The notes beneath the pieces are model-generated. The model was not told the DNA's origin. It ran no database searches and saw only the letters and a program-made list of their open reading frames with translations. The translations under genes and the position numbers were made by a program. A DNA stretch of 47,243 nucleotides from an uncultured bacterium (GTDB taxonomy: Bacteria > Bacillota > Clostridia > Oscillospirales > Oscillospiraceae): the NCBI GenBank assembly GCA_949840775.1, contig CATKXO010000021.1:1-47243 (forward strand), in the 5' to 3' direction. Positions 1 to 47,243 of this stretch are shown here, in pieces; position 1 is the first letter of the stretch, and the number at the start of each line of letters is the position of its first letter.

Positions 1-300
1 TATCTTAGTCACGATAAAGCCGGTAAGGCATAGCAGACAGGGCCAGAGCAGCAACCCATAAACCGCACCAATTCCATAGTTATAGTATTCGCCGCCGGGA
101 TAATAGCAGACCGCCCACACCCCGTCACAGATTATCTCTGCTGCCAACAGACCCAGCAGCATTGCTCGAATCCCTCCTTTTCTCCGGTTCCTACGAAAGA
201 GACAGCACACCCCAAAGTACAGGACAGCACAGACCGCGACAAAAATCATCCAGATATCCGCTCCATAGACATACCTCAGCGAGTAAATTGCTGTTAACAT
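1..300 (-). CDS. Partial small membrane protein (C-terminus outside window)
   Basis: An open frame of 100 codons runs from an ATG at 300 to the window edge without a stop, so the 3' end is missing. The ATG is preceded by a good GGAGGAAGG ribosome site about 6 bases upstream. The product begins MLTAIYSLRYVYGADIW and has about three hydrophobic segments (residues 15-32, 45-65 and 78-100) separated by an Arg/Lys-rich loop (RRNRRKGG), so it is probably a polytopic inner-membrane protein. It starts 22 bases after the lipoprotein-like gene and is probably the last visible member of the operon headed by the DUF2975 gene. I do not recognise the family. Confidence 0.6.
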   Translation of the reverse strand, partial: MLTAIYSLRYVYGADIWMIFVAVCAVLYFGVCCLFRRNRRKGGIRAMLLGLLAAEIICDGVWAVCYYPGGEYYNYGIGAVYGLLLWPCLLCLTGFIVTKI

Positions 301-322
301 AATTTTTCCTTCCTCCGGCATT

Positions 323-772
323 TCAATTAAACGAATCAAGCTCCTCCACGCATAGGCTTCCCCCCGACACACCGTCGAAGCTGAGGAACAGCCGCTGCCC
401 CTCCTGACGGGCCACCCGGCTCCGGCCGATGGTCCTCTGAGCCCGGTCCCGCAGGATTACCGTGACGATGTCCTCCTCCAGCTCCAGCCCGTAGCTCTGG
501 CCTGACTTCAAAAGCGCGCCGCCGTTTGCCGCCTGGACCGCCTCTGTGCTGTTTTTGTACTCCAGGACGATGGAATACACATCCCGGCCGCTGTCGTTGA
601 CCACCACCAGGTCGGCGTTCTCTCCCCCGCAGCAGCCTGTCAGAAGCAGGGCCCACGCGAGGATCAGGGCCACAAAAATCACAAATAGAAAGCTGCTCAG
701 AAGGGTTAGCGTCAACATGTTCAGCAGCTTGACAAAAAGTTTACATAAATCTTGCCGTTTTTGTCTTGTCAT
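323..772 (-). CDS. Lipoprotein-like exported protein of unknown function
   Basis: The frame is open further upstream, but the ATG at 772 is chosen because it overlaps (ATGA) the stop of the small membrane gene before it; the GGGGGTTTCGGGG run just before it could act as ribosome site. The 149-residue product has a charged N-terminus (MTRQKRQ), one long hydrophobic segment (about 20-48) ending in LLLTGC, which resembles a lipobox, and a hydrophilic C-terminal domain of about 95 residues that is probably outside the membrane. A start at 718 would give a more usual signal length but has no ribosome site. The family is unknown. Operon position suggests it works with the HTH/DUF2975 genes. Confidence 0.6.
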   Translation of the reverse strand: MTRQKRQDLCKLFVKLLNMLTLTLLSSFLFVIFVALILAWALLLTGCCGGENADLVVVNDSGRDVYSIVLEYKNSTEAVQAANGGALLKSGQSYGLELEEDIVTVILRDRAQRTIGRSRVARQEGQRLFLSFDGVSGGSLCVEELDSFN

Positions 773-903
773 CCCCGAAACCCCCAGGTAAAGATTGTGC
801 CTGCGAAAAGCCAAAGTCCAAGAAACAGCAGAAACAAAGTACTCAATCCCTGTACGCAGGTCCAAAAGAAAGCGGCCAGGATAGATTTCCAGCGGTTTTT
901 CAT
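769..903 (-). CDS. Hidden 44-residue single-pass membrane peptide
   Basis: The 45-codon frame starts at an ATG overlapping the HTH stop (ATGA at 903-900) and ends in a TGA overlapping the ATG of the next gene (ATGA at 772-769). This double overlap is typical of translational coupling and argues it is real although very short. The peptide starts MKNRWKSILAAFFW, contains one hydrophobic helix (about residues 8-38) and ends TWGFRG. It may be a small membrane partner of the DUF2975 or lipoprotein-like products. No family is recognised. The alternative is a long N-terminal extension of the downstream gene in a different frame, which the two overlaps make unlikely. Confidence 0.6.
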   Translation of the reverse strand: MKNRWKSILAAFFWTCVQGLSTLFLLFLGLWLFAGTIFTWGFRG

Positions 904-1115
904 TTTGCATCCTCCGCCCTGTCGGGCACAAACTCCAAAATATCCCCCGGCTGGCAGTCCAGCGCCTTACAGATCGCCTCCAAGGTTGAGAACCGCACAG
1001 CTCTGGCCTTGTTGTTCTTTAAAATGGACAGGTTGGCCATGGTTATGTCAACTTTCTGGGCCAGCTCCCCCAACGACATCTTTCGTTTGGCCATCATCAC
1101 GTCCAGGTTTACCAT
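900..1115 (-). CDS. Small XRE/Cro-type HTH regulator (YozG-like)
   Basis: A compact 71-residue DNA-binding protein. The helix-turn-helix covers about residues 12-55, with the typical pattern MSLGELAQKVDITMANLS followed by FSTLEAICKALDCQPGD, which is the YozG-like Cro/C1 class. The ATG at 1115 (MVNLDVMMAKRKM) is preferred because GGGGGTGGCGG lies about 10 bases upstream; a GTG at 1133 is also in frame. It follows the DUF2975 stop at 1137. Regulators of this class are commonly encoded beside DUF2975 membrane proteins, so the two probably form a regulatory pair. It may bind the perfect palindrome upstream of the operon promoter (inference). Confidence 0.88.
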   Translation of the reverse strand: MVNLDVMMAKRKMSLGELAQKVDITMANLSILKNNKARAVRFSTLEAICKALDCQPGDILEFVPDRAEDAK

Positions 1116-1136
1116 AATCGACACAGCCGCCACCCC

Positions 1137-1721
1137 CTAAATGGTCAGGTCCTGGTCCTCCTTCAGCTCCGCCGCCTGGCGGAACAGGGCGGACATCACC
1201 TGAAAGAGCAGACCGGCCATTGCAAAAGCCGGGATAAACAGGGTGGTATAGGTAAACAGTGGAGATGGATTCTTCTCCATGAACAGCCACAGCACCAGCT
1301 TCACCAGCGCTGCCGCCGAGATAATCCAGCAGTACCGCGCCGCCCGGTTCAGGGCCTTCGCGTTACTGGACTGGAACGGATTTCCCACTAAAATAGTGTC
1401 CAGTACCTTTTTTGCCTGCCAGAGCATCAAGGCAGTGCAGGTTCCACATATCCAGAAAAATAGACTTAGCATCCCAACTGGCGCATATTCAAATAAACTG
1501 CGAAATCCGCCCAAGCATACAACTCCAACCCAAAGAAGACCATTCTCTCGAAGCGCCCATTCCAACGCCTTTCGCCACTCTGGGTCTGCCAGTGTACCTC
1601 TATCAAGCCAGACCACCGCCATACCTGGCACCAGCAGCAGACAAATCAAATTCAGCACAAAAACAATCAAAACCAATAGCCTTAAAACCCCTGCCAAACG
1701 CTGAACAGCTGTTTTTTCCAT
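1137..1721 (-). CDS. DUF2975-type membrane protein
   Basis: This 194-residue protein starts at an ATG with AAAGGAGG about 8 bases upstream. It has about four membrane segments (around residues 12-36, 65-90, 115-150 and 155-180) and a polar tail ending AELKEDQDLTI. Length, topology and the HTH gene immediately downstream fit DUF2975 membrane proteins paired with YozG-like regulators. The role of the family is not established; a membrane sensor or a modulator of the partner regulator is plausible. It is the first gene of the operon and has a clear sigma-A promoter upstream with a palindrome just beyond the -35. Confidence 0.75.
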   Translation of the reverse strand: MEKTAVQRLAGVLRLLVLIVFVLNLICLLLVPGMAVVWLDRGTLADPEWRKALEWALRENGLLWVGVVCLGGFRSLFEYAPVGMLSLFFWICGTCTALMLWQAKKVLDTILVGNPFQSSNAKALNRAARYCWIISAAALVKLVLWLFMEKNPSPLFTYTTLFIPAFAMAGLLFQVMSALFRQAAELKEDQDLTI

Positions 1722-1748
1722 GGTTAATTCCTCCTTTCGGTTGGCCCC

Positions 1749-1777
1749 ATCCTAGCACAGAGAAAACTGTTTGTCAA
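1749..1777 (-). promoter_or_regulatory. Sigma-A promoter of the DUF2975/HTH operon
   Basis: On the minus strand, TTGACA (1777-1772), a 17-base spacer and TAGGAT (1754-1749) lie about 28 bases before the DUF2975 ATG. The -35 is a perfect consensus. Confidence 0.75.
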
Positions 1778-1783
1778 TATATT

Positions 1784-1802
1784 TTTATTGTTTTTCAATA
1801 AA
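1784..1802. promoter_or_regulatory. Palindromic operator candidate upstream of the DUF2975 promoter
   Basis: TTTATTG-TTTTT-CAATAAA is a perfect 7-bp inverted repeat with a 5-base centre. It sits 7 bases beyond the -35 box, where a regulator such as the operon's own HTH protein could bind. The regulator assignment is inference. Confidence 0.45.
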
Positions 1803-1818
1803 TCGAGGCAGTAGAAGA

Positions 1819-1840
1819 AGCCCCCTCCAGAAAGGGGGCT
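1819..1840 (-). terminator. Terminator of nth
   Basis: AGCCCCCT and AGGGGGCT form an 8-bp perfect stem with a 6-base loop just after the nth stop, followed on the minus strand by TCTTCT. Confidence 0.6.
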
Positions 1841-1844
1841 GAGT

Positions 1845-2489
1845 TCATCCGTTTTTGGCAAAGTGGTCGCACCAGGGCCGCAGGGTGCAGCTCTGGCACT
1901 GGGGCCTCCGGGCAATACACACCGCCCGGCCGTGGAGGACCATACGGTGGCAAAAGTCGTTGGACTCCTCCGGGGGCAAAACGGCCCGGAGCTGGGTTTC
2001 CACCTTGGCCGGGTCCTTGGTGCCGTCAGTGAGGCCCAGCAGGCCGGTGATGCGAATACAGTGGGTGTCCGCCACCACCACGCCGGGGGTGTGGTACACA
2101 TCCCCCAGAATCAGGTTGGCCGTCTTCCGCCCCACGCCGGGGAGCTTGAGCAGGTCCTCCATAGTATCCGGGACCTTACCGCCATAGTCCCGCAGCAGCA
2201 TCTGGGAGGCCAGCACAATATCTTTTGCCTTGGCCCGGAAAAAACCAGTGGAGTGGATGTATTCCTCCACCTCAGAGATATCGGCGTTGGCCAGCGCCTC
2301 CAGGGTAGGAAACCGGGCGTAGAGGGCGGGAGTCACCTTATTCACCCGCTCGTCGGTGCACTGGGCGGCCAAACGGACGGAAAACAGCAGCTCATAATCC
2401 TTTCGGTACTCCAGGGAGCAGATGCCGTCGGGATAGAGGATTTTCAATTCCTCAACGATGGCGCGAATATCCTCAGGGGTTTTACTCAA
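1845..2489 (-). CDS. nth: Endonuclease III (DNA glycosylase/AP lyase)
   Basis: Removes oxidised pyrimidines and cuts the abasic site in base-excision repair. The 214-residue product has the helix-hairpin-helix LPGVGRKTAN with the catalytic Lys, the catalytic Asp in VVADTHCIR, and a C-terminal 4Fe-4S loop with C-x6-C-x2-C-x5-C spacing (Cys at CIARRPQCQSCTLRPWC). The TTG at 2489 (LSKTPEDI) is chosen because AGAGGTGA lies 6 bases upstream; a GTG three codons earlier would overlap that site. Length is normal for the family. It is transcribed divergently from rlmA and ends in its own terminator. Confidence 0.96.
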   Translation of the reverse strand: MSKTPEDIRAIVEELKILYPDGICSLEYRKDYELLFSVRLAAQCTDERVNKVTPALYARFPTLEALANADISEVEEYIHSTGFFRAKAKDIVLASQMLLRDYGGKVPDTMEDLLKLPGVGRKTANLILGDVYHTPGVVVADTHCIRITGLLGLTDGTKDPAKVETQLRAVLPPEESNDFCHRMVLHGRAVCIARRPQCQSCTLRPWCDHFAKNG

Positions 2490-2587
2490 GGGAATCACCT
2501 CTTGACGATTGATACGGGCAGCTAAATGCCGCCTCTACAATATACCACACCTCCGGAAAAATTTCGAGCTTTTTCCGCAAAATATCC

Positions 2588-2616
2588 TTGTCTTTTTTCG
2601 CCGTACCCGATATGAT
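2588..2616 (+). promoter_or_regulatory. Promoter of rlmA
   Basis: TTGTCT (2588-2593), 17-base spacer, TATGAT (2611-2616), followed 23 bases later by the rlmA ATG. Confidence 0.65.
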
Positions 2617-2638
2617 GGAGGAAATGAGGTGACCGCCT

Positions 2639-3469
2639 ATGAAAAGTCTGTTCCGCTGTCCCCTGTGCAGTTCTCCCCTGGAGCGGGAGGAATCTCGCTG
2701 GCTCTGTCCCAACGGACACAGCTTCGACCGGGCCGCCGCCGGGTATGTCCACCTCCTCCCCGCCAACCAAAAGCACTCCAAGGACCCCGGCGACGACAAG
2801 AGTATGGTGGCCGCCCGGTCCGCCTTTCTGGAAAAGGGGTACTACGACCCGCTGCGGAACAGCCTGTGTAAAGTGATTTTGCATCACACCGAAAAGCTGT
2901 CCGCTCCCGTCGTTCTGGACAGCGGCTGCGGGGAAGGATACTACACCGCGGGGCTGTATCAGGCGCTTTCCGAGTCAGGCCGTACGCCTCAAATTGCGGG
3001 GGTGGACCTGTCCAAAGCCGCCCTGCGCCGGGCGGCCAAGCGGGTCCCGGAGGGAGAGTTCGCCGTGGCCTCAGTCTACCGCCTGCCTCTGGCCGACGCA
3101 AGCGCGGACGTGCTGGTAAACATCTTCTCTCCCCTGGCTGCGGATGAGTTTGTCCGGGTCCTCCGTCCCGGCGGGCTGTTCTGCTACGCTGTCCCGTCAG
3201 CCAGGCACCTGTGGGAAATGAAGAAGGTTCTCTATCCCCAGCCCTACGAAAACCCGGTAAAGCGGGAGGACTACAACGGCTTTGTTTGGCAGTCTGTAAA
3301 GGAAATACGCTATACGGTAAATTTAGAGTGCACCGGCGACGTTATGGCCCTGTTCGGCATGACCCCCTACGCCTGGAAGACCCCCAAGGAGGGCGTCGCC
3401 CGGCTGGAGGAACTGGACCACCTGAGCTGCCAGATTGGGTTTGATCTGCACCTGTACGAGAGAACGTAA
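2639..3469 (+). CDS. rlmA: 23S rRNA (guanine-N1) methyltransferase, RlmA family
   Basis: Methylates N1 of a guanine in hairpin 35 of 23S rRNA (G745 in the RlmA(I) group, G748 in the RlmA(II)/TlrB group). The 276-residue protein begins with a zinc-binding module, CPLCSSPL at residues 7-14 and CPNGHSFD at about 23-30. A Rossmann SAM-binding core follows, with VLDSGCGEGYY (about 92-102), an acidic motif in AGVDLSKAALR, and NIFSPL. The order zinc finger then methyltransferase is diagnostic. Which subgroup it belongs to cannot be settled here, although Gram-positive members are usually RlmA(II). It ends in a bidirectional terminator shared with gltX. Confidence 0.9.
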   Translation: MKSLFRCPLCSSPLEREESRWLCPNGHSFDRAAAGYVHLLPANQKHSKDPGDDKSMVAARSAFLEKGYYDPLRNSLCKVILHHTEKLSAPVVLDSGCGEGYYTAGLYQALSESGRTPQIAGVDLSKAALRRAAKRVPEGEFAVASVYRLPLADASADVLVNIFSPLAADEFVRVLRPGGLFCYAVPSARHLWEMKKVLYPQPYENPVKREDYNGFVWQSVKEIRYTVNLECTGDVMALFGMTPYAWKTPKEGVARLEELDHLSCQIGFDLHLYERT

Positions 3470-3496
3470 AACGAGCCGCCATTTTGCGGCTCGTTT
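3469..3496. terminator. Bidirectional terminator between rlmA and gltX
   Basis: AAACGAGCCGC and GCGGCTCGTTT form a perfect stem with a short T-rich loop. A-rich and T-rich flanks allow it to serve both converging genes. Confidence 0.8.
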
Positions 3497-3500
3497 CATC

Positions 3501-4979
3501 TTACAGCTTGTCCAGCCCCAGCTTGAGGCGGCGGAGGGTCTCATCCTTCCCCAGGATATGACAGATCTCAACGGCACCGCCGGGGGTAACGGCCTGTCCG
3601 GCGGCAGCGATGCGCACCGGCCACATGACGGTGGCATTTTTCACCTGAAGGCCCTCAGCCAGCCCGGTGAGCACATCATGGATATTCCCCTCGTTCCAGG
3701 TATGCACAGCGTCCAGCACCACGACAGCGGCAGACAGCATCTCTTTCGCCACCTCCGGGTTGGTCTTGGACTTCTTGTTGGTGAACAGATCGGCGCTGTA
3801 CTCGGGCAGCTCCTGGAAAAAGGCCACCTTCTCCGGGATATCGGTGAGCTTTTCACAGCGGGCCTGGAGCAGGGCGGCAATCTCTGCCACGGGCAGGTCT
3901 TTCACCGTCTGCCGGATATAGGGCTCCGCCGCTCTGGTAAAATCCTCCGGACACATGGCCCGAAGATAGAGGGCGTTGAAGTGGGTCAGCTTCTCGATGT
4001 CGAAGATGGCGGGAGACTTGGACATACCCGCCAAATCAAAGGCCCTGGCCAGTTCCTCCAGGGAGAAGACCTCCTGCTCGGCGATATCCCCCCGAGGGGA
4101 CCAGCCCAGCAGGGCCACATAGTTCAGGATGGCCTCGGTGAGGAAGCCCTGGTCCTTCAGGTCCTCATAGGAGGGGTCTCCGTGGCGCTTGGACATCTTG
4201 TTTTGGGCATCCCGCATGACGGGGGAACAATGGACGTAGGTGGGCACTTCCCAGCCGAAGCCCTCATACAGCAGATTATACTTGGGGGCGGAGGACAGAT
4301 ATTCGCTGCCCCGGACCACGTGGGTAATGCCCATCAGGTGGTCGTCGATGACGTTGGCAAAGTTGTAGGTGGGCATCCCGTCCCGCTTGATGAGCACCTG
4401 GTCGTCCAGGGTCTTGTTCTCCACGGTGATGTCCCCGAAAATGGCGTCCCGGAAGGTGGTGGTCCCCTCCTTGGGGATTCGCTGCCTGATAACATAGGGC
4501 TCCCCGGCGTCCACCCGGGCCTGGGCCTCCTCCAGGGACAGGGTCCGGCAGGGGTCGTCCGCCCGGTCAAAGTCGCCGGTGTCCTCTCCGCTCTCCACCT
4601 TCTCACAGAAGCAGTAGTAGGCGTGGCCCTTCTCGATAAGGAGCCGGGCGTATTTTCCATAGGTATCCCGCCGCTCCGACTGGACGTAGGGGGCAACGGG
4701 GCCGCCCACATCGGGCCCCTCGTCGTGGTCCAGGTGGCACTCGGCCAGGGTCTTGTAGATTACGTCGGTGGCCCCCTCCACCAGGCGGCCCTGGTCGGTG
4801 TCCTCAATGCGCAGGATGAAGGTGCCCCCGGCGTTCCGGGCGATGAGCCAGGTATATAGGGCTGTACGCAGGTTGCCCACATGCATATACCCCGTGGGGG
4901 AAGGCGCGAACCGGGTACGCACCTTGCCCCTGGGAATTTTGGCCTCCATCTCCTCAAAATACTTCATGTCTAAAGCCAT
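3501..4979 (-). CDS. gltX: Glutamyl-tRNA synthetase
   Basis: Charges tRNA-Glu with glutamate. The 492-residue class I synthetase has the HIGH-type motif PSPTGYMHVGN at residues 26-36, the KMSKR loop in KMSKRHGDPS at about 250, and an all-helical C-terminal anticodon-binding half. The ATG at 4979 is preferred: GGAGGAGAG lies 4 bases upstream, and the longer open frame upstream merely translates a palindromic repeat at 5107-5174. Whether it also charges tRNA-Gln cannot be told; no gatCAB is in view. A near-consensus promoter lies upstream. Confidence 0.97.
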   Translation of the reverse strand: MALDMKYFEEMEAKIPRGKVRTRFAPSPTGYMHVGNLRTALYTWLIARNAGGTFILRIEDTDQGRLVEGATDVIYKTLAECHLDHDEGPDVGGPVAPYVQSERRDTYGKYARLLIEKGHAYYCFCEKVESGEDTGDFDRADDPCRTLSLEEAQARVDAGEPYVIRQRIPKEGTTTFRDAIFGDITVENKTLDDQVLIKRDGMPTYNFANVIDDHLMGITHVVRGSEYLSSAPKYNLLYEGFGWEVPTYVHCSPVMRDAQNKMSKRHGDPSYEDLKDQGFLTEAILNYVALLGWSPRGDIAEQEVFSLEELARAFDLAGMSKSPAIFDIEKLTHFNALYLRAMCPEDFTRAAEPYIRQTVKDLPVAEIAALLQARCEKLTDIPEKVAFFQELPEYSADLFTNKKSKTNPEVAKEMLSAAVVVLDAVHTWNEGNIHDVLTGLAEGLQVKNATVMWPVRIAAAGQAVTPGGAVEICHILGKDETLRRLKLGLDKL

Positions 4980-5009
4980 GTTCTCTCCTCCAGTACACAG
5001 GTTTTCCTT

Positions 5010-5038
5010 ATTATAGTGAATTTTACCCCGTTTGGCAA
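5010..5038 (-). promoter_or_regulatory. Promoter of gltX
   Basis: Minus strand: TTGCCA (5038-5033), 17-base spacer, TATAAT (5015-5010), 30 bases before the gltX ATG. Confidence 0.8.
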
Positions 5039-5065
5039 GAGGTTTAAAATTTAATCTTCTGTTCA

Positions 5066-5094
5066 TTGCTTTTTTGGGGAAAAAAGTATATGCT
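5066..5094 (+). promoter_or_regulatory. Promoter of the 588-residue membrane protein gene
   Basis: TTGCTT (5066-5071), 17-base spacer, TATGCT (5089-5094). A palindromic repeat element lies between this promoter and the gene, so it would be part of the leader RNA. Confidence 0.55.
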
Positions 5095-5106
5095 AATATA
5101 AATGTC

Positions 5107-5174
5107 GTAGGGGCGGCCTTTGGCCGCCCGCATCCTGTTTCTGCCACCATCGGGCGGCCAAAGGCCGCCCCTAC
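5107..5174. repeat. Palindromic repeat, GTAGGGGCGGCC family, copy 1
   Basis: A perfect 23-bp inverted repeat (5107-5129 and 5152-5174) surrounds a 22-base centre. Each arm is itself palindromic (GGCGGCC-TTT-GGCCGCC). It begins GTAGGGGC and ends GCCCCTAC. Related sequences occur at 8574-8637 and 22807-22861. Confidence 0.85.
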
Positions 5175-5197
5175 AAACAAGAGAGGAGAATTATATC

Positions 5198-6964
5198 TTG
5201 AAAGAAAAAAAGAACCGCAAACCTATGGGCCGGGCCGGCAGTCTGCTGCTCAGCCTGGCGATTACGGCTGTGGCGGGCTTTGCCTACTTCTACGTGTCCC
5301 TGCCCGCTATCAACCCCCAATCAGGGGACTTCTACAGTTTCCTGGGTCTGCTGTGCGTGGTATACACCGTCAGTGTCTTCGCCCTGTCGGTCAAGCCGGC
5401 GGACGACAATCTGGTGCGCACCCCCAAGGAAAAGCTGAAAGAGTGGTTCCAGTTCGTCAAGAAAAGCTGCCTGCCGGTCCTGCTTCTCTTTGCCGCTGTG
5501 GTTGTGGTGGCGATTGTGGGCCAGATCATCTCCATGCCCATCTTCCGGGCCTCTGCCTACCGGGAGCTGCTCACCGTCCAGACCGGCGACTTCGCCACTG
5601 ACGTGGCCCAGATTTCCTTCAACGAGATTCCAACCCTGGACCGCTCCTCCGCCGAGTACCTGGGCGACCGGCAGATGGGCACACTCAGCGACATGGTCAG
5701 CCAGTTTGAGTACTCCGGTGACTCCACCCAGATCAACTACCAGGGCCGGCCCGTCCGGGTGGCCCCCATCGCCTACGCCGACCTCATCAAGTGGTTCACC
5801 AACCGGGGCAACGGCCTGCCCGCCTACGTGGTGGTGGACATGGTCACCCAGGAGGCCACGGTGGTGCGGCTGAACGAGGGGATGAAATACTCCTTCTCCG
5901 AGCCGCTGAACCGGAACATTATGCGCCACCTGCGCTTCCAGTACCCCACTATGATGTTTGCCACCCCGGAGTTTGAGATTGACGAGGATGGCCGTCCCTG
6001 GTGGATCGCGCCCAGAGTGGTCAAGCGGATTGGCCTGTTCGGCGGCGTGGACATCCAGGGGGCCGTACTGGTGGACGCCGTCACCGGCGAGAGCCAGTAC
6101 CATGAGGAGGTCCCCAACTGGGTGGATACCCTCTACGTCCCCGACCTGATTATGCAGCAGTACGACTACTACGGCACCCTGGTCCACGGTTTCATCAACT
6201 CCATCCTGGGCCAGCGGGACGTGACCCAGACCACCAGCGGCTACAACTACATCGCCATGAACGACGACGTATACGCCTACACCGGGGTCACCTCCGCCAA
6301 CGCCGACCAGTCCAATCTGGGCTTCCTGCTGTGCAACATGCGCACCAAGGAGACCCACTTCTACACCGCCCCCGGCGCCACCGAGGGAGCCGCCCAACGC
6401 TCCGCCGAGGGCGTGGTCCAGGACCTGGGCTATACCGCCACCTTCCCCCTGCTGCTGAACATCTCCGGCGAACCCACCTACTTTATCCCTTTGAAGGACG
6501 CCACCAATCTGGTGAAGATGTACGCCATGGTCAATGTGGCCCAGTACCAGATCGTGGCCACCGGCACCACCGTCTCCGCCTGTGAGCAGAGCTATATCCA
6601 GATGCTCCGGGATAAGGGCGTTACTCAAACGGAACAACTGCCCCAGACCGAGGCAAAGGGCAAGGTCACCGAGATTCGCACCGCCGTCATCGAGGGTAAC
6701 TCCTTCTATTTCATCCGTCTGGAGGGCGAAGAGGTCTTCTACTCCCTCTCCGCCGCCCAGAACCGGGAGGTGGTCACCCTCAACGTAGGCGACACCGTCA
6801 CCATCGAGTACGCCCAGCCTGTGTCCATTCTGGATTCCGTACCACTGCCCTCCATTTATGACGGGTACACCCTGACTATACAAAGCCGTTCAAACGACCA
6901 CCCGAGCATCCCGAGCGTATTATATCCCGATTTATATCACGGCCTCACCACCCCATCGACCTGA
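5198..6964 (+). CDS. Large membrane-anchored protein of unknown function
   Basis: The TTG at 5198 is used because AGAGGAGAA lies about 7 bases upstream; an ATG frame further up runs into the palindromic repeat. The 588-residue product has a basic N-terminus (LKEKKNRKPMGRAG), about three membrane segments (roughly 12-35, 45-62 and 88-112) and then a soluble region of about 450 residues, probably outside the cell. That region contains two similar stretches, VVVDMVTQEATVV and AVLVDAVTGESQYH, and an OB-like C-terminal part (GKVTEIRTAVIEGNSFYFI). I do not recognise the family. It has its own promoter and terminator and appears monocistronic. Confidence 0.8.
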   Translation: MKEKKNRKPMGRAGSLLLSLAITAVAGFAYFYVSLPAINPQSGDFYSFLGLLCVVYTVSVFALSVKPADDNLVRTPKEKLKEWFQFVKKSCLPVLLLFAAVVVVAIVGQIISMPIFRASAYRELLTVQTGDFATDVAQISFNEIPTLDRSSAEYLGDRQMGTLSDMVSQFEYSGDSTQINYQGRPVRVAPIAYADLIKWFTNRGNGLPAYVVVDMVTQEATVVRLNEGMKYSFSEPLNRNIMRHLRFQYPTMMFATPEFEIDEDGRPWWIAPRVVKRIGLFGGVDIQGAVLVDAVTGESQYHEEVPNWVDTLYVPDLIMQQYDYYGTLVHGFINSILGQRDVTQTTSGYNYIAMNDDVYAYTGVTSANADQSNLGFLLCNMRTKETHFYTAPGATEGAAQRSAEGVVQDLGYTATFPLLLNISGEPTYFIPLKDATNLVKMYAMVNVAQYQIVATGTTVSACEQSYIQMLRDKGVTQTEQLPQTEAKGKVTEIRTAVIEGNSFYFIRLEGEEVFYSLSAAQNREVVTLNVGDTVTIEYAQPVSILDSVPLPSIYDGYTLTIQSRSNDHPSIPSVLYPDLYHGLTTPST

Positions 6965-6969
6965 ACAGA

Positions 6970-7005
6970 CCAGGACCGTCCGGTTTCCCGGGCGGTCCTG
7001 GTTTT
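6970..7005 (+). terminator. Terminator after the 588-residue membrane protein gene
   Basis: CCAGGACCGTCCG pairs with CGGGCGGTCCTGG (13 bp, one G-U) and is followed by TTTTT. Confidence 0.85.
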
Positions 7006-7011
7006 TGCGCC

Positions 7012-7156
7012 AAAAGGCCCCCTTCGCAAAGGGGGCTGTCAGCCGCAGGCTGACTGGGGTTGTTTCTTTTTCAAAAAGTGGGCGCTTTTGAAGAAGGAAA
7101 ACCCTCCGTCATTTGCTTCGCAAATGCCACCTCCCTTTGCGAAGGGAGGCTTTTTT
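7012..7156. repeat. MITE-like repeat with CCCTTCGCAAAGGG ends
   Basis: About 145 bp with imperfect terminal inverted repeats of about 28 bp: the left end starts AAAAGGCCCCCTTCGCAAAG and the inverted right end reads AAAAGCCTCCCTTCGCAAAG. Inside are smaller palindromes (CAGCC-GCA-GGCTG; CATTTG-CTTCG-CAAATG). No coding capacity is seen. A single end-like copy occurs at 21484-21510. Confidence 0.7.
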
Positions 7157-7400
7157 ACGCTTCCCTTATTAGCTGCTCCTTTTCCGAGCGGCTCAGCTGC
7201 TTGAGCTGGTATTCCCGGCGCAAAGCGGCGGACTTGTCGGGGACCTCCTCCTGCCAGACCAGCTCCAGGGGCCCTCTCCCCCGGGTGTACTTGGCTCCCT
7301 TCCCCGCCCGGTGGGTGGCCAAACGGCGGGGAACGTCGTCGGTGATGCCGGTGTACAGGGTGCCGTCGCCGCAGCGGAGGATGTAGACGTACCAGGCCAA
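7155..7400 (-). CDS. GIY-YIG nuclease-fold protein (UPF0213/YhbQ type)
   Basis: An 81-residue stand-alone GIY-YIG domain. The motif appears as WYVYILRC (residues 3-10) and LYTGITDD (about 14-21), with the conserved Arg in RRLATHRAGKGAKYTRGR. A TTG at 7400 is preferred because GGGGGGAG lies 5 bases upstream and family members start just before WYVY; an ATG at 7424 has no ribosome site. The physiological role of UPF0213 proteins is poorly known, with nucleic-acid cleavage suspected. The 3' end touches the MITE-like repeat, which may supply its terminator. Confidence 0.88.
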   Translation of the reverse strand: MAWYVYILRCGDGTLYTGITDDVPRRLATHRAGKGAKYTRGRGPLELVWQEEVPDKSAALRREYQLKQLSRSEKEQLIREA

Positions 7401-7488
7401 AGAAACTCCCCCCTTCTCCACCATGATAGCACATTATGTCTAAATTGGAAACAATTCCTTTTTGACCCGGTCAGATTTGCCAAAACAG

Positions 7489-7517
7489 TTGCCTTTCTCC
7501 CCCGATAGTGGTACAAT
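7489..7517 (+). promoter_or_regulatory. Promoter of trpS
   Basis: TTGCCT (7489-7494), 17-base spacer, TACAAT (7512-7517). The leader is only about 50 bases long, with no room for a T-box. Confidence 0.75.
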
Positions 7518-7571
7518 ACAGTGACATTATATGGGCGCCAGCCGCGCCCTGACAGTAAGGAGCAACAACAC

Positions 7572-8570
7572 ATGGACGAAAAGAAAGTAATGCTCTCCGG
7601 CATCCAGCCCAGCGGCGACCTGCACCTGGGCAACTACCTGGGCGCCATCAAGAACTGGGCGGACCGGGCCGAGGAGTTTGACTGCTACTACTTTATGGCG
7701 GACATGCACACCATCACCGTCCGCCAGAACCCCGCAGACCTGCGCCGGCGCACCCTGGAGCAGCTGGCCCAGTACATCGCCTGCGGCCTGGACCCGGAGA
7801 AAAACACCCTGTTCATCCAGTCCCACGTCCCCCAGCACGCGGAGCTGGGCTGGGTGCTCAACTGCTACACCATGTTCGGCGAGCTGTCCCGGATGACCCA
7901 GTTCAAGGACAAGTCCGCCAAACATAAGGACAACATCAACGGCGGCCTGTTCACCTACCCCTCCCTCATGGCGGCGGATATTCTGCTGTACCAACCGGAT
8001 TTTGTCCCCGTGGGCGAGGACCAGAAGCAGCACGTAGAGCTCACCCGGAACATCGTCCAGCGGTTTAACGGCATCTATGGCGACGTGTTCAAGATGCCCG
8101 AGCCCTACATCCCTAAGGCGGGGGCCCGGGTGATGGGTCTGACCACTCCGGACAGCAAAATGTCCAAGTCCATCCCCGAGGGCTGCGTCTTCCTCATGGA
8201 GAAGCCCGAGGACATCCAGCGCAAGTTCAAGCGGGCGGTCACTGACAGCGACATGGAGAACCCCGTCCGCTACGACCCCGCCAATAAGCCCGGCGTGGCC
8301 AACCTGATGAACATTTACTCCGCCGTTACCGGCAAGAGCTTTGCGGACATCGAGGCCGAATTTGCCGGCCAGGGCTACGGCAAATTCAAGCCCGCCGTGG
8401 GCGAGGCGGTGGTGGAGATTCTCCGCCCCATCCGGGAGGAGGCCACCCGCATTCTGGCAGATAAGGCCTATCTGGAGAGCGTTTACAAGGCCGGGGCGGA
8501 GAAGGCCGGCTATGTGGCCAACAAGACCCTGCGCAAGGTGTATAAAAAGGTGGGCTTTGTGGCCCGTTAA
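7572..8570 (+). CDS. trpS: Tryptophanyl-tRNA synthetase
   Basis: Charges tRNA-Trp with tryptophan. This 332-residue class I enzyme of normal length has the HIGH-type GDLHLGN in residues 14-20 and the KMSKS loop SKMSKSIPEG at about residue 200; DMHTITV lies in the Rossmann core. The ATG at 7572 is preceded by AAGGAG about 10 bases upstream. It is monocistronic, with a sigma-A promoter close upstream and a palindromic repeat just after the stop. Confidence 0.97.
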   Translation: MDEKKVMLSGIQPSGDLHLGNYLGAIKNWADRAEEFDCYYFMADMHTITVRQNPADLRRRTLEQLAQYIACGLDPEKNTLFIQSHVPQHAELGWVLNCYTMFGELSRMTQFKDKSAKHKDNINGGLFTYPSLMAADILLYQPDFVPVGEDQKQHVELTRNIVQRFNGIYGDVFKMPEPYIPKAGARVMGLTTPDSKMSKSIPEGCVFLMEKPEDIQRKFKRAVTDSDMENPVRYDPANKPGVANLMNIYSAVTGKSFADIEAEFAGQGYGKFKPAVGEAVVEILRPIREEATRILADKAYLESVYKAGAEKAGYVANKTLRKVYKKVGFVAR

Positions 8571-8573
8571 CCT

Positions 8574-8637
8574 GTAGGGGGGCGGCGCCCTCGCCGCCCC
8601 GCTTTATAATGGGCCGCCGAAGGCGGCGGCCCCTGCA
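8574..8637. repeat. Palindromic repeat, GTAGGGG family, copy 2
   Basis: It starts GTAGGGGGGCGGCG and ends GGCGGCGGCCCCTGC around a short AT-rich centre (TTTATAAT). It matches the layout of the element at 5107-5174 but with diverged arms. It lies between trpS and tagO and may act as a terminator for trpS. Confidence 0.7.
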
Positions 8638-8673
8638 ATACGGAAACCCACAGATACAAAGAGGTTCTAAACT

Positions 8674-9822
8674 ATGATCCAACTTCTCTCCGTAGGACTG
8701 GCCGCTGCCGCCCTGCTTACCGCCGCCCTGGTGGCGCTCATCTCTACGCCGGTGGTCAAATCCCTGGCCTTCCGGGTGGGGGCGGTGGACATCCCGAAGG
8801 ACAACCGCCGGATGCACGACCACCCCATCCCCCGCATGGGCGGCCTGGCCATCTTTTTCGGTTTCATCCTCAGCGTGCTCATCTACCTGCCCCTCACCTC
8901 TGAGCTGCGGGGAATGCTGCTGGGCGGCGTTATTATCGTCATATTGGGAATCCTGGATGATATTTTCGCCCTGCCCGCCATGCCCAAGTTCATCGTCCAG
9001 ATTATCGCCGCCCTCATTGCCGTTCTCCACGGCAACCGCATCGACTTTCTGTCCAATCCCAACATCTTCAGCAGTGAACCCGTGTGGGAGCTGGGCTGGC
9101 TCAGCTTTCCCATTACGGTGCTGTGGATCGTGGGCATCACCAACGCCGTCAACCTCATCGACGGGCTGGACGGCTTGGCCTGCGGGGTGTCCACCATCAG
9201 CTCCATGACCTTGATGGTCATCGCCCTCATCATGGTCGAGCCCGATGTGGCCCTGCTGATGGGGGCTCTGTCCGGGGCCTGTATAGGGTTTCTGCCATAC
9301 AACCTGAACCCGGCGAAAATCTTTATGGGAGACACCGGCTCCACCTTCCTGGGCTTCATTCTGGCGGTGGTGTCCATCCAGGGGCTGTTCAAGTTCTACG
9401 CCATCATCTCCTTCGCCGTCCCCTTCCTCATGCTGGGCCTGCCCATCTTCGACACCTGCTTCGCCATCCTCCGCCGGGTGTCCCACGGCCAGTCCCCCAT
9501 GTCCCCCGACCGGGGCCACATCCACCACCGGCTCATCGACATGGGCTTCTCCCAGAAGCAGGCGGTGGCGGTGCTCTATATCATCAGCGCCATTCTGGGC
9601 CTGTCCGCCGTGGTGCTCACCACCATCGGCGTGGTGCGGGCCATGCTCTTCCTGCTGGCCCTGTGCGCCGCCGGGGCTGTAGCGGGCAAGCTCTATCTGG
9701 ACCGGGTCAATCAGGGGGAACCGCCCCCGTCCACCGGCAGCAGCCGGGTGGCCAAGCCCCGGCGGAGCCGTCCCATGGAGAGCGGAAATTATTTCGGCGA
9801 GGAGGACCGTTCCGACAAATGA
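8674..9822 (+). CDS. tagO: Undecaprenyl-phosphate GlcNAc-1-phosphate transferase (TagO/WecA)
   Basis: Transfers GlcNAc-1-phosphate from UDP-GlcNAc to undecaprenyl phosphate, the first step of teichoic acid or related cell-wall polymer synthesis. The 382-residue polytopic protein has about 10-11 membrane helices and the family's cytoplasmic motifs: MGGLAIFFGF near residue 49, LDDIFALP near 94, NAVNLIDGLDGLA near 155, FMGDTGSTFLGF near 215 and HIHHRLIDMGFS near 285. The C-terminal tail is Arg/Ser/Pro-rich and polar. It overlaps wecB by 4 bases (ATGA), so the two are coupled. Confidence 0.93.
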   Translation: MIQLLSVGLAAAALLTAALVALISTPVVKSLAFRVGAVDIPKDNRRMHDHPIPRMGGLAIFFGFILSVLIYLPLTSELRGMLLGGVIIVILGILDDIFALPAMPKFIVQIIAALIAVLHGNRIDFLSNPNIFSSEPVWELGWLSFPITVLWIVGITNAVNLIDGLDGLACGVSTISSMTLMVIALIMVEPDVALLMGALSGACIGFLPYNLNPAKIFMGDTGSTFLGFILAVVSIQGLFKFYAIISFAVPFLMLGLPIFDTCFAILRRVSHGQSPMSPDRGHIHHRLIDMGFSQKQAVAVLYIISAILGLSAVVLTTIGVVRAMLFLLALCAAGAVAGKLYLDRVNQGEPPPSTGSSRVAKPRRSRPMESGNYFGEEDRSDK

Positions 9823-10967
9823 ACAGGATAAAAGTTATGACCGTCTTCGGCACCCGCCCGGAGGCCATCAAAATGGCGCCCCTGGCTCTGGAGCTGGCCA
9901 AGCAGCCCGAATTTGAAGCGGTCTGCTGTGTCACCGCCCAGCACCGGGAGATGCTGGACTCGGTGCTGGACATTTTCGGGCTGAGGCCCGACTACGACCT
10001 GAACGTGATGGAACCCCGGCAGACCCTGTCCACCATCACCTCCAAGTGCCTCACCGGCATGGACAGGGTGCTGGAGGACGCCAAACCTGACCTGGTCCTG
10101 GTCCACGGAGACACCTCCACCACTTTTGCCGGGGCGCTGGCCGCTTTCTACCACAAGATCCCGGTGGGACACGTGGAGGCCGGCCTGCGCACCTACGACA
10201 AGTGGTCCCCCTACCCGGAGGAGATCAACCGGAAGCTGGTGGGCGCCATTGCGGACCTCCACTTCTGCCCCACCGCGGCCAACCGGGACAACCTGGCCCG
10301 GGAGAATATCACAAAGGGGGTATTTTTGACGGGCAACACCGTCATCGACGCCCTTCATACCACCGTCATCAAGGACTCCACCTTCTCCGAGCCAATCCTC
10401 AACAAATTGGACTACGGAACCCAGAAGGTGATTCTGGTCACCTGCCACCGCCGGGAAAATTACGGCCAGCCCATGACCAACATCATGACCGCCCTGCGCC
10501 GGGTGGCGGACGCTTTCCCAGACACCCAGCTGGTCTACCCCGTCCACCTGTCCCCCGTGGTCCAGGAGGCGGCCCACAAGTATCTGGGCGGCCATCCCCG
10601 CATCCACCTCATCGCCCCCCTGGATGTGCGGGAGATGCACAACCTCATGGCCCGGTGCCACCTGGTGATGACCGACTCGGGCGGGCTCCAGGAGGAGGCC
10701 CCCGCTTTAAACAAGCCGGTGCTTGTCCTGCGTAAAGAGACGGAGCGGCCCGAGGCGGTGGCCGCAGGGACGGTCCGCCTGGCCGGGATTGAGGAGGAAA
10801 CCATCTTCCAGATGGCCTCCCGGCTGCTGGCCGATCCATCTGAATACGGCAAGATGGCCCACGCCGCCAACCCCTATGGCGACGGCCGGGCCTGCCGCCG
10901 CATCGCCGGGGCCATAGCCTGGCACTTCGGCCTGCGGGAGACTCCTCCGGATGAATTTGGGGGATAA
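9819..10967 (+). CDS. wecB: UDP-GlcNAc 2-epimerase (non-hydrolysing)
   Basis: Interconverts UDP-GlcNAc and UDP-ManNAc, the donor for teichoic acid linkage units and other polymers (WecB/MnaA family). The 382-residue product starts MNRIKVMTVFGTRPEAIK and shows HGDTSTTFAGALA, GHVEAGLRTYDKWSPYPEE and TDSGGLQEEAPALNKPVL, all family signatures including the residues around the active-site Asp/Glu pair. The ATG overlaps the tagO stop. The tagO-wecB order implies supply of precursors for one wall polymer pathway. Confidence 0.95.
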   Translation: MNRIKVMTVFGTRPEAIKMAPLALELAKQPEFEAVCCVTAQHREMLDSVLDIFGLRPDYDLNVMEPRQTLSTITSKCLTGMDRVLEDAKPDLVLVHGDTSTTFAGALAAFYHKIPVGHVEAGLRTYDKWSPYPEEINRKLVGAIADLHFCPTAANRDNLARENITKGVFLTGNTVIDALHTTVIKDSTFSEPILNKLDYGTQKVILVTCHRRENYGQPMTNIMTALRRVADAFPDTQLVYPVHLSPVVQEAAHKYLGGHPRIHLIAPLDVREMHNLMARCHLVMTDSGGLQEEAPALNKPVLVLRKETERPEAVAAGTVRLAGIEEETIFQMASRLLADPSEYGKMAHAANPYGDGRACRRIAGAIAWHFGLRETPPDEFGG

Positions 10968-10987
10968 TGTACTGCGGGGGTGATCTT

Positions 10988-11749
10988 TTGGAGCAAAAAA
11001 ACCGGCTTGTCATTGTGGTTGCCATTGTGGCCCTCATTGTAGGAGCCATTGTGGCCAGCTTTGGACGGGTAATCTTTGCCGCCAACACCCCCGATGTAAT
11101 CCTTCCGTCCTCCAGCACCGGCCTGGACGATCCATTGGGCAGTGGAAGCCGGGTTCAGGATTACCAGCGGGCGGAGGTCACCACCCAGACCGTCACCGGC
11201 GTAGTGGCTACCCTGGCCCGTCCCTCCAGCTACTACCGGGAGCTGACGGTGGAGACCTTCTGGAACGGCGGCTCCTCCGCCACCCAGGTCCAGGTCTGGA
11301 CGGACAGCGGCTGGTCCCACAGCGTCCAGACCCTCCCCTCCGGTGTAATCCGCCACGACCTCACCGGCGAGGACACCGTCTATTACTGGTACGACGGCTC
11401 CCAGGACTATGCCGCCGCCCCGGCCGATGAAAAGTCCTCCGACCTGGCCCAGCATATCCCCACCTATGAGACGGTGCTGCATCTGGAACCGGAGGAGATC
11501 ACCGCCGCAGGATATGAGCTGCGTGGGGACTTGCCCTGCATTCTGGTAGAAGTCAAAACGGATGGCTCCGACTTGGTCCGCCGGTTCTGGGTCAGCGTCA
11601 GCAGCGGCCTGCTTGTCTCCGCCGAGAGCGAACAGGACGGCCAGCTGGTCTACCGCATGACCGCCTACTCCCCTGTTCAGTCCCCGTGTCCCGCAGACAG
11701 CAGCTTCGCGCTGCCGGACGGGGAGGTCCTGCACACAGTGGGAGAGTAG
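10988..11749 (+). CDS. Membrane-anchored extracytoplasmic protein, unknown
   Basis: A 253-residue product with one N-terminal membrane anchor (about residues 6-35, RLVIVVAIVALIVGAIVASF) and an exported domain. The TTG at 10988 follows GGGGGTGATC; an in-frame ATG at 10967 overlaps the wecB stop (TAATG), so either start is possible. The exported part has alternating beta-like stretches (RRFWVSVSSGLLVSAE, QLVYRMTAYSP) reminiscent of LolA/RseB-type folds, but this is only an impression. It is cotranscribed with tagO-wecB and may serve the cell envelope. Confidence 0.75.
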   Translation: MEQKNRLVIVVAIVALIVGAIVASFGRVIFAANTPDVILPSSSTGLDDPLGSGSRVQDYQRAEVTTQTVTGVVATLARPSSYYRELTVETFWNGGSSATQVQVWTDSGWSHSVQTLPSGVIRHDLTGEDTVYYWYDGSQDYAAAPADEKSSDLAQHIPTYETVLHLEPEEITAAGYELRGDLPCILVEVKTDGSDLVRRFWVSVSSGLLVSAESEQDGQLVYRMTAYSPVQSPCPADSSFALPDGEVLHTVGE

Positions 11750-12085
11750 TTATTTCTCCTCTCCCCCCAGCCCCATGAGGAGGGTCAGCCCCAGGGCAAT
11801 GACCAGCTCCAGATCGTCCCCCTCCGCCATAAGGTACAGCATAATCAGCAGCAGGAGGATGTCTCCGGCGTCGATACTGTCTAAATGGAGGGCCTTCAGA
11901 AGGCCGGCCAGACCGCTCCCCTCCCGGCCTCCTATCAGACTCTCCTTTCCCGATAAAAAGTCAGGAAGGTGAAAGGTCGGGCGGGGTCCTCCGGTTCCAG
12001 GTCCGGAACTGCGGCGACTCTCCTGGGAGGAGGGCGGCTCTACCCTGGTATAGGAGACATCTTCCGGGATATAGCGGTTATACAC
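11750..12085 (-). CDS. Small protein with two C-terminal hydrophobic stretches
   Basis: The 111-residue product has a polar, Pro/Ser/Arg-rich first half and a C-terminal part with two short hydrophobic stretches (DAGDILLLLIMLYLMAEG and LELVIALGLTLLMGLG), each preceded by acidic residues. Similar short acidic-hydrophobic tails are common in small proteins of spore-forming Clostridia, but I cannot name a family. Its ATG lies within the end of the preceding gene (8-base overlap), so they are coupled. It converges on the gene ending at 11749 with no gap, and no terminator is seen between them. Confidence 0.7.
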   Translation of the reverse strand: MYNRYIPEDVSYTRVEPPSSQESRRSSGPGTGGPRPTFHLPDFLSGKESLIGGREGSGLAGLLKALHLDSIDAGDILLLLIMLYLMAEGDDLELVIALGLTLLMGLGGEEK

Positions 12086-12500
12086 GCTCCCCCTCCTTTC
12101 CCCCCAGGGCGCCCAGCGCCGCCCGGATCAGCCGGGTCATCCGGGCAATTTGCAGGGCCCGGTCCAGCCGGGCCTGCTTCTCCTCCCGGAGAAAGGGGCG
12201 CAGAGCGTTGAGCAGGGCGGCGTTCCGGTCCTCGGTACTCTGGACCTGGCGGATGACATCCATTCCGACCTGGAGCATGTTAGGGTCGATCTGCCCCAGC
12301 ATGGCGGACAGGTCCGGCGCCGTCGGGGCGGGCTCCTCTGTCACAGGCACATATGTATCCCCTTCCGCAGGGTTCTCCAGCGTCGGCGGCTCCTCCTTGG
12401 GCGGCTGGTCTCCGGACAGGGAGCGGGCCAGCGCCATGATCTGATTCATGGCCGCCTGGTTGCCCAGGATGCTGTTCAGTTTGTCCTCAAATTCCGCCAC
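12078..12500 (-). CDS. Conserved-looking hypothetical, Pro-rich linker
   Basis: The 140-residue product has a helical N-terminus (FEDKLNSILGNQAAMNQIM), a Pro/Glu-rich linker (about 33-65) and a basic helical C-terminal half (LRPFLREEKQARLDRALQIA). No signal peptide or membrane segment is seen, so it is probably cytoplasmic. It is the middle gene of a three-gene cassette. MNQIMALA here resembles MAMMDQLM in the upstream small protein, which hints at a shared helical element, but the similarity is too short to be firm. No function is assigned. Confidence 0.7.
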   Translation of the reverse strand: MAEFEDKLNSILGNQAAMNQIMALARSLSGDQPPKEEPPTLENPAEGDTYVPVTEEPAPTAPDLSAMLGQIDPNMLQVGMDVIRQVQSTEDRNAALLNALRPFLREEKQARLDRALQIARMTRLIRAALGALGGKEGERV

Positions 12501-12573
12501 AGGATTCCACCCCCTTGCCGAAATGATCTATGCGGCCCCCCTCTGGGCGGGTCATAGATAAGTCCAGTAGAAT

Positions 12574-12595
12574 GGCCCGCCGGGGGCGGCGGGCC
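12574..12595. repeat. GC-rich hairpin between two small genes
   Basis: GGCCCGCCG and CGGCGGGCC form a perfect 9-bp stem with a GGGG loop in the 107-base gap between the small genes. No T-run follows, so it may be an attenuating hairpin or a relic of the palindromic repeat family. Confidence 0.45.
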
Positions 12596-12607
12596 CGCAA
12601 CCGTCCC

Positions 12608-12847
12608 CTATTTCAGTCCCGCCTGCTTGGCCTGGCTGTCGATCCGGTTCACCAGCTCGGCCCCCTCCTTGCTATGCATCAGCTGGTCCATCATGGCCAT
12701 GAGCTGAGCAGGGTCACCCGCCGCAGCCGCTTGGGCGGCCTGCTTCACCTGTCCGCTCTGCCGCTGCAGCAGCTCCATCAGCCTCTGCGCATCGCCGGAC
12801 TGTGCCAGTTGGGTGATGGCTTTTCGATTTTTTTCTGACAATTCCAT
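12608..12847 (-). CDS. Small helical protein, unknown
   Basis: A 79-residue, Gln/Ala-rich, apparently all-helical cytoplasmic protein starting MELSEKNRKAITQLAQSG. It has heptad-like spacing (LMELLQRQ, LMAMMDQLM) and ends SQAKQAGLK. The ATG follows GGGAGGGAAC by 3 bases. It is the first gene of a three-gene minus-strand cassette with 12078-12500 and 11750-12085, and is divergent from the phosphodiesterase gene. I do not recognise it. Confidence 0.7.
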   Translation of the reverse strand: MELSEKNRKAITQLAQSGDAQRLMELLQRQSGQVKQAAQAAAAGDPAQLMAMMDQLMHSKEGAELVNRIDSQAKQAGLK

Positions 12848-12912
12848 GGTTGTTCCCTCCCACTCTGTTGACTATTTTTAGTATATGCAAAGAAAGGTCT
12901 GGGTGACACTCC

Positions 12913-13371
12913 TTGAAGATTTTGGTTTTTTCCGACTCCCACCGCTCTCTGTCCGGGATGTACGCCGCCATCGACCATCACAAGCCCCAGCAGGTGATCC
13001 ATTTGGGGGACATGCTGTATGACGCTGACGAGGTGTCAGAGCACTACCCCAAGCTGCCCTTCTGCATGGTCCCCGGCAACTGCGACGGCTGGGGGCTGGC
13101 CATGCCCACAAAAAAGCAGATTACCCTGGCAGGAAAGTCTATTCTCCTCTCTCACGGCCACCGTTGGGGGGTCAAAAGCGGCTATGACGCAGCCATCGCC
13201 GATGCCAGGGCCGTGGACGCGGATATTCTCCTCTTTGGGCATACCCACATTCCCCTATGCCAACAGCTGGAGGACGGCCTGTGGATGATGAACCCAGGCC
13301 CCGCCCGGTCCAGCTATGGGCTGATTGAAATTGAGGACGGACAAATGATCTGTACCCTGCACAAAATCTAA
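12913..13371 (+). CDS. YfcE/MJ0936-type metallophosphoesterase
   Basis: A 152-residue calcineurin-like phosphodiesterase with the metal ligands in order: FSDSH (residues 6-10), HLGDML, PGNCD, LLSHGHRWG and FGHTH. This layout matches the small YfcE/MJ0936 family, which hydrolyses phosphodiesters in vitro with unclear natural substrate. The start is a TTG at 12913, with GGGTGA 6 bases upstream. The frame opens directly at MKILVFSDSH, the usual N-terminus of the family. cls follows after 52 bases and may be cotranscribed. Confidence 0.93.
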   Translation: MKILVFSDSHRSLSGMYAAIDHHKPQQVIHLGDMLYDADEVSEHYPKLPFCMVPGNCDGWGLAMPTKKQITLAGKSILLSHGHRWGVKSGYDAAIADARAVDADILLFGHTHIPLCQQLEDGLWMMNPGPARSSYGLIEIEDGQMICTLHKI

Positions 13372-13423
13372 CAGCCGCTCCCCGCCCCACTGGCGGGATA
13401 CAGCCTCCGGGAGGTGACGCTCC

Positions 13424-14950
13424 ATGAAAAAATTTCTCTACATCCTGTTCCACCGCTCGGTGCTTATGGCTCTGGCCCTGCTGGCCCAGGCCGCCGCACT
13501 GCTGGTTATGATCTTCTCCTTCTCTGCTTACACTGAAATTTTCTACTGGTGCTGCATCGCAATCAGCGTTGCGGCCGCCCTTGCCATCGTTGGCAGCCGA
13601 ATGGAACCGGGCTATAAGATCGCCTGGCTCCTGCTGATTTTGCCCTTTCCCATCTTCGGCGGCGTCTTCTACGTCCTGGTAGGGGGCGGATATGTACCGA
13701 AAAGGACCCTGAAGCGGATGCAGGGAATGCTGGACAAGTCCTTTGTCACTTTAAAGGAGGATTTCAAATCCGAGGACCTCCTCCCCCTGGGGGGCGACGC
13801 CGCCGGACAGGCCAGCTACCTGGAGCGCCGGGCCGCCTGTCCCGCCTACACAAACACGGAGACTGAGTATTTTCCTTTGGGTGACGACGCCTTTCCCCGG
13901 ATGCTGGAGGAGCTGGAACGGGCGGAAAAATATATCTTTTTGGAGTATTTTATCATTCAGCCCGGTATCTTTTGGGACAGCATCCTGGCCATCCTGGAAC
14001 GGAAAGCCGCTCAGGGGGTGGAGGTCCGGGTGCTGTACGACGATTTTGGCTGCATGTTTACCCTTCCCCGGGATTACAACGAAATTTTGACCAAAAAGGG
14101 CATTCAGTGCCGGGTGTTTAACCGGCTGATGCCTGTGATGTCCCTGCGGCTGAACAACCGGGACCACCGTAAGCTGCTCATTATCGACGGAAAGGTTGGC
14201 TTTACCGGGGGTATCAACCTGGCCGACGAGTACATCAATGTACGGGAGCGGTTCGGCCACTGGAAGGACAGCGCCATTCTGCTGGAGGGGGATGCCGTCT
14301 GGTCCATGACGGTTATGTTCCTCTCCATGTGGGACTATATTGCCAACTGGAACGAGGACTTTGAGCACTTCCATCCCCCTGCCGCCCCGGTGCGGCCCTG
14401 GACGGGTTACGTCCAGCCCTACACTGACACTCCCCTGGACCGGGAGGCGGTGGGACAGACGGTCTACCTGAATATGATTGCCAAGGCCAAGAACTATATC
14501 TATATCACCACACCCTACCTGGTTATCGACGTGGCCACCAACACCGCCCTGTGCAACGCCGCCAAGTCCGGGGTGGATGTGCGCATCATCACTCCCCACA
14601 TCCCGGACAAGCGGTATGTTTTTGAGGTCACCCGGGCCCACTATCCCCCTCTACTGGAGGCCGGAGTCCAGATTTATGAATACACCCCCGGCTTTATCCA
14701 CGCCAAAAACTTTGTGGTGGACGACCGCTTTGCCACCGTAGGTACCGTCAACCTGGATTACCGCAGCCTGTTCCTCCACTTTGAGGACGGCGTCTGGCTG
14801 TGTGAGGCCCCCTGCATCCGGGAGATTCGTAAAGACTTTGAGGCAACCTTAAAACGCTCTGAGCCCTGCTCCCTGCGCCAGTTCAAGCATCTGAACATTC
14901 TCCTCCAACTCTATCGCAGCATTCTGCGGGTCTTTGCCCCGTTGATGTAA
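13424..14950 (+). CDS. cls: Cardiolipin synthase
   Basis: Joins two phosphatidylglycerol molecules into cardiolipin at the membrane. The 508-residue protein has two N-terminal membrane hairpins (about 10-65 and 68-88) and two phospholipase-D HKD motifs: HRKLLIIDGKVGFTGG near residue 246 and HAKNFVVDDRFATVGT near residue 426. Length and layout fit bacterial ClsA-type enzymes. The ATG follows GGGAGGTGA. The gene ends in a strong bidirectional terminator shared with the converging Cys-rich gene. Confidence 0.95.
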   Translation: MKKFLYILFHRSVLMALALLAQAAALLVMIFSFSAYTEIFYWCCIAISVAAALAIVGSRMEPGYKIAWLLLILPFPIFGGVFYVLVGGGYVPKRTLKRMQGMLDKSFVTLKEDFKSEDLLPLGGDAAGQASYLERRAACPAYTNTETEYFPLGDDAFPRMLEELERAEKYIFLEYFIIQPGIFWDSILAILERKAAQGVEVRVLYDDFGCMFTLPRDYNEILTKKGIQCRVFNRLMPVMSLRLNNRDHRKLLIIDGKVGFTGGINLADEYINVRERFGHWKDSAILLEGDAVWSMTVMFLSMWDYIANWNEDFEHFHPPAAPVRPWTGYVQPYTDTPLDREAVGQTVYLNMIAKAKNYIYITTPYLVIDVATNTALCNAAKSGVDVRIITPHIPDKRYVFEVTRAHYPPLLEAGVQIYEYTPGFIHAKNFVVDDRFATVGTVNLDYRSLFLHFEDGVWLCEAPCIREIRKDFEATLKRSEPCSLRQFKHLNILLQLYRSILRVFAPLM

Positions 14951-14977
14951 AAAGGGACCGCTGAGAGCGGTCCCTTT
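14951..14977. terminator. Bidirectional terminator after cls
   Basis: AAAGGGACCGCT and AGCGGTCCCTTT form a perfect 12-bp stem with a GAG loop between two converging genes. Confidence 0.8.
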
Positions 14978-14980
14978 GGT

Positions 14981-15808
14981 TTACCGGCAGCAGCAGCTGC
15001 CGGAGGCGCTGCTAGTGGTGGTAATGGTGTTGGGCGGGAAGAACTCGTCCACGGGGAACTGGACCTGACGGAACATATCGCAGGGGTCCTCCTGGCAGTT
15101 GTCCTCGCCGCAGCTGCAGTCCTTGGTGGGGATGCAGTAGTCGTAGGCGGGGATGAGTAGCTGGGTATCCCGCTCCATGCGGATGATGGAGAACTGGCCC
15201 AGGGTAATAAACATCCTGTGCTGGTCGCCGCCAGTCACCAGCTCATCTCCGAAACAGGCGGCTACCGCCATGGGAATATCCACACAGCCGCATTCGCAGG
15301 GACGGCACTCGCAGACATCCACCAGCTTCAGGTTCAGGATCAGAGGGTCCACGGCCTCCACCACAGCGGTGGGCAGGTTGGACTGAGGCACACACTGGAC
15401 CTGGTTCTCGCCCTCGTTGGAGCTGAAGCTCTTAGATCCGCTTTCGCTGCCGAAGAGCACAGCCCGCTTGCTGAACACAGCCAAGCCACAGACCTGGACG
15501 GGACGGGCAGCACCTACAAAGGCGTCGGCGGTAATACGGTAGAAATACCGCACATCCACGGTATAGAAACCCCGATTAAAGGTGACCGGCTCCACGTCGA
15601 TGTACGCGTACAGCAGTTCGGCGGACCCGGCCTTGATGGACTGGGCCCGGTCAATCACCTCCTGGGAGCAGCGGGTGGGGTAAACTCTCAAATCTTCGAC
15701 GCAGTCCTTATCCCGGCATGAATCAAAAATTTTTTTCGTGTGTATGCACACGGCCTCCCGGATACTGCGATCGTCGCTGACGGGGCCGGGCACGACCTTT
15801 TCTGGCAT
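14981..15808 (-). CDS. Cys-rich protein, possibly spore coat related
   Basis: The 275-residue product starts at an ATG (MPEKVVPGPVSDD) with TAGGAGGG 7 bases upstream. It has no signal peptide or membrane segment. It is rich in cysteine, with clusters CECRPCECGC (around residue 180) and CSCGEDNCQEDPC (around 240), and ends SGSCCCR. An N-terminal stretch, CRDKDCVEDLRVYPTRC, looks conserved in clostridial proteins I have seen without a name. Cys clusters and a possible sigma-K-like promoter upstream suggest a late-sporulation structural role; this is inference. An extended frame upstream of the ATG lacks a ribosome site. Confidence 0.75.
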   Translation of the reverse strand: MPEKVVPGPVSDDRSIREAVCIHTKKIFDSCRDKDCVEDLRVYPTRCSQEVIDRAQSIKAGSAELLYAYIDVEPVTFNRGFYTVDVRYFYRITADAFVGAARPVQVCGLAVFSKRAVLFGSESGSKSFSSNEGENQVQCVPQSNLPTAVVEAVDPLILNLKLVDVCECRPCECGCVDIPMAVAACFGDELVTGGDQHRMFITLGQFSIIRMERDTQLLIPAYDYCIPTKDCSCGEDNCQEDPCDMFRQVQFPVDEFFPPNTITTTSSASGSCCCR

Positions 15809-15875
15809 AGAATTCCCTCCTAAATTTGGATGGTCATGAGCGCTTAAGCGCCCATTAGGGGTTTTGCTTACAACA

Positions 15876-15902
15876 CATCTTATGTACCTGGCAGGTTTTG
15901 GT
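15876..15902 (-). promoter_or_regulatory. Possible sigma-K-like promoter of the Cys-rich gene
   Basis: Minus strand: AC (15902-15901), 16 bases, then CATAAGATG (15884-15876), against the sigma-K consensus AC-N16-CATANNNTA with one mismatch in the -10. No good sigma-A site is seen for this gene. Confidence 0.35.
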
Positions 15903-15923
15903 GCAGGCTGGACAGTTTTTCTC

Positions 15924-15952
15924 TTGCCCTTTTTCCCCTTTGCGGCTATAAT
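15924..15952 (+). promoter_or_regulatory. Promoter of the DUF4364/PNPOx operon
   Basis: TTGCCC (15924-15929), 17-base spacer, perfect TATAAT (15947-15952), 35 bases before the DUF4364 ATG. Confidence 0.8.
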
Positions 15953-15987
15953 AGAGTCATTAAACAACAAATGAAAGGAGGCCCGCC

Positions 15988-16527
15988 ATGGCCCCCGTCG
16001 GATTTATTCAGGACGATCTGGACCTGAAGCTGCTGGTCCTCTATATTATGGACCGGGCTGCCGGCCCAATTACCTTTATCCAGCTCTTTGAGCTTGCCCT
16101 GTGCGACGCAGGAGTGGACTACTTCTCCCTCACCCAGGCGGTTAACCACATGGTGGCCACCGGCCAGCTGACCCAGGAGGAAGACCGCTACACCATCACA
16201 GACAAGGGCCGGCGCAACAGCAGAATCTGCCAGAGTAGCCTGCCCCAGTCGGTCCGGCAGCACTGTGATAACAACCTGGTCCAGGTAAACGAGGCCCTGC
16301 GGCGGGAATCCCAGGTCCGGACGCAGATCATGGACAGGGAGGACGGTACTGCCACGCTGTGCCTGACGCTGGAGGACGACGCCTCCCCCCTACTCCATCT
16401 GACTCTCCTCTCCCCCAGCCGGGAGCAGGCGGAAACTTGGGCCCAGGTATTCCAGTCGGACCCCTCCGCCCTCTATCTGAACATCATCAAGCTGCTGAAT
16501 AAGGAGGAATCTCATGAGACGCAATGA
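15988..16527 (+). CDS. DUF4364 family protein (winged-helix-like)
   Basis: A 179-residue cytoplasmic protein whose N-terminal 80 residues read like a winged helix (LDLKLLVLYIMDRA, FIQLFELALCDAGVDYF, HMVATGQLTQEEDRYTIT). A beta-rich C-terminal domain follows (GTATLCLTLEDD, LHLTLLSPSREQAE). This matches DUF4364, a family of putative transcription factors in Clostridia with no known targets. The ATG follows AAAGGAGGCC. It overlaps the next gene by 14 bases. Confidence 0.85.
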   Translation: MAPVGFIQDDLDLKLLVLYIMDRAAGPITFIQLFELALCDAGVDYFSLTQAVNHMVATGQLTQEEDRYTITDKGRRNSRICQSSLPQSVRQHCDNNLVQVNEALRRESQVRTQIMDREDGTATLCLTLEDDASPLLHLTLLSPSREQAETWAQVFQSDPSALYLNIIKLLNKEESHETQ

Positions 16528-16987
16528 CCGCGCCCAGGACCAGGCTTTTTCCCTGGCCCTTATTGACCGCTGTACCCACGGCGTCATGGCCATCTCAACC
16601 GGAGATTCCATCCCCTACTGCCTGCCCCTGTCCTTCGTCCGGATTGGGGACAGCCTCTATTTCCACTGCGCCATGGAGGGCCGCAAGCTGGAGCTGCTGC
16701 GCCGCTGCCCCCAGGTTTGCGTCACCTTTGTGGGGGAGGACCGCCCCGCTTTTGTCGCCCCGGCTATGTATACCACCTATTTTCAGTCTGTCATCGTCAC
16801 CGGAACAGCCTGCGAAATTACCGGTCCCGCTGAAAAAACGGCGGCCCTCCGGGCCCTGTGCCAAAAGGTCACCCCGGAGCACATGGATGGCTTTGAGGCC
16901 GCCATGGAAAAAAGCCTGAGCGTCACAGCCGTGTGGAAAATCCACATGGAACATATTTCCGGAAAGGCCAAGCTGGATAAAACCTAA
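16514..16987 (+). CDS. Pyridoxamine 5'-phosphate oxidase-like flavin protein
   Basis: A 157-residue split-barrel protein of the PNPOx-like/NimA group, with YCLPLSFVRIGDSLYFHCAMEGRKLELL in two blocks around residues 35-65 and a conserved barrel strand VCVTFVGED. Such proteins bind FMN, heme or F420; the ligand is not evident here. Its 5' end overlaps DUF4364 by 14 bases and AAGGAGGAA precedes the ATG, so the two are cotranscribed. A strong terminator follows. Confidence 0.85.
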   Translation: MRRNDRAQDQAFSLALIDRCTHGVMAISTGDSIPYCLPLSFVRIGDSLYFHCAMEGRKLELLRRCPQVCVTFVGEDRPAFVAPAMYTTYFQSVIVTGTACEITGPAEKTAALRALCQKVTPEHMDGFEAAMEKSLSVTAVWKIHMEHISGKAKLDKT

Positions 16988-16991
16988 ATAA

Positions 16992-17018
16992 ACCGCCGCT
17001 CCTGCTTGGAGCGGCGGT
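16992..17018. terminator. Bidirectional terminator
   Basis: ACCGCCGCTCC and GGAGCGGCGGT form a perfect 11-bp stem with a 5-base loop, between the converging PNPOx-like and AI-2E-type genes. Confidence 0.8.
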
Positions 17019-17024
17019 CAAGCT

Positions 17025-18293
17025 TTATTTGGAAAGCGGCCCTGTCTTTCCCATGTACTCCTCTGTCTCCACAGGCAGATTTCGGGAGCGCAGGCCGCAG
17101 CCTACCAGCCGGCTGATTACGCTGTAGATCATGGCAAAGACGGGTACCCCCAGCACCATCCCGGCAAAGCCGAACAGCCCGCCGAAGAGCAGGATGGAGA
17201 ACAGCACCCAGAAGGAAGCCAGACCGGTGGTCTCCCCCAAAATCTTGGGGCCCAGGATATTGCCGTCAAACTGCTGGAGGGCCAGGATAAAAACGGCAAA
17301 ATACACCGCCTGGAGAGGGCTGGACAGGAAAATCAGCAGCCCGCAGGGGACGGCTCCGATGAATGGGCCGAAGAAGGGGATAATATTGGTCACCCCCACC
17401 ACCACGGCGATCAGGGCCGGGTATGGGAACTTAAAAATGTTGCAGCACACCAGGCACAGGATGCCAATGATAAGCGAATCCAGCAGCTTTCCGTTGATAA
17501 AGCCGCTCATGATCCTATAGGCGTTCCGCACCTCCCCCACAATCAGATCGGCAATATCGGTACGGAAGAGGCTGTACACCACCTTTTTGCTTTGGGCGGC
17601 AAAAATATCCTTTCTGGCCAACAGGTAGACCGAGACGATCACGGCAATGAGCAGATCCTTCACCAGCACCAGGAATCCTACCACCATGCCGGAGACCCCT
17701 GCCACCACGCCGGTGAGGTTTGGCATCACCGTAGTCCGCACCCACTGGAAAGTGGTGGACACCGACTCCAGATTGGGCAAGATGTCGGAGTTGAGCCACT
17801 GCTCCAAAGAGACGGCGGCTGAGCTGTAGATGGATATGACCGAGGCCTGAATCTCCGGATTGTCCTCAAAAAAGGTCTGGAGCCACCCCTGAACCACCTC
17901 AATGTAGTCGGGAATGGACTGGACCAGGCCCACCACACTGCCATACACCTGGGGGATTACCATAGCCAGCAGCAGGTAGAACAGGAACAGGGCAAACAGC
18001 AGACTGAGTACAATGGCCACAAAATTTAAAAAGGTATGACTGCTTCTGTCCTCCATCCGCTTGTCCGGTGTAATGGCAAGGAGGAACTTTAAAATGTTCC
18101 TGTGGATGGGCAGCAGCAAAAAGGCAATCACCATTCCCATAAAGATAGGCCGCAGAATGCCTCCCAGCCGGTCCAAAAAGCCGGTGACCTCCTTCATGTG
18201 GAACAGCAGGAAAAACAGGCACAGTGATGCCGCAATCACTGCAAACGCTGTCAGCCCGGCGGCCAGATAGGGGTGTCTGTCATTGCGTTTCAC
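17025..18293 (-). CDS. AI-2E family (PerM/YtvI-type) membrane transporter
   Basis: A 422-residue protein with about eight membrane helices in the AI-2E/UPF0118 arrangement: an N-terminal pair, a hairpin at about 60-90, a long extracellular helical stretch, then paired helices, including ALIAVVVGVTNIIPFFGPF and the following GPKILGE. Substrate is unknown; family members have been linked to autoinducer export, sodium/proton exchange or sporulation (YtvI). The start is GTG, with AAAGGAGG about 10 bases upstream. It follows purB by 19 bases and is probably cotranscribed with it. Confidence 0.9.
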   Translation of the reverse strand: MKRNDRHPYLAAGLTAFAVIAASLCLFFLLFHMKEVTGFLDRLGGILRPIFMGMVIAFLLLPIHRNILKFLLAITPDKRMEDRSSHTFLNFVAIVLSLLFALFLFYLLLAMVIPQVYGSVVGLVQSIPDYIEVVQGWLQTFFEDNPEIQASVISIYSSAAVSLEQWLNSDILPNLESVSTTFQWVRTTVMPNLTGVVAGVSGMVVGFLVLVKDLLIAVIVSVYLLARKDIFAAQSKKVVYSLFRTDIADLIVGEVRNAYRIMSGFINGKLLDSLIIGILCLVCCNIFKFPYPALIAVVVGVTNIIPFFGPFIGAVPCGLLIFLSSPLQAVYFAVFILALQQFDGNILGPKILGETTGLASFWVLFSILLFGGLFGFAGMVLGVPVFAMIYSVISRLVGCGLRSRNLPVETEEYMGKTGPLSK

Positions 18294-18312
18294 GCACTCC
18301 CGCCTCCTTTCG

Positions 18313-19749
18313 TTACACCTTCAGCTCCGTCTCTCTGCCCTCCAGCGCCCCGGCGTACTTTTTCAGCACCGGGTCGATCCAGGTCCGCAAAAACTCCTCC
18401 ACCTGCTCCGGGCACCGGCCGATATAGGCGCCAGGGTCCAGATGTGCGGACAGCTCCGCCCTGGTCATGCCAAAGGCGGGGTCACCGGCCATCAGGTCGA
18501 TGAGGTTATTGGACAGGCCCAGCTCCTTCACGTTGTAGCCCGCCTCCTGGGACAGCACCCGGATGCGTTCATGGAGCTCCTGCCGGTCGCCCCCCCGCTT
18601 GACGGCGTCCATCATAATGTTCTCGCTGGCCATGAAGGGCAGCTCCTCCAGCACGTGCTTCTCGATCACCTTGGGGTGGACCACCAGTCCGGAGGCCACA
18701 TTGGCCCAGATGTTCAAAATAGCGTCCACCGCCAAAAACGCCTCGGGGACAGACAGCCGCTTGTTGGCCGAGTCGTCCAGGGTGCGCTCAAACCACTGGG
18801 TCGCCGTGGTGACAGCGGGGTTGCCCACATCCACAATGACGTACCGGGCCAGGGAGCAGATGCGCTCACACCGCATGGGATTGCGCTTGTAGGGCATAGC
18901 CGAGGAGCCGATCTGGTTTTTCTCAAAGGGCTCCTCCACCTCCTTCAGGTGGCAGAGCAGCCGCAGGTCGGTGGCAAACTTGCTGGCACTCTGGGCCACC
19001 CCCGCCAGGGTGGACAGCACATTGTAGTCCAGCTTGCGGGAGTAGGTCTGTCCGCTGACCGGGACAACGGCTGTAAAGCCCATCTCCTTGGCAATCTTCT
19101 CCTCTAGCAGCTTGACCTTATCGTGGTCTCCCTCGAAGAGCTCCAGGAAGGAGGCCTGGGTGCCGGTGGTACCCTTGGAACCCAGCAGGGCCAGGGTGGA
19201 TATGCGGTGTTCGATCTCCTCCAGGTCCATGAGCAGCTCATTCATCCACAGGGTGGCCCGCTTGCCCACGGTCACCAGCTGGGCGGCCTGGAAGTGGGTA
19301 AATCCAAGGGTGGGCAAGGCTTTATACTTGTCGGCAAAGTCCGCCAAATGGGCCAGCACCCGGACCACCTTGTCCCGGACCAGCTCCAGCCCCTCCCGCA
19401 TGAGAATCACGTCGGTGTTGTCCCCCACGTAGCAGCTGGTGGCCCCCAGGTGGATGATGGGCATGGCCTTGGGACACAGCTCTCCGTAGGTGTGGACGTG
19501 GGCCATCACGTCGTGGCGCAGCTTCTTCTCCCACTGAGCGGCCTTCTCGTAGTCGATGTCGGTAATATGGGCCTCCAGCTCGGCCACCTGCTCCTGGGTG
19601 ACGGGCAGGCCCAGCTCCATCTCCGCCCTGGCCAGGGCCACCCACAGCCGGCGCCAGGTGGAGAATTTCTTATCCGGGGAAAAGATGTACTGCATCTCGT
19701 CGCTGGCATAGCGGGAGGACAGGGGACTCTCATAGCAATTAGTTGACAT
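18313..19749 (-). CDS. purB: Adenylosuccinate lyase
   Basis: Catalyses two steps of purine synthesis: release of fumarate from SAICAR and from adenylosuccinate. The 478-residue protein has the superfamily signature SSAMPYKRNPMR near residue 295 and other motifs including THFQAAQLVTVGKR (catalytic His region) and GSKGTTGTQASF. N-terminal STNCYESPLSSRYAS fits the PurB group that begins with this substrate loop. The ATG follows AAGGAGAGAA. No other pur gene lies nearby. Confidence 0.96.
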   Translation of the reverse strand: MSTNCYESPLSSRYASDEMQYIFSPDKKFSTWRRLWVALARAEMELGLPVTQEQVAELEAHITDIDYEKAAQWEKKLRHDVMAHVHTYGELCPKAMPIIHLGATSCYVGDNTDVILMREGLELVRDKVVRVLAHLADFADKYKALPTLGFTHFQAAQLVTVGKRATLWMNELLMDLEEIEHRISTLALLGSKGTTGTQASFLELFEGDHDKVKLLEEKIAKEMGFTAVVPVSGQTYSRKLDYNVLSTLAGVAQSASKFATDLRLLCHLKEVEEPFEKNQIGSSAMPYKRNPMRCERICSLARYVIVDVGNPAVTTATQWFERTLDDSANKRLSVPEAFLAVDAILNIWANVASGLVVHPKVIEKHVLEELPFMASENIMMDAVKRGGDRQELHERIRVLSQEAGYNVKELGLSNNLIDLMAGDPAFGMTRAELSAHLDPGAYIGRCPEQVEEFLRTWIDPVLKKYAGALEGRETELKV

Positions 19750-19764
19750 AATTTTCTCTCCTTA

Positions 19765-19791
19765 GTCGGGTGGCCATAGGCCGCCCCCGCC
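19765..19791. repeat. Degenerate fragment of the GGCCGCCC palindrome family
   Basis: CGGGTGGCCATAGGCCGCCC resembles one arm of the GTAGGGGCGGCC repeats. It lies in the purB leader between a TATAAT-like -10 (19805-19810, minus strand) and the gene. Confidence 0.4.
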
Positions 19792-19874
19792 TTTTCTAAC
19801 ATTCATTATAGCGCATTTCTCCCCCATTTGCCAGCCTTGCGGAAAAATTTCACAAAAGTTTAAGCGGAATTTAA

Positions 19875-19901
19875 AAACCGGAGGCAGATTGCCTCCGGTT
19901 T
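19875..19901 (-). terminator. Terminator of leuCDB
   Basis: AAACCGGAGGCA and TGCCTCCGGTTT form a perfect 12-bp stem with a 3-base loop just beyond the leuB stop; the minus strand continues TTTAAATT. Confidence 0.8.
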
Positions 19902-19908
19902 GGGGTGT

Positions 19909-20976
19909 TTACAGTTTTGCGCGGATCAGCTCCCCCATTTTCAGGGTGCCAATCACTTCCTCGCCGGGCTTGGCGATGTCGGCGGTGCGCCAGCCCTCGT
20001 TGAGGACGGCGTCCACCGCATCCTCGATGGCCTTGGCCTCGGCGGGCAGGTTGAAGGAGTAGCGGAACATCATGGCCGCCGACAGAATGGTGGCGATGGG
20101 GTTGGCCTTGTCCTGGCCGGCGATGTCGGGGGCGGAGCCGTGGATGGGCTCATAGAGGCCGGGGGCGGTGTCACCGATGGAGGCGGAGGGCAGCAGGCCG
20201 ATGGAGCCGGTAATCATCGACGCCTCGTCGGAAAGGATGTCACCGAACATATTCTCGGTGACCACTACGTCGAACTGCCCCGGGTCCTTTACCAGCTGCA
20301 TGGCGGCGTTGTCCACCAGCACATCCTCGTACTGCACATCGGAGTACTCCTCCGCCAAACGGTGCATCACCTGCCGCCACAGGCGGGAGGTCTCCAGCAC
20401 ATTGGCCTTGTCCACGCTGGTCAGCTTCTTGCTCCGCAGCCGGGCCAGCTCAAAGCCCCGGCGTCCGATGCGCTCAATCTCCTTCTCGGAGTAGGCCATC
20501 AGGTCGCTGGCCTCTTCCCCCCGGTCCTCGGTCTGGTACCGGTCCTTCTTGCCGAAGTAGACCCCGCCCGTCAGCTCCCGGACGATCATCAGGTCGATGT
20601 TTTTGTCATGTTTCAGGGGGCAGGACTCCGCCAGGGCGGGCCGCAGGGCGGCGGGTCGCAGGTTGGCGTACAGCTCCAGGTCCTTGCGGATGGACAGCAG
20701 GGCAGTCTCGGGGCGTTTGTCCGGGTCGGTAGCGTGGCCCCACTTGGGTCCCCCCACCGCCCCCAGCAGGACGGCGTCGCAGGCTCTGCACTTCTCCGCG
20801 GTGCCCTCTGGGTAGCTCTTGCCCACCGCGTCGATGGCGCAGCCCCCCATAAGGACATCCACATACTCAAATTTATGGCCGAACTTCTCGCCGATGGCGT
20901 CCATCACCTTGACGGCCTCCCCCACCACCTCGGGGCCGATGCCGTCCCCCTTGATGAGGGCAATTTTATAGCTCAT
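19909..20976 (-). CDS. leuB: 3-Isopropylmalate dehydrogenase
   Basis: Oxidises and decarboxylates 3-isopropylmalate to 2-oxoisocaproate with NAD in leucine synthesis. The 355-residue protein has IALIKGDGIGPEV at the start, VLLGAVGGPKWG, MFGDILSDEASMITGSIG (metal and substrate Asp residues) and YEPIHGSAPDIAG, the NAD-binding signature. It overlaps leuD by 4 bases and ends the operon. Confidence 0.97.
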   Translation of the reverse strand: MSYKIALIKGDGIGPEVVGEAVKVMDAIGEKFGHKFEYVDVLMGGCAIDAVGKSYPEGTAEKCRACDAVLLGAVGGPKWGHATDPDKRPETALLSIRKDLELYANLRPAALRPALAESCPLKHDKNIDLMIVRELTGGVYFGKKDRYQTEDRGEEASDLMAYSEKEIERIGRRGFELARLRSKKLTSVDKANVLETSRLWRQVMHRLAEEYSDVQYEDVLVDNAAMQLVKDPGQFDVVVTENMFGDILSDEASMITGSIGLLPSASIGDTAPGLYEPIHGSAPDIAGQDKANPIATILSAAMMFRYSFNLPAEAKAIEDAVDAVLNEGWRTADIAKPGEEVIGTLKMGELIRAKL

Positions 20977-21458
20977 TTCGCCACCCCCCGCTCTTTCAGG
21001 GAATTAAGCAGGCCGCCGCTCTGAATGATGCCGTCGATGAACTCGGGGAAGGGAGCGGCTTTATAGGTCTTGCCGGTGGTCACGTCGGTGATGGTGCCGC
21101 TGGAGAAGTCCACCTCCACCTGGTCCCCGGCCTGAATCTCCTCTGCCGCCTGGGGGCACTCCACGATGGGAAACCCGATGTTGATGGCGTTGCGGTAGAA
21201 AATCCGGGCAAAAGAGGGGGCGATGACGCACTTCACCCCGCAGGACTTGATGGCCAGGGGGGCGTGCTCCCGGCTGGAGCCGCAGCCGAAGTTGGGGCCG
21301 GCCACGATGATGTCCCCCTCCTCCACGGTGGAGGCGAAGTCAGCGTCGATATCCTCCATACAGTGGCTGGCCAGGGCCGCCGGGGAGGGGTCGTTCAGGT
21401 GCCGCGCCGGGATAATCACGTCGGTGTCCACATTGGCGCCGTATTTGTAAACTTTCAT
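20973..21458 (-). CDS. leuD: 3-Isopropylmalate dehydratase small subunit
   Basis: Partner of LeuC in the isomerisation of 2- to 3-isopropylmalate. The 161-residue protein has the LeuD swivel-domain features: YGANVDTDVIIPARHL, GPNFGCGSSREHAPLAI and SFARIFYRNAINIGFP. Its size fits the short (about 160-170 residue) LeuD type that pairs with the 420-residue LeuC type. A gap of 57 bases holding a repeat fragment separates it from leuC. Confidence 0.96.
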   Translation of the reverse strand: MKVYKYGANVDTDVIIPARHLNDPSPAALASHCMEDIDADFASTVEEGDIIVAGPNFGCGSSREHAPLAIKSCGVKCVIAPSFARIFYRNAINIGFPIVECPQAAEEIQAGDQVEVDFSSGTITDVTTGKTYKAAPFPEFIDGIIQSGGLLNSLKERGVAK

Positions 21459-21483
21459 GGTATCAATTCCTTTCGTCCTGAAT

Positions 21484-21510
21484 AGCCTCCCTTCGCAAAG
21501 GGGGCCTTTT
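21484..21510. repeat. Single-end copy of the CCCTTCGCAAAGGG repeat
   Basis: GCCTCCCTTCGCAAAGGGGG followed by CCTTTT matches one end of the MITE-like element at 7012-7156. It lies between leuC and leuD and can form a hairpin in the operon mRNA. Confidence 0.55.
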
Positions 21511-21515
21511 CTCTC

Positions 21516-22775
21516 CTATACAGCTCTGGGGTCAGCCACGCAGCCGGCGATGGCGGAGGCGGCGGCCACAGCGGGGGAGGCCAAAATAATTTCAGAGGTG
21601 GTGTGGCCCATACGGCCCACAAAGTTGCGGTTGGTGGTGGACACGGTGCGCTCCCCCTCGGCCATGACGCCCATGTGCCCGCCCAGGCAGGGGCCGCAGG
21701 TGGGGGTGGAGACGGCAGCGCCCGCTTCGATAAAGGTCTGAATCAGCCCCTCCTTCATAGCCTGGAGGGTGATCTCCTGGGTGGCGGGGATAACCACGCA
21801 CCGCACGTTGCCGGCCACCTTTTTGCCCTTCATAATGGCGGCGGCGATGCGCAGGTCGCCAATCCGCCCATTGGTGCAGGAGCCGATGACCACCTGGTTG
21901 ATGGGGGTGCCCGCCACTTCGCTGACCGTCTTAGTGTTCTCGGGCAGGTGGGGCAGGGCCACGGTGGGCTCCAGCTTGTCCAGGTCTATGACCACCTCCC
22001 GGTCATAGACGGCGTCCGGGTCGGCGGAGAAGGCCTCGCAGGGGCGGGAAACCCGGCCGTTGATATACTCCATAGTCTTCTCGTCCACAGGGAAAATGCC
22101 GTTCTTGCCCCCGGCCTCGATGGCCATATTGGAAATGGTAAATCGGTCGTCCATGGACAGGGACGCAACCCCCTCCCCGGCAAACTCCAGGGACTGGTAC
22201 AGCGCGCCGTCCACCCCAATCTCGCCAATCAGGTGGAGGATCACGTCCTTGCCGGACACGTGGGGCTGAAGCTTTCCCTTGAGGGTAACTTTAATGGCGG
22301 AGGGCACCTTAAACCACAGCAGGCCGGTGGCCATGCCGGCGGCCATGTCGGTGGAGCCCACACCGGTGGAAAAAGCCCCCAGGGCGCCGTAGGTGCAGGT
22401 GTGGGAGTCGGCCCCGATGATAACCTCGCCGGGGGCGCACAGGCCCTTCTCAGGCAGCAGGGCGTGCTCCACACCCATTTGGCCCACGTCGAAGAAGTTG
22501 GTAATCTGGTGCTTGTGGGCAAACTCCCTGGCCTGCTTGCACAGCTGGGCGGACTTGATGTCCTTGCAGGGGGTGTAGTGGTCCAGAACGATGGCGATTT
22601 TGTCCTTGTCGAAGACCTGGGTGAATCCCGCCTTCTCGAACTCGGTGATGGCCACGGGGGTGGTGATGTCGTTGCCCAGCACCAGGTCCAGCCTGGCCTC
22701 AATGAGCTGGCCGGGCTCCACCTTGTCCAGCCCAGCGGCCTTGGCTAAAATTTTCTGCGTCATTGTCATTCCCAT
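21516..22775 (-). CDS. leuC: 3-Isopropylmalate dehydratase large subunit
   Basis: Aconitase-family [4Fe-4S] enzyme of leucine synthesis. The 419-residue protein carries the cluster ligands in [12 protein letters not shown] and [13 protein letters not shown], plus [19 protein letters not shown]. This is the shorter LeuC/homoaconitase-like type seen in clostridia and archaea. AAGGAGG lies 11 bases before the first ATG; in-frame ATGs two and four codons later are also possible. It heads leuCDB; leuA is not in the window. A sigma-A-like promoter lies upstream, back to back with that of the Crp/Fnr gene. Confidence 0.95.
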
Positions 22776-22806
22776 AGGGTAAATTACCTCCTTGGTGATT
22801 TATTTG

Positions 22807-22861
22807 GCAGGCCGGCCAGGAGGCCGGTCCCTACGGTAGGGGCCGCCGCCCTCGGCGGCCC
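22807..22861. repeat. Palindromic repeat, GTAGGGGC family, copy 3
   Basis: Two GC palindromes (GGCCGGCC-AGGA-GGCCGGTC and GGGCCGCCG-CCCT-CGGCGGCCC) are joined at TCCCTACGGTAGGGG. The element shares the GTAGGGGC/GCCCCTAC ends of the other copies in inverted order. It lies within the leuC leader. Confidence 0.6.
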
Positions 22862-22880
22862 GAAATTCTGAAAAGATTCT

Positions 22881-22908
22881 ATCATAGAGCTTGCCGGGAG
22901 AATGTAAA
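22881..22908 (-). promoter_or_regulatory. Promoter of leuCDB
   Basis: Minus strand: TTTACA (22908-22903), 16-base spacer, TATGAT (22886-22881). It overlaps the divergent promoter of the Crp/Fnr gene, so the two may be coregulated. Confidence 0.6.
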
Positions 22909-22920
22909 GTATGATACAAT
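22891..22920 (+). promoter_or_regulatory. Promoter of the Crp/Fnr regulator
   Basis: TTGCCG (22891-22896), 18-base spacer, TACAAT (22915-22920). Confidence 0.6.
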
Positions 22921-22951
22921 GATAAAACTTTTTAAGAGCAGGAGGCCAATC

Positions 22952-23581
22952 ATGAACCACGAACTGGACTTCCCCGCCGGGATCTGGGAGGCCTTTGCCA
23001 GGAGCCGCCCGCCGGTGCGGTGCTCCCCGGGCTATCTCATCTATTTGCAGGACACCGAGGCCACCTGCTTCTACTACCTGAAATCAGGCCAAGTAAAGAG
23101 CTTCATCCAGTCGGAGGATGGCGCGGAGCGGGTGCTCAATGTCTACTCTGCCGGGAGTCTCTTCGGGGAGGCCTCCTTCTTCGACGAGCTGCCTCGGGTG
23201 TCCTCGGCAGTGGCCCTTACTCCCTGCGAAATCGTCCCCATCGACCGGGAACTGGTGTCTCAGGAGTTTGCCGAAAATCCGGAGCTGGCCCTGGCCATGA
23301 TGAAGTACCTAGCCCGGACGGTGCGGCTGCTTTCGGGACAGGTGGACCAGATGGCTTTCCGTCCCGCCCGGTGGCGGGTGGCCAATTATCTGCTCACCCT
23401 CTCCCCCGCCGCCGTCCCCCTCTCCTGCACCCAGGACGACATCGCCGCCGCCGTCTCCGCCAGCCGGGTGACGGTAAGCCGGGTGCTGGGGGAGTTCGCC
23501 CGGGAGGGCTGGGTGGAGCTGGGATACCGGTCGATCACCCTTCTGGACCCGGCCAGATTGAAAGAATTATGTAAACTATAG
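22952..23581 (+). CDS. Crp/Fnr family transcriptional regulator
   Basis: A 209-residue regulator with a cyclic-nucleotide-binding beta-roll (YLIYLQDTEATCFYYLKSG, GSLFGEASFFDELPR), a long dimer helix and a C-terminal winged helix (QDDIAAAVSASRVTVSRVLGEF in two blocks at about 160-182). The FNR cluster cysteines are absent, so oxygen sensing by an Fe-S cluster is unlikely; the ligand is unknown. The ATG at 22952 is preceded by AGGAGG 6 bases upstream, so an in-frame ATG at 22919 is not used. It is divergent from leuC, with overlapping promoters. Confidence 0.92.
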   Translation: MNHELDFPAGIWEAFARSRPPVRCSPGYLIYLQDTEATCFYYLKSGQVKSFIQSEDGAERVLNVYSAGSLFGEASFFDELPRVSSAVALTPCEIVPIDRELVSQEFAENPELALAMMKYLARTVRLLSGQVDQMAFRPARWRVANYLLTLSPAAVPLSCTQDDIAAAVSASRVTVSRVLGEFAREGWVELGYRSITLLDPARLKELCKL

Positions 23582-23584
23582 AAA

Positions 23585-23608
23585 ACCCTCCGGTAAAAAC
23601 CGGAGGGT
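23585..23608. terminator. Bidirectional terminator
   Basis: ACCCTCCGGT and ACCGGAGGGT form a perfect 10-bp stem with an AAAA loop and the tail GTTTCTT, between the converging Crp/Fnr and SulP genes. Confidence 0.8.
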
Positions 23609-23613
23609 GTTTC

Positions 23614-25257
23614 TTAGACCTTACTCGCTTTCAGTTCCACCGCCCGGTCCAGGGCCGCGTCGATGTTGGGAACAAAGCTCTCCTCCCCCACCAGATCATA
23701 CAGGCCGGACTTTTTAAACACCGTCATGGGCTGCTCGTTCACATGGGAAAACAGCACCCGAATCTCCTTGGATTTGCACTCCTCATACAGCCGCCGCAGG
23801 CTGTTCAGGGCGGTAATGTCCATGGCAGGGACGGAGCGCATCCGCAGAATCAGCACATGGCGGCCGGTGTTGCGCTCGATGTGGGGGACCTTGTCCGCCG
23901 CACCGAAGAACAGGGGCCCGGTGAACTCATAGACCATCACATGGGAGGGCACCTTTTTCAGCCGGCCCTGGTCGTCCCCTGTATCCTCCACATACTCCCA
24001 CTCCTTCACGTCGGCCACATCGGCCATCCGCTTCATAAACAGCAGGCAGGCCAGGGACAGCCCCACAGCGATAGCCACCACCAGATCGAAAATCACTGTG
24101 AGCAGGAAGGTGGTCACCAGCACAGCCACGTCGCTCTTGGGGGAGTGCTGAACCACCTTCACCACAGTGCGCCAGCCGCTCATGTTGTAGGCCACCTGGA
24201 ACAGAATGGCGGCAATACAGGGCATAGGGATCAGGGCGGCATAGGGCATGAGCAGAACCAGCACCAGCAGCAGGACCACAGCGTGGACCATACCGGCAAT
24301 GGGGGACCGGCCGCCGTTTTTGATGTTGGCCGCCGTCCGGGCAATGGCTCCGGTGGCGGGAATGCCCCCAAAGAGGGCGGAGGCGGCGTTGCCCACCCCC
24401 TGGGCCACCAGCTCCATGTTGGAGTTGTGCCGGGAGCCGATCATCTCGTCGGCCACCACCGCAGACAGCAGGGATTCGATGGCCGCCAGCACTGCAATGG
24501 TAAAGGCGTCAGGCAGCACCGCCGAGACAGTCCCATAGGAGACGGCGGGCAGGGTGAACTTCGGCAGGGCGCTGGAGATGGTGTACAGGTCACCGATGGT
24601 ATTCACCGGCAGGCGGAGCAGTCTGACCGCTCCTGCTGTAACGATAACTGCAATCAATGAGGCGGGTATCTTCTTAAAAAATCTGGGCCAAATAATCAAA
24701 ATTGCCAGCGCCAGACAGCCCACCCCTACAGCCGCCAGGTTGACAGTGTGGAAGGTGCGGGCCACCTCTTCCACTTTCTCCATAGTCTCCACCGGGGAGC
24801 GGGTAAAGGTCAGCCCAAAAAAGTCCTTCAGCTGGCCGATGAGGATGGTCACCGCAATCCCGGCGGTAAAACCGGTGGTGATGGTGTAGGGGATGAATTT
24901 AATCATACTCCCCATGCGGAGCACACCCATCAGAATCAGCATAATCCCCGCCAGGATGGTGGCCACCGCCAGGCCGTCCATCCCGTTCCGGGCCACGATA
25001 CCCGCCACGATGGTGGCAAAAGCGGCGGTAGGCCCGGCGATCTGCACCTTGCTCCCGCCCAGGGCGGAGATGAGGAAGCCCGCCACAATGGCGGTGTACA
25101 GTCCCTGCTCCGGGGATACCCCCGAGGCCAGGGCCAGGGCGATGGACAGGGGCAGGGCGATGATGGCCACAATGATGCCGGAAATCAGGTCCTTGGTAAA
25201 GTCCTCCCTGGAGTAATGCTTGAGGGAATGTACAAGCTGGGGTGTCAGTTCTCTCAT
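23614..25257 (-). CDS. SulP family anion transporter with STAS domain
   Basis: A 547-residue transporter with about 12-14 membrane segments. The SulP signature region is near the N-terminus (LISGIIVAIIALPLSIALAL, then VSPEQGLYTAIVAGF). A cytoplasmic STAS domain covers about 440-540 (VLILRMRSVPAMDITALNSL). Family members carry sulfate, bicarbonate or other anions, and the substrate is not determinable here. The ATG at 25257 is preferred over one 10 codons upstream because AAGGAAGGAGAG lies in between. Monocistronic, with a shared terminator downstream. Confidence 0.93.
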   Translation of the reverse strand: MRELTPQLVHSLKHYSREDFTKDLISGIIVAIIALPLSIALALASGVSPEQGLYTAIVAGFLISALGGSKVQIAGPTAAFATIVAGIVARNGMDGLAVATILAGIMLILMGVLRMGSMIKFIPYTITTGFTAGIAVTILIGQLKDFFGLTFTRSPVETMEKVEEVARTFHTVNLAAVGVGCLALAILIIWPRFFKKIPASLIAVIVTAGAVRLLRLPVNTIGDLYTISSALPKFTLPAVSYGTVSAVLPDAFTIAVLAAIESLLSAVVADEMIGSRHNSNMELVAQGVGNAASALFGGIPATGAIARTAANIKNGGRSPIAGMVHAVVLLLVLVLLMPYAALIPMPCIAAILFQVAYNMSGWRTVVKVVQHSPKSDVAVLVTTFLLTVIFDLVVAIAVGLSLACLLFMKRMADVADVKEWEYVEDTGDDQGRLKKVPSHVMVYEFTGPLFFGAADKVPHIERNTGRHVLILRMRSVPAMDITALNSLRRLYEECKSKEIRVLFSHVNEQPMTVFKKSGLYDLVGEESFVPNIDAALDRAVELKASKV

Positions 25258-25343
25258 AAGGCTCTCTCCTTCCTTGTTTTGAGACACACCCCCATCATAC
25301 CGGAATTGGAAGGGATTTGCAAGGGATTTTCTGAATATAGACG

Positions 25344-25369
25344 CGGCTCCCGCCGAATGGCGGGAGCCG
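25344..25369 (-). terminator. Terminator of spoIVA
   Basis: CGGCTCCCGCC and GGCGGGAGCCG form a perfect 11-bp stem with a 4-base loop 7 bases after the spoIVA stop. The T-run is poor. Confidence 0.6.
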
Positions 25370-25375
25370 TCCCAT

Positions 25376-26854
25376 TCACAGGATAATGCAGATCAGTCCA
25401 CCGGAGCCCTCGTTGATGATGCGCTGGAGGGTTTCCCGCAGTTTCGTGCGGGCGTCCTCGGGCATCCGGTTGATTTTGGAGTTCAGGTCCTCGTTCACCA
25501 GCTCGTGGAGGGATTTGCCGAAGATGTTGGCCTCCCAGATGCGGCTGGAGTCCCCCTCGTACTCCTGAAGCAGGTAGTGGATCATGTCCTCGCTCTGCTT
25601 CTCGCCCCCCACAATGGGAGAGACCTCCGTCTCGATGTCGGCGCGGATCATGTGGATGGAGGGGGCGCTGGCCTTCAGCCGGACGCCGTACCGCCCTCCC
25701 TGCTTCATGATCTCTGGCTCCTCCAGCACCAGAGAGTCGATGGGAGGCACCACAATACCGTAGCCCGTCTCCTCCACCTGCTGGAGGGCGTCGGCCACCT
25801 TGTCGTAGGCCTTTTTCACCCCGGCCAGCTGGGTCAGCAGGGCCATCAGGTCGCCGTCGTCGGCAATCTCAAAGCCCGACTGCTGAGACAGGGTATTGTA
25901 GAACAGTCCCCGGGGCAGCTCCAGGCAGGCGGCGGATACCCCGGTGCCCAGGTCGATGTTGGAGATGCGGGCGTCGCTGACCACCTCGCAGTCCCGGAAG
26001 GAGTTCACCGCACTGTCCACATCCCGCACCCGGCGGAGCTGGGCGGTCCCCTCCCGGATGGCCCCGTACAGCGCCGCCTTGATGGGGTGCTCCTGGGGCA
26101 GGGCGTCCACCCAGGGGGGAAGGAACAGGTCCAGCTCCTTCACCGGGAACTCGTAGAGGACGCTCTTTAAAATGGCGTTGATCTCCTCCTGGTCCAGCTC
26201 CAGGCAGTTGGCCGCCACGCAGGTCACGTCGTACCGCTGGGCGATATCCGACCGGATGGCCCTGGCCCGCTCCGAGGCGGGGTTGGCGGAGTTGAGCAGC
26301 ACCACAAAGGGCTTGCCCAGCTCCTTCAGCTCGGAGATGACCCGCTCCTCCGCCTCCAGGTAGTCCTCCCGGGGGATATCGGTGATGGTGCCGTCGGTGG
26401 TGACCACCACGCCGATGGTGGAGTGCTCGGAGATCACCTTCCGGGTGCCGATCTCCGCCGCCTCCGCCATGGGAATCTCGTGCTCAAACCAGGGGGTGGT
26501 CACCATCCGCTCGGTCTCCCCCTCCAGCTGGCCCACCGCGCCGGGCACCAGATAGCCCACGCAGTCGATCATCCGCATCTGGAAGGCGGCACCCCCGTCC
26601 ACCTGGACCGCCACCGCCTCCTCGGGGACAAACTTGGGCTCCGCCGTCATGATGGTCCGGCCCGAGCCGCTCTGGGGCAGCTCGTCCCGGGCCCGCTCCC
26701 GGCGGTAGACGTTTTCGATGTTGGGGATCACCAGCGTCTCCATAAACCGCTTGATAAAGGTGGATTTTCCTGTCCGGACCGGCCCTACCACGCCGATGTA
26801 GATATCGCCCTCGGTACGGAGCGCAATATCCTCGTAGATTTTGCGATCTTCCAC
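25376..26854 (-). CDS. spoIVA: Stage IV sporulation protein A, coat basement-layer ATPase
   Basis: Polymerises around the forespore, using ATP, to form the platform on which the spore coat is built. The 492-residue protein has Walker A GPVRTGKST with Lys at residue 30, the position known to be essential in Bacillus subtilis SpoIVA. MIDCVGYLVPGAVGQ fits the Walker B/switch region, and the protein ends in the conserved hydrophobic GGLICIIL. The start is GTG with AAGGAGGAATTGCA before it. A sigma-E-like promoter lies 45-72 bases upstream. SipL and SpoVM homologues lie just upstream, separated by an inserted nuclease gene. Confidence 0.98.
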   Translation of the reverse strand: MEDRKIYEDIALRTEGDIYIGVVGPVRTGKSTFIKRFMETLVIPNIENVYRRERARDELPQSGSGRTIMTAEPKFVPEEAVAVQVDGGAAFQMRMIDCVGYLVPGAVGQLEGETERMVTTPWFEHEIPMAEAAEIGTRKVISEHSTIGVVVTTDGTITDIPREDYLEAEERVISELKELGKPFVVLLNSANPASERARAIRSDIAQRYDVTCVAANCLELDQEEINAILKSVLYEFPVKELDLFLPPWVDALPQEHPIKAALYGAIREGTAQLRRVRDVDSAVNSFRDCEVVSDARISNIDLGTGVSAACLELPRGLFYNTLSQQSGFEIADDGDLMALLTQLAGVKKAYDKVADALQQVEETGYGIVVPPIDSLVLEEPEIMKQGGRYGVRLKASAPSIHMIRADIETEVSPIVGGEKQSEDMIHYLLQEYEGDSSRIWEANIFGKSLHELVNEDLNSKINRMPEDARTKLRETLQRIINEGSGGLICIIL

Positions 26855-26898
26855 TGCAATTCCTCCTTCGGCTGTGTGAGCCGGTATTTGTTCCTTAC

Positions 26899-26926
26899 AG
26901 TGTATGAGACAGGCTGGGGATTATGA
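26899..26926 (-). promoter_or_regulatory. Sigma-E-like promoter of spoIVA
   Basis: Minus strand: TCATAAT (26926-26920), 13 bases, CATACACT (26906-26899). The -10 is an exact match to the mother-cell sigma-E consensus CATACAMT and the -35 is close to KMATATT. The known sigma-E control of spoIVA in Bacillus fits. Confidence 0.7.
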
Positions 26927-26938
26927 CAGAAATACTGG

Positions 26939-26968
26939 AAGAGGCAGGCCTAAAGGGGTCTGCCTCTT
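26939..26968. repeat. Hairpin repeat, left copy flanking the nuclease gene
   Basis: A 30-base hairpin with stem AAGAGGCAG/CTGCCTCTT plus inner G-C pairs. It differs at only two positions from the hairpin at 27670-27699. On the minus strand the bases just before both copies read AGC-ACN-NGN-TAA. Confidence 0.75.
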
Positions 26969-26983
26969 CTGCTTACCTGGTGC

Positions 26984-27011
26984 TTGAAAAGCGGTCGAAC
27001 TATGGTATAAT
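26984..27011 (+). promoter_or_regulatory. Promoter of the orphan nuclease gene
   Basis: TTGAAA (26984-26989), 16-base spacer, perfect TATAAT (27006-27011), 31 bases before the ATG. This is a vegetative-type promoter, unlike those of the flanking spore genes. Confidence 0.75.
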
Positions 27012-27042
27012 GAGGTGAAACAGGCCAAAGGAGATACCGATC

Positions 27043-27552
27043 ATGAGTGCAACAGCTATTCCAACTTCATCAACTGAGCCGGCCTCCAAACGAAGAACGC
27101 TGCTGTCAGCGGATGTGACAGAAGAATACCTTCGCTCCGCCGCGCCGGGTCAGGGGAGCATTACGTTCGAGGATGGATACAAGGTCAAAGGTCATCAGGC
27201 AGAAATCAACATGGCCGATTGGTTGCACTGTGAGTTTGGCGGAGATATTATATTGCTGGTAGAATCGAAAACGCAGGGAGACCGGACGCCGGACTACCGC
27301 TGGAATGGGCGCAGCTGGGAACTGAAAGGGGTCACATCAAAAAATTCTGTTGACCGCGCCATCAGGGAGGCCGCAAAACAAATTCAGGATAATCCCGGTG
27401 GAATTATTTTGGATACCTCGGACAGTGCACTTTCCGATGAGGCAATAGAGAACACAATCTCCCAACGAATGAAAAGAGCCGCACTTGATCTGGTCGATAT
27501 TTTGATTGTCTCAGATAAAAAACTCAAAAAAATTTTGCGGTACAAAAGGTAA
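27043..27552 (+). CDS. Orphan CdiA-CT-like nuclease (tRNase fold) protein
   Basis: A 169-residue protein with AAAGGAG 9 bases before the ATG. Residues 40-169 resemble the CdiA C-terminal tRNA nuclease domain of contact-dependent inhibition toxins. The PD-(D/E)XK-like core would be Glu54, Asp84 (TPDYRWNG), Glu93 and Lys95 (WELKGV), followed by the helix RAIREAAKQIQDN and strand GIILDT. The usual large delivery protein is absent, there is no secretion signal, and no immunity gene is adjacent. Similar lone domains occur in mobile elements. It is the only plus-strand gene in the spoVM-sipL-spoIVA locus and is flanked by duplicate hairpins, so it was probably inserted. An unrelated housekeeping nuclease role is possible. 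Confidence 0.72.
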   Translation: MSATAIPTSSTEPASKRRTLLSADVTEEYLRSAAPGQGSITFEDGYKVKGHQAEINMADWLHCEFGGDIILLVESKTQGDRTPDYRWNGRSWELKGVTSKNSVDRAIREAAKQIQDNPGGIILDTSDSALSDEAIENTISQRMKRAALDLVDILIVSDKKLKKILRYKR

Positions 27553-27603
27553 AACCGGAAGTGCCGCCCCTGCCAATACGGGCAGAGGATCATCTTCCGG
27601 TTT
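27552..27603 (+). terminator. Double-hairpin terminator of the nuclease gene
   Basis: The outer stem AAACCGGAAG/CTTCCGGTTT encloses an inner stem CTGCC/GGCAG (27570-27585). It begins inside the stop codon of the nuclease gene. Confidence 0.6.
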
Positions 27604-27669
27604 GGGACACCAATTGTCCTACGCTTATTATACACGATAACCGGCGGTTTTGCAACAGAAAATTTTGTA

Positions 27670-27699
27670 AAGAGGCAGGCCCAAACGGGTCTGCCTCTT
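27670..27699 (-). terminator. Hairpin repeat, right copy; terminator of sipL
   Basis: A stem AAGAGGCAG/CTGCCTCTT with inner G-C pairs, followed on the minus strand by TTTACAAAATTTT, directly after the sipL stop. 28 of 30 positions match the copy at 26939-26968. Confidence 0.75.
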
Positions 27700-27703
27700 G
27701 GCT

Positions 27704-29221
27704 TTATCGTGTGCTGGGGATGAGGAGCATCCGCCCCACGGGCAGGGTCTCCTCCTCCAGCTCGTTGGCCTGGAGAATCTGCTCCATGGTGGTGCCGTGG
27801 GCCTTGGCGATGTCCCACAGCTCCTCGCCGGGGGACGGCATCCGCAGTACCACGGAGGGCCGCTGGCCCTCCCCCGCGCTCCGGGCCTCTCCCAACTGGG
27901 CGCTGGTCACCGCCGGGATAGCGGTCGTCTCGGTGGTCAGGCAGTGGAACTCCACCGTAAACCGCACCTCCACCCCGCCGGCGGCGGGGGCGGCGAAGAC
28001 CTCTCCGGGACAGGCGCAGAAGCAGGAGCATTTGGCCCCCTCGGGGCAATCCAGGCGGCAGGTCACAGGGATGGACCGGCGGATGCACTGGACCAGCTCG
28101 TTTTCGTCCAGATAGAGCACTGTGATGCACGCCTCCGCTGTAAGGACCAGCTCCTTCCCCTCCCGGCTCTGGCGCACCTGTCCCAGGGTCAGCCTGGCGT
28201 CCGCAACGGAGCGCACCATCTCCCCCGTCTCCAGCAGCTCCCGGACGGCCTGGGGCCGTACCGACTGCTCGTCAAGGCTGCAAAGCAGCTGGTTCTCCCG
28301 CTCCACCTCCATGAGGTTGCCGGTACTGTACAGGTCCTGGAGGATCGTCACCGGACGGCGGCAGTACACCTTGGCCTGGGCCAGCAGCTCCAAGGTAACG
28401 TTCAGCTCCCGACTGTCGTTGGGGAGCTGGTCGCACTGGATAGCGGCCACCTCAACCTCCACCTGGCAGTCTCCCTCCTCTCCGGCGTCCGCCACCTCGA
28501 TAATCTGAGAGAAGGGCAGGGACTCATGGCTGGCGGACAGCGTGCCCCCCGCCTCCTGGAGCAGTATGTAGAGCTCCACCATTCCCTTGAAAATGAGCTT
28601 GGAGCCGATGAGCTTGCTCTCGGTGCACTCCGGCTGGACCCTGAGGGATAACAACACAGGGGAGTCCCCGGCCCCCTGGAGCCGCACCTGGTCCGAAAAG
28701 GTGAAGGGCTTTTCCTGGACAGCGGACAGCTGGTAGTGCTCCCCCTGGAACTGGCGCTGGCACAGGCCCTCCTCCTCTGTGCCGGTGACGCCGCTGCAAA
28801 TGGGCCGCTCCACCGGCTGGCAGGCGGTGATGTCTACGGCCAAATCCACCCGCAGCAGCACCTTTCGGGGGTTGAGGGCCCGGGCCTCGGCGGAGCGCAG
28901 CCTGGGGCTGGCCAGCACCGTCCCCCGCTCGGTGAGGCCGGGGGCCTCCGCCTGACAGGTAAAGGGCAGCCCCACCTCCATCCGCCGCAGGCCGCCGCCC
29001 CCCTCTGGCTGGTACAGAATGGAGGCCCGCACCATTCCAGTCACCTGGGCCATCCCCTCCCGGGCCTGCTTGCCGCTGAGAATCGCCTGCCCGCAGACAT
29101 CCACAATTCGCAGAATATCCGGACAGGCGTCGGGGACGATGCTCTCCAGGGTCTCCTCCTGGCACAGAGTGACCTCCGCCACTGTGTCGTAATTGATAAT
29201 GGTATCACGTTCAAATTCCAT
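27704..29221 (-). CDS. sipL: SipL homologue: SPOCS (DUF3794) and LysM coat protein
   Basis: A 505-residue protein with repeated DUF3794/SPOCS-type regions (one ending near RVDLAVDITACQPVERP, the last around LVLTAEACITVLYLDENE) and a C-terminal LysM domain (about 460-505, GEELWDIAKAHGTTMEQIL). This is the layout of Clostridioides difficile SipL, whose LysM domain binds SpoIVA to anchor the coat. Location next to spoIVA and spoVM supports the same role. The ATG at 29221 follows GGGAGAGG; an in-frame start 8 codons upstream would cover this site. A sigma-E-like promoter and a hairpin leader lie upstream. Confidence 0.9.
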   Translation of the reverse strand: MEFERDTIINYDTVAEVTLCQEETLESIVPDACPDILRIVDVCGQAILSGKQAREGMAQVTGMVRASILYQPEGGGGLRRMEVGLPFTCQAEAPGLTERGTVLASPRLRSAEARALNPRKVLLRVDLAVDITACQPVERPICSGVTGTEEEGLCQRQFQGEHYQLSAVQEKPFTFSDQVRLQGAGDSPVLLSLRVQPECTESKLIGSKLIFKGMVELYILLQEAGGTLSASHESLPFSQIIEVADAGEEGDCQVEVEVAAIQCDQLPNDSRELNVTLELLAQAKVYCRRPVTILQDLYSTGNLMEVERENQLLCSLDEQSVRPQAVRELLETGEMVRSVADARLTLGQVRQSREGKELVLTAEACITVLYLDENELVQCIRRSIPVTCRLDCPEGAKCSCFCACPGEVFAAPAAGGVEVRFTVEFHCLTTETTAIPAVTSAQLGEARSAGEGQRPSVVLRMPSPGEELWDIAKAHGTTMEQILQANELEEETLPVGRMLLIPSTR

Positions 29222-29258
29222 GGTGTCCTCTCCCTTGTCATACATAGAGTATCAACCC

Positions 29259-29285
29259 GTATCCCCGCCTGGAGGGCGGGGATAC
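29259..29285. promoter_or_regulatory. Hairpin in the sipL leader
   Basis: GTATCCCCGCC and GGCGGGGATAC form a perfect 11-bp stem with a 5-base loop, between the sipL promoter and its ribosome site. It lacks a T-run, so it is more likely a stability or attenuation element than a terminator. Confidence 0.5.
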
Positions 29286-29316
29286 AAGCTCCTTCAAAAC
29301 TGTCAGCTTTGTTGAC

Positions 29317-29345
29317 ACTATATGCCCGGGAGTTCCTATGTATGC
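29317..29345 (-). promoter_or_regulatory. Sigma-E-like promoter of sipL
   Basis: Minus strand: GCATACA (29345-29339), 14 bases, CATATAGT (29324-29317), close to KMATATT-N14-CATACAMT. It starts 4 bases after the spoVM stop. Confidence 0.6.
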
Positions 29346-29348
29346 CCC

Positions 29349-29420
29349 CTATTTTACCTTGAAAATCCTGCGCAGCAGCCCCCGCAGGCACCGGGGGGAA
29401 CGTACCACCACGATACCCAT
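29349..29420 (-). CDS. spoVM: Stage V sporulation protein M (23 residues)
   Basis: A tiny gene of 24 codons with a strong GGGAGGGGAGG ribosome site 7 bases before its ATG. The peptide begins MGIVVVRSPRCLRG and ends RRIFKVK. It aligns without gaps to Bacillus SpoVM: Pro9, the helix-breaking residue essential there, is at position 9, with basic residue 10, Leu12, Gly14, hydrophobic 15 and Arg17. SpoVM is an amphipathic helix that marks the curved forespore membrane and recruits SpoIVA. Position directly upstream of sipL and spoIVA strongly supports the call. A weak sigma-E-like -10 (CATAGGAT, 29474-29467) lies upstream. Confidence 0.88.
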   Translation of the reverse strand: MGIVVVRSPRCLRGLLRRIFKVK

Positions 29421-29534
29421 GAAAACGCCTCCCCTCCCTGTTGGATTTGCCGTTGACGGCTGTTTCATCCTATGCGGAGCCGGAGAAAGTGTGCCTTGCA
29501 TAATTGGGGAGCTGAAAACCATTCAGTAGCTCAA

Positions 29535-29560
29535 AAAAGCCGCCCGGCCGGGCGGCTTTT
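29535..29560 (-). terminator. Terminator after the first sigma/anti-sigma pair
   Basis: A perfect 26-base palindrome with AAAAGCCGCCCGG and CCGGGCGGCTTTT arms, followed on the minus strand by a T-run. Confidence 0.85.
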
Positions 29561-29565
29561 CCATA

Positions 29566-30483
29566 TCAGGGTTTCGCATTCTGTCCTTCGTCAGGTACAA
29601 TCTCAATGTGCTTGCCGTCCGGGGTGTCAGTTTCCCGTGTGGTATAGGTGATTCCGTCGTCCGCCCCGACGGTGGTGAACCACTCCCGCTCAAAGCCGCT
29701 GTCCTCCATGAACCGCTCCACGGCAGCGGGATCGGCCTTGCTCTCGTCCAAAGGCAGGGTAAACAGGGCGTGAGGGCCTTCAAAGCGCTCAGCAAAGGCA
29801 ATGGTCCCGTCCTCCGCCATGGTAAAGGTGTCCCGGCTGGGCACTCTGCCCTGGTAGAAGGCCAGATACACCGTGTGGTCCGCGAACATCTCGACGCTCT
29901 GGGTATCCAGCAGGCAGTAGATGACCCCGTCCTGCTCCAGAAGGGAGACGCCGGCATCCAGGGTCCAGTTGTTCACCGACCAGGGGGTGAAGCCGGCCAC
30001 CAGAGGGGTGAAGGTATAGTCCGTAATCGGAAAATCCTCCATGTCCAGCGGCGTGCCGTCCAGGCTCTCCAGAATCATCACCGCATAGGTGCGCGCCTGG
30101 TCCGCCTGGCTGGTCCAGCCGGACAGGTTCTCCCCTGACACCAGCCCCGCCAGGGTGACGGCCAGGTCATCGGTCTGTACCGTCTGGCCAATCCTGACGG
30201 CATTCTCACGCTCAAAGGCCTGAGACAGGGCGGGGTCTCCATGCAGCTCCGCCACTTGAGCGGGGCTCAGCCACCGGGAGGCGGCATAGGCGGACACGGT
30301 AAACATGGCCACCGCAGCGGCAATGGCAAGGACACGGTAAAAACCTCTTTTTTTCATGGTGTCACACTCCTTTTCAATTTCAGCAATTTGGGCAGTCCGG
30401 TGCACCAGCTCCTCCGTCCGTTCCTGGAAATCCGCGGAAAAGGGAATGGCGTCCACAGCCTTCCGGTAGTCGTTCCAGTTCAT
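29566..30483 (-). CDS. Membrane anti-sigma-like partner of ECF sigma factor (copy 1)
   Basis: A 305-residue protein with a cytoplasmic N-terminus (MNWNDYRKAVDAIPFSADF, about 1-45), one membrane segment (about 47-66, VLAIAAAVAMFTVSAYA) and a 235-residue extracytoplasmic domain that includes VYLAFYQGRVPSRD. The ATG overlaps the sigma gene stop (ATGA). Gene order and topology fit anti-sigma factors that hold an ECF sigma at the membrane until a signal arrives. The N-terminal NDYR-K/R-A motif is shared with the partner protein at 36286-37716. The signal is unknown. Confidence 0.8.
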   Translation of the reverse strand: MNWNDYRKAVDAIPFSADFQERTEELVHRTAQIAEIEKECDTMKKRGFYRVLAIAAAVAMFTVSAYAASRWLSPAQVAELHGDPALSQAFERENAVRIGQTVQTDDLAVTLAGLVSGENLSGWTSQADQARTYAVMILESLDGTPLDMEDFPITDYTFTPLVAGFTPWSVNNWTLDAGVSLLEQDGVIYCLLDTQSVEMFADHTVYLAFYQGRVPSRDTFTMAEDGTIAFAERFEGPHALFTLPLDESKADPAAVERFMEDSGFEREWFTTVGADDGITYTTRETDTPDGKHIEIVPDEGQNAKP

Positions 30484-30959
30484 CTGATTTCCTCCTTCAG
30501 CATTTTCCTCAGCCGTTCCCGGCCCCGGGCCAGCCGGGTGCCCACCGTGGCGGCGGACAGACCAAGCAGCGTTCCGATCTCTTTGATGGAATACCCCTCG
30601 TAGTAGTGCAGGTGGATGACGGCGCCGTACTTCTCCGGCAGAGCCTGTACGGCCTGAAGCAGGTCCGGCTCCGGTTCCGGGGCTTCCTGCCAGGCCGCCT
30701 CCTCCAGAGGGAGATTCCGCTTTTCCGCCTGACGGCGGATGTCACTGGCGCGGTGAAGGGTAGCGCGGATCAGCCATGCCCTCTCGTGTCCGGCGTCCCG
30801 GAACGAGACGGGAGCGGCCAGCAATCGCAGAAACACCTCCTGCACTGCGTCCTCCGCGTCGCTGACGGAGGACAGCCGGGTACAGGCCAGGCGCAGCAGC
30901 ATATCGCTGTACTCCCGCACAAGGCGGCATACGGTCTCTTCGGTACCGGTCGGGACCAT
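30480..30959 (-). CDS. ECF sigma-70 family RNA polymerase sigma factor (copy 1)
   Basis: A 159-residue sigma factor with region 2 (SDAEDAVQEVFLRLL, then AWLIRATLHRASD) and region 4 (LPEKYGAVIHLHYYEGYS, then TVGTRLARGRERL). The ATG at 30959 has GGGAG about 9 bases upstream; a TTG three codons earlier would leave no room for a ribosome site. A sequence TGAAAA-N17-CGTG on the minus strand upstream (31002-30976) resembles ECF-type promoters, so self-activation is possible. Its targets are unknown. Confidence 0.93.
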   Translation of the reverse strand: MVPTGTEETVCRLVREYSDMLLRLACTRLSSVSDAEDAVQEVFLRLLAAPVSFRDAGHERAWLIRATLHRASDIRRQAEKRNLPLEEAAWQEAPEPEPDLLQAVQALPEKYGAVIHLHYYEGYSIKEIGTLLGLSAATVGTRLARGRERLRKMLKEEIR

Positions 30960-31033
30960 GTTCCTCAACTCCCTTCACCCTTAACACGGTTCAGAACGGG
31001 CAAATTTTTCATTCCCGCAAAAAAAGATAAAAA

Positions 31034-31072
31034 ACCGGCCTGCCGCGGGGCTGCACCCCATGACAGGCCGGT
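31034..31072 (-). terminator. Terminator of the rsmD-coaD operon
   Basis: ACCGGCCTG and CAGGCCGGT enclose an inner CGGGG/CCCC stem. On the minus strand TTTTTTATC follows. Confidence 0.8.
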
Positions 31073-31082
31073 CCTGTTCCAC

Positions 31083-31613
31083 TCAGTCTTTATCCGCGTC
31101 AAACATGGTTCTGCCCCCCTGAGGCTGCCCTCCGGGGGTGTTGTTGATGGTGGCGGCCGCCGCCGCCCGGAACCGGGAGCGGGACTGCTTGATCTCGTCG
31201 AAGGCCTCAGCCACCGCCTCCTCGGTGCGGCGCAGGGCATCCTCGCAGTACTCGTTGGCCGACCGCTTCAGCGCCCGGCTGCGCTCCTCCGCCTGGCGGA
31301 TCATGTCGTTGGCCCGCTGCTTGGCCTGGAGGGCCACGGTGTCGGCGGCCAGCATCTGCTTGGCCCGCTCCTCGGCGGACCGGACGATAGACTCCGCCTT
31401 CCGCTTGGCGTCCGCCTCCATCTCCGCCCGCCGGGCCATCATCTTCCGGGCCTCGGTCAGCTCCATGGGGAATTGGCTGCGGATGTCGTCAATCAGGTCC
31501 AGGGCCCGGTCCCGCTCGATAACACATCTGTCCCCTCCGGACAGGGGGGCGTTCTTTGCCTCGTCAATCATCTCAAACAGCATATCCAAAAGTTCTTCCA
31601 CACCGCTTGCCAT
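31083..31613 (-). CDS. Coiled-coil protein of unknown function
   Basis: A 176-residue cytoplasmic protein, mostly one long charged helix rich in Ala/Arg/Glu (about 45-150, for example AEERAKQMLAADTVALQAKQ), so a coiled coil is likely. It resembles proteins often labelled ATPase subunit H-like, but only by composition; it is not an ATPase gene. N-terminal residues 1-40 are shorter helices (VEELLDMLFEMIDEAKNAP). It starts 4 bases after coaD ends, with GGAAGG before the ATG, and is the last gene of rsmD-coaD. Confidence 0.75.
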   Translation of the reverse strand: MASGVEELLDMLFEMIDEAKNAPLSGGDRCVIERDRALDLIDDIRSQFPMELTEARKMMARRAEMEADAKRKAESIVRSAEERAKQMLAADTVALQAKQRANDMIRQAEERSRALKRSANEYCEDALRRTEEAVAEAFDEIKQSRSRFRAAAAATINNTPGGQPQGGRTMFDADKD

Positions 31614-31617
31614 TGGG

Positions 31618-32115
31618 TCAGCCTTCCTTTCCTTCCATCTCTCTCATGCGCCGGTTCACATCGTCCACAATTTCCCGGGGAACCAGTCCCGTCAGGTCCG
31701 TTCCATACCGGGCCATCTCCTTGACGATGGTGGAACTGAGATAGGTATACTTTTCACTGGACGCCAGAAACATGGTTTCCAGCTTGGGATTCAGGTGCCG
31801 GTTGATCACCGCCATCTGGACCTCCTGCTCAAAATCGGACACCGCCCGCAGCCCCTTAACCACCACATGGGCCCGCCTCCGCTTGGCATAGGCCGCCAGC
31901 AGCTCGTCGGAGAAGTCCACCTCTACATTGGGAAACCGGGCGGTGGATTTTCTCAGCAGTTCCACCCGCTCCTCCGGGGTAAACATCCCTGTTTTTTTGG
32001 AGTTTACCATAACGCAGACAATCAGATTGTCGAAACAGGCGGCCGCACGCTTGATAATGTTCAGGTGTCCCAGGGTTACCGGGTCAAAGCTGCCCGGATA
32101 GATGGCTGTGCTCAT
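31618..32115 (-). CDS. coaD: Phosphopantetheine adenylyltransferase
   Basis: Adenylates 4'-phosphopantetheine, the fourth step of coenzyme A synthesis. The 165-residue protein has the nucleotidyltransferase motif YPGSFDPVTLGHLNII at residues 6-21 and the C-terminal YLSSTIVKEMARYG. Length is standard. The ATG overlaps the rsmD stop by 4 bases, the usual rsmD-coaD arrangement in Firmicutes. Confidence 0.97.
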   Translation of the reverse strand: MSTAIYPGSFDPVTLGHLNIIKRAAACFDNLIVCVMVNSKKTGMFTPEERVELLRKSTARFPNVEVDFSDELLAAYAKRRRAHVVVKGLRAVSDFEQEVQMAVINRHLNPKLETMFLASSEKYTYLSSTIVKEMARYGTDLTGLVPREIVDDVNRRMREMEGKEG

Positions 32116-32669
32116 CGGCTCACGCTCCCGGCCCGGCGGCAGACGGTCAGCTTGATCTGTCCATACCGGTACTCCCGCCCCGCCTCATAGGGGGGCGTCA
32201 GGGTGGGAGCGGACCAGTCCGTCCCACTTTCGCAGACTATTATACCATGTTCCCGCAAAATGTCAAACTGTGTCAGCAGTTTTAGGGATTCTTCCAACAA
32301 ACCGCTCTGGTAGGGCGGATCCAGAAACACCACGTCAAATTTTTCCCGGCAGGCGGCCAGAAAGGACAGCGCCTCCCCCTGGACCGCTTGGGACCGGTCT
32401 TCAAAGCGGCACAGCCTTATATTTTCCTTCACCAGAGCGGCGGCCTCCTTCCGCTGGTCCACAAAAGTGCAGTGCTCCGCCCCCCTGGACAGGGCCTCCA
32501 GCCCCAGCTGGCCGGTGCCTGCAAAGAGGTCCAACACCCGCCGGCCCTCCAGCTCAAACTGGATGATATTGAACAGAGACTCCTTCACCTTGTCGGTGGT
32601 GGGCCGGGTGTCCATCCCCTGGGGCTCCTTCAGCTTGCGGCCCCTGGCTGCACCGGAAATAATACGCAT
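32112..32669 (-). CDS. rsmD: 16S rRNA (guanine966-N2) methyltransferase
   Basis: Methylates G966 of 16S rRNA. The 185-residue protein starts MRIISGAARGRKLKEPQG and has the SAM-binding motif VLDLFAGTGQLGLEALSRGA (about 45-64) and the catalytic DPPY in VVFLDPPYQSG (about 115-125), diagnostic for N6/N2 aminomethyltransferases of this family. The ATG at 32669 follows AGAGGAGAAGCTT; an upstream in-frame ATG has no ribosome site. Confidence 0.96.
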   Translation of the reverse strand: MRIISGAARGRKLKEPQGMDTRPTTDKVKESLFNIIQFELEGRRVLDLFAGTGQLGLEALSRGAEHCTFVDQRKEAAALVKENIRLCRFEDRSQAVQGEALSFLAACREKFDVVFLDPPYQSGLLEESLKLLTQFDILREHGIIVCESGTDWSAPTLTPPYEAGREYRYGQIKLTVCRRAGSVSR

Positions 32670-32755
32670 AAGCTTCTCCTCTTTTGTCCTATCAGATTTT
32701 GTCAAACATTCGGGCGAAACTGCAAGGGAAAACAGGTGGATTTTTTGACGGAAAC

Positions 32756-32798
32756 GCGTTACACTGAGGGAGTATTTGAGAAAAGAGAGGTGTAACGC
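32756..32798 (+). promoter_or_regulatory. Inverted repeat around the start of the XRE gene
   Basis: GCGTTACAC (32756-32764) and GTGTAACGC (32790-32798) are perfect 9-bp inverted repeats 25 bases apart. The second ends 2 bases before the ATG. It could be a spaced operator for the XRE protein, or an mRNA hairpin that closes the region between ribosome site and start. Confidence 0.5.
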
Positions 32799-32800
32799 AA

Positions 32801-33265
32801 ATGAATCTAGGAAACAGTCTGTTCCACGCGCGGAAGAAGTGCGGCCTGTCCCAGGAGGAGGTGGCGGAAAAACTGGGGGTCAGCCGGCAGACCATCTCCA
32901 AGTGGGAGACGGGAGAGACCCTCCCCGATATCCGCCAGTCCAAGCGGCTGGCTCTGCTCTACCGCCTTACCCTGGACGAGCTCATCGACTTCGACCTGGA
33001 CGTGCAGGAAATTGAGCAGGCCATCGCCCGCAGCGACGAGAAACGGGACGAAAAAATCGACTGGACCAAGGCCTGGGGCAAAAAGTATCCCATTCTCCTG
33101 GAATACCCTAACCAGGTCAACATCGAATATTACGAAGTTCGGCTAAATGCCATGCTCCAGACCATGAGGGATGAGTACCGCTACAGCGAGCTGGACGCCA
33201 TGCTGGTGCTGAAAGACATCCTGGCTCAGGTGTGGAAGCGTCGTAAAAAAGAATCCAAATCATGA
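32801..33265 (+). CDS. XRE family transcriptional regulator
   Basis: A 154-residue protein with an N-terminal helix-turn-helix (residues 5-60: LSQEEVAEKLGVSRQTISKW, then LALLYRLTLDEL). The C-terminal domain of about 85 residues is charged and helical (AWGKKYPILLEYPNQVNIEYY) and could be an oligomerisation or sensor part. Its stop codon shares a TCATGA palindrome with the stop of converging uvrC, so the two genes overlap by 6 bases with no terminator between them. Targets are unknown; self-regulation through the inverted repeat at its start is plausible. Confidence 0.88.
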   Translation: MNLGNSLFHARKKCGLSQEEVAEKLGVSRQTISKWETGETLPDIRQSKRLALLYRLTLDELIDFDLDVQEIEQAIARSDEKRDEKIDWTKAWGKKYPILLEYPNQVNIEYYEVRLNAMLQTMRDEYRYSELDAMLVLKDILAQVWKRRKKESKS

Positions 33266-35074
33266 ATGGAAATAGTCATACACCGCCTGCGCGGTATTTC
33301 TAGGAACCGCCTCCTGGAGCTGCTCCAGCGAGGCGGTTTTGATTGCCTTCACCGTCTTGAAGTGCTTCAGCAGCTGCTGGCGGCGCTTCTCCCCCACCCC
33401 GGGTATTTTGTCCAAAACGGAGGTTTTTACGTGCCCCGCCTGGAGCTGGCGGTGGTATTCGATGGCAAAGCGGTGGGTCTCCTCCTGAATCTGCCCGATG
33501 AGGGCGAAGACCGCCGGGATGGACTGGATGCCAATCTCCCGGCCGTCGGGGTGGACCAGGGCCCGGGTGCGGTGGCGGTCGTCCTTCACCATGCCGTAGG
33601 CGGGGATGTCCAGGTTCATGGCCTCCAGCACCCGCCGGGCCACCTTCACGTGCTCGTGCCCGCCGTCAATGAGGAGCAAATCCGGCTTATCCGCGAACTT
33701 CTCATCCCCGTCCAGATACCGGCGAAACCGCCGGGTGAGCACCTGCTCCATAGAGGCGTAGTCGTCTGGGCCGGCCATGTCCTTCAGCTTGAACCGGCGG
33801 TAGTCCCGTTTTAACGGCTTGCCGTCCACGTAGACCACCATAGAGGCCACAATGTCGCTGGCCCCCTGGTTGGAGATGTCGTAGGATTCCATCCGCCTGG
33901 GAGGACTGTCCAGGCTGAGCATCTTCCCCAGGGCCTCCAGCAGCTTGTTCCGCCGCTCCTCGTGGGTGGTGGCCCGCTCCACCTCCTCCCGGGCGTTCTG
34001 GTTGGCCAGCTTAATTAGGTCCATCTTGGCCCCCCGCTGGGGGGTGACCAGCTCCACCCGGTATCCCACCTGCTCAGACAGCATCCGGGTCAGGGGGACC
34101 TGGTCGGGCAGCTCACAGGGGATCAAAATCTGTTTGGGCAGGCGGGTGCGGCCCACGTAGTACTCCCGCATCAGGGAGGACAGCACCGCCCCCTCTTCCT
34201 CCTCCATGGGGGTCTCCAGCAGGTCGAAGTCCTTGGCGGCCAGCTCGCCGTCCACAAAGTGGAGGACCACAAAGCAGCTCCTGGCCGTCCCCCGGAAGAA
34301 GCCGGCCACGTCGGTGTCCGCCAAAGAGGCGGCGATCACCTTCTGCCGCTTGCCCAGCAGCTCGATAGCCCGGAGCCGGTCCCGGAGCTGGGCGGCCTTC
34401 TCAAAGTGCAGCTCCTCCGCTGCCCGCTCCATCTCCGCTGTCAGGTCCCGCTGCACGTCCTTGAACCGGCCCTCCAGCAGGGATACCGCCTGAGCGATGG
34501 CCTGGCTGTGCTGCTCCCGCAGCTCCTCTCCCCGGCAGTAGCCGTCGCACTTACCCATGTGGAAGTTGAGACAGGGCCGCTCCTTGCCGATATCCCTGGG
34601 GAACTTTTTATTGCAGGAGGGCAGGCGCAGAGCGGTGCGCAGGGCGTCGATGATGCCCTGGGTGCTGTGCCGGCCGGCGTAGGGGCCAAAGTACCGGGCC
34701 CCGTCCTCCGCCGCCTTGGAAGCCAGAGAGAATTTGGGGTAAGCCTCGTTGGACAGGCGGACATAGGGGTAACCCTTGCTGTCCTTGAGGAGGATGTTGT
34801 ACCGGGGCTGATGCCGCTTGATGAGAGAGCACTCCAGCACCAGGGCCTCAAACTCGCTGTCGGCGATGATGACATCGAAGTGGTCAATTTGAGACACCAT
34901 GGCCCTGGTCTTCTCCGTGTGGCTGGCGGAGTCCTGAAAATACTGGCTCACCCGGTTTTTCAGCGCCTTGGCCTTGCCCACATAGATGACAGTGCTTTGG
35001 GCGTCCTGCATGATGTAGACTCCCGGCTTCAGCGGCAGGCTGTGGGCCTTCTCTTTCAGTTCGTCAAAGGTCAT
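33260..35074 (-). CDS. uvrC: Excinuclease ABC subunit C
   Basis: Makes both incisions in nucleotide excision repair. The 604-residue protein has an N-terminal GIY-YIG domain (PGVYIMQDAQSTVIYVGKAK, about 16-35), a UVR motif (LHFEKAAQLRDRLRAI, near 210), an RNase H-like UvrC domain with MESYDISNQGA and LLLIDGGHEH, and C-terminal helix-hairpin-helix motifs (DKIPGVGEKRRQQLLKHF). The ATG at 35074 follows AGGAGGG; an earlier in-frame start would cover that site. uvrA and uvrB are not in view. Confidence 0.97.
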   Translation of the reverse strand: MTFDELKEKAHSLPLKPGVYIMQDAQSTVIYVGKAKALKNRVSQYFQDSASHTEKTRAMVSQIDHFDVIIADSEFEALVLECSLIKRHQPRYNILLKDSKGYPYVRLSNEAYPKFSLASKAAEDGARYFGPYAGRHSTQGIIDALRTALRLPSCNKKFPRDIGKERPCLNFHMGKCDGYCRGEELREQHSQAIAQAVSLLEGRFKDVQRDLTAEMERAAEELHFEKAAQLRDRLRAIELLGKRQKVIAASLADTDVAGFFRGTARSCFVVLHFVDGELAAKDFDLLETPMEEEEGAVLSSLMREYYVGRTRLPKQILIPCELPDQVPLTRMLSEQVGYRVELVTPQRGAKMDLIKLANQNAREEVERATTHEERRNKLLEALGKMLSLDSPPRRMESYDISNQGASDIVASMVVYVDGKPLKRDYRRFKLKDMAGPDDYASMEQVLTRRFRRYLDGDEKFADKPDLLLIDGGHEHVKVARRVLEAMNLDIPAYGMVKDDRHRTRALVHPDGREIGIQSIPAVFALIGQIQEETHRFAIEYHRQLQAGHVKTSVLDKIPGVGEKRRQQLLKHFKTVKAIKTASLEQLQEAVPRNTAQAVYDYFHS

Positions 35075-35096
35075 GGGTGTCCCTCCTGACATCAAA

Positions 35097-35121
35097 AAAG
35101 GCGCCGCGTTGCGGCGCCTTT
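35097..35121 (-). terminator. Terminator of the HPr gene
   Basis: AAAGGCGCCGC and GCGGCGCCTTT form a perfect 11-bp stem with a GTT loop, followed by T-rich sequence on the minus strand. Confidence 0.85.
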
Positions 35122-35134
35122 CATGATTGGGTGT

Positions 35135-35398
35135 TTACTCGGAGAAATCGGAAGAGATCATCTTGTACAGAGCCTCCACCGCTTCCTTCTCGTCGGGACC
35201 ATCCGCGATTAGCTTGATAGGGGTGCCCTTTACGATGCCAAGAGACAGAACGCCCAGCAGGCTCTTCGCGTTGACCTTGCGCTCCTCCTTCTCCACCCAG
35301 ATGGAGCTCTTGAACTCGTTGGCCTTCTGGATGAAAAATGTAGCGGGTCTGGCATGGAGACCGACCTGGTTGTTTACGACGGCTTCCTGACTATACAT
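35135..35398 (-). CDS. ptsH: HPr family phosphocarrier protein
   Basis: Small phosphocarrier of the sugar phosphotransferase system and, when phosphorylated on Ser, cofactor of carbon catabolite control. The 87-residue product has the phosphorylatable His in GLHARPATFF (near 15) and the regulatory Ser in NAKSLLGVLSL (near 46). Having both residues argues for HPr rather than Crh. The ATG at 35398 follows GGAGGT by 8 bases. It is monocistronic and not next to ptsI, with its own sigma-A promoter. Confidence 0.93.
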   Translation of the reverse strand: MYSQEAVVNNQVGLHARPATFFIQKANEFKSSIWVEKEERKVNAKSLLGVLSLGIVKGTPIKLIADGPDEKEAVEALYKMISSDFSE

Positions 35399-35436
35399 AT
35401 CACGTACCTCCGCCCTATTCATTAGGATGTGTGTTT

Positions 35437-35466
35437 AGCATAGCAGATTTATCCCGGTTTCGTCAA
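35437..35466 (-). promoter_or_regulatory. Promoter of the HPr gene
   Basis: Minus strand: TTGACG (35466-35461), 18-base spacer, TATGCT (35442-35437), 39 bases before the ATG. Confidence 0.75.
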
Positions 35467-35812
35467 TGGACAATTGCACAAATATTACCCCGATTTTCCC
35501 CCGCTTTTACGGGATAAATTGTAACTTTTACTCCCGTTTTTCTCCCGCGGATAAAAAAAGCACCCCTTTTGAAGCTTTTTTTCCATTTTTCAAAACAAAT
35601 CTACATTTGTCATAAATATGAATTTTTTTGATGGTTTTTCCCTCTTTTCCGTCATAGTCCAGGTAACAAACTGTCATTTATTCCATTTTTATCCATTTAA
35701 TCTTTCCTTTTTGCCCGCAATATGAGATAATAGAATGAAACGTATAAAATTTTATCCATTTTGTGACCATTCCACCCTGGGATTCGTTTTACCGGTGAAA
35801 GGAGGTCAAGCA
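35467..35812. other. AT-rich intergenic region upstream of sigma copy 2
   Basis: About 345 bases with much lower GC than the flanks and no credible gene. It contains two copies of TTTATCCATTT (in 35688-35699 and near 35751-35762) and a run TTTATTCCATTTTTATCC. A TTTCCT-N17-GATAAT arrangement near 35705-35732 may be the promoter of the sigma gene. The repeated motif could be a regulator site. Confidence 0.5.
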
Positions 35813-36289
35813 ATGAACCAAACCATCAGTGCCTGCCAGTTTGAAACAGCTTATGACGCATACGGCGGGGCAGTCTACCGGCTGGCTATGGTCTATCTGG
35901 GGCGGCACGCCGACGCGGAGGACGTAGTCCAGGAGGTCTTTTTCCGGCTGTTGTACCGCTCCCCCGTTTTCATCGACGGGGATCACCAAAAGCGGTGGCT
36001 CCTCCAGGTGACGGCCAACCTGTGCCGGGACCAGCTGCGGGGCTTCTGGCGGAAACGGGTCACCGAGCTGGAAGACACCCTCCCCGCCGCCCTTCCGGAG
36101 GAGCGGGAGGCCCTCACCGCCGTATTGAGCCTGCCGGAGAAGTACAAGCTGCCCATCCACCTCTACTACTATGAGGGCTACTCGGTGGCGGAGATTGCTG
36201 AAATTTTAAAGCTGGGTCAGTCGGCGGTAAAAATGAGGCTGAAACGGGGCCGGGAGCTGCTGAAAATTGAATTGGGGGGTTCCGCATGA
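35813..36289 (+). CDS. ECF sigma-70 family RNA polymerase sigma factor (copy 2)
   Basis: A 158-residue sigma factor with region 2 (DAEDVVQEVFFRLLYRSP, then RWLLQVTANLCRDQLRG) and region 4 (LPEKYKLPIHLYYYEGYS, SAVKMRLKRGRELL). The ATG at 35813 follows AAGGAGGTCAAGCA. It is related to the sigma factor at 30480-30959 (shared LPEKY and HYYEGYS-like blocks). It overlaps its partner gene by ATGA. The long AT-rich upstream region suggests complex control. Confidence 0.93.
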   Translation: MNQTISACQFETAYDAYGGAVYRLAMVYLGRHADAEDVVQEVFFRLLYRSPVFIDGDHQKRWLLQVTANLCRDQLRGFWRKRVTELEDTLPAALPEEREALTAVLSLPEKYKLPIHLYYYEGYSVAEIAEILKLGQSAVKMRLKRGRELLKIELGGSA

Positions 36290-37716
36290 ACATCAACGAC
36301 TATCGCCGGGCGATGGATCAAATCATCCCTGACGCAGAGCTGAAGGAGCGTATTATGAGCCAGAAAAACACAAAAAGAACGCACATCCCGGCCCGCCGGG
36401 TGGTCAACGGCCTGCTGGCGGCGGTGCTGGCGGCGGCCTGCCTTTTCACCGCCGCGCTGGCGGCCAGCCCGGAGCTGCGCACTGCGGTGCTGTCCTTCTT
36501 CCGCATGGAGGAGCGGGAACAGGTGCCCAGCAGCAGCGTCAGCCCGGACGGCCCCGACATCAGCAACGCGGAGATCGGACAGCTGGTCAAGGCCCAGTAC
36601 ATCAAAATGGACAGCTACCGCTACGGCTTCTCCAACGGCCTGCTCACCGACCTGACCTGGGACGAGGACTGGAAAATCCTGGTTGACGCCAAATTCTGGG
36701 AGCCAAGGAACGGGGAACTGGTCCCGGTAGAGGTGGATATGCACACCAGCCAGGTTGACATCATGTTCAGAGACCTCCACTACCAGGGGGAGTTCTACTG
36801 GTATGTCCGGGATGGGCAGCTGGACTACTTCTCCGGGGACCACCGCACCTGGGACGAGGAGGGGGAGCAGGCATGGGACTGGAACCTCTCCCTCATCCCG
36901 GGCCGAAACGACGCACTGCTCCTCCGCCTGTCCACCGGGACACAGATGGAGTACACCGAGTACCCCTTCCTCTACCACCTGGATACCGGCAAGGCGGAGG
37001 ACATCCTGGCGGGCACCGGAGCAGACAAGCTGGAGTACGCCTACGGCTACGAATGGTCGGAAAATATGCGCCGGTGCATCATCCTCACCGGCAACCGCCT
37101 GGATGACCAGCTGGACTGGTTCTGCGACCTGGACGCCGGGACCCTGGTCCGGGTGGACGAGCTTGCGGATATCGAGATTTACACCGCCGCCTTTGCGGAC
37201 AACGACACCCTGATCCTCCACAGCACCAGCCGGGACGAAGAGGGGATGCTCCAGGACGTGTCCTTCTATGTCTACGACATTCCCACCGGCCGCATGACGA
37301 TGACCTTGGACAAAGCCCCCTATTACCGGGATCACGACGAGCACCCCAGCGGCGTGGAAACCTACGGCAGCCGGTGCGTCCACATCTCGGAGACGGGACA
37401 GGTCCAGGTGGTGGACCTGAAAACCGGAAACCGGACCATGCTGGGCGGCTTCACCTTCCAGAAAGGGGACAGCTTTATGCTGAATCCCGCTGGGAACAAG
37501 CTGCTGTACTTCGCTAGGGACTCCGTTTCCGAGGGGCTGGGCATCTCCCAGATCGGCGTGGCTGACCTGGAGAAGGGCGTCTTCTTCGCCTTTGACCGGG
37601 AGGGCTATGAGAACCTCTATGAAGGCGGCGTCGGCTGGGATGACGACAACACCGTGAGCATCCGCGCCAGAACCCTGGACGACGAGACGCACTATCTGCT
37701 GATATATCAGTTCTGA
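36286..37716 (+). CDS. Membrane anti-sigma-like partner of ECF sigma factor (copy 2)
   Basis: A 476-residue protein. The N-terminal cytoplasmic part (MNINDYRRAMDQIIPDAEL, about 1-42) resembles that of the partner at 29566-30483. One membrane segment follows (about 46-62, GLLAAVLAAACLFTAALAA), then an extracytoplasmic domain of about 400 residues with repeated strand-turn patterns (YPFLYHLDTGKAEDIL, VQVVDLKTGNRTMLGG, GVADLEKGVFFAFDREG) that look like beta-propeller blades. Such a domain could sense a ligand or wall state and release the sigma factor. Family name unknown. Confidence 0.8.
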   Translation: MNINDYRRAMDQIIPDAELKERIMSQKNTKRTHIPARRVVNGLLAAVLAAACLFTAALAASPELRTAVLSFFRMEEREQVPSSSVSPDGPDISNAEIGQLVKAQYIKMDSYRYGFSNGLLTDLTWDEDWKILVDAKFWEPRNGELVPVEVDMHTSQVDIMFRDLHYQGEFYWYVRDGQLDYFSGDHRTWDEEGEQAWDWNLSLIPGRNDALLLRLSTGTQMEYTEYPFLYHLDTGKAEDILAGTGADKLEYAYGYEWSENMRRCIILTGNRLDDQLDWFCDLDAGTLVRVDELADIEIYTAAFADNDTLILHSTSRDEEGMLQDVSFYVYDIPTGRMTMTLDKAPYYRDHDEHPSGVETYGSRCVHISETGQVQVVDLKTGNRTMLGGFTFQKGDSFMLNPAGNKLLYFARDSVSEGLGISQIGVADLEKGVFFAFDREGYENLYEGGVGWDDDNTVSIRARTLDDETHYLLIYQF

Positions 37717-37719
37717 CGG

Positions 37720-37745
37720 AAAAAGCGGCCGAAAGGCCGCTTTTT
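37720..37745. terminator. Bidirectional terminator between anti-sigma copy 2 and mutS2
   Basis: AAAAAGCGGCC and GGCCGCTTTTT form a perfect stem with a GAAA tetraloop. Confidence 0.9.
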
Positions 37746-37746
37746 C

Positions 37747-40113
37747 TTACTTCAGCTCCGCCACGGTGACGCCGTCCTCTCCCTCGCCGTAGCGGCCGGG
37801 GCGGAAGGATTTCACGTACCGGCTGCGTTTCAGGTAGGTCCGCACAGCGGAGCGCACCGCGCCGGTGCCCTTGCCGTGGACAATGGTGACGGTCTCCAGC
37901 TTGCCCATCATAGCGGTGTCCAAAAACCGCTCCAGGACGATGAGGGCCTCATCTGTCATCATCCCCCGCAAATCCACCTGGGACGGGACGGCGGCAGTGC
38001 GCAGGGTGTGCTCCGCCCGGGCGATGATTTTCCGGGTCTCCTTCTGGGCCGGGGTCTCCCCCTCCACCACCCGGACCTCCTCCTGCCTGGCAGAGACCTT
38101 CAAGATTCCCGCCTGGAGCTGGAGGGTGCCGTCCTTGTTGACGGACAGCACCGTGGCCTTTGTCCCCATGGACAGCAGCTCCACCGTGTCCCCCTTCACC
38201 GCCGGACGGGTGGGGGGCGGCGGCTCCACCTCGGTCGCGCCGCCGCCGATGTTCCGCTCCGCCTCGTTGAGCAGACGGCGGGCCTCCGCCCGGCCGTCGT
38301 TCACCTGCTGCCAGTCCAGGTCCTGGCGCTTTTTCAGCTCCTTCAATTCGGAAATGGCCAGGTCGCTGGCGGCCCTCGCCTCCTCGATGATGGCCCTGGC
38401 CTCGGCGTTGGCCTTCTCCACCACCTTGGCCCGCTCGGCCTCCAGCTTCTCCCGGTACTCCCTGGCCTTCTCCGCACTCTGCTCCATGTCCAGCTTGAGC
38501 CGCCGGGCCTCGGCCCGCTCCTTCTCCATCTCCTGCCGCTGCTGGTCCAGGCGGGTGAGCACATCCTCAAACCGGACGTTCTCCGCGTCCAGCCGGGCGG
38601 CGGCCTTTTCGATGATATACTCGGGCAGGCCCAGCCGCCGGGAGATGGCGAAGGCGTTGGACTTGCCGGGGATGCCCAGCACCAGCCGGTAGGTGGGGGC
38701 CAGAGTCTCCACGTTGAACTCGCAGGAGGCATTCTCTACGCCGGGGGTAGTCATGGCATACACCTTCAATTCGGCGTAGTGGGTGGTGGCCGCCACCTGG
38801 GCCCCGATGCCTCGGGCCGATTCGATGATGGCGGCGGCCAGGGCCGCCCCCTCCACCGGGTCGGTGCCCGCCCCCAGCTCGTCGAACAGGATAAGGGTAT
38901 CGCCGTCCGCCTCCCCCAGGATGCCCACGATGTTGGTCATGTGGGAGGAGAAGGTGGACAGGGACTGGGCGATGGACTGCTCGTCGCCGATGTCGGCCAG
39001 CACACGGGAGAAGACGCGGACGGTGGAGTCGTCCCTGGCCGGGACGTGGAGGCCGCACTGGGCCATGAGGGTGATAAGGCCCAGTGTTTTCAGGGTGACC
39101 GTCTTGCCGCCGGTGTTGGGGCCGGTAATCACTAAAGTGTCGAACCGCTCCCCCAGCTCCAGGTCGTTGGCGACGGCCTTTTTTTGGTCCAGCAGGGGGT
39201 GCCGGGCCCCCCGCAAGTGTAAATACTTGTCAGACAGTTTCGGCTCGGTGCACTCCAGCTTCAATGACAGCTTGGCCCTGGCAAAGATGGCGTCCAGCCA
39301 GATGAGAAGCTGGTAGTCCTCGGAGATATCCTCCTTGTGAGCCGCGCACTGAGCGGACAGCTCGGCCAGAATCCGCTCGATCTCCTTCTTCTCCTTGGCC
39401 AGCAGCTCCCGCAGCTCGTTGTTGGCCTTCACCACCCCCATGGGCTCGATGAAGAAAGTGGAGCCCGAGGAGGACACGTCGTGAACCAGGCCGGGGATGG
39501 CGTTCTTGTGCTCCGACTTCACCGGCACCACGTAGCGGTCGGAGCGGATGGTGATGATGGACTCCTGCAAATACTTGGACTGGTTGGAGGAGATCAGCTT
39601 CTGCAAAATGTCCCGCACCTTGGACTCGGTGGCCCGCATGTGCCGGCGGATAGAGGCCAGTTCCGGACTGGCGGAGTCGGCCAGCTCGTCCTCCCCCACG
39701 ATGGAGTTGGTGATGGTGTCCTCCAGAAAACGATTGGTGGTCAGGGCCCGGAACAGGTGGGAGATGGGGGTCTTCTCCTCCCCCGCCCCGTAGTCGGAGG
39801 CGGTGCGGGCCGCCCGGAGGACGGCTGCAATCTCCAGCAACTCCCTTGTGTTCAGGCTGCCCCCCATGTCCGCCCGCTGGAGGCTGGCGGACACCGGCTT
39901 GATACCGGCAAAGCCGGGGGTGCCCTTCACCACCAGCATTTTGACCGCGGCGGTGGTCTCGTCCTGGGCCCGGCGTACATCGTCCATATCATCCATGGGC
40001 CGCAGCTCCAACGCCCGCTCCCGGCCCTCGTCGGTGACGGCGCACCCGGACAGCAGCTCCAGCACCCGGGGCAGCTCCAGGGTGGCCATAGATTTTTCAA
40101 ATAATTCGCTCAT
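37747..40113 (-). CDS. mutS2: MutS2 ATPase/endonuclease
   Basis: A MutS paralogue linked to suppression of recombination and to rescue of collided ribosomes. The 788-residue protein has helical clamp regions, an ABC-type ATPase with Walker A in VITGPNTGGKTVTLKTLGL (near 330) and Walker B LILFDELGAGTDP (near 410), a long coiled coil (about 520-640), and a C-terminal Smr nuclease domain (VDLRGMMTDEALIVLERFL, HGKGTGAVRSAVRTYL). Length is typical. The ATG follows AAAAAGGAGAAAACCG. It lies 14 bases after the MerR gene and should be cotranscribed with it. Confidence 0.97.
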   Translation of the reverse strand: MSELFEKSMATLELPRVLELLSGCAVTDEGRERALELRPMDDMDDVRRAQDETTAAVKMLVVKGTPGFAGIKPVSASLQRADMGGSLNTRELLEIAAVLRAARTASDYGAGEEKTPISHLFRALTTNRFLEDTITNSIVGEDELADSASPELASIRRHMRATESKVRDILQKLISSNQSKYLQESIITIRSDRYVVPVKSEHKNAIPGLVHDVSSSGSTFFIEPMGVVKANNELRELLAKEKKEIERILAELSAQCAAHKEDISEDYQLLIWLDAIFARAKLSLKLECTEPKLSDKYLHLRGARHPLLDQKKAVANDLELGERFDTLVITGPNTGGKTVTLKTLGLITLMAQCGLHVPARDDSTVRVFSRVLADIGDEQSIAQSLSTFSSHMTNIVGILGEADGDTLILFDELGAGTDPVEGAALAAAIIESARGIGAQVAATTHYAELKVYAMTTPGVENASCEFNVETLAPTYRLVLGIPGKSNAFAISRRLGLPEYIIEKAAARLDAENVRFEDVLTRLDQQRQEMEKERAEARRLKLDMEQSAEKAREYREKLEAERAKVVEKANAEARAIIEEARAASDLAISELKELKKRQDLDWQQVNDGRAEARRLLNEAERNIGGGATEVEPPPPTRPAVKGDTVELLSMGTKATVLSVNKDGTLQLQAGILKVSARQEEVRVVEGETPAQKETRKIIARAEHTLRTAAVPSQVDLRGMMTDEALIVLERFLDTAMMGKLETVTIVHGKGTGAVRSAVRTYLKRSRYVKSFRPGRYGEGEDGVTVAELK

Positions 40114-40127
40114 CGGTTTTCTCCTTT

Positions 40128-40577
40128 TTATTCCTCCGCCTTCCACTCCGCCACAAGGGGGCGGAAGGGTTCCGGGATGTCCTCGGGGGGCATGGCGTCG
40201 TGGACAGCGCAGGTGCCCGCTTTTTGAGCGGTCTGGTAGTACCAGCGCTTGTAGTCCAGCATAAGGAGGGTGGCCTCCAGCTGCTTCTGCTGCTCCAGCA
40301 CCGACCGGCGCTGCTTTTCGATCAGGTCCAGCCGCCGGTCGATGGTGCCGTCCCCCTGGCGGGACAGCTCTATGAAGGACCGAATTTCCTTCAGCGGCAT
40401 CCCCGCCTTTTTCAGGCAGCCCAGCATCTGGAGCCACTCCATGTCCTCGTCCTTAAACATGCGGATACCTCCGCTGGACCGCTCCACAAAGGGGAGCAGC
40501 CCCTCCTTGTCGTAGTACCGCAGGGTGGACGGGGCCACGTTCAGCCTCTGGGCCATCTCGCCAATGGTGTAAAACAT
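40128..40577 (-). CDS. MerR family transcriptional regulator
   Basis: A 149-residue activator-type regulator. The winged helix is at the N-terminus (MFYTIGEMAQRLNVAPSTLR, then YYDKEGLLPFVERSSGGIR), followed by a dimer helix (LIEKQRRSVLEQQKQLEATL) and an effector region. This resembles MerR regulators of aldo/keto reductases that lack metal-binding cysteines. The ATG at 40577 has GGGAGAG 6 bases upstream. It is divergent from the reductase gene and reads into mutS2. A perfect dyad in the shared intergenic region is the likely operator. Confidence 0.93.
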   Translation of the reverse strand: MFYTIGEMAQRLNVAPSTLRYYDKEGLLPFVERSSGGIRMFKDEDMEWLQMLGCLKKAGMPLKEIRSFIELSRQGDGTIDRRLDLIEKQRRSVLEQQKQLEATLLMLDYKRWYYQTAQKAGTCAVHDAMPPEDIPEPFRPLVAEWKAEE

Positions 40578-40599
40578 GTCGATCTCTCCCAAAAAAGTC

Positions 40600-40630
40600 T
40601 TGACTTGAAGTTGACTTCAAGTTATATAAT
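40600..40630 (+). promoter_or_regulatory. MerR-type promoter/operator of the reductase gene
   Basis: TTGACT (40600-40605) and TATAAT (40625-40630) are separated by 19 bases, the over-long spacer typical of MerR-activated promoters. The dyad ACTTGAAGT-TG-ACTTCAAGT (40603-40622) is perfect and centred in the spacer. Confidence 0.88.
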
Positions 40631-40650
40631 CTCTCCATACTTACAGGGCT

Positions 40651-40679
40651 ATTATAGCCTACCGGCCTGTATCCGTCAA
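40651..40679 (-). promoter_or_regulatory. Promoter of the MerR-mutS2 operon
   Basis: Minus strand: TTGACG (40679-40674), 17-base spacer, perfect TATAAT (40656-40651). The MerR dyad lies just downstream, so MerR could also repress its own gene. Confidence 0.85.
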
Positions 40680-40696
40680 CAGAAAGGAAGATTTGT

Positions 40697-41827
40697 ATGA
40701 TTGAAAAGCGGTTTCACGATGAAAAGCTGTCCGCCCTGGGCTTCGGCTGTATGCGCCTGCCCACCCTGGACGGCAAAGACGCCGACATCAACGAGGCAGA
40801 GGCCGCCCGGCTCATTGCCCGGGCCATGGAGGGGGGCGTCAACTACTACGACACCGCCTGGGGCTACCACGGGGGCAACTCCGAGACCGTCCTGGGCCGT
40901 ATTTTGAAGCAGTACCCCCGGAACAGCTTCTATCTGGCCGACAAGTTCCCCGGTTACGACCTGTCCAACATGGACAAGGTGGAAGAGATTTTCGACCGTC
41001 AGCTGGAAAAGTGCCAGGTGGACTACTTCGACTTCTACCTCTTTCACAACGTCTGTGAAATGAACATCGACGCCTACCTGGACCCCCAATATCACATCTA
41101 CGACTCCCTCATGGTCCGGAAAAAGGCGGGGCAGATCAGGCATCTGGGCTTCTCCGCCCACGGCGATCTGAACACCATGCGGCGCTTTCTGGAGGCCTAC
41201 GGCAAGGACATGGAGTTCTGCCAAATCCAGCTCAACTGGCTGGACTGGGAGTTCCAGAACGCCAGGGCCAAGGTGGAGCTGCTCCAGGAGTGGAACATCC
41301 CGGTCTGGGTGATGGAGCCCCTCCGGGGCGGCAAGCTGGCCAGGCTGCCCGACGAGTATGCCGCCCGCCTCCGGGAGCTGCGTCCGGAGGAAAACATCCC
41401 CGCCTGGGCATTCCGGTTCGTCCAGTCCATCCCCTCAGTGACCATGGTCCTGTCCGGTATGTCCGCCATGGACCAGGTGGAGGACAACCTGAACACCTTC
41501 GCGGAGGAAAAGCCCCTGTCCGAGCAAGAGCGAAAAACGCTGCTGGTCATCGCCGGCAGCATGACCGGGCGGACCAGCGTCCCCTGCACCGCCTGCCGCT
41601 ACTGCACCTCCCACTGCCCCCAGGGGCTGGACATCCCCATGCTGCTGGAACTGTATAACGAACACGCCTTCTCCGGCGGCGGCTTTATTGCCCCCATGCG
41701 CATCGCCCGGCTGACCGAGGACAAAAGGCCCTCCGCCTGTGTGGGCTGCCACAGCTGTGAGGCGGTCTGTCCCCAGCAGATCAAAATTTCTGAGGTTCTT
41801 GCCGGCTTCTCCGCCAAACTTGGATAG
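40697..41827 (+). CDS. Aldo/keto reductase with two ferredoxin-type Fe-S clusters
   Basis: A 376-residue fusion. Residues 1-280 form an aldo/keto reductase barrel with LGFGCMRLPT, the catalytic Asp-Tyr in NYYDTAWGYH, Lys in LADKFPG, and His in FHNV. Residues 295-375 carry two 4Fe-4S motifs: CTACRYCTSHCPQGLDIP and CVGCHSCEAVCPQ. This clostridial type may take electrons from ferredoxin as well as NAD(P)H. The substrate is unknown. AGGAAG precedes the ATG. Control by the divergent MerR regulator is very likely. No clear terminator is seen after it. Confidence 0.94.
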   Translation: MIEKRFHDEKLSALGFGCMRLPTLDGKDADINEAEAARLIARAMEGGVNYYDTAWGYHGGNSETVLGRILKQYPRNSFYLADKFPGYDLSNMDKVEEIFDRQLEKCQVDYFDFYLFHNVCEMNIDAYLDPQYHIYDSLMVRKKAGQIRHLGFSAHGDLNTMRRFLEAYGKDMEFCQIQLNWLDWEFQNARAKVELLQEWNIPVWVMEPLRGGKLARLPDEYAARLRELRPEENIPAWAFRFVQSIPSVTMVLSGMSAMDQVEDNLNTFAEEKPLSEQERKTLLVIAGSMTGRTSVPCTACRYCTSHCPQGLDIPMLLELYNEHAFSGGGFIAPMRIARLTEDKRPSACVGCHSCEAVCPQQIKISEVLAGFSAKLG

Positions 41828-41990
41828 CAAAAGGCCCCCATTTATGCGGTGTTTTTCGCCTGCATCTTTTTTATCAACACAGGTTGTGTGTCCACGTCAC
41901 CGATGATACAAACTCACTAAGTTGCGCCACGAGTTTACACGGTATCTACACGATTAAACATTGTTAAGTTTTGTATGCCCATGTAATGTA
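41828..41990. other. AT-rich junction between core and accessory island
   Basis: Base composition changes here from GC-rich core to AT-rich island. No gene, tRNA or clear direct repeat was found. A stem AAACTC/GAGTTT with poor inner pairing lies near 41907-41937. On the minus strand a short open stretch just before a TAA (about 41847-41910) may be the remnant of a lost gene. Confidence 0.4.
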
Positions 41991-43109
41991 TTAAAACGGA
42001 AGCTCATCATGCTCTTCAGCTTCGGCCTCAGTGGTTACTTCACCCTCGCCTACAATAAATTTTGCTCGCTCATATAGTTCGTCGAAAGTAATTATTTCTG
42101 GACTTCGAATTTCACGCCGAAAACGCTCAAAAGAGTTTTTCTTGTCCCGATTATCCAGTTGGCTTGTCTTTCCTATAACAACGATACCTCTAGGCGATAT
42201 AGTGTAAATACCTTCCAATGCATCACGATTTTGATCAGTTCTAGCTCCAGTAATTTCCCATTCTGCACAATTAACCTGGACTTGAGAAATAGCTCCAGAG
42301 AGCTCTGAACTGGCGCTCCAAACACCGTTTCGATATGGCGTATGTTGCAAAAGGTCCGTAGTTGGTTTTTTGATTTCTACTAAGCATGTAAATCTTGTGT
42401 CGGCCTCTGTAGCCGTCAAAAAGTCTCCACGTTGACCGCCCGTTCCGGTGACATCTGCCCCGCCATAATTGGGCTGGGGTTGTATGATACGAAGGATTTG
42501 GTACCGCAACCCATAGCCAAATATCCATGTGTTTTGTTCAAAAAATTCCTGCCAGTCGTTTTCGGATAATGTTTCATCACCCAGCAGGGCCTCAAACCTT
42601 TGAAGTGCTGCCACTCTGTTAGCCTGTAACTGAGCATCGGCTAGTCTAGTCGCAATATCCGGGCTACTTGCAGCAAGCTGCATCCACACTTCTTCCCCTA
42701 AGTTCTCCTCAAGAATTCTTCGGATAATCTCTGCTTTATTTTGATCCGTGATTACTAATGCCCTTGCATCAGTAATAGCAAAATCGTGTTCACCGTAGTT
42801 AATTCCATGTTCTTCTAGAAGGCGTGAAAGTTCTTTAAATTTTTGGTACAGTTTAGCAACAGCGTTCGTAGGTAAGTCAATTTTTACTCCCTCATCTTCA
42901 TGCAGTGTATTGAAGTTAACAGGAACAATTTCTTCACAAGCACCTTCTGCACTCTTTTTGTAACGTATAATGTGGCCACGGATACCGCCTGAATGCATTT
43001 CAGCCTTAAAAACTGTCCTAGTTCGTGGAGTGTCATCTAGTACAAATTCTTGCGACACTTCTACAAAATTGCGGGCAACACTTTGGGTGGTTATGATTTC
43101 ATTGTCCAC
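41991..43109 (-). CDS. sduA: Shedu-type (DUF4263) antiphage nuclease
   Basis: A 372-residue protein with a C-terminal DUF4263 nuclease domain, the core of the single-gene Shedu antiphage system. The PD-(D/E)XK residues are visible as GDFLTATEADT followed by FTCLVEIKKP (E-x-K). Upstream, NDWQEFFEQNTWIFGYGLRY is typical of DUF4263. The N-terminal half is the variable Shedu part thought to set specificity. The start is GTG at 43109 with AAAAAAGGAGGCG before it; a TTG at 43166 is weaker. An extended -10 (TGTTAAAAT) lies near 43187-43179. AT-rich codon use differs from the core genes, a sign of transfer. Confidence 0.88.
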   Translation of the reverse strand: MDNEIITTQSVARNFVEVSQEFVLDDTPRTRTVFKAEMHSGGIRGHIIRYKKSAEGACEEIVPVNFNTLHEDEGVKIDLPTNAVAKLYQKFKELSRLLEEHGINYGEHDFAITDARALVITDQNKAEIIRRILEENLGEEVWMQLAASSPDIATRLADAQLQANRVAALQRFEALLGDETLSENDWQEFFEQNTWIFGYGLRYQILRIIQPQPNYGGADVTGTGGQRGDFLTATEADTRFTCLVEIKKPTTDLLQHTPYRNGVWSASSELSGAISQVQVNCAEWEITGARTDQNRDALEGIYTISPRGIVVIGKTSQLDNRDKKNSFERFRREIRSPEIITFDELYERAKFIVGEGEVTTEAEAEEHDELPF

Positions 43110-43241
43110 AAATTCGCCTCCTTTTTTATTTACGGCCCTCAGCAACCTTTGAATTTCAAGAGCCAACTTTCTTTTTGTATTTTAACACAAAACATGCAAT
43201 ATCGCGATTATAGTTCCATAAATAAGCAGCCCCGTTAATGC

Positions 43242-44729
43242 TTATTCCGGTTCTTCAAATGCACAAAGATAGCTATCTGCTAGTTTATCGAATTTTATAT
43301 TCGATTGTGCTAAGGTGTGATCACACTCTACAATTAAATCCTCGTCCTGGAGTTTAGATTTACATAGGTGTGACAGGATGGTGCGTGCATCAGAAATTAA
43401 AGCGTTCAGTTTTTCATCGGTCAGTGCAAATGAGGCACCAGCCACTGCAGCCTTGGTAGCTCGATTTTGAGGATGTACACTAATCCTAATACTCGAATAC
43501 CCAGGATAATTCTTAGAAAACCATTCATCTGCAACAAGCAGTTGACCATGTTCTTCCTTTGTAAGTGCATTGCGCTCTTTTTTGCGGCTTTTTGCTTCAA
43601 TTACAAAACCAACTTTATTTGGTAATAACCACAAAACATCTGGACCTTCACCGTTTTCGTCATGGCGCTCGGCGTGTATGCCTATCATTTTAGCGAAGTC
43701 ACAAAGTGCGCGTTCAAATTGGCTTGCTGATGCTTTAGGTTGTAAATAAGAAACAGTGTCCTCAAACGACTGCAGAAAGCCACGTCGATTGCGGAATGAA
43801 GCAATCTGCTGTACAATAGCCTCAGACTGATTTTCATGAACATGCTGTGGACGGTAAGGCGGAAGCACCTTAGGACGAATAAGATTTCGATTGTGCGCAA
43901 AAGCATGTTGCTGAATGCTTTCTGCCAAGTCTGAATGCCCCCAACTGTCAGCAATTCTTGCTGATAGCTGTTCTAGCCACCCCTTAGTCTGGTCATCCAA
44001 ATCTTTGGACTGATCAAGGTATTTGTCAATTTTCTCAATGGCTTTTTCACAGTAGCCGTCTTGCCACAGATTTATGGCTTTTCGTTCAACTACAGCTTCC
44101 TGCAAATCGACATTTTGAGCCTCCATATCCGTAAGTTCTGCAAGAGTCTCAGCATGGTATTCAATCCAAGATTTATCCCGACTATAGCATTGCTGCACAA
44201 TTTTTATAAGTCCATTTATATCGGTTACCTCTTTGCTAATTTCTGTCCCTATTTCTAATTGAGCTCTTGTAGCGCTGGTTAAAAATGAAAAATTTGCTTT
44301 TTTAGAGATCCATCCAGATAAATCGGACCCAGTAAGAATTACAACACAATAATCCCCCGCGCCACGTGAACCACGCCCAATACCCTGCTCAATTCTTTGA
44401 GCCATCATTTTTGTAATTGTTTTGCCGCCATATAGGGCGCTTGCTTTAAACAATTCGTAATTGGAAGTGCCTGTTGGAAGGCCGCTCATAACTAAAAGCC
44501 GGCAAGAGTCTCCAGGCAAATCCATGCCATCATATCGGTTGGAGAAAGCTATAGGACCACATGTTTGTTTTTCTTGCAGACTAGTAATATAGTGCTCTGC
44601 TTCTGCTGATCCAGTTGCTATTGTGGCGATATCTGACCATCTGTTAGCATTTTTGTCCGATGACACCAAAATAACTGCACCCAGATTTTGTGCAGTAGTT
44701 TGTTTATGCAAGCGGTACGGTTTTAGCAA
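43242..44729 (-). pseudogene. Truncated DinG-like helicase with C-terminal nuclease domain
   Basis: The 495-codon frame encodes only the second half of a superfamily 2 (DinG/XPD-like) helicase: motif V (FSNRYDGMDLPGDSCR) and motif VI (QRIEQGIGRGSRGAGDY) are present, but Walker A and B are missing. A C-terminal nuclease-like part has GPDVLWLLPNKVGFVIEAKS, fitting D-x(n)-E-x-K. Upstream of 44729 the frame hits a stop within about 15 bases, and no good ribosome site is seen. So the N-terminal ATPase half seems lost, and the rest is inactive as a motor. It resembles helicase-nuclease genes of defence islands. The AT-rich composition matches neighbouring sduA. Confidence 0.7.
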
Positions 44730-44805
44730 AAAATATTTTTAGCGTATATTGTTTGCAGGCATTTCGCTTACACAAAATTGAGCGTCCATCTAATTCTCCG
44801 ATACC

Positions 44806-44832
44806 GGGGCAAGCGGTCAAACCGCCTGCCCC
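44806..44832. repeat. Inverted repeat at the surface gene/island junction
   Basis: GGGGCAAGCGGT and ACCGCCTGCCCC form a 12-bp stem with one G-U and a CAA loop. The stop codon of the surface-protein frame (44817-44819) lies in it. It may serve as a terminator or mark a recombination scar. Confidence 0.5.
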
Positions 44833-47183
44833 ACTTTTTCTGCAAGGGCAAGGATCGTTGTCGCGCCTCTCATTTTCTCCCCCTCTTTTTCCGGCTCCAG
44901 ATAGATTTGTTGGAACTCGTCAAAGGCAACATTAAACTCAACTTCTATCTCGTAGTCCCGTTTGACACGAACAGCCTTTACAAACTGCGCTATGGTCACA
45001 TTTTCGTTGACGGATAGAGATGCACCTTCCGAATTGACATACACACCGGCGCAAGTCTCCTTGTTGCTGGTAAAGGTCCCACCCTCCAGCGTTACGCTTC
45101 CTCTCACAACAAGAGCGTGGATCTGCTCGGAAATGATCTCCCCCTCGCCCTGGATGGTCACAGCAAAAGAACTATCAACTGAGAGACATGTTTCGTTGGT
45201 GGATTTAATATTATGCCCGTTCAGGTCCAAGGTGCAGTTGACTTTGATGGCGAGGGTTGTTGCTCGTATCACATTTGCCAGCAGTGTAATTGTCGCGCCG
45301 CTGTTGCCGCTGTCCGCGAACGCAGCGTCAAGGCCGCTTTCGCCCACATAGCCGGTGATTTGGTTGTTCTTTTCGATCTTCGCCGCGGCGGAGATGTTGA
45401 CCGTTACCGTTCCCTCGCCGTCCGCCATATTGCCATTCTCAATAAATTTCGCGGTGAGGGTGATTCCCGTACCCGGGCCTCCTGCCGCAACCAGCACATC
45501 GGCGGCGCTGACGGTCATGGTATAGCTGCCGTCCGCCCCTTTGTCCGCAGGAGCGGACACCTGCGTATCACCCACAAACACCGCCATCTGGCCCGCAGCG
45601 GGCGCGGCAAGGCTGGCCGTAAACATAGCGGAGTTGGCCGGAGCCTGCCCGGTTGCGGTGGGCGTGGCCTTGACGGTGATGGTGTCATCGGCGGTGAAAG
45701 TAGTAGTCTGCGTGTCGCCGTTGTAGGTCAGCACTTTGCCCTCACTCGTTAAGTCTATGCCGGACTGTTTGACGGTAAAGGTTTTGCTGATGGTCTTATC
45801 GCCTTTCTTGAAAACAGCAGTATATGTCCCGCCTTCTTTCACCTCACCCAAATCTTGCAGCACCCAACCGTCCGCGCTGGCCTGCACCCGGAAAGTCTGC
45901 CCCAAATAGGTCGCTGTCCCGGTTTTGCTGTCGTCAATCTTGATGCCGGACACATCCAAAGCCTGCCCGGTGTAGACAAGGCCCTCCGGCACCACAATCA
46001 TATCCTCGGTGGGGTCGCCGTTGATGGTGTAGGTTCCTTTGGAGCCGAGAGCGGTACTGTTGTCCAACATATCGGCAGAACTGAGCGTCAGGGAACCGTC
46101 GTTGTCTGACCCCTTGCCTCCACCGATACCGGGGGCACCATCGCTTCCTGTAGCTGTAACATGACCTCCAGTGATGGTGATATTGCCGCCGTTTCCAAAA
46201 TTCAGGGCATAAGATGCACCGCCAATGCCTGCACTGTAATCTCTGCCGGCGGCTGTTATCGTACCACCGTTGATTACCACCATTCCGCAGCTAAAATCGC
46301 CAACATTTCCATTTGGATCATAATATGCTCCGCCAATACCGGCAGCAGTCGTAGAGTTAGTAAGGGAAATATCCAGTGAACCTGTGCTCTGTTCTGTAAT
46401 CACCAAAGTTGCACCTACCGGCACATAAAATCCACAGCCAGAACCTACTATTTTATTAGTACCCACTAAAGTCAGGTTCATTGTCCCGCCAGGCATGATG
46501 CCAACGGCGGCAGAACTTAGATTTAATCCTGAAAAAGTTATGTTGTGGGTACCGCTTTCTACAAGGATTTTCGCACCCACTATTTGCGTATATGACTGTG
46601 TAATTTTATGCCCCTGGCATCCGCCGCTGCACTCTGCTTCGGTGAGCGTTACAGTATTAGTGCTATATAAATCAACATCGCCCGTTGAAAGCGGTGTAGG
46701 GTCGTTGGCCTCGTCCAGCGCCCCTTGCAGCTCGTAGACGCGGGACAGGTCGATCTGCTCCTGTTCGTCCCCGGTCAGCTCCCGATAGAGCGCAAGGATT
46801 TCATCAAGCTGCCCCCACACATCATCCGCATTGTCCGATGTAACATCATCCGGCAGAGCGGCGATCAGCGCCTCAATGGGGCAGATATGGCACTCGTACC
46901 CGCAGGGCTGGCCGGGGTCGGCCTGGACATAGCCGCAGTCCTTATCGTGGGTGTGCTGGCAGTCCAGGACTTCGCCGCCAGCTTCGTTTGTGGTATAGCA
47001 ATCTTCCGTATGCTCATGGCCGCAGTCGTGGCCCTCGGTGGGGGCGATGTAGCCGCACTCCCCGGTATGCTCCCAGTGGTGGGGGCAGAGGGCGGGGTCT
47101 GCCTCCGCCGCAAATACCCAGGTGGGGCACAGGCTCAGGCACAGGGCCAGAGCGGTGATGATGCTCAAAATTCTGCGTTTCAT
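44817..47183 (-). CDS. Secreted surface protein with Cys/His repeats and a foreign C-terminus
   Basis: The ATG at 47183 follows CGGAGGAC by 7 bases. The 788-residue product has a signal peptide (MKRRILSIITALALCLSLCP, cleaved near FAAEA). Next is a region of Cys/His repeats (CPHHWEHTGECGY, CGHEHTEDCYT, CQHTHDKDCGY), common in Oscillospiraceae surface proteins. A beta-helix-like domain of Thr/Gly-rich repeats (GGTITAAGRDYSAGIGGASY) and Ig-like segments follow. No LPXTG or other wall anchor is present. The last 50 residues (from about FVKAVRVKRDYEIEVEFNV) change character and look like the end of a large serine recombinase, so the gene is probably 3'-truncated and fused. Ligand unknown. Confidence 0.8.
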   Translation of the reverse strand: MKRRILSIITALALCLSLCPTWVFAAEADPALCPHHWEHTGECGYIAPTEGHDCGHEHTEDCYTTNEAGGEVLDCQHTHDKDCGYVQADPGQPCGYECHICPIEALIAALPDDVTSDNADDVWGQLDEILALYRELTGDEQEQIDLSRVYELQGALDEANDPTPLSTGDVDLYSTNTVTLTEAECSGGCQGHKITQSYTQIVGAKILVESGTHNITFSGLNLSSAAVGIMPGGTMNLTLVGTNKIVGSGCGFYVPVGATLVITEQSTGSLDISLTNSTTAAGIGGAYYDPNGNVGDFSCGMVVINGGTITAAGRDYSAGIGGASYALNFGNGGNITITGGHVTATGSDGAPGIGGGKGSDNDGSLTLSSADMLDNSTALGSKGTYTINGDPTEDMIVVPEGLVYTGQALDVSGIKIDDSKTGTATYLGQTFRVQASADGWVLQDLGEVKEGGTYTAVFKKGDKTISKTFTVKQSGIDLTSEGKVLTYNGDTQTTTFTADDTITVKATPTATGQAPANSAMFTASLAAPAAGQMAVFVGDTQVSAPADKGADGSYTMTVSAADVLVAAGGPGTGITLTAKFIENGNMADGEGTVTVNISAAAKIEKNNQITGYVGESGLDAAFADSGNSGATITLLANVIRATTLAIKVNCTLDLNGHNIKSTNETCLSVDSSFAVTIQGEGEIISEQIHALVVRGSVTLEGGTFTSNKETCAGVYVNSEGASLSVNENVTIAQFVKAVRVKRDYEIEVEFNVAFDEFQQIYLEPEKEGEKMRGATTILALAEKVGQAV

Positions 47184-47243
47184 AACAGCAGTCCTCCGTT
47201 TCAAAGATACAAATAGGAACCAGCCACAAACGGGGGCGGGTCG

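Follow-up and report, generated by a model that had tools for sequence, protein, structure and literature searches.

The nuclease gene that lies between sipL and spoIVA in this DNA is faced at its 3′ end by a conserved structured RNA on the opposite strand. We judge it likely, on the evidence of the sequences, that the two form a mobile toxin–RNA cassette in which the RNA is the immunity factor, and which now persists behind sipL as an orphan toxin–immunity (addiction or defence) module. The window, by which we mean the whole 47,243-nucleotide stretch of DNA analysed here, had been given a preliminary description in which the nuclease was a lone gene with no immunity gene. That part of the description has to be given up: a structured RNA on the facing strand is present in 26 of 26 loci, and no immunity protein was seen.

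In the proposed mechanism, a CdiA_C-family RNase toxin of the PD-(D/E)XK type and a convergent hairpin-RNA gene at its 3′ end would make up a two-part mobile cassette, with the short hairpin RNA acting as the RNA antitoxin of the nuclease. The RNA would most likely neutralise the toxin protein by binding, the conserved inner helix being the candidate for recognition, while the variable outer stem would contribute stability or specificity. In the phage relatives, the same pair is joined to head proteins; delivery of the toxin would there be by the virion, and a lysogen would be shielded by the RNA that it makes. In the present chromosome, insertion would have placed the pair behind sipL and duplicated the end of that gene. 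The analysis shows the gene, its predicted fold, the structure and strand preference of the RNA, its linkage to the toxin, its conservation and its array; transcription, toxicity, neutralisation, binding and delivery we infer from sequence. The features of the window are the following.

25376–26854, minus strand: spoIVA, flanking host gene (TIGR02836 profile)
26939–26984, no strand: left copy of the duplicated sipL end and terminator hairpin (46-nt repeat, 80%)
26984–27011, plus strand: promoter-like site of the nuclease gene, TTGAAA-N16-TATAAT, sigma-70-like (sequence)
27043–27552, plus strand: nuclease toxin gene, 169 aa, predicted PD-(D/E)XK fold, CdiA_C family; ATG at 27043, stop at 27552 (profile and fold match)
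27544–27554, minus strand: U-rich 3′ end of the RNA, overlapping the nuclease stop codon (sequence)
27545–27620, minus strand: proposed immunity RNA, about 76 nt, its ends placed from the promoter and the U-run (fold, promoter, covariance model R1)
27555–27600, minus strand: main hairpin of the RNA, with outer stem CCGGAAG/CUUCCGG and conserved inner stem CCUCUGCC/GGCAGGGG containing a U·G pair (fold)
27605–27619, minus strand: 5′ hairpin of the RNA, GGAC...GUCC (fold)
27627–27655, minus strand: convergent promoter-like site TTGCAA-N17-TATAAT, −35 at 27655–27650 and −10 at 27632–27627 (sequence)
27670–27715, no strand: right copy, the true sipL end and terminator hairpin (46-nt repeat, 80%)
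27704–29245, minus strand: sipL, with SPOCS domains (PF12673) and LysM, flanking host gene (Pfam profile)

The arrangement is as first described, a plus-strand gene with its own sigma-70-like promoter set between minus-strand spore genes, which are recognised by their SipL and SpoIVA profiles (SipL has no match in NCBIfam); a ribosome-site motif, AAAGGAG, stands upstream of the ATG. The likeness of the domain to the tRNA nuclease toxins of contact-dependent inhibition (CDI) is borne out as well. The protein scores 32 bits against Pfam PF18451 (CdiA_C; curated cut-off 26.6), and the comparison of its predicted structure with CdiA-CT nucleases, which had been suggested as a check, gives a nuclease fold in agreement with a CdiA-CT tRNase. 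The best match among those listed is a PD-(D/E)XK CdiA-CT, the fold being like that of the solved CdiA-CT of Burkholderia pseudomallei 1026b (PDB 4g6v, PF18451). A ToxN-type chain was absent from the matches listed, which leaves a ToxN/AbiQ fold admissible. The putative catalytic residues are E54, D84 and E93-x-K95; an alignment of 14 sequences shows E54 and D84 to be invariant and K95 nearly so (R in L003). We predict a tRNase-type activity from the fold and assign no cleavage target.

The 1026b toxin is the end of a large CdiA, and its partner is the immunity protein CdiI, whereas the window nuclease is a lone gene paired with an RNA. In place of the large CdiA, CdiB and CdiI of a CDI system, there is a single gene of 169 codons between sipL and spoIVA. 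The Pfam scan finds CdiA_C alone in its product, with no N-terminal phage head domain. Neither PADLOC nor NCBIfam gave a match for the nuclease, and the search for plasmid homologues gave none. The one match of a single-sequence PDB search (E 0.45) was judged to be due to chance. A contig scan with the lone window protein as query gave no match.

We now consider the RNA itself. Its promoter-like site matches the consensus at 10 of 12 positions, and none of 200 shuffles contained an equally good one. The region 27555–27619 had been described as a double-hairpin terminator of the nuclease gene; the hairpins stand, while the element is more than a terminator: a convergent promoter precedes it, and its minus-strand transcript has the somewhat better fold. 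In the window the strand preference is small (−32.6 for the convergent strand against −29.5 for the gene strand). Across 26 distinct loci, namely the window and 25 others from protein searches, the 75 nt reading into the toxin end fold more stably on the convergent strand in every case, and the fold z is below −2 against shuffles in 25 of them, L013 being the exception. This set leaves out the loci that came from the Pfam model, as well as L008, L009, L035, L036, L037, L094 and L095, which are copies of loci in the set; the RNA was placed by its R1 match in L093 and by the end of the conserved domain in L097, and two of the toxins (L011, L015) contain an in-frame stop. The promoter-like site has p<0.05 in 15 of 21 units, p>0.05 in five and p 0.05 in one, and the best scores are 9–12 of 12 in all 21 units versus 6–10 on the other side.

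These data bear on one alternative, that the element is a mere bidirectional terminator between convergent genes and that its promoter is there by chance. Terminators typically look like this, with a hairpin and a U-run where a gene ends, and the weaker matches to the RNA model in the genus (27–34 bits) look like ordinary terminators or coding DNA. A terminator would not account, however, for the greater stability of the convergent strand in 26 of 26 loci, for the recurrence of the promoter-like site across units, for the conservation of sequence within the hairpin from phage to chromosome, or for array units 1 and 2 (see below), which have no U-run behind them. We regard this explanation as improbable.

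The covariance model R1 was built from 12 RNAs, all chosen beside toxins, and matches the window at 27549–27600 with 56.7 bits. It scores 41–61 bits at 16 sites and 23–48 bits at further sites, and its best control scores are 16.2 bits on the gene strand of the same loci and 16.5 bits in 400 kb of unrelated genus DNA. At E 0.05, there is no R1 match in L003, L006, L011, L012, L014 or L015, which carry RNAs of other classes. The RNA of L006 (1433–1504), for instance, looks different from the R1 class, being apparently a pair of hairpins that may form a pseudoknot; the L006 toxin is 44–45% identical to that of the window. Rfam 15 has no match at the RNA in L001–L003 (E up to 5) or in seven phage or prophage loci (E up to 1). 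Elsewhere in the phage loci, the GP20-b motif (RF03003) matches below its gathering score (L017 4521–4582, L007 2186–2241).

Over 24 distinct rows of the alignment, 92.8% of the cells are paired, a share that falls to 52–65% when the partners are slid. There are 30 two-sided changes, compared with 11.8 (sd 3.0) in shuffles, and nearly all of them are in the outer stem; the pairs showing such a change number seven, a count equalled in 100 of 500 shuffles. The covariation of the outer stem could reflect the upkeep of a terminator. The inner helix is 100% paired, with two-sided change at only one of its eight pairs, and it relies on G·U pairs that can form on the RNA strand alone, including a U·G at one position in 22 of 24 rows. 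Conservation of the element is also seen by direct comparison. The 51 nt after the window stop are identical to those of the phage relative L038 at 51 of 51 positions, the coding DNA at 314 of 450, and to those of L002 at 50 of 51, the coding DNA at 286 of 446.

A second alternative is that the RNA is a cis-antisense regulator of the type I kind, which, by pairing with the toxin mRNA at its 3′ end, reduces expression while the protein is left untouched. Complementarity in cis is perfect, since the convergent RNA overlaps the 3′ UTR and the stop codon of the toxin gene. Neither sequence nor structure need be conserved for antisense pairing; the hairpin, however, is identical at all 51 positions where the coding DNA is 70% identical, and the G·U pairs are maintained on the RNA strand. 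Furthermore, if the phage toxins arrive as protein, control of the mRNA would leave the recipient unprotected. The toxin-less array of three different units also speaks against it, and we consider the antisense explanation unlikely on the whole.

Returning to the RNA as an immunity factor, its linkage to the toxin could be followed across genomes, R1 scans having covered 361 genomes in total. In 297 genomes of one family, the protein profile matched five loci and R1 matched the same five; L093, L096 and L097 are among them, and none of these three contributed to R1. In the genus, R1 exceeds 50 bits at two loci only, both of its class, and the weaker matches (L087–L092) were set aside on viewing. 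We also picked 46 viral contigs by a DNA pattern derived from the RNA, of which 45 were searched with R1, the remaining one being already known. Six of the 45 gave at least 30 bits. Five of these matches (L044, L065, L054, L060 and L083, the first two near-identical) adjoin a nuclease gene that the protein scans had missed; in the sixth, L082, the sequence ends too near the RNA to show whether a nuclease is present. At lower scores, L057 (24 bits) has a nuclease gene, and L073, L062 and L051 (21–23 bits) have none in the sequence examined. No nuclease is found in L164 (47.6 bits), the sequence of which ends 201 nt after the RNA.

Over 22 loci, toxin identity and RNA identity are correlated (r 0.74, reached in none of 5000 permutations), as is expected of any linked DNA. 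In L017, a toxin with its RNA is followed by a remnant of a toxin tail with a second RNA. In L097, the toxin frame is truncated and the promoter and RNA are intact; the left side of this locus may be an assembly join.

Outside the loci found with the protein, the family scan gave a single R1 match, and this is a toxin-less array of three different units:

L167, 9712–9852, minus strand: toxin-less tandem array of three RNA units beside a tRNA-Val(gac) gene (R1 and sequence)

The array has one promoter and a single terminal U-run, with none behind units 1 and 2. Unit 1 is 92% identical to the RNA of toxin L034, unit 2 is 89% identical to that of L007, and unit 3 is nearest the L017/L033 class (78%). 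The genome with the array, G833, holds elsewhere a toxin with its RNA (L095). Neither antisense control nor plain termination explains a toxin-less array. In L082, an apparent unit of another class stands in tandem with the R1 unit, the first unit being at best 70% identical to that of L011, and L057 has an extra RNA unit ahead of its own. A separate pattern scan of viral contigs for further arrays gave six matches, in which R1 scores at most 12.3 bits; one toxin-less array was seen in all. By analogy, a distribution in which the RNA is linked to the toxin, displaced with remnants, or arrayed without a toxin corresponds to the behaviour of polymorphic-toxin immunity genes. If this is correct, a hairpin of some 50 nt would be a cheap element that can be stacked in arrays, providing heritable immunity against phage-head toxins.

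The RNA might, instead of inhibiting the nuclease, serve it as a cofactor that activates it or a guide that aims it, and co-occurrence and sequence conservation would suit any ribonucleoprotein. It is difficult, on the other hand, to see the use of an activator in a toxin-less array or beside a toxin remnant, and a review (PMC9086364), in its passages on the solved relatives, gives metals as the cofactors of these nucleases and mentions no RNA in that role. This explanation has, in our estimate, a low probability.

Polymorphic toxins (CDI, Rhs, MuF) are described as toxin–immunity pairs with a protein immunity factor, and we looked in nine loci for reading frames that have 40 codons or more and a ribosome-site-like motif and that start no more than 400 nt past the toxin stop. 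Small frames of 40–73 codons, candidate immunity ORFs, are present in L010, L017, L033 and L038. The first frame in L016 and L018 is a 471-codon terminase, and in L007 and L034 it is a scaffold-like frame of 172–176 codons (named by eye). L013 has no qualifying frame within 400 nt of the toxin stop, and the window has no plausible downstream immunity ORF before sipL. The literature searches, which did not reach preprints or most subscription journals, showed no polymorphic toxin described as having an RNA for its immunity factor. If the RNA is indeed the immunity factor, pipelines that seek a small ORF behind the toxin would overlook it, and some “orphan” toxins would not be orphans.

The profile searches place the nuclease domain at the end of longer proteins. 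Of the five longer relatives scanned, L010 and L016 have CdiA_C alone, and the other three have a phage head domain in Pfam: VG15 in L017, minor capsid protein 2 (Phage_min_cap2) in L038 and Phage_portal in L096. The last of these is as follows.

L096, 1501–3261, minus strand: portal protein with C-terminal nuclease (Pfam)

Among the relatives found, the minor-capsid fusion L038 is the nearest, with a nuclease domain 70% identical to that of the window. L016 is Faecalibacterium phage Aster, with the nuclease gene between the portal and terminase genes; as the terminase begins 103 nt past the toxin stop, no immunity ORF fits in the gap. The window nuclease appears to be a copy, now detached, of a toxin which phages incorporate in their head proteins.

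The MuF toxins of temperate phages (Jamet et al. 2017, PMC5576092) are head proteins with C-terminal toxin domains, those of the 1026b type (cd13442) included, and delivery with the virion was proposed for them. The same paper anticipates that immunity comes from a protein, and a small ORF was found there to follow 89.4% of the 191 MuF toxin genes. Like the MuF toxins, the present relatives have the nuclease attached to head proteins (VG15, minor capsid protein 2 and portal). They differ in having an RNA where MuF has the small ORF, and the window gene differs in having no head domain.

The pairing of an RNase toxin with an RNA partner is an idea shared with type III toxin–antitoxin systems (ToxIN, CptIN, TenpIN), RNA binding being predicted in the present case. 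The layout of these systems is one of tandem RNA repeats upstream of the toxin in the same operon, whereas the window RNA is a single convergent unit downstream with no match in Rfam, and the PD-(D/E)XK fold of the toxin is, as far as known, unrelated. In the account of type III systems in PMC12548467, the RNase toxin is sequestered by the RNA, and phage PhiTE evades with an acquired pseudo-antitoxin sequence. The present pair would tie the logic of these systems to phage-delivered toxins.

A bolder reading, which we put forward as doubtful, joins several steps: virion-borne toxins would be neutralised by the RNA, its helix would be a decoy of the acceptor stem of the tRNA that the toxin targets, toxin-less arrays gathered by hosts and prophages would confer immunity against several phages at once, and the pair would move on its own between chromosomal sites. 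The near-invariant U·G of the helix is as at position 3:70 of tRNA-Ala, and a decoy of the tRNA-Ala acceptor stem is a guess that fits this pair and the target given in reviewed passages for the solved relative. Four contiguous pairs matching 1:72 to 4:69 of the genus tRNA-Ala, with the U·G at 3:70, are present in 18 of 26 units, the window unit differing at 1:72. By plain count of four matching pairs, with 11 tRNAs compared, tRNA-Asp (25 of 26 units) and tRNA-Val(gac) (23) do at least as well as tRNA-Ala (21), and mimicry of tRNA-Ala is not favoured. We have lowered the probability of the joint reading on account of this count. Should the RNA act on the protein, a small RNA inhibitor of a tRNase-type fold would become available for structural study.

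It remains to describe the insertion site. The two hairpins that bracket the gene, 26939–26968 and 27670–27699, were correctly described as duplicates, being identical at 28 of 30 positions; the whole repeat extends over 46 nt at 80%. With up to three mismatches the hairpin occurs at these two places only in the 2.61-Mb genome, which disposes of the idea of a genome-wide repeat, and it has no match in shuffles of the window. On the minus strand, the sequence ahead of the left hairpin is AGC-ACC-AGG-TAA and that ahead of the right one AGC-ACA-CGA-TAA, both Ser-Thr-Arg-stop as previously reported.

An insertion that duplicated the end of sipL and its terminator had been proposed, with an empty site to be sought in related genomes, and the comparison agrees with it. 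The gene or a homologue is found in four of the 64 genus genomes, the window's own included, and 60 have no homologue. The four copies occupy four sites. Besides that of the window, L002 has its copy between lepA and a regulator-like gene, L006 behind typA and L003 behind a sirtuin-like gene; the neighbours of these three were named by eye. SpoIVA was matched in 56 of the 64 genomes, and 30 sipL–spoIVA loci were fetched (L098–L127). The spacer, measured from the sipL end to a codon near the spoIVA start, is at most 300 nt in ten of them and longer in six (window included); 13 have no recognised sipL tail, and one is at a contig end. Because so few genomes have the gene, all at different sites, and short spacers without it exist, we read the cassette as an insertion. 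Duplication of the neighbour's end is supported, as it recurs in L002, where a perfect repeat of 54/54 bp equal to the 3′ end of the regulator-like gene flanks the insert; it is absent at the two other homologues, L003 and L006 having no comparable flanking repeat. The 630 bp between the L002 repeats contain the RNA promoter, the RNA and the toxin gene, the start codon of which overlaps the repeat.

Restriction-modification genes can insert with long target duplication, and the cassette is like them in being a small toxin–antidote unit with tens of bp of duplicated target and no transposase. It differs in that it has no methyltransferase, and its repeats are of 46–54 bp.

The longer sipL–spoIVA spacers carry, in the stretch viewed, other sequence, such as a different reading frame in L098 and L105, and for this reason the spacer (26855–27703 in the window) resembles a cargo hotspot in the genus. 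The regulator–lepA spacer (L134–L163) also varies: it is readable in 16 of 30 loci, most of which have other DNA there, is 28 nt long in L137, and is at least 174 nt long in the other loci where lepA was found. The position of the cassette could suggest a domesticated sporulation factor, the nuclease being used in spore formation. With a sigma-70-like promoter, relatives that have lepA-, typA- and sirtuin-like genes for neighbours, no homologue in 60 of the 64 genus genomes, and other DNA in the same spacer elsewhere, this is very improbable. We found no evidence for a role in sporulation or for the housekeeping role mentioned in the preliminary description.

We finally searched 391 Clostridia genomes with PF18451, which gave 14 matches in 11 genomes (the window's own included), that of L029 being below the cut-off. 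In L019, L020, L025, L031 and L032, the nuclease lies within longer frames and is followed at once by a start codon and an open frame in the next 160 nt (judged by eye), as expected of protein immunity. Six loci of genus g220 (L021–L024, L026, L030) have short CdiA_C genes followed by a co-directional promoter-like site and a different hairpin RNA, which is on the other strand than in the window class and has no clear strand preference. Just behind this RNA in L021 and L022, a tRNA-like T-arm sequence can be seen by eye, where ARAGORN finds no tRNA. The CdiA_C family seems to use both protein and RNA immunity. L028 is an 82-aa CdiA_C frame with a convergent promoter-like site and a hairpin.
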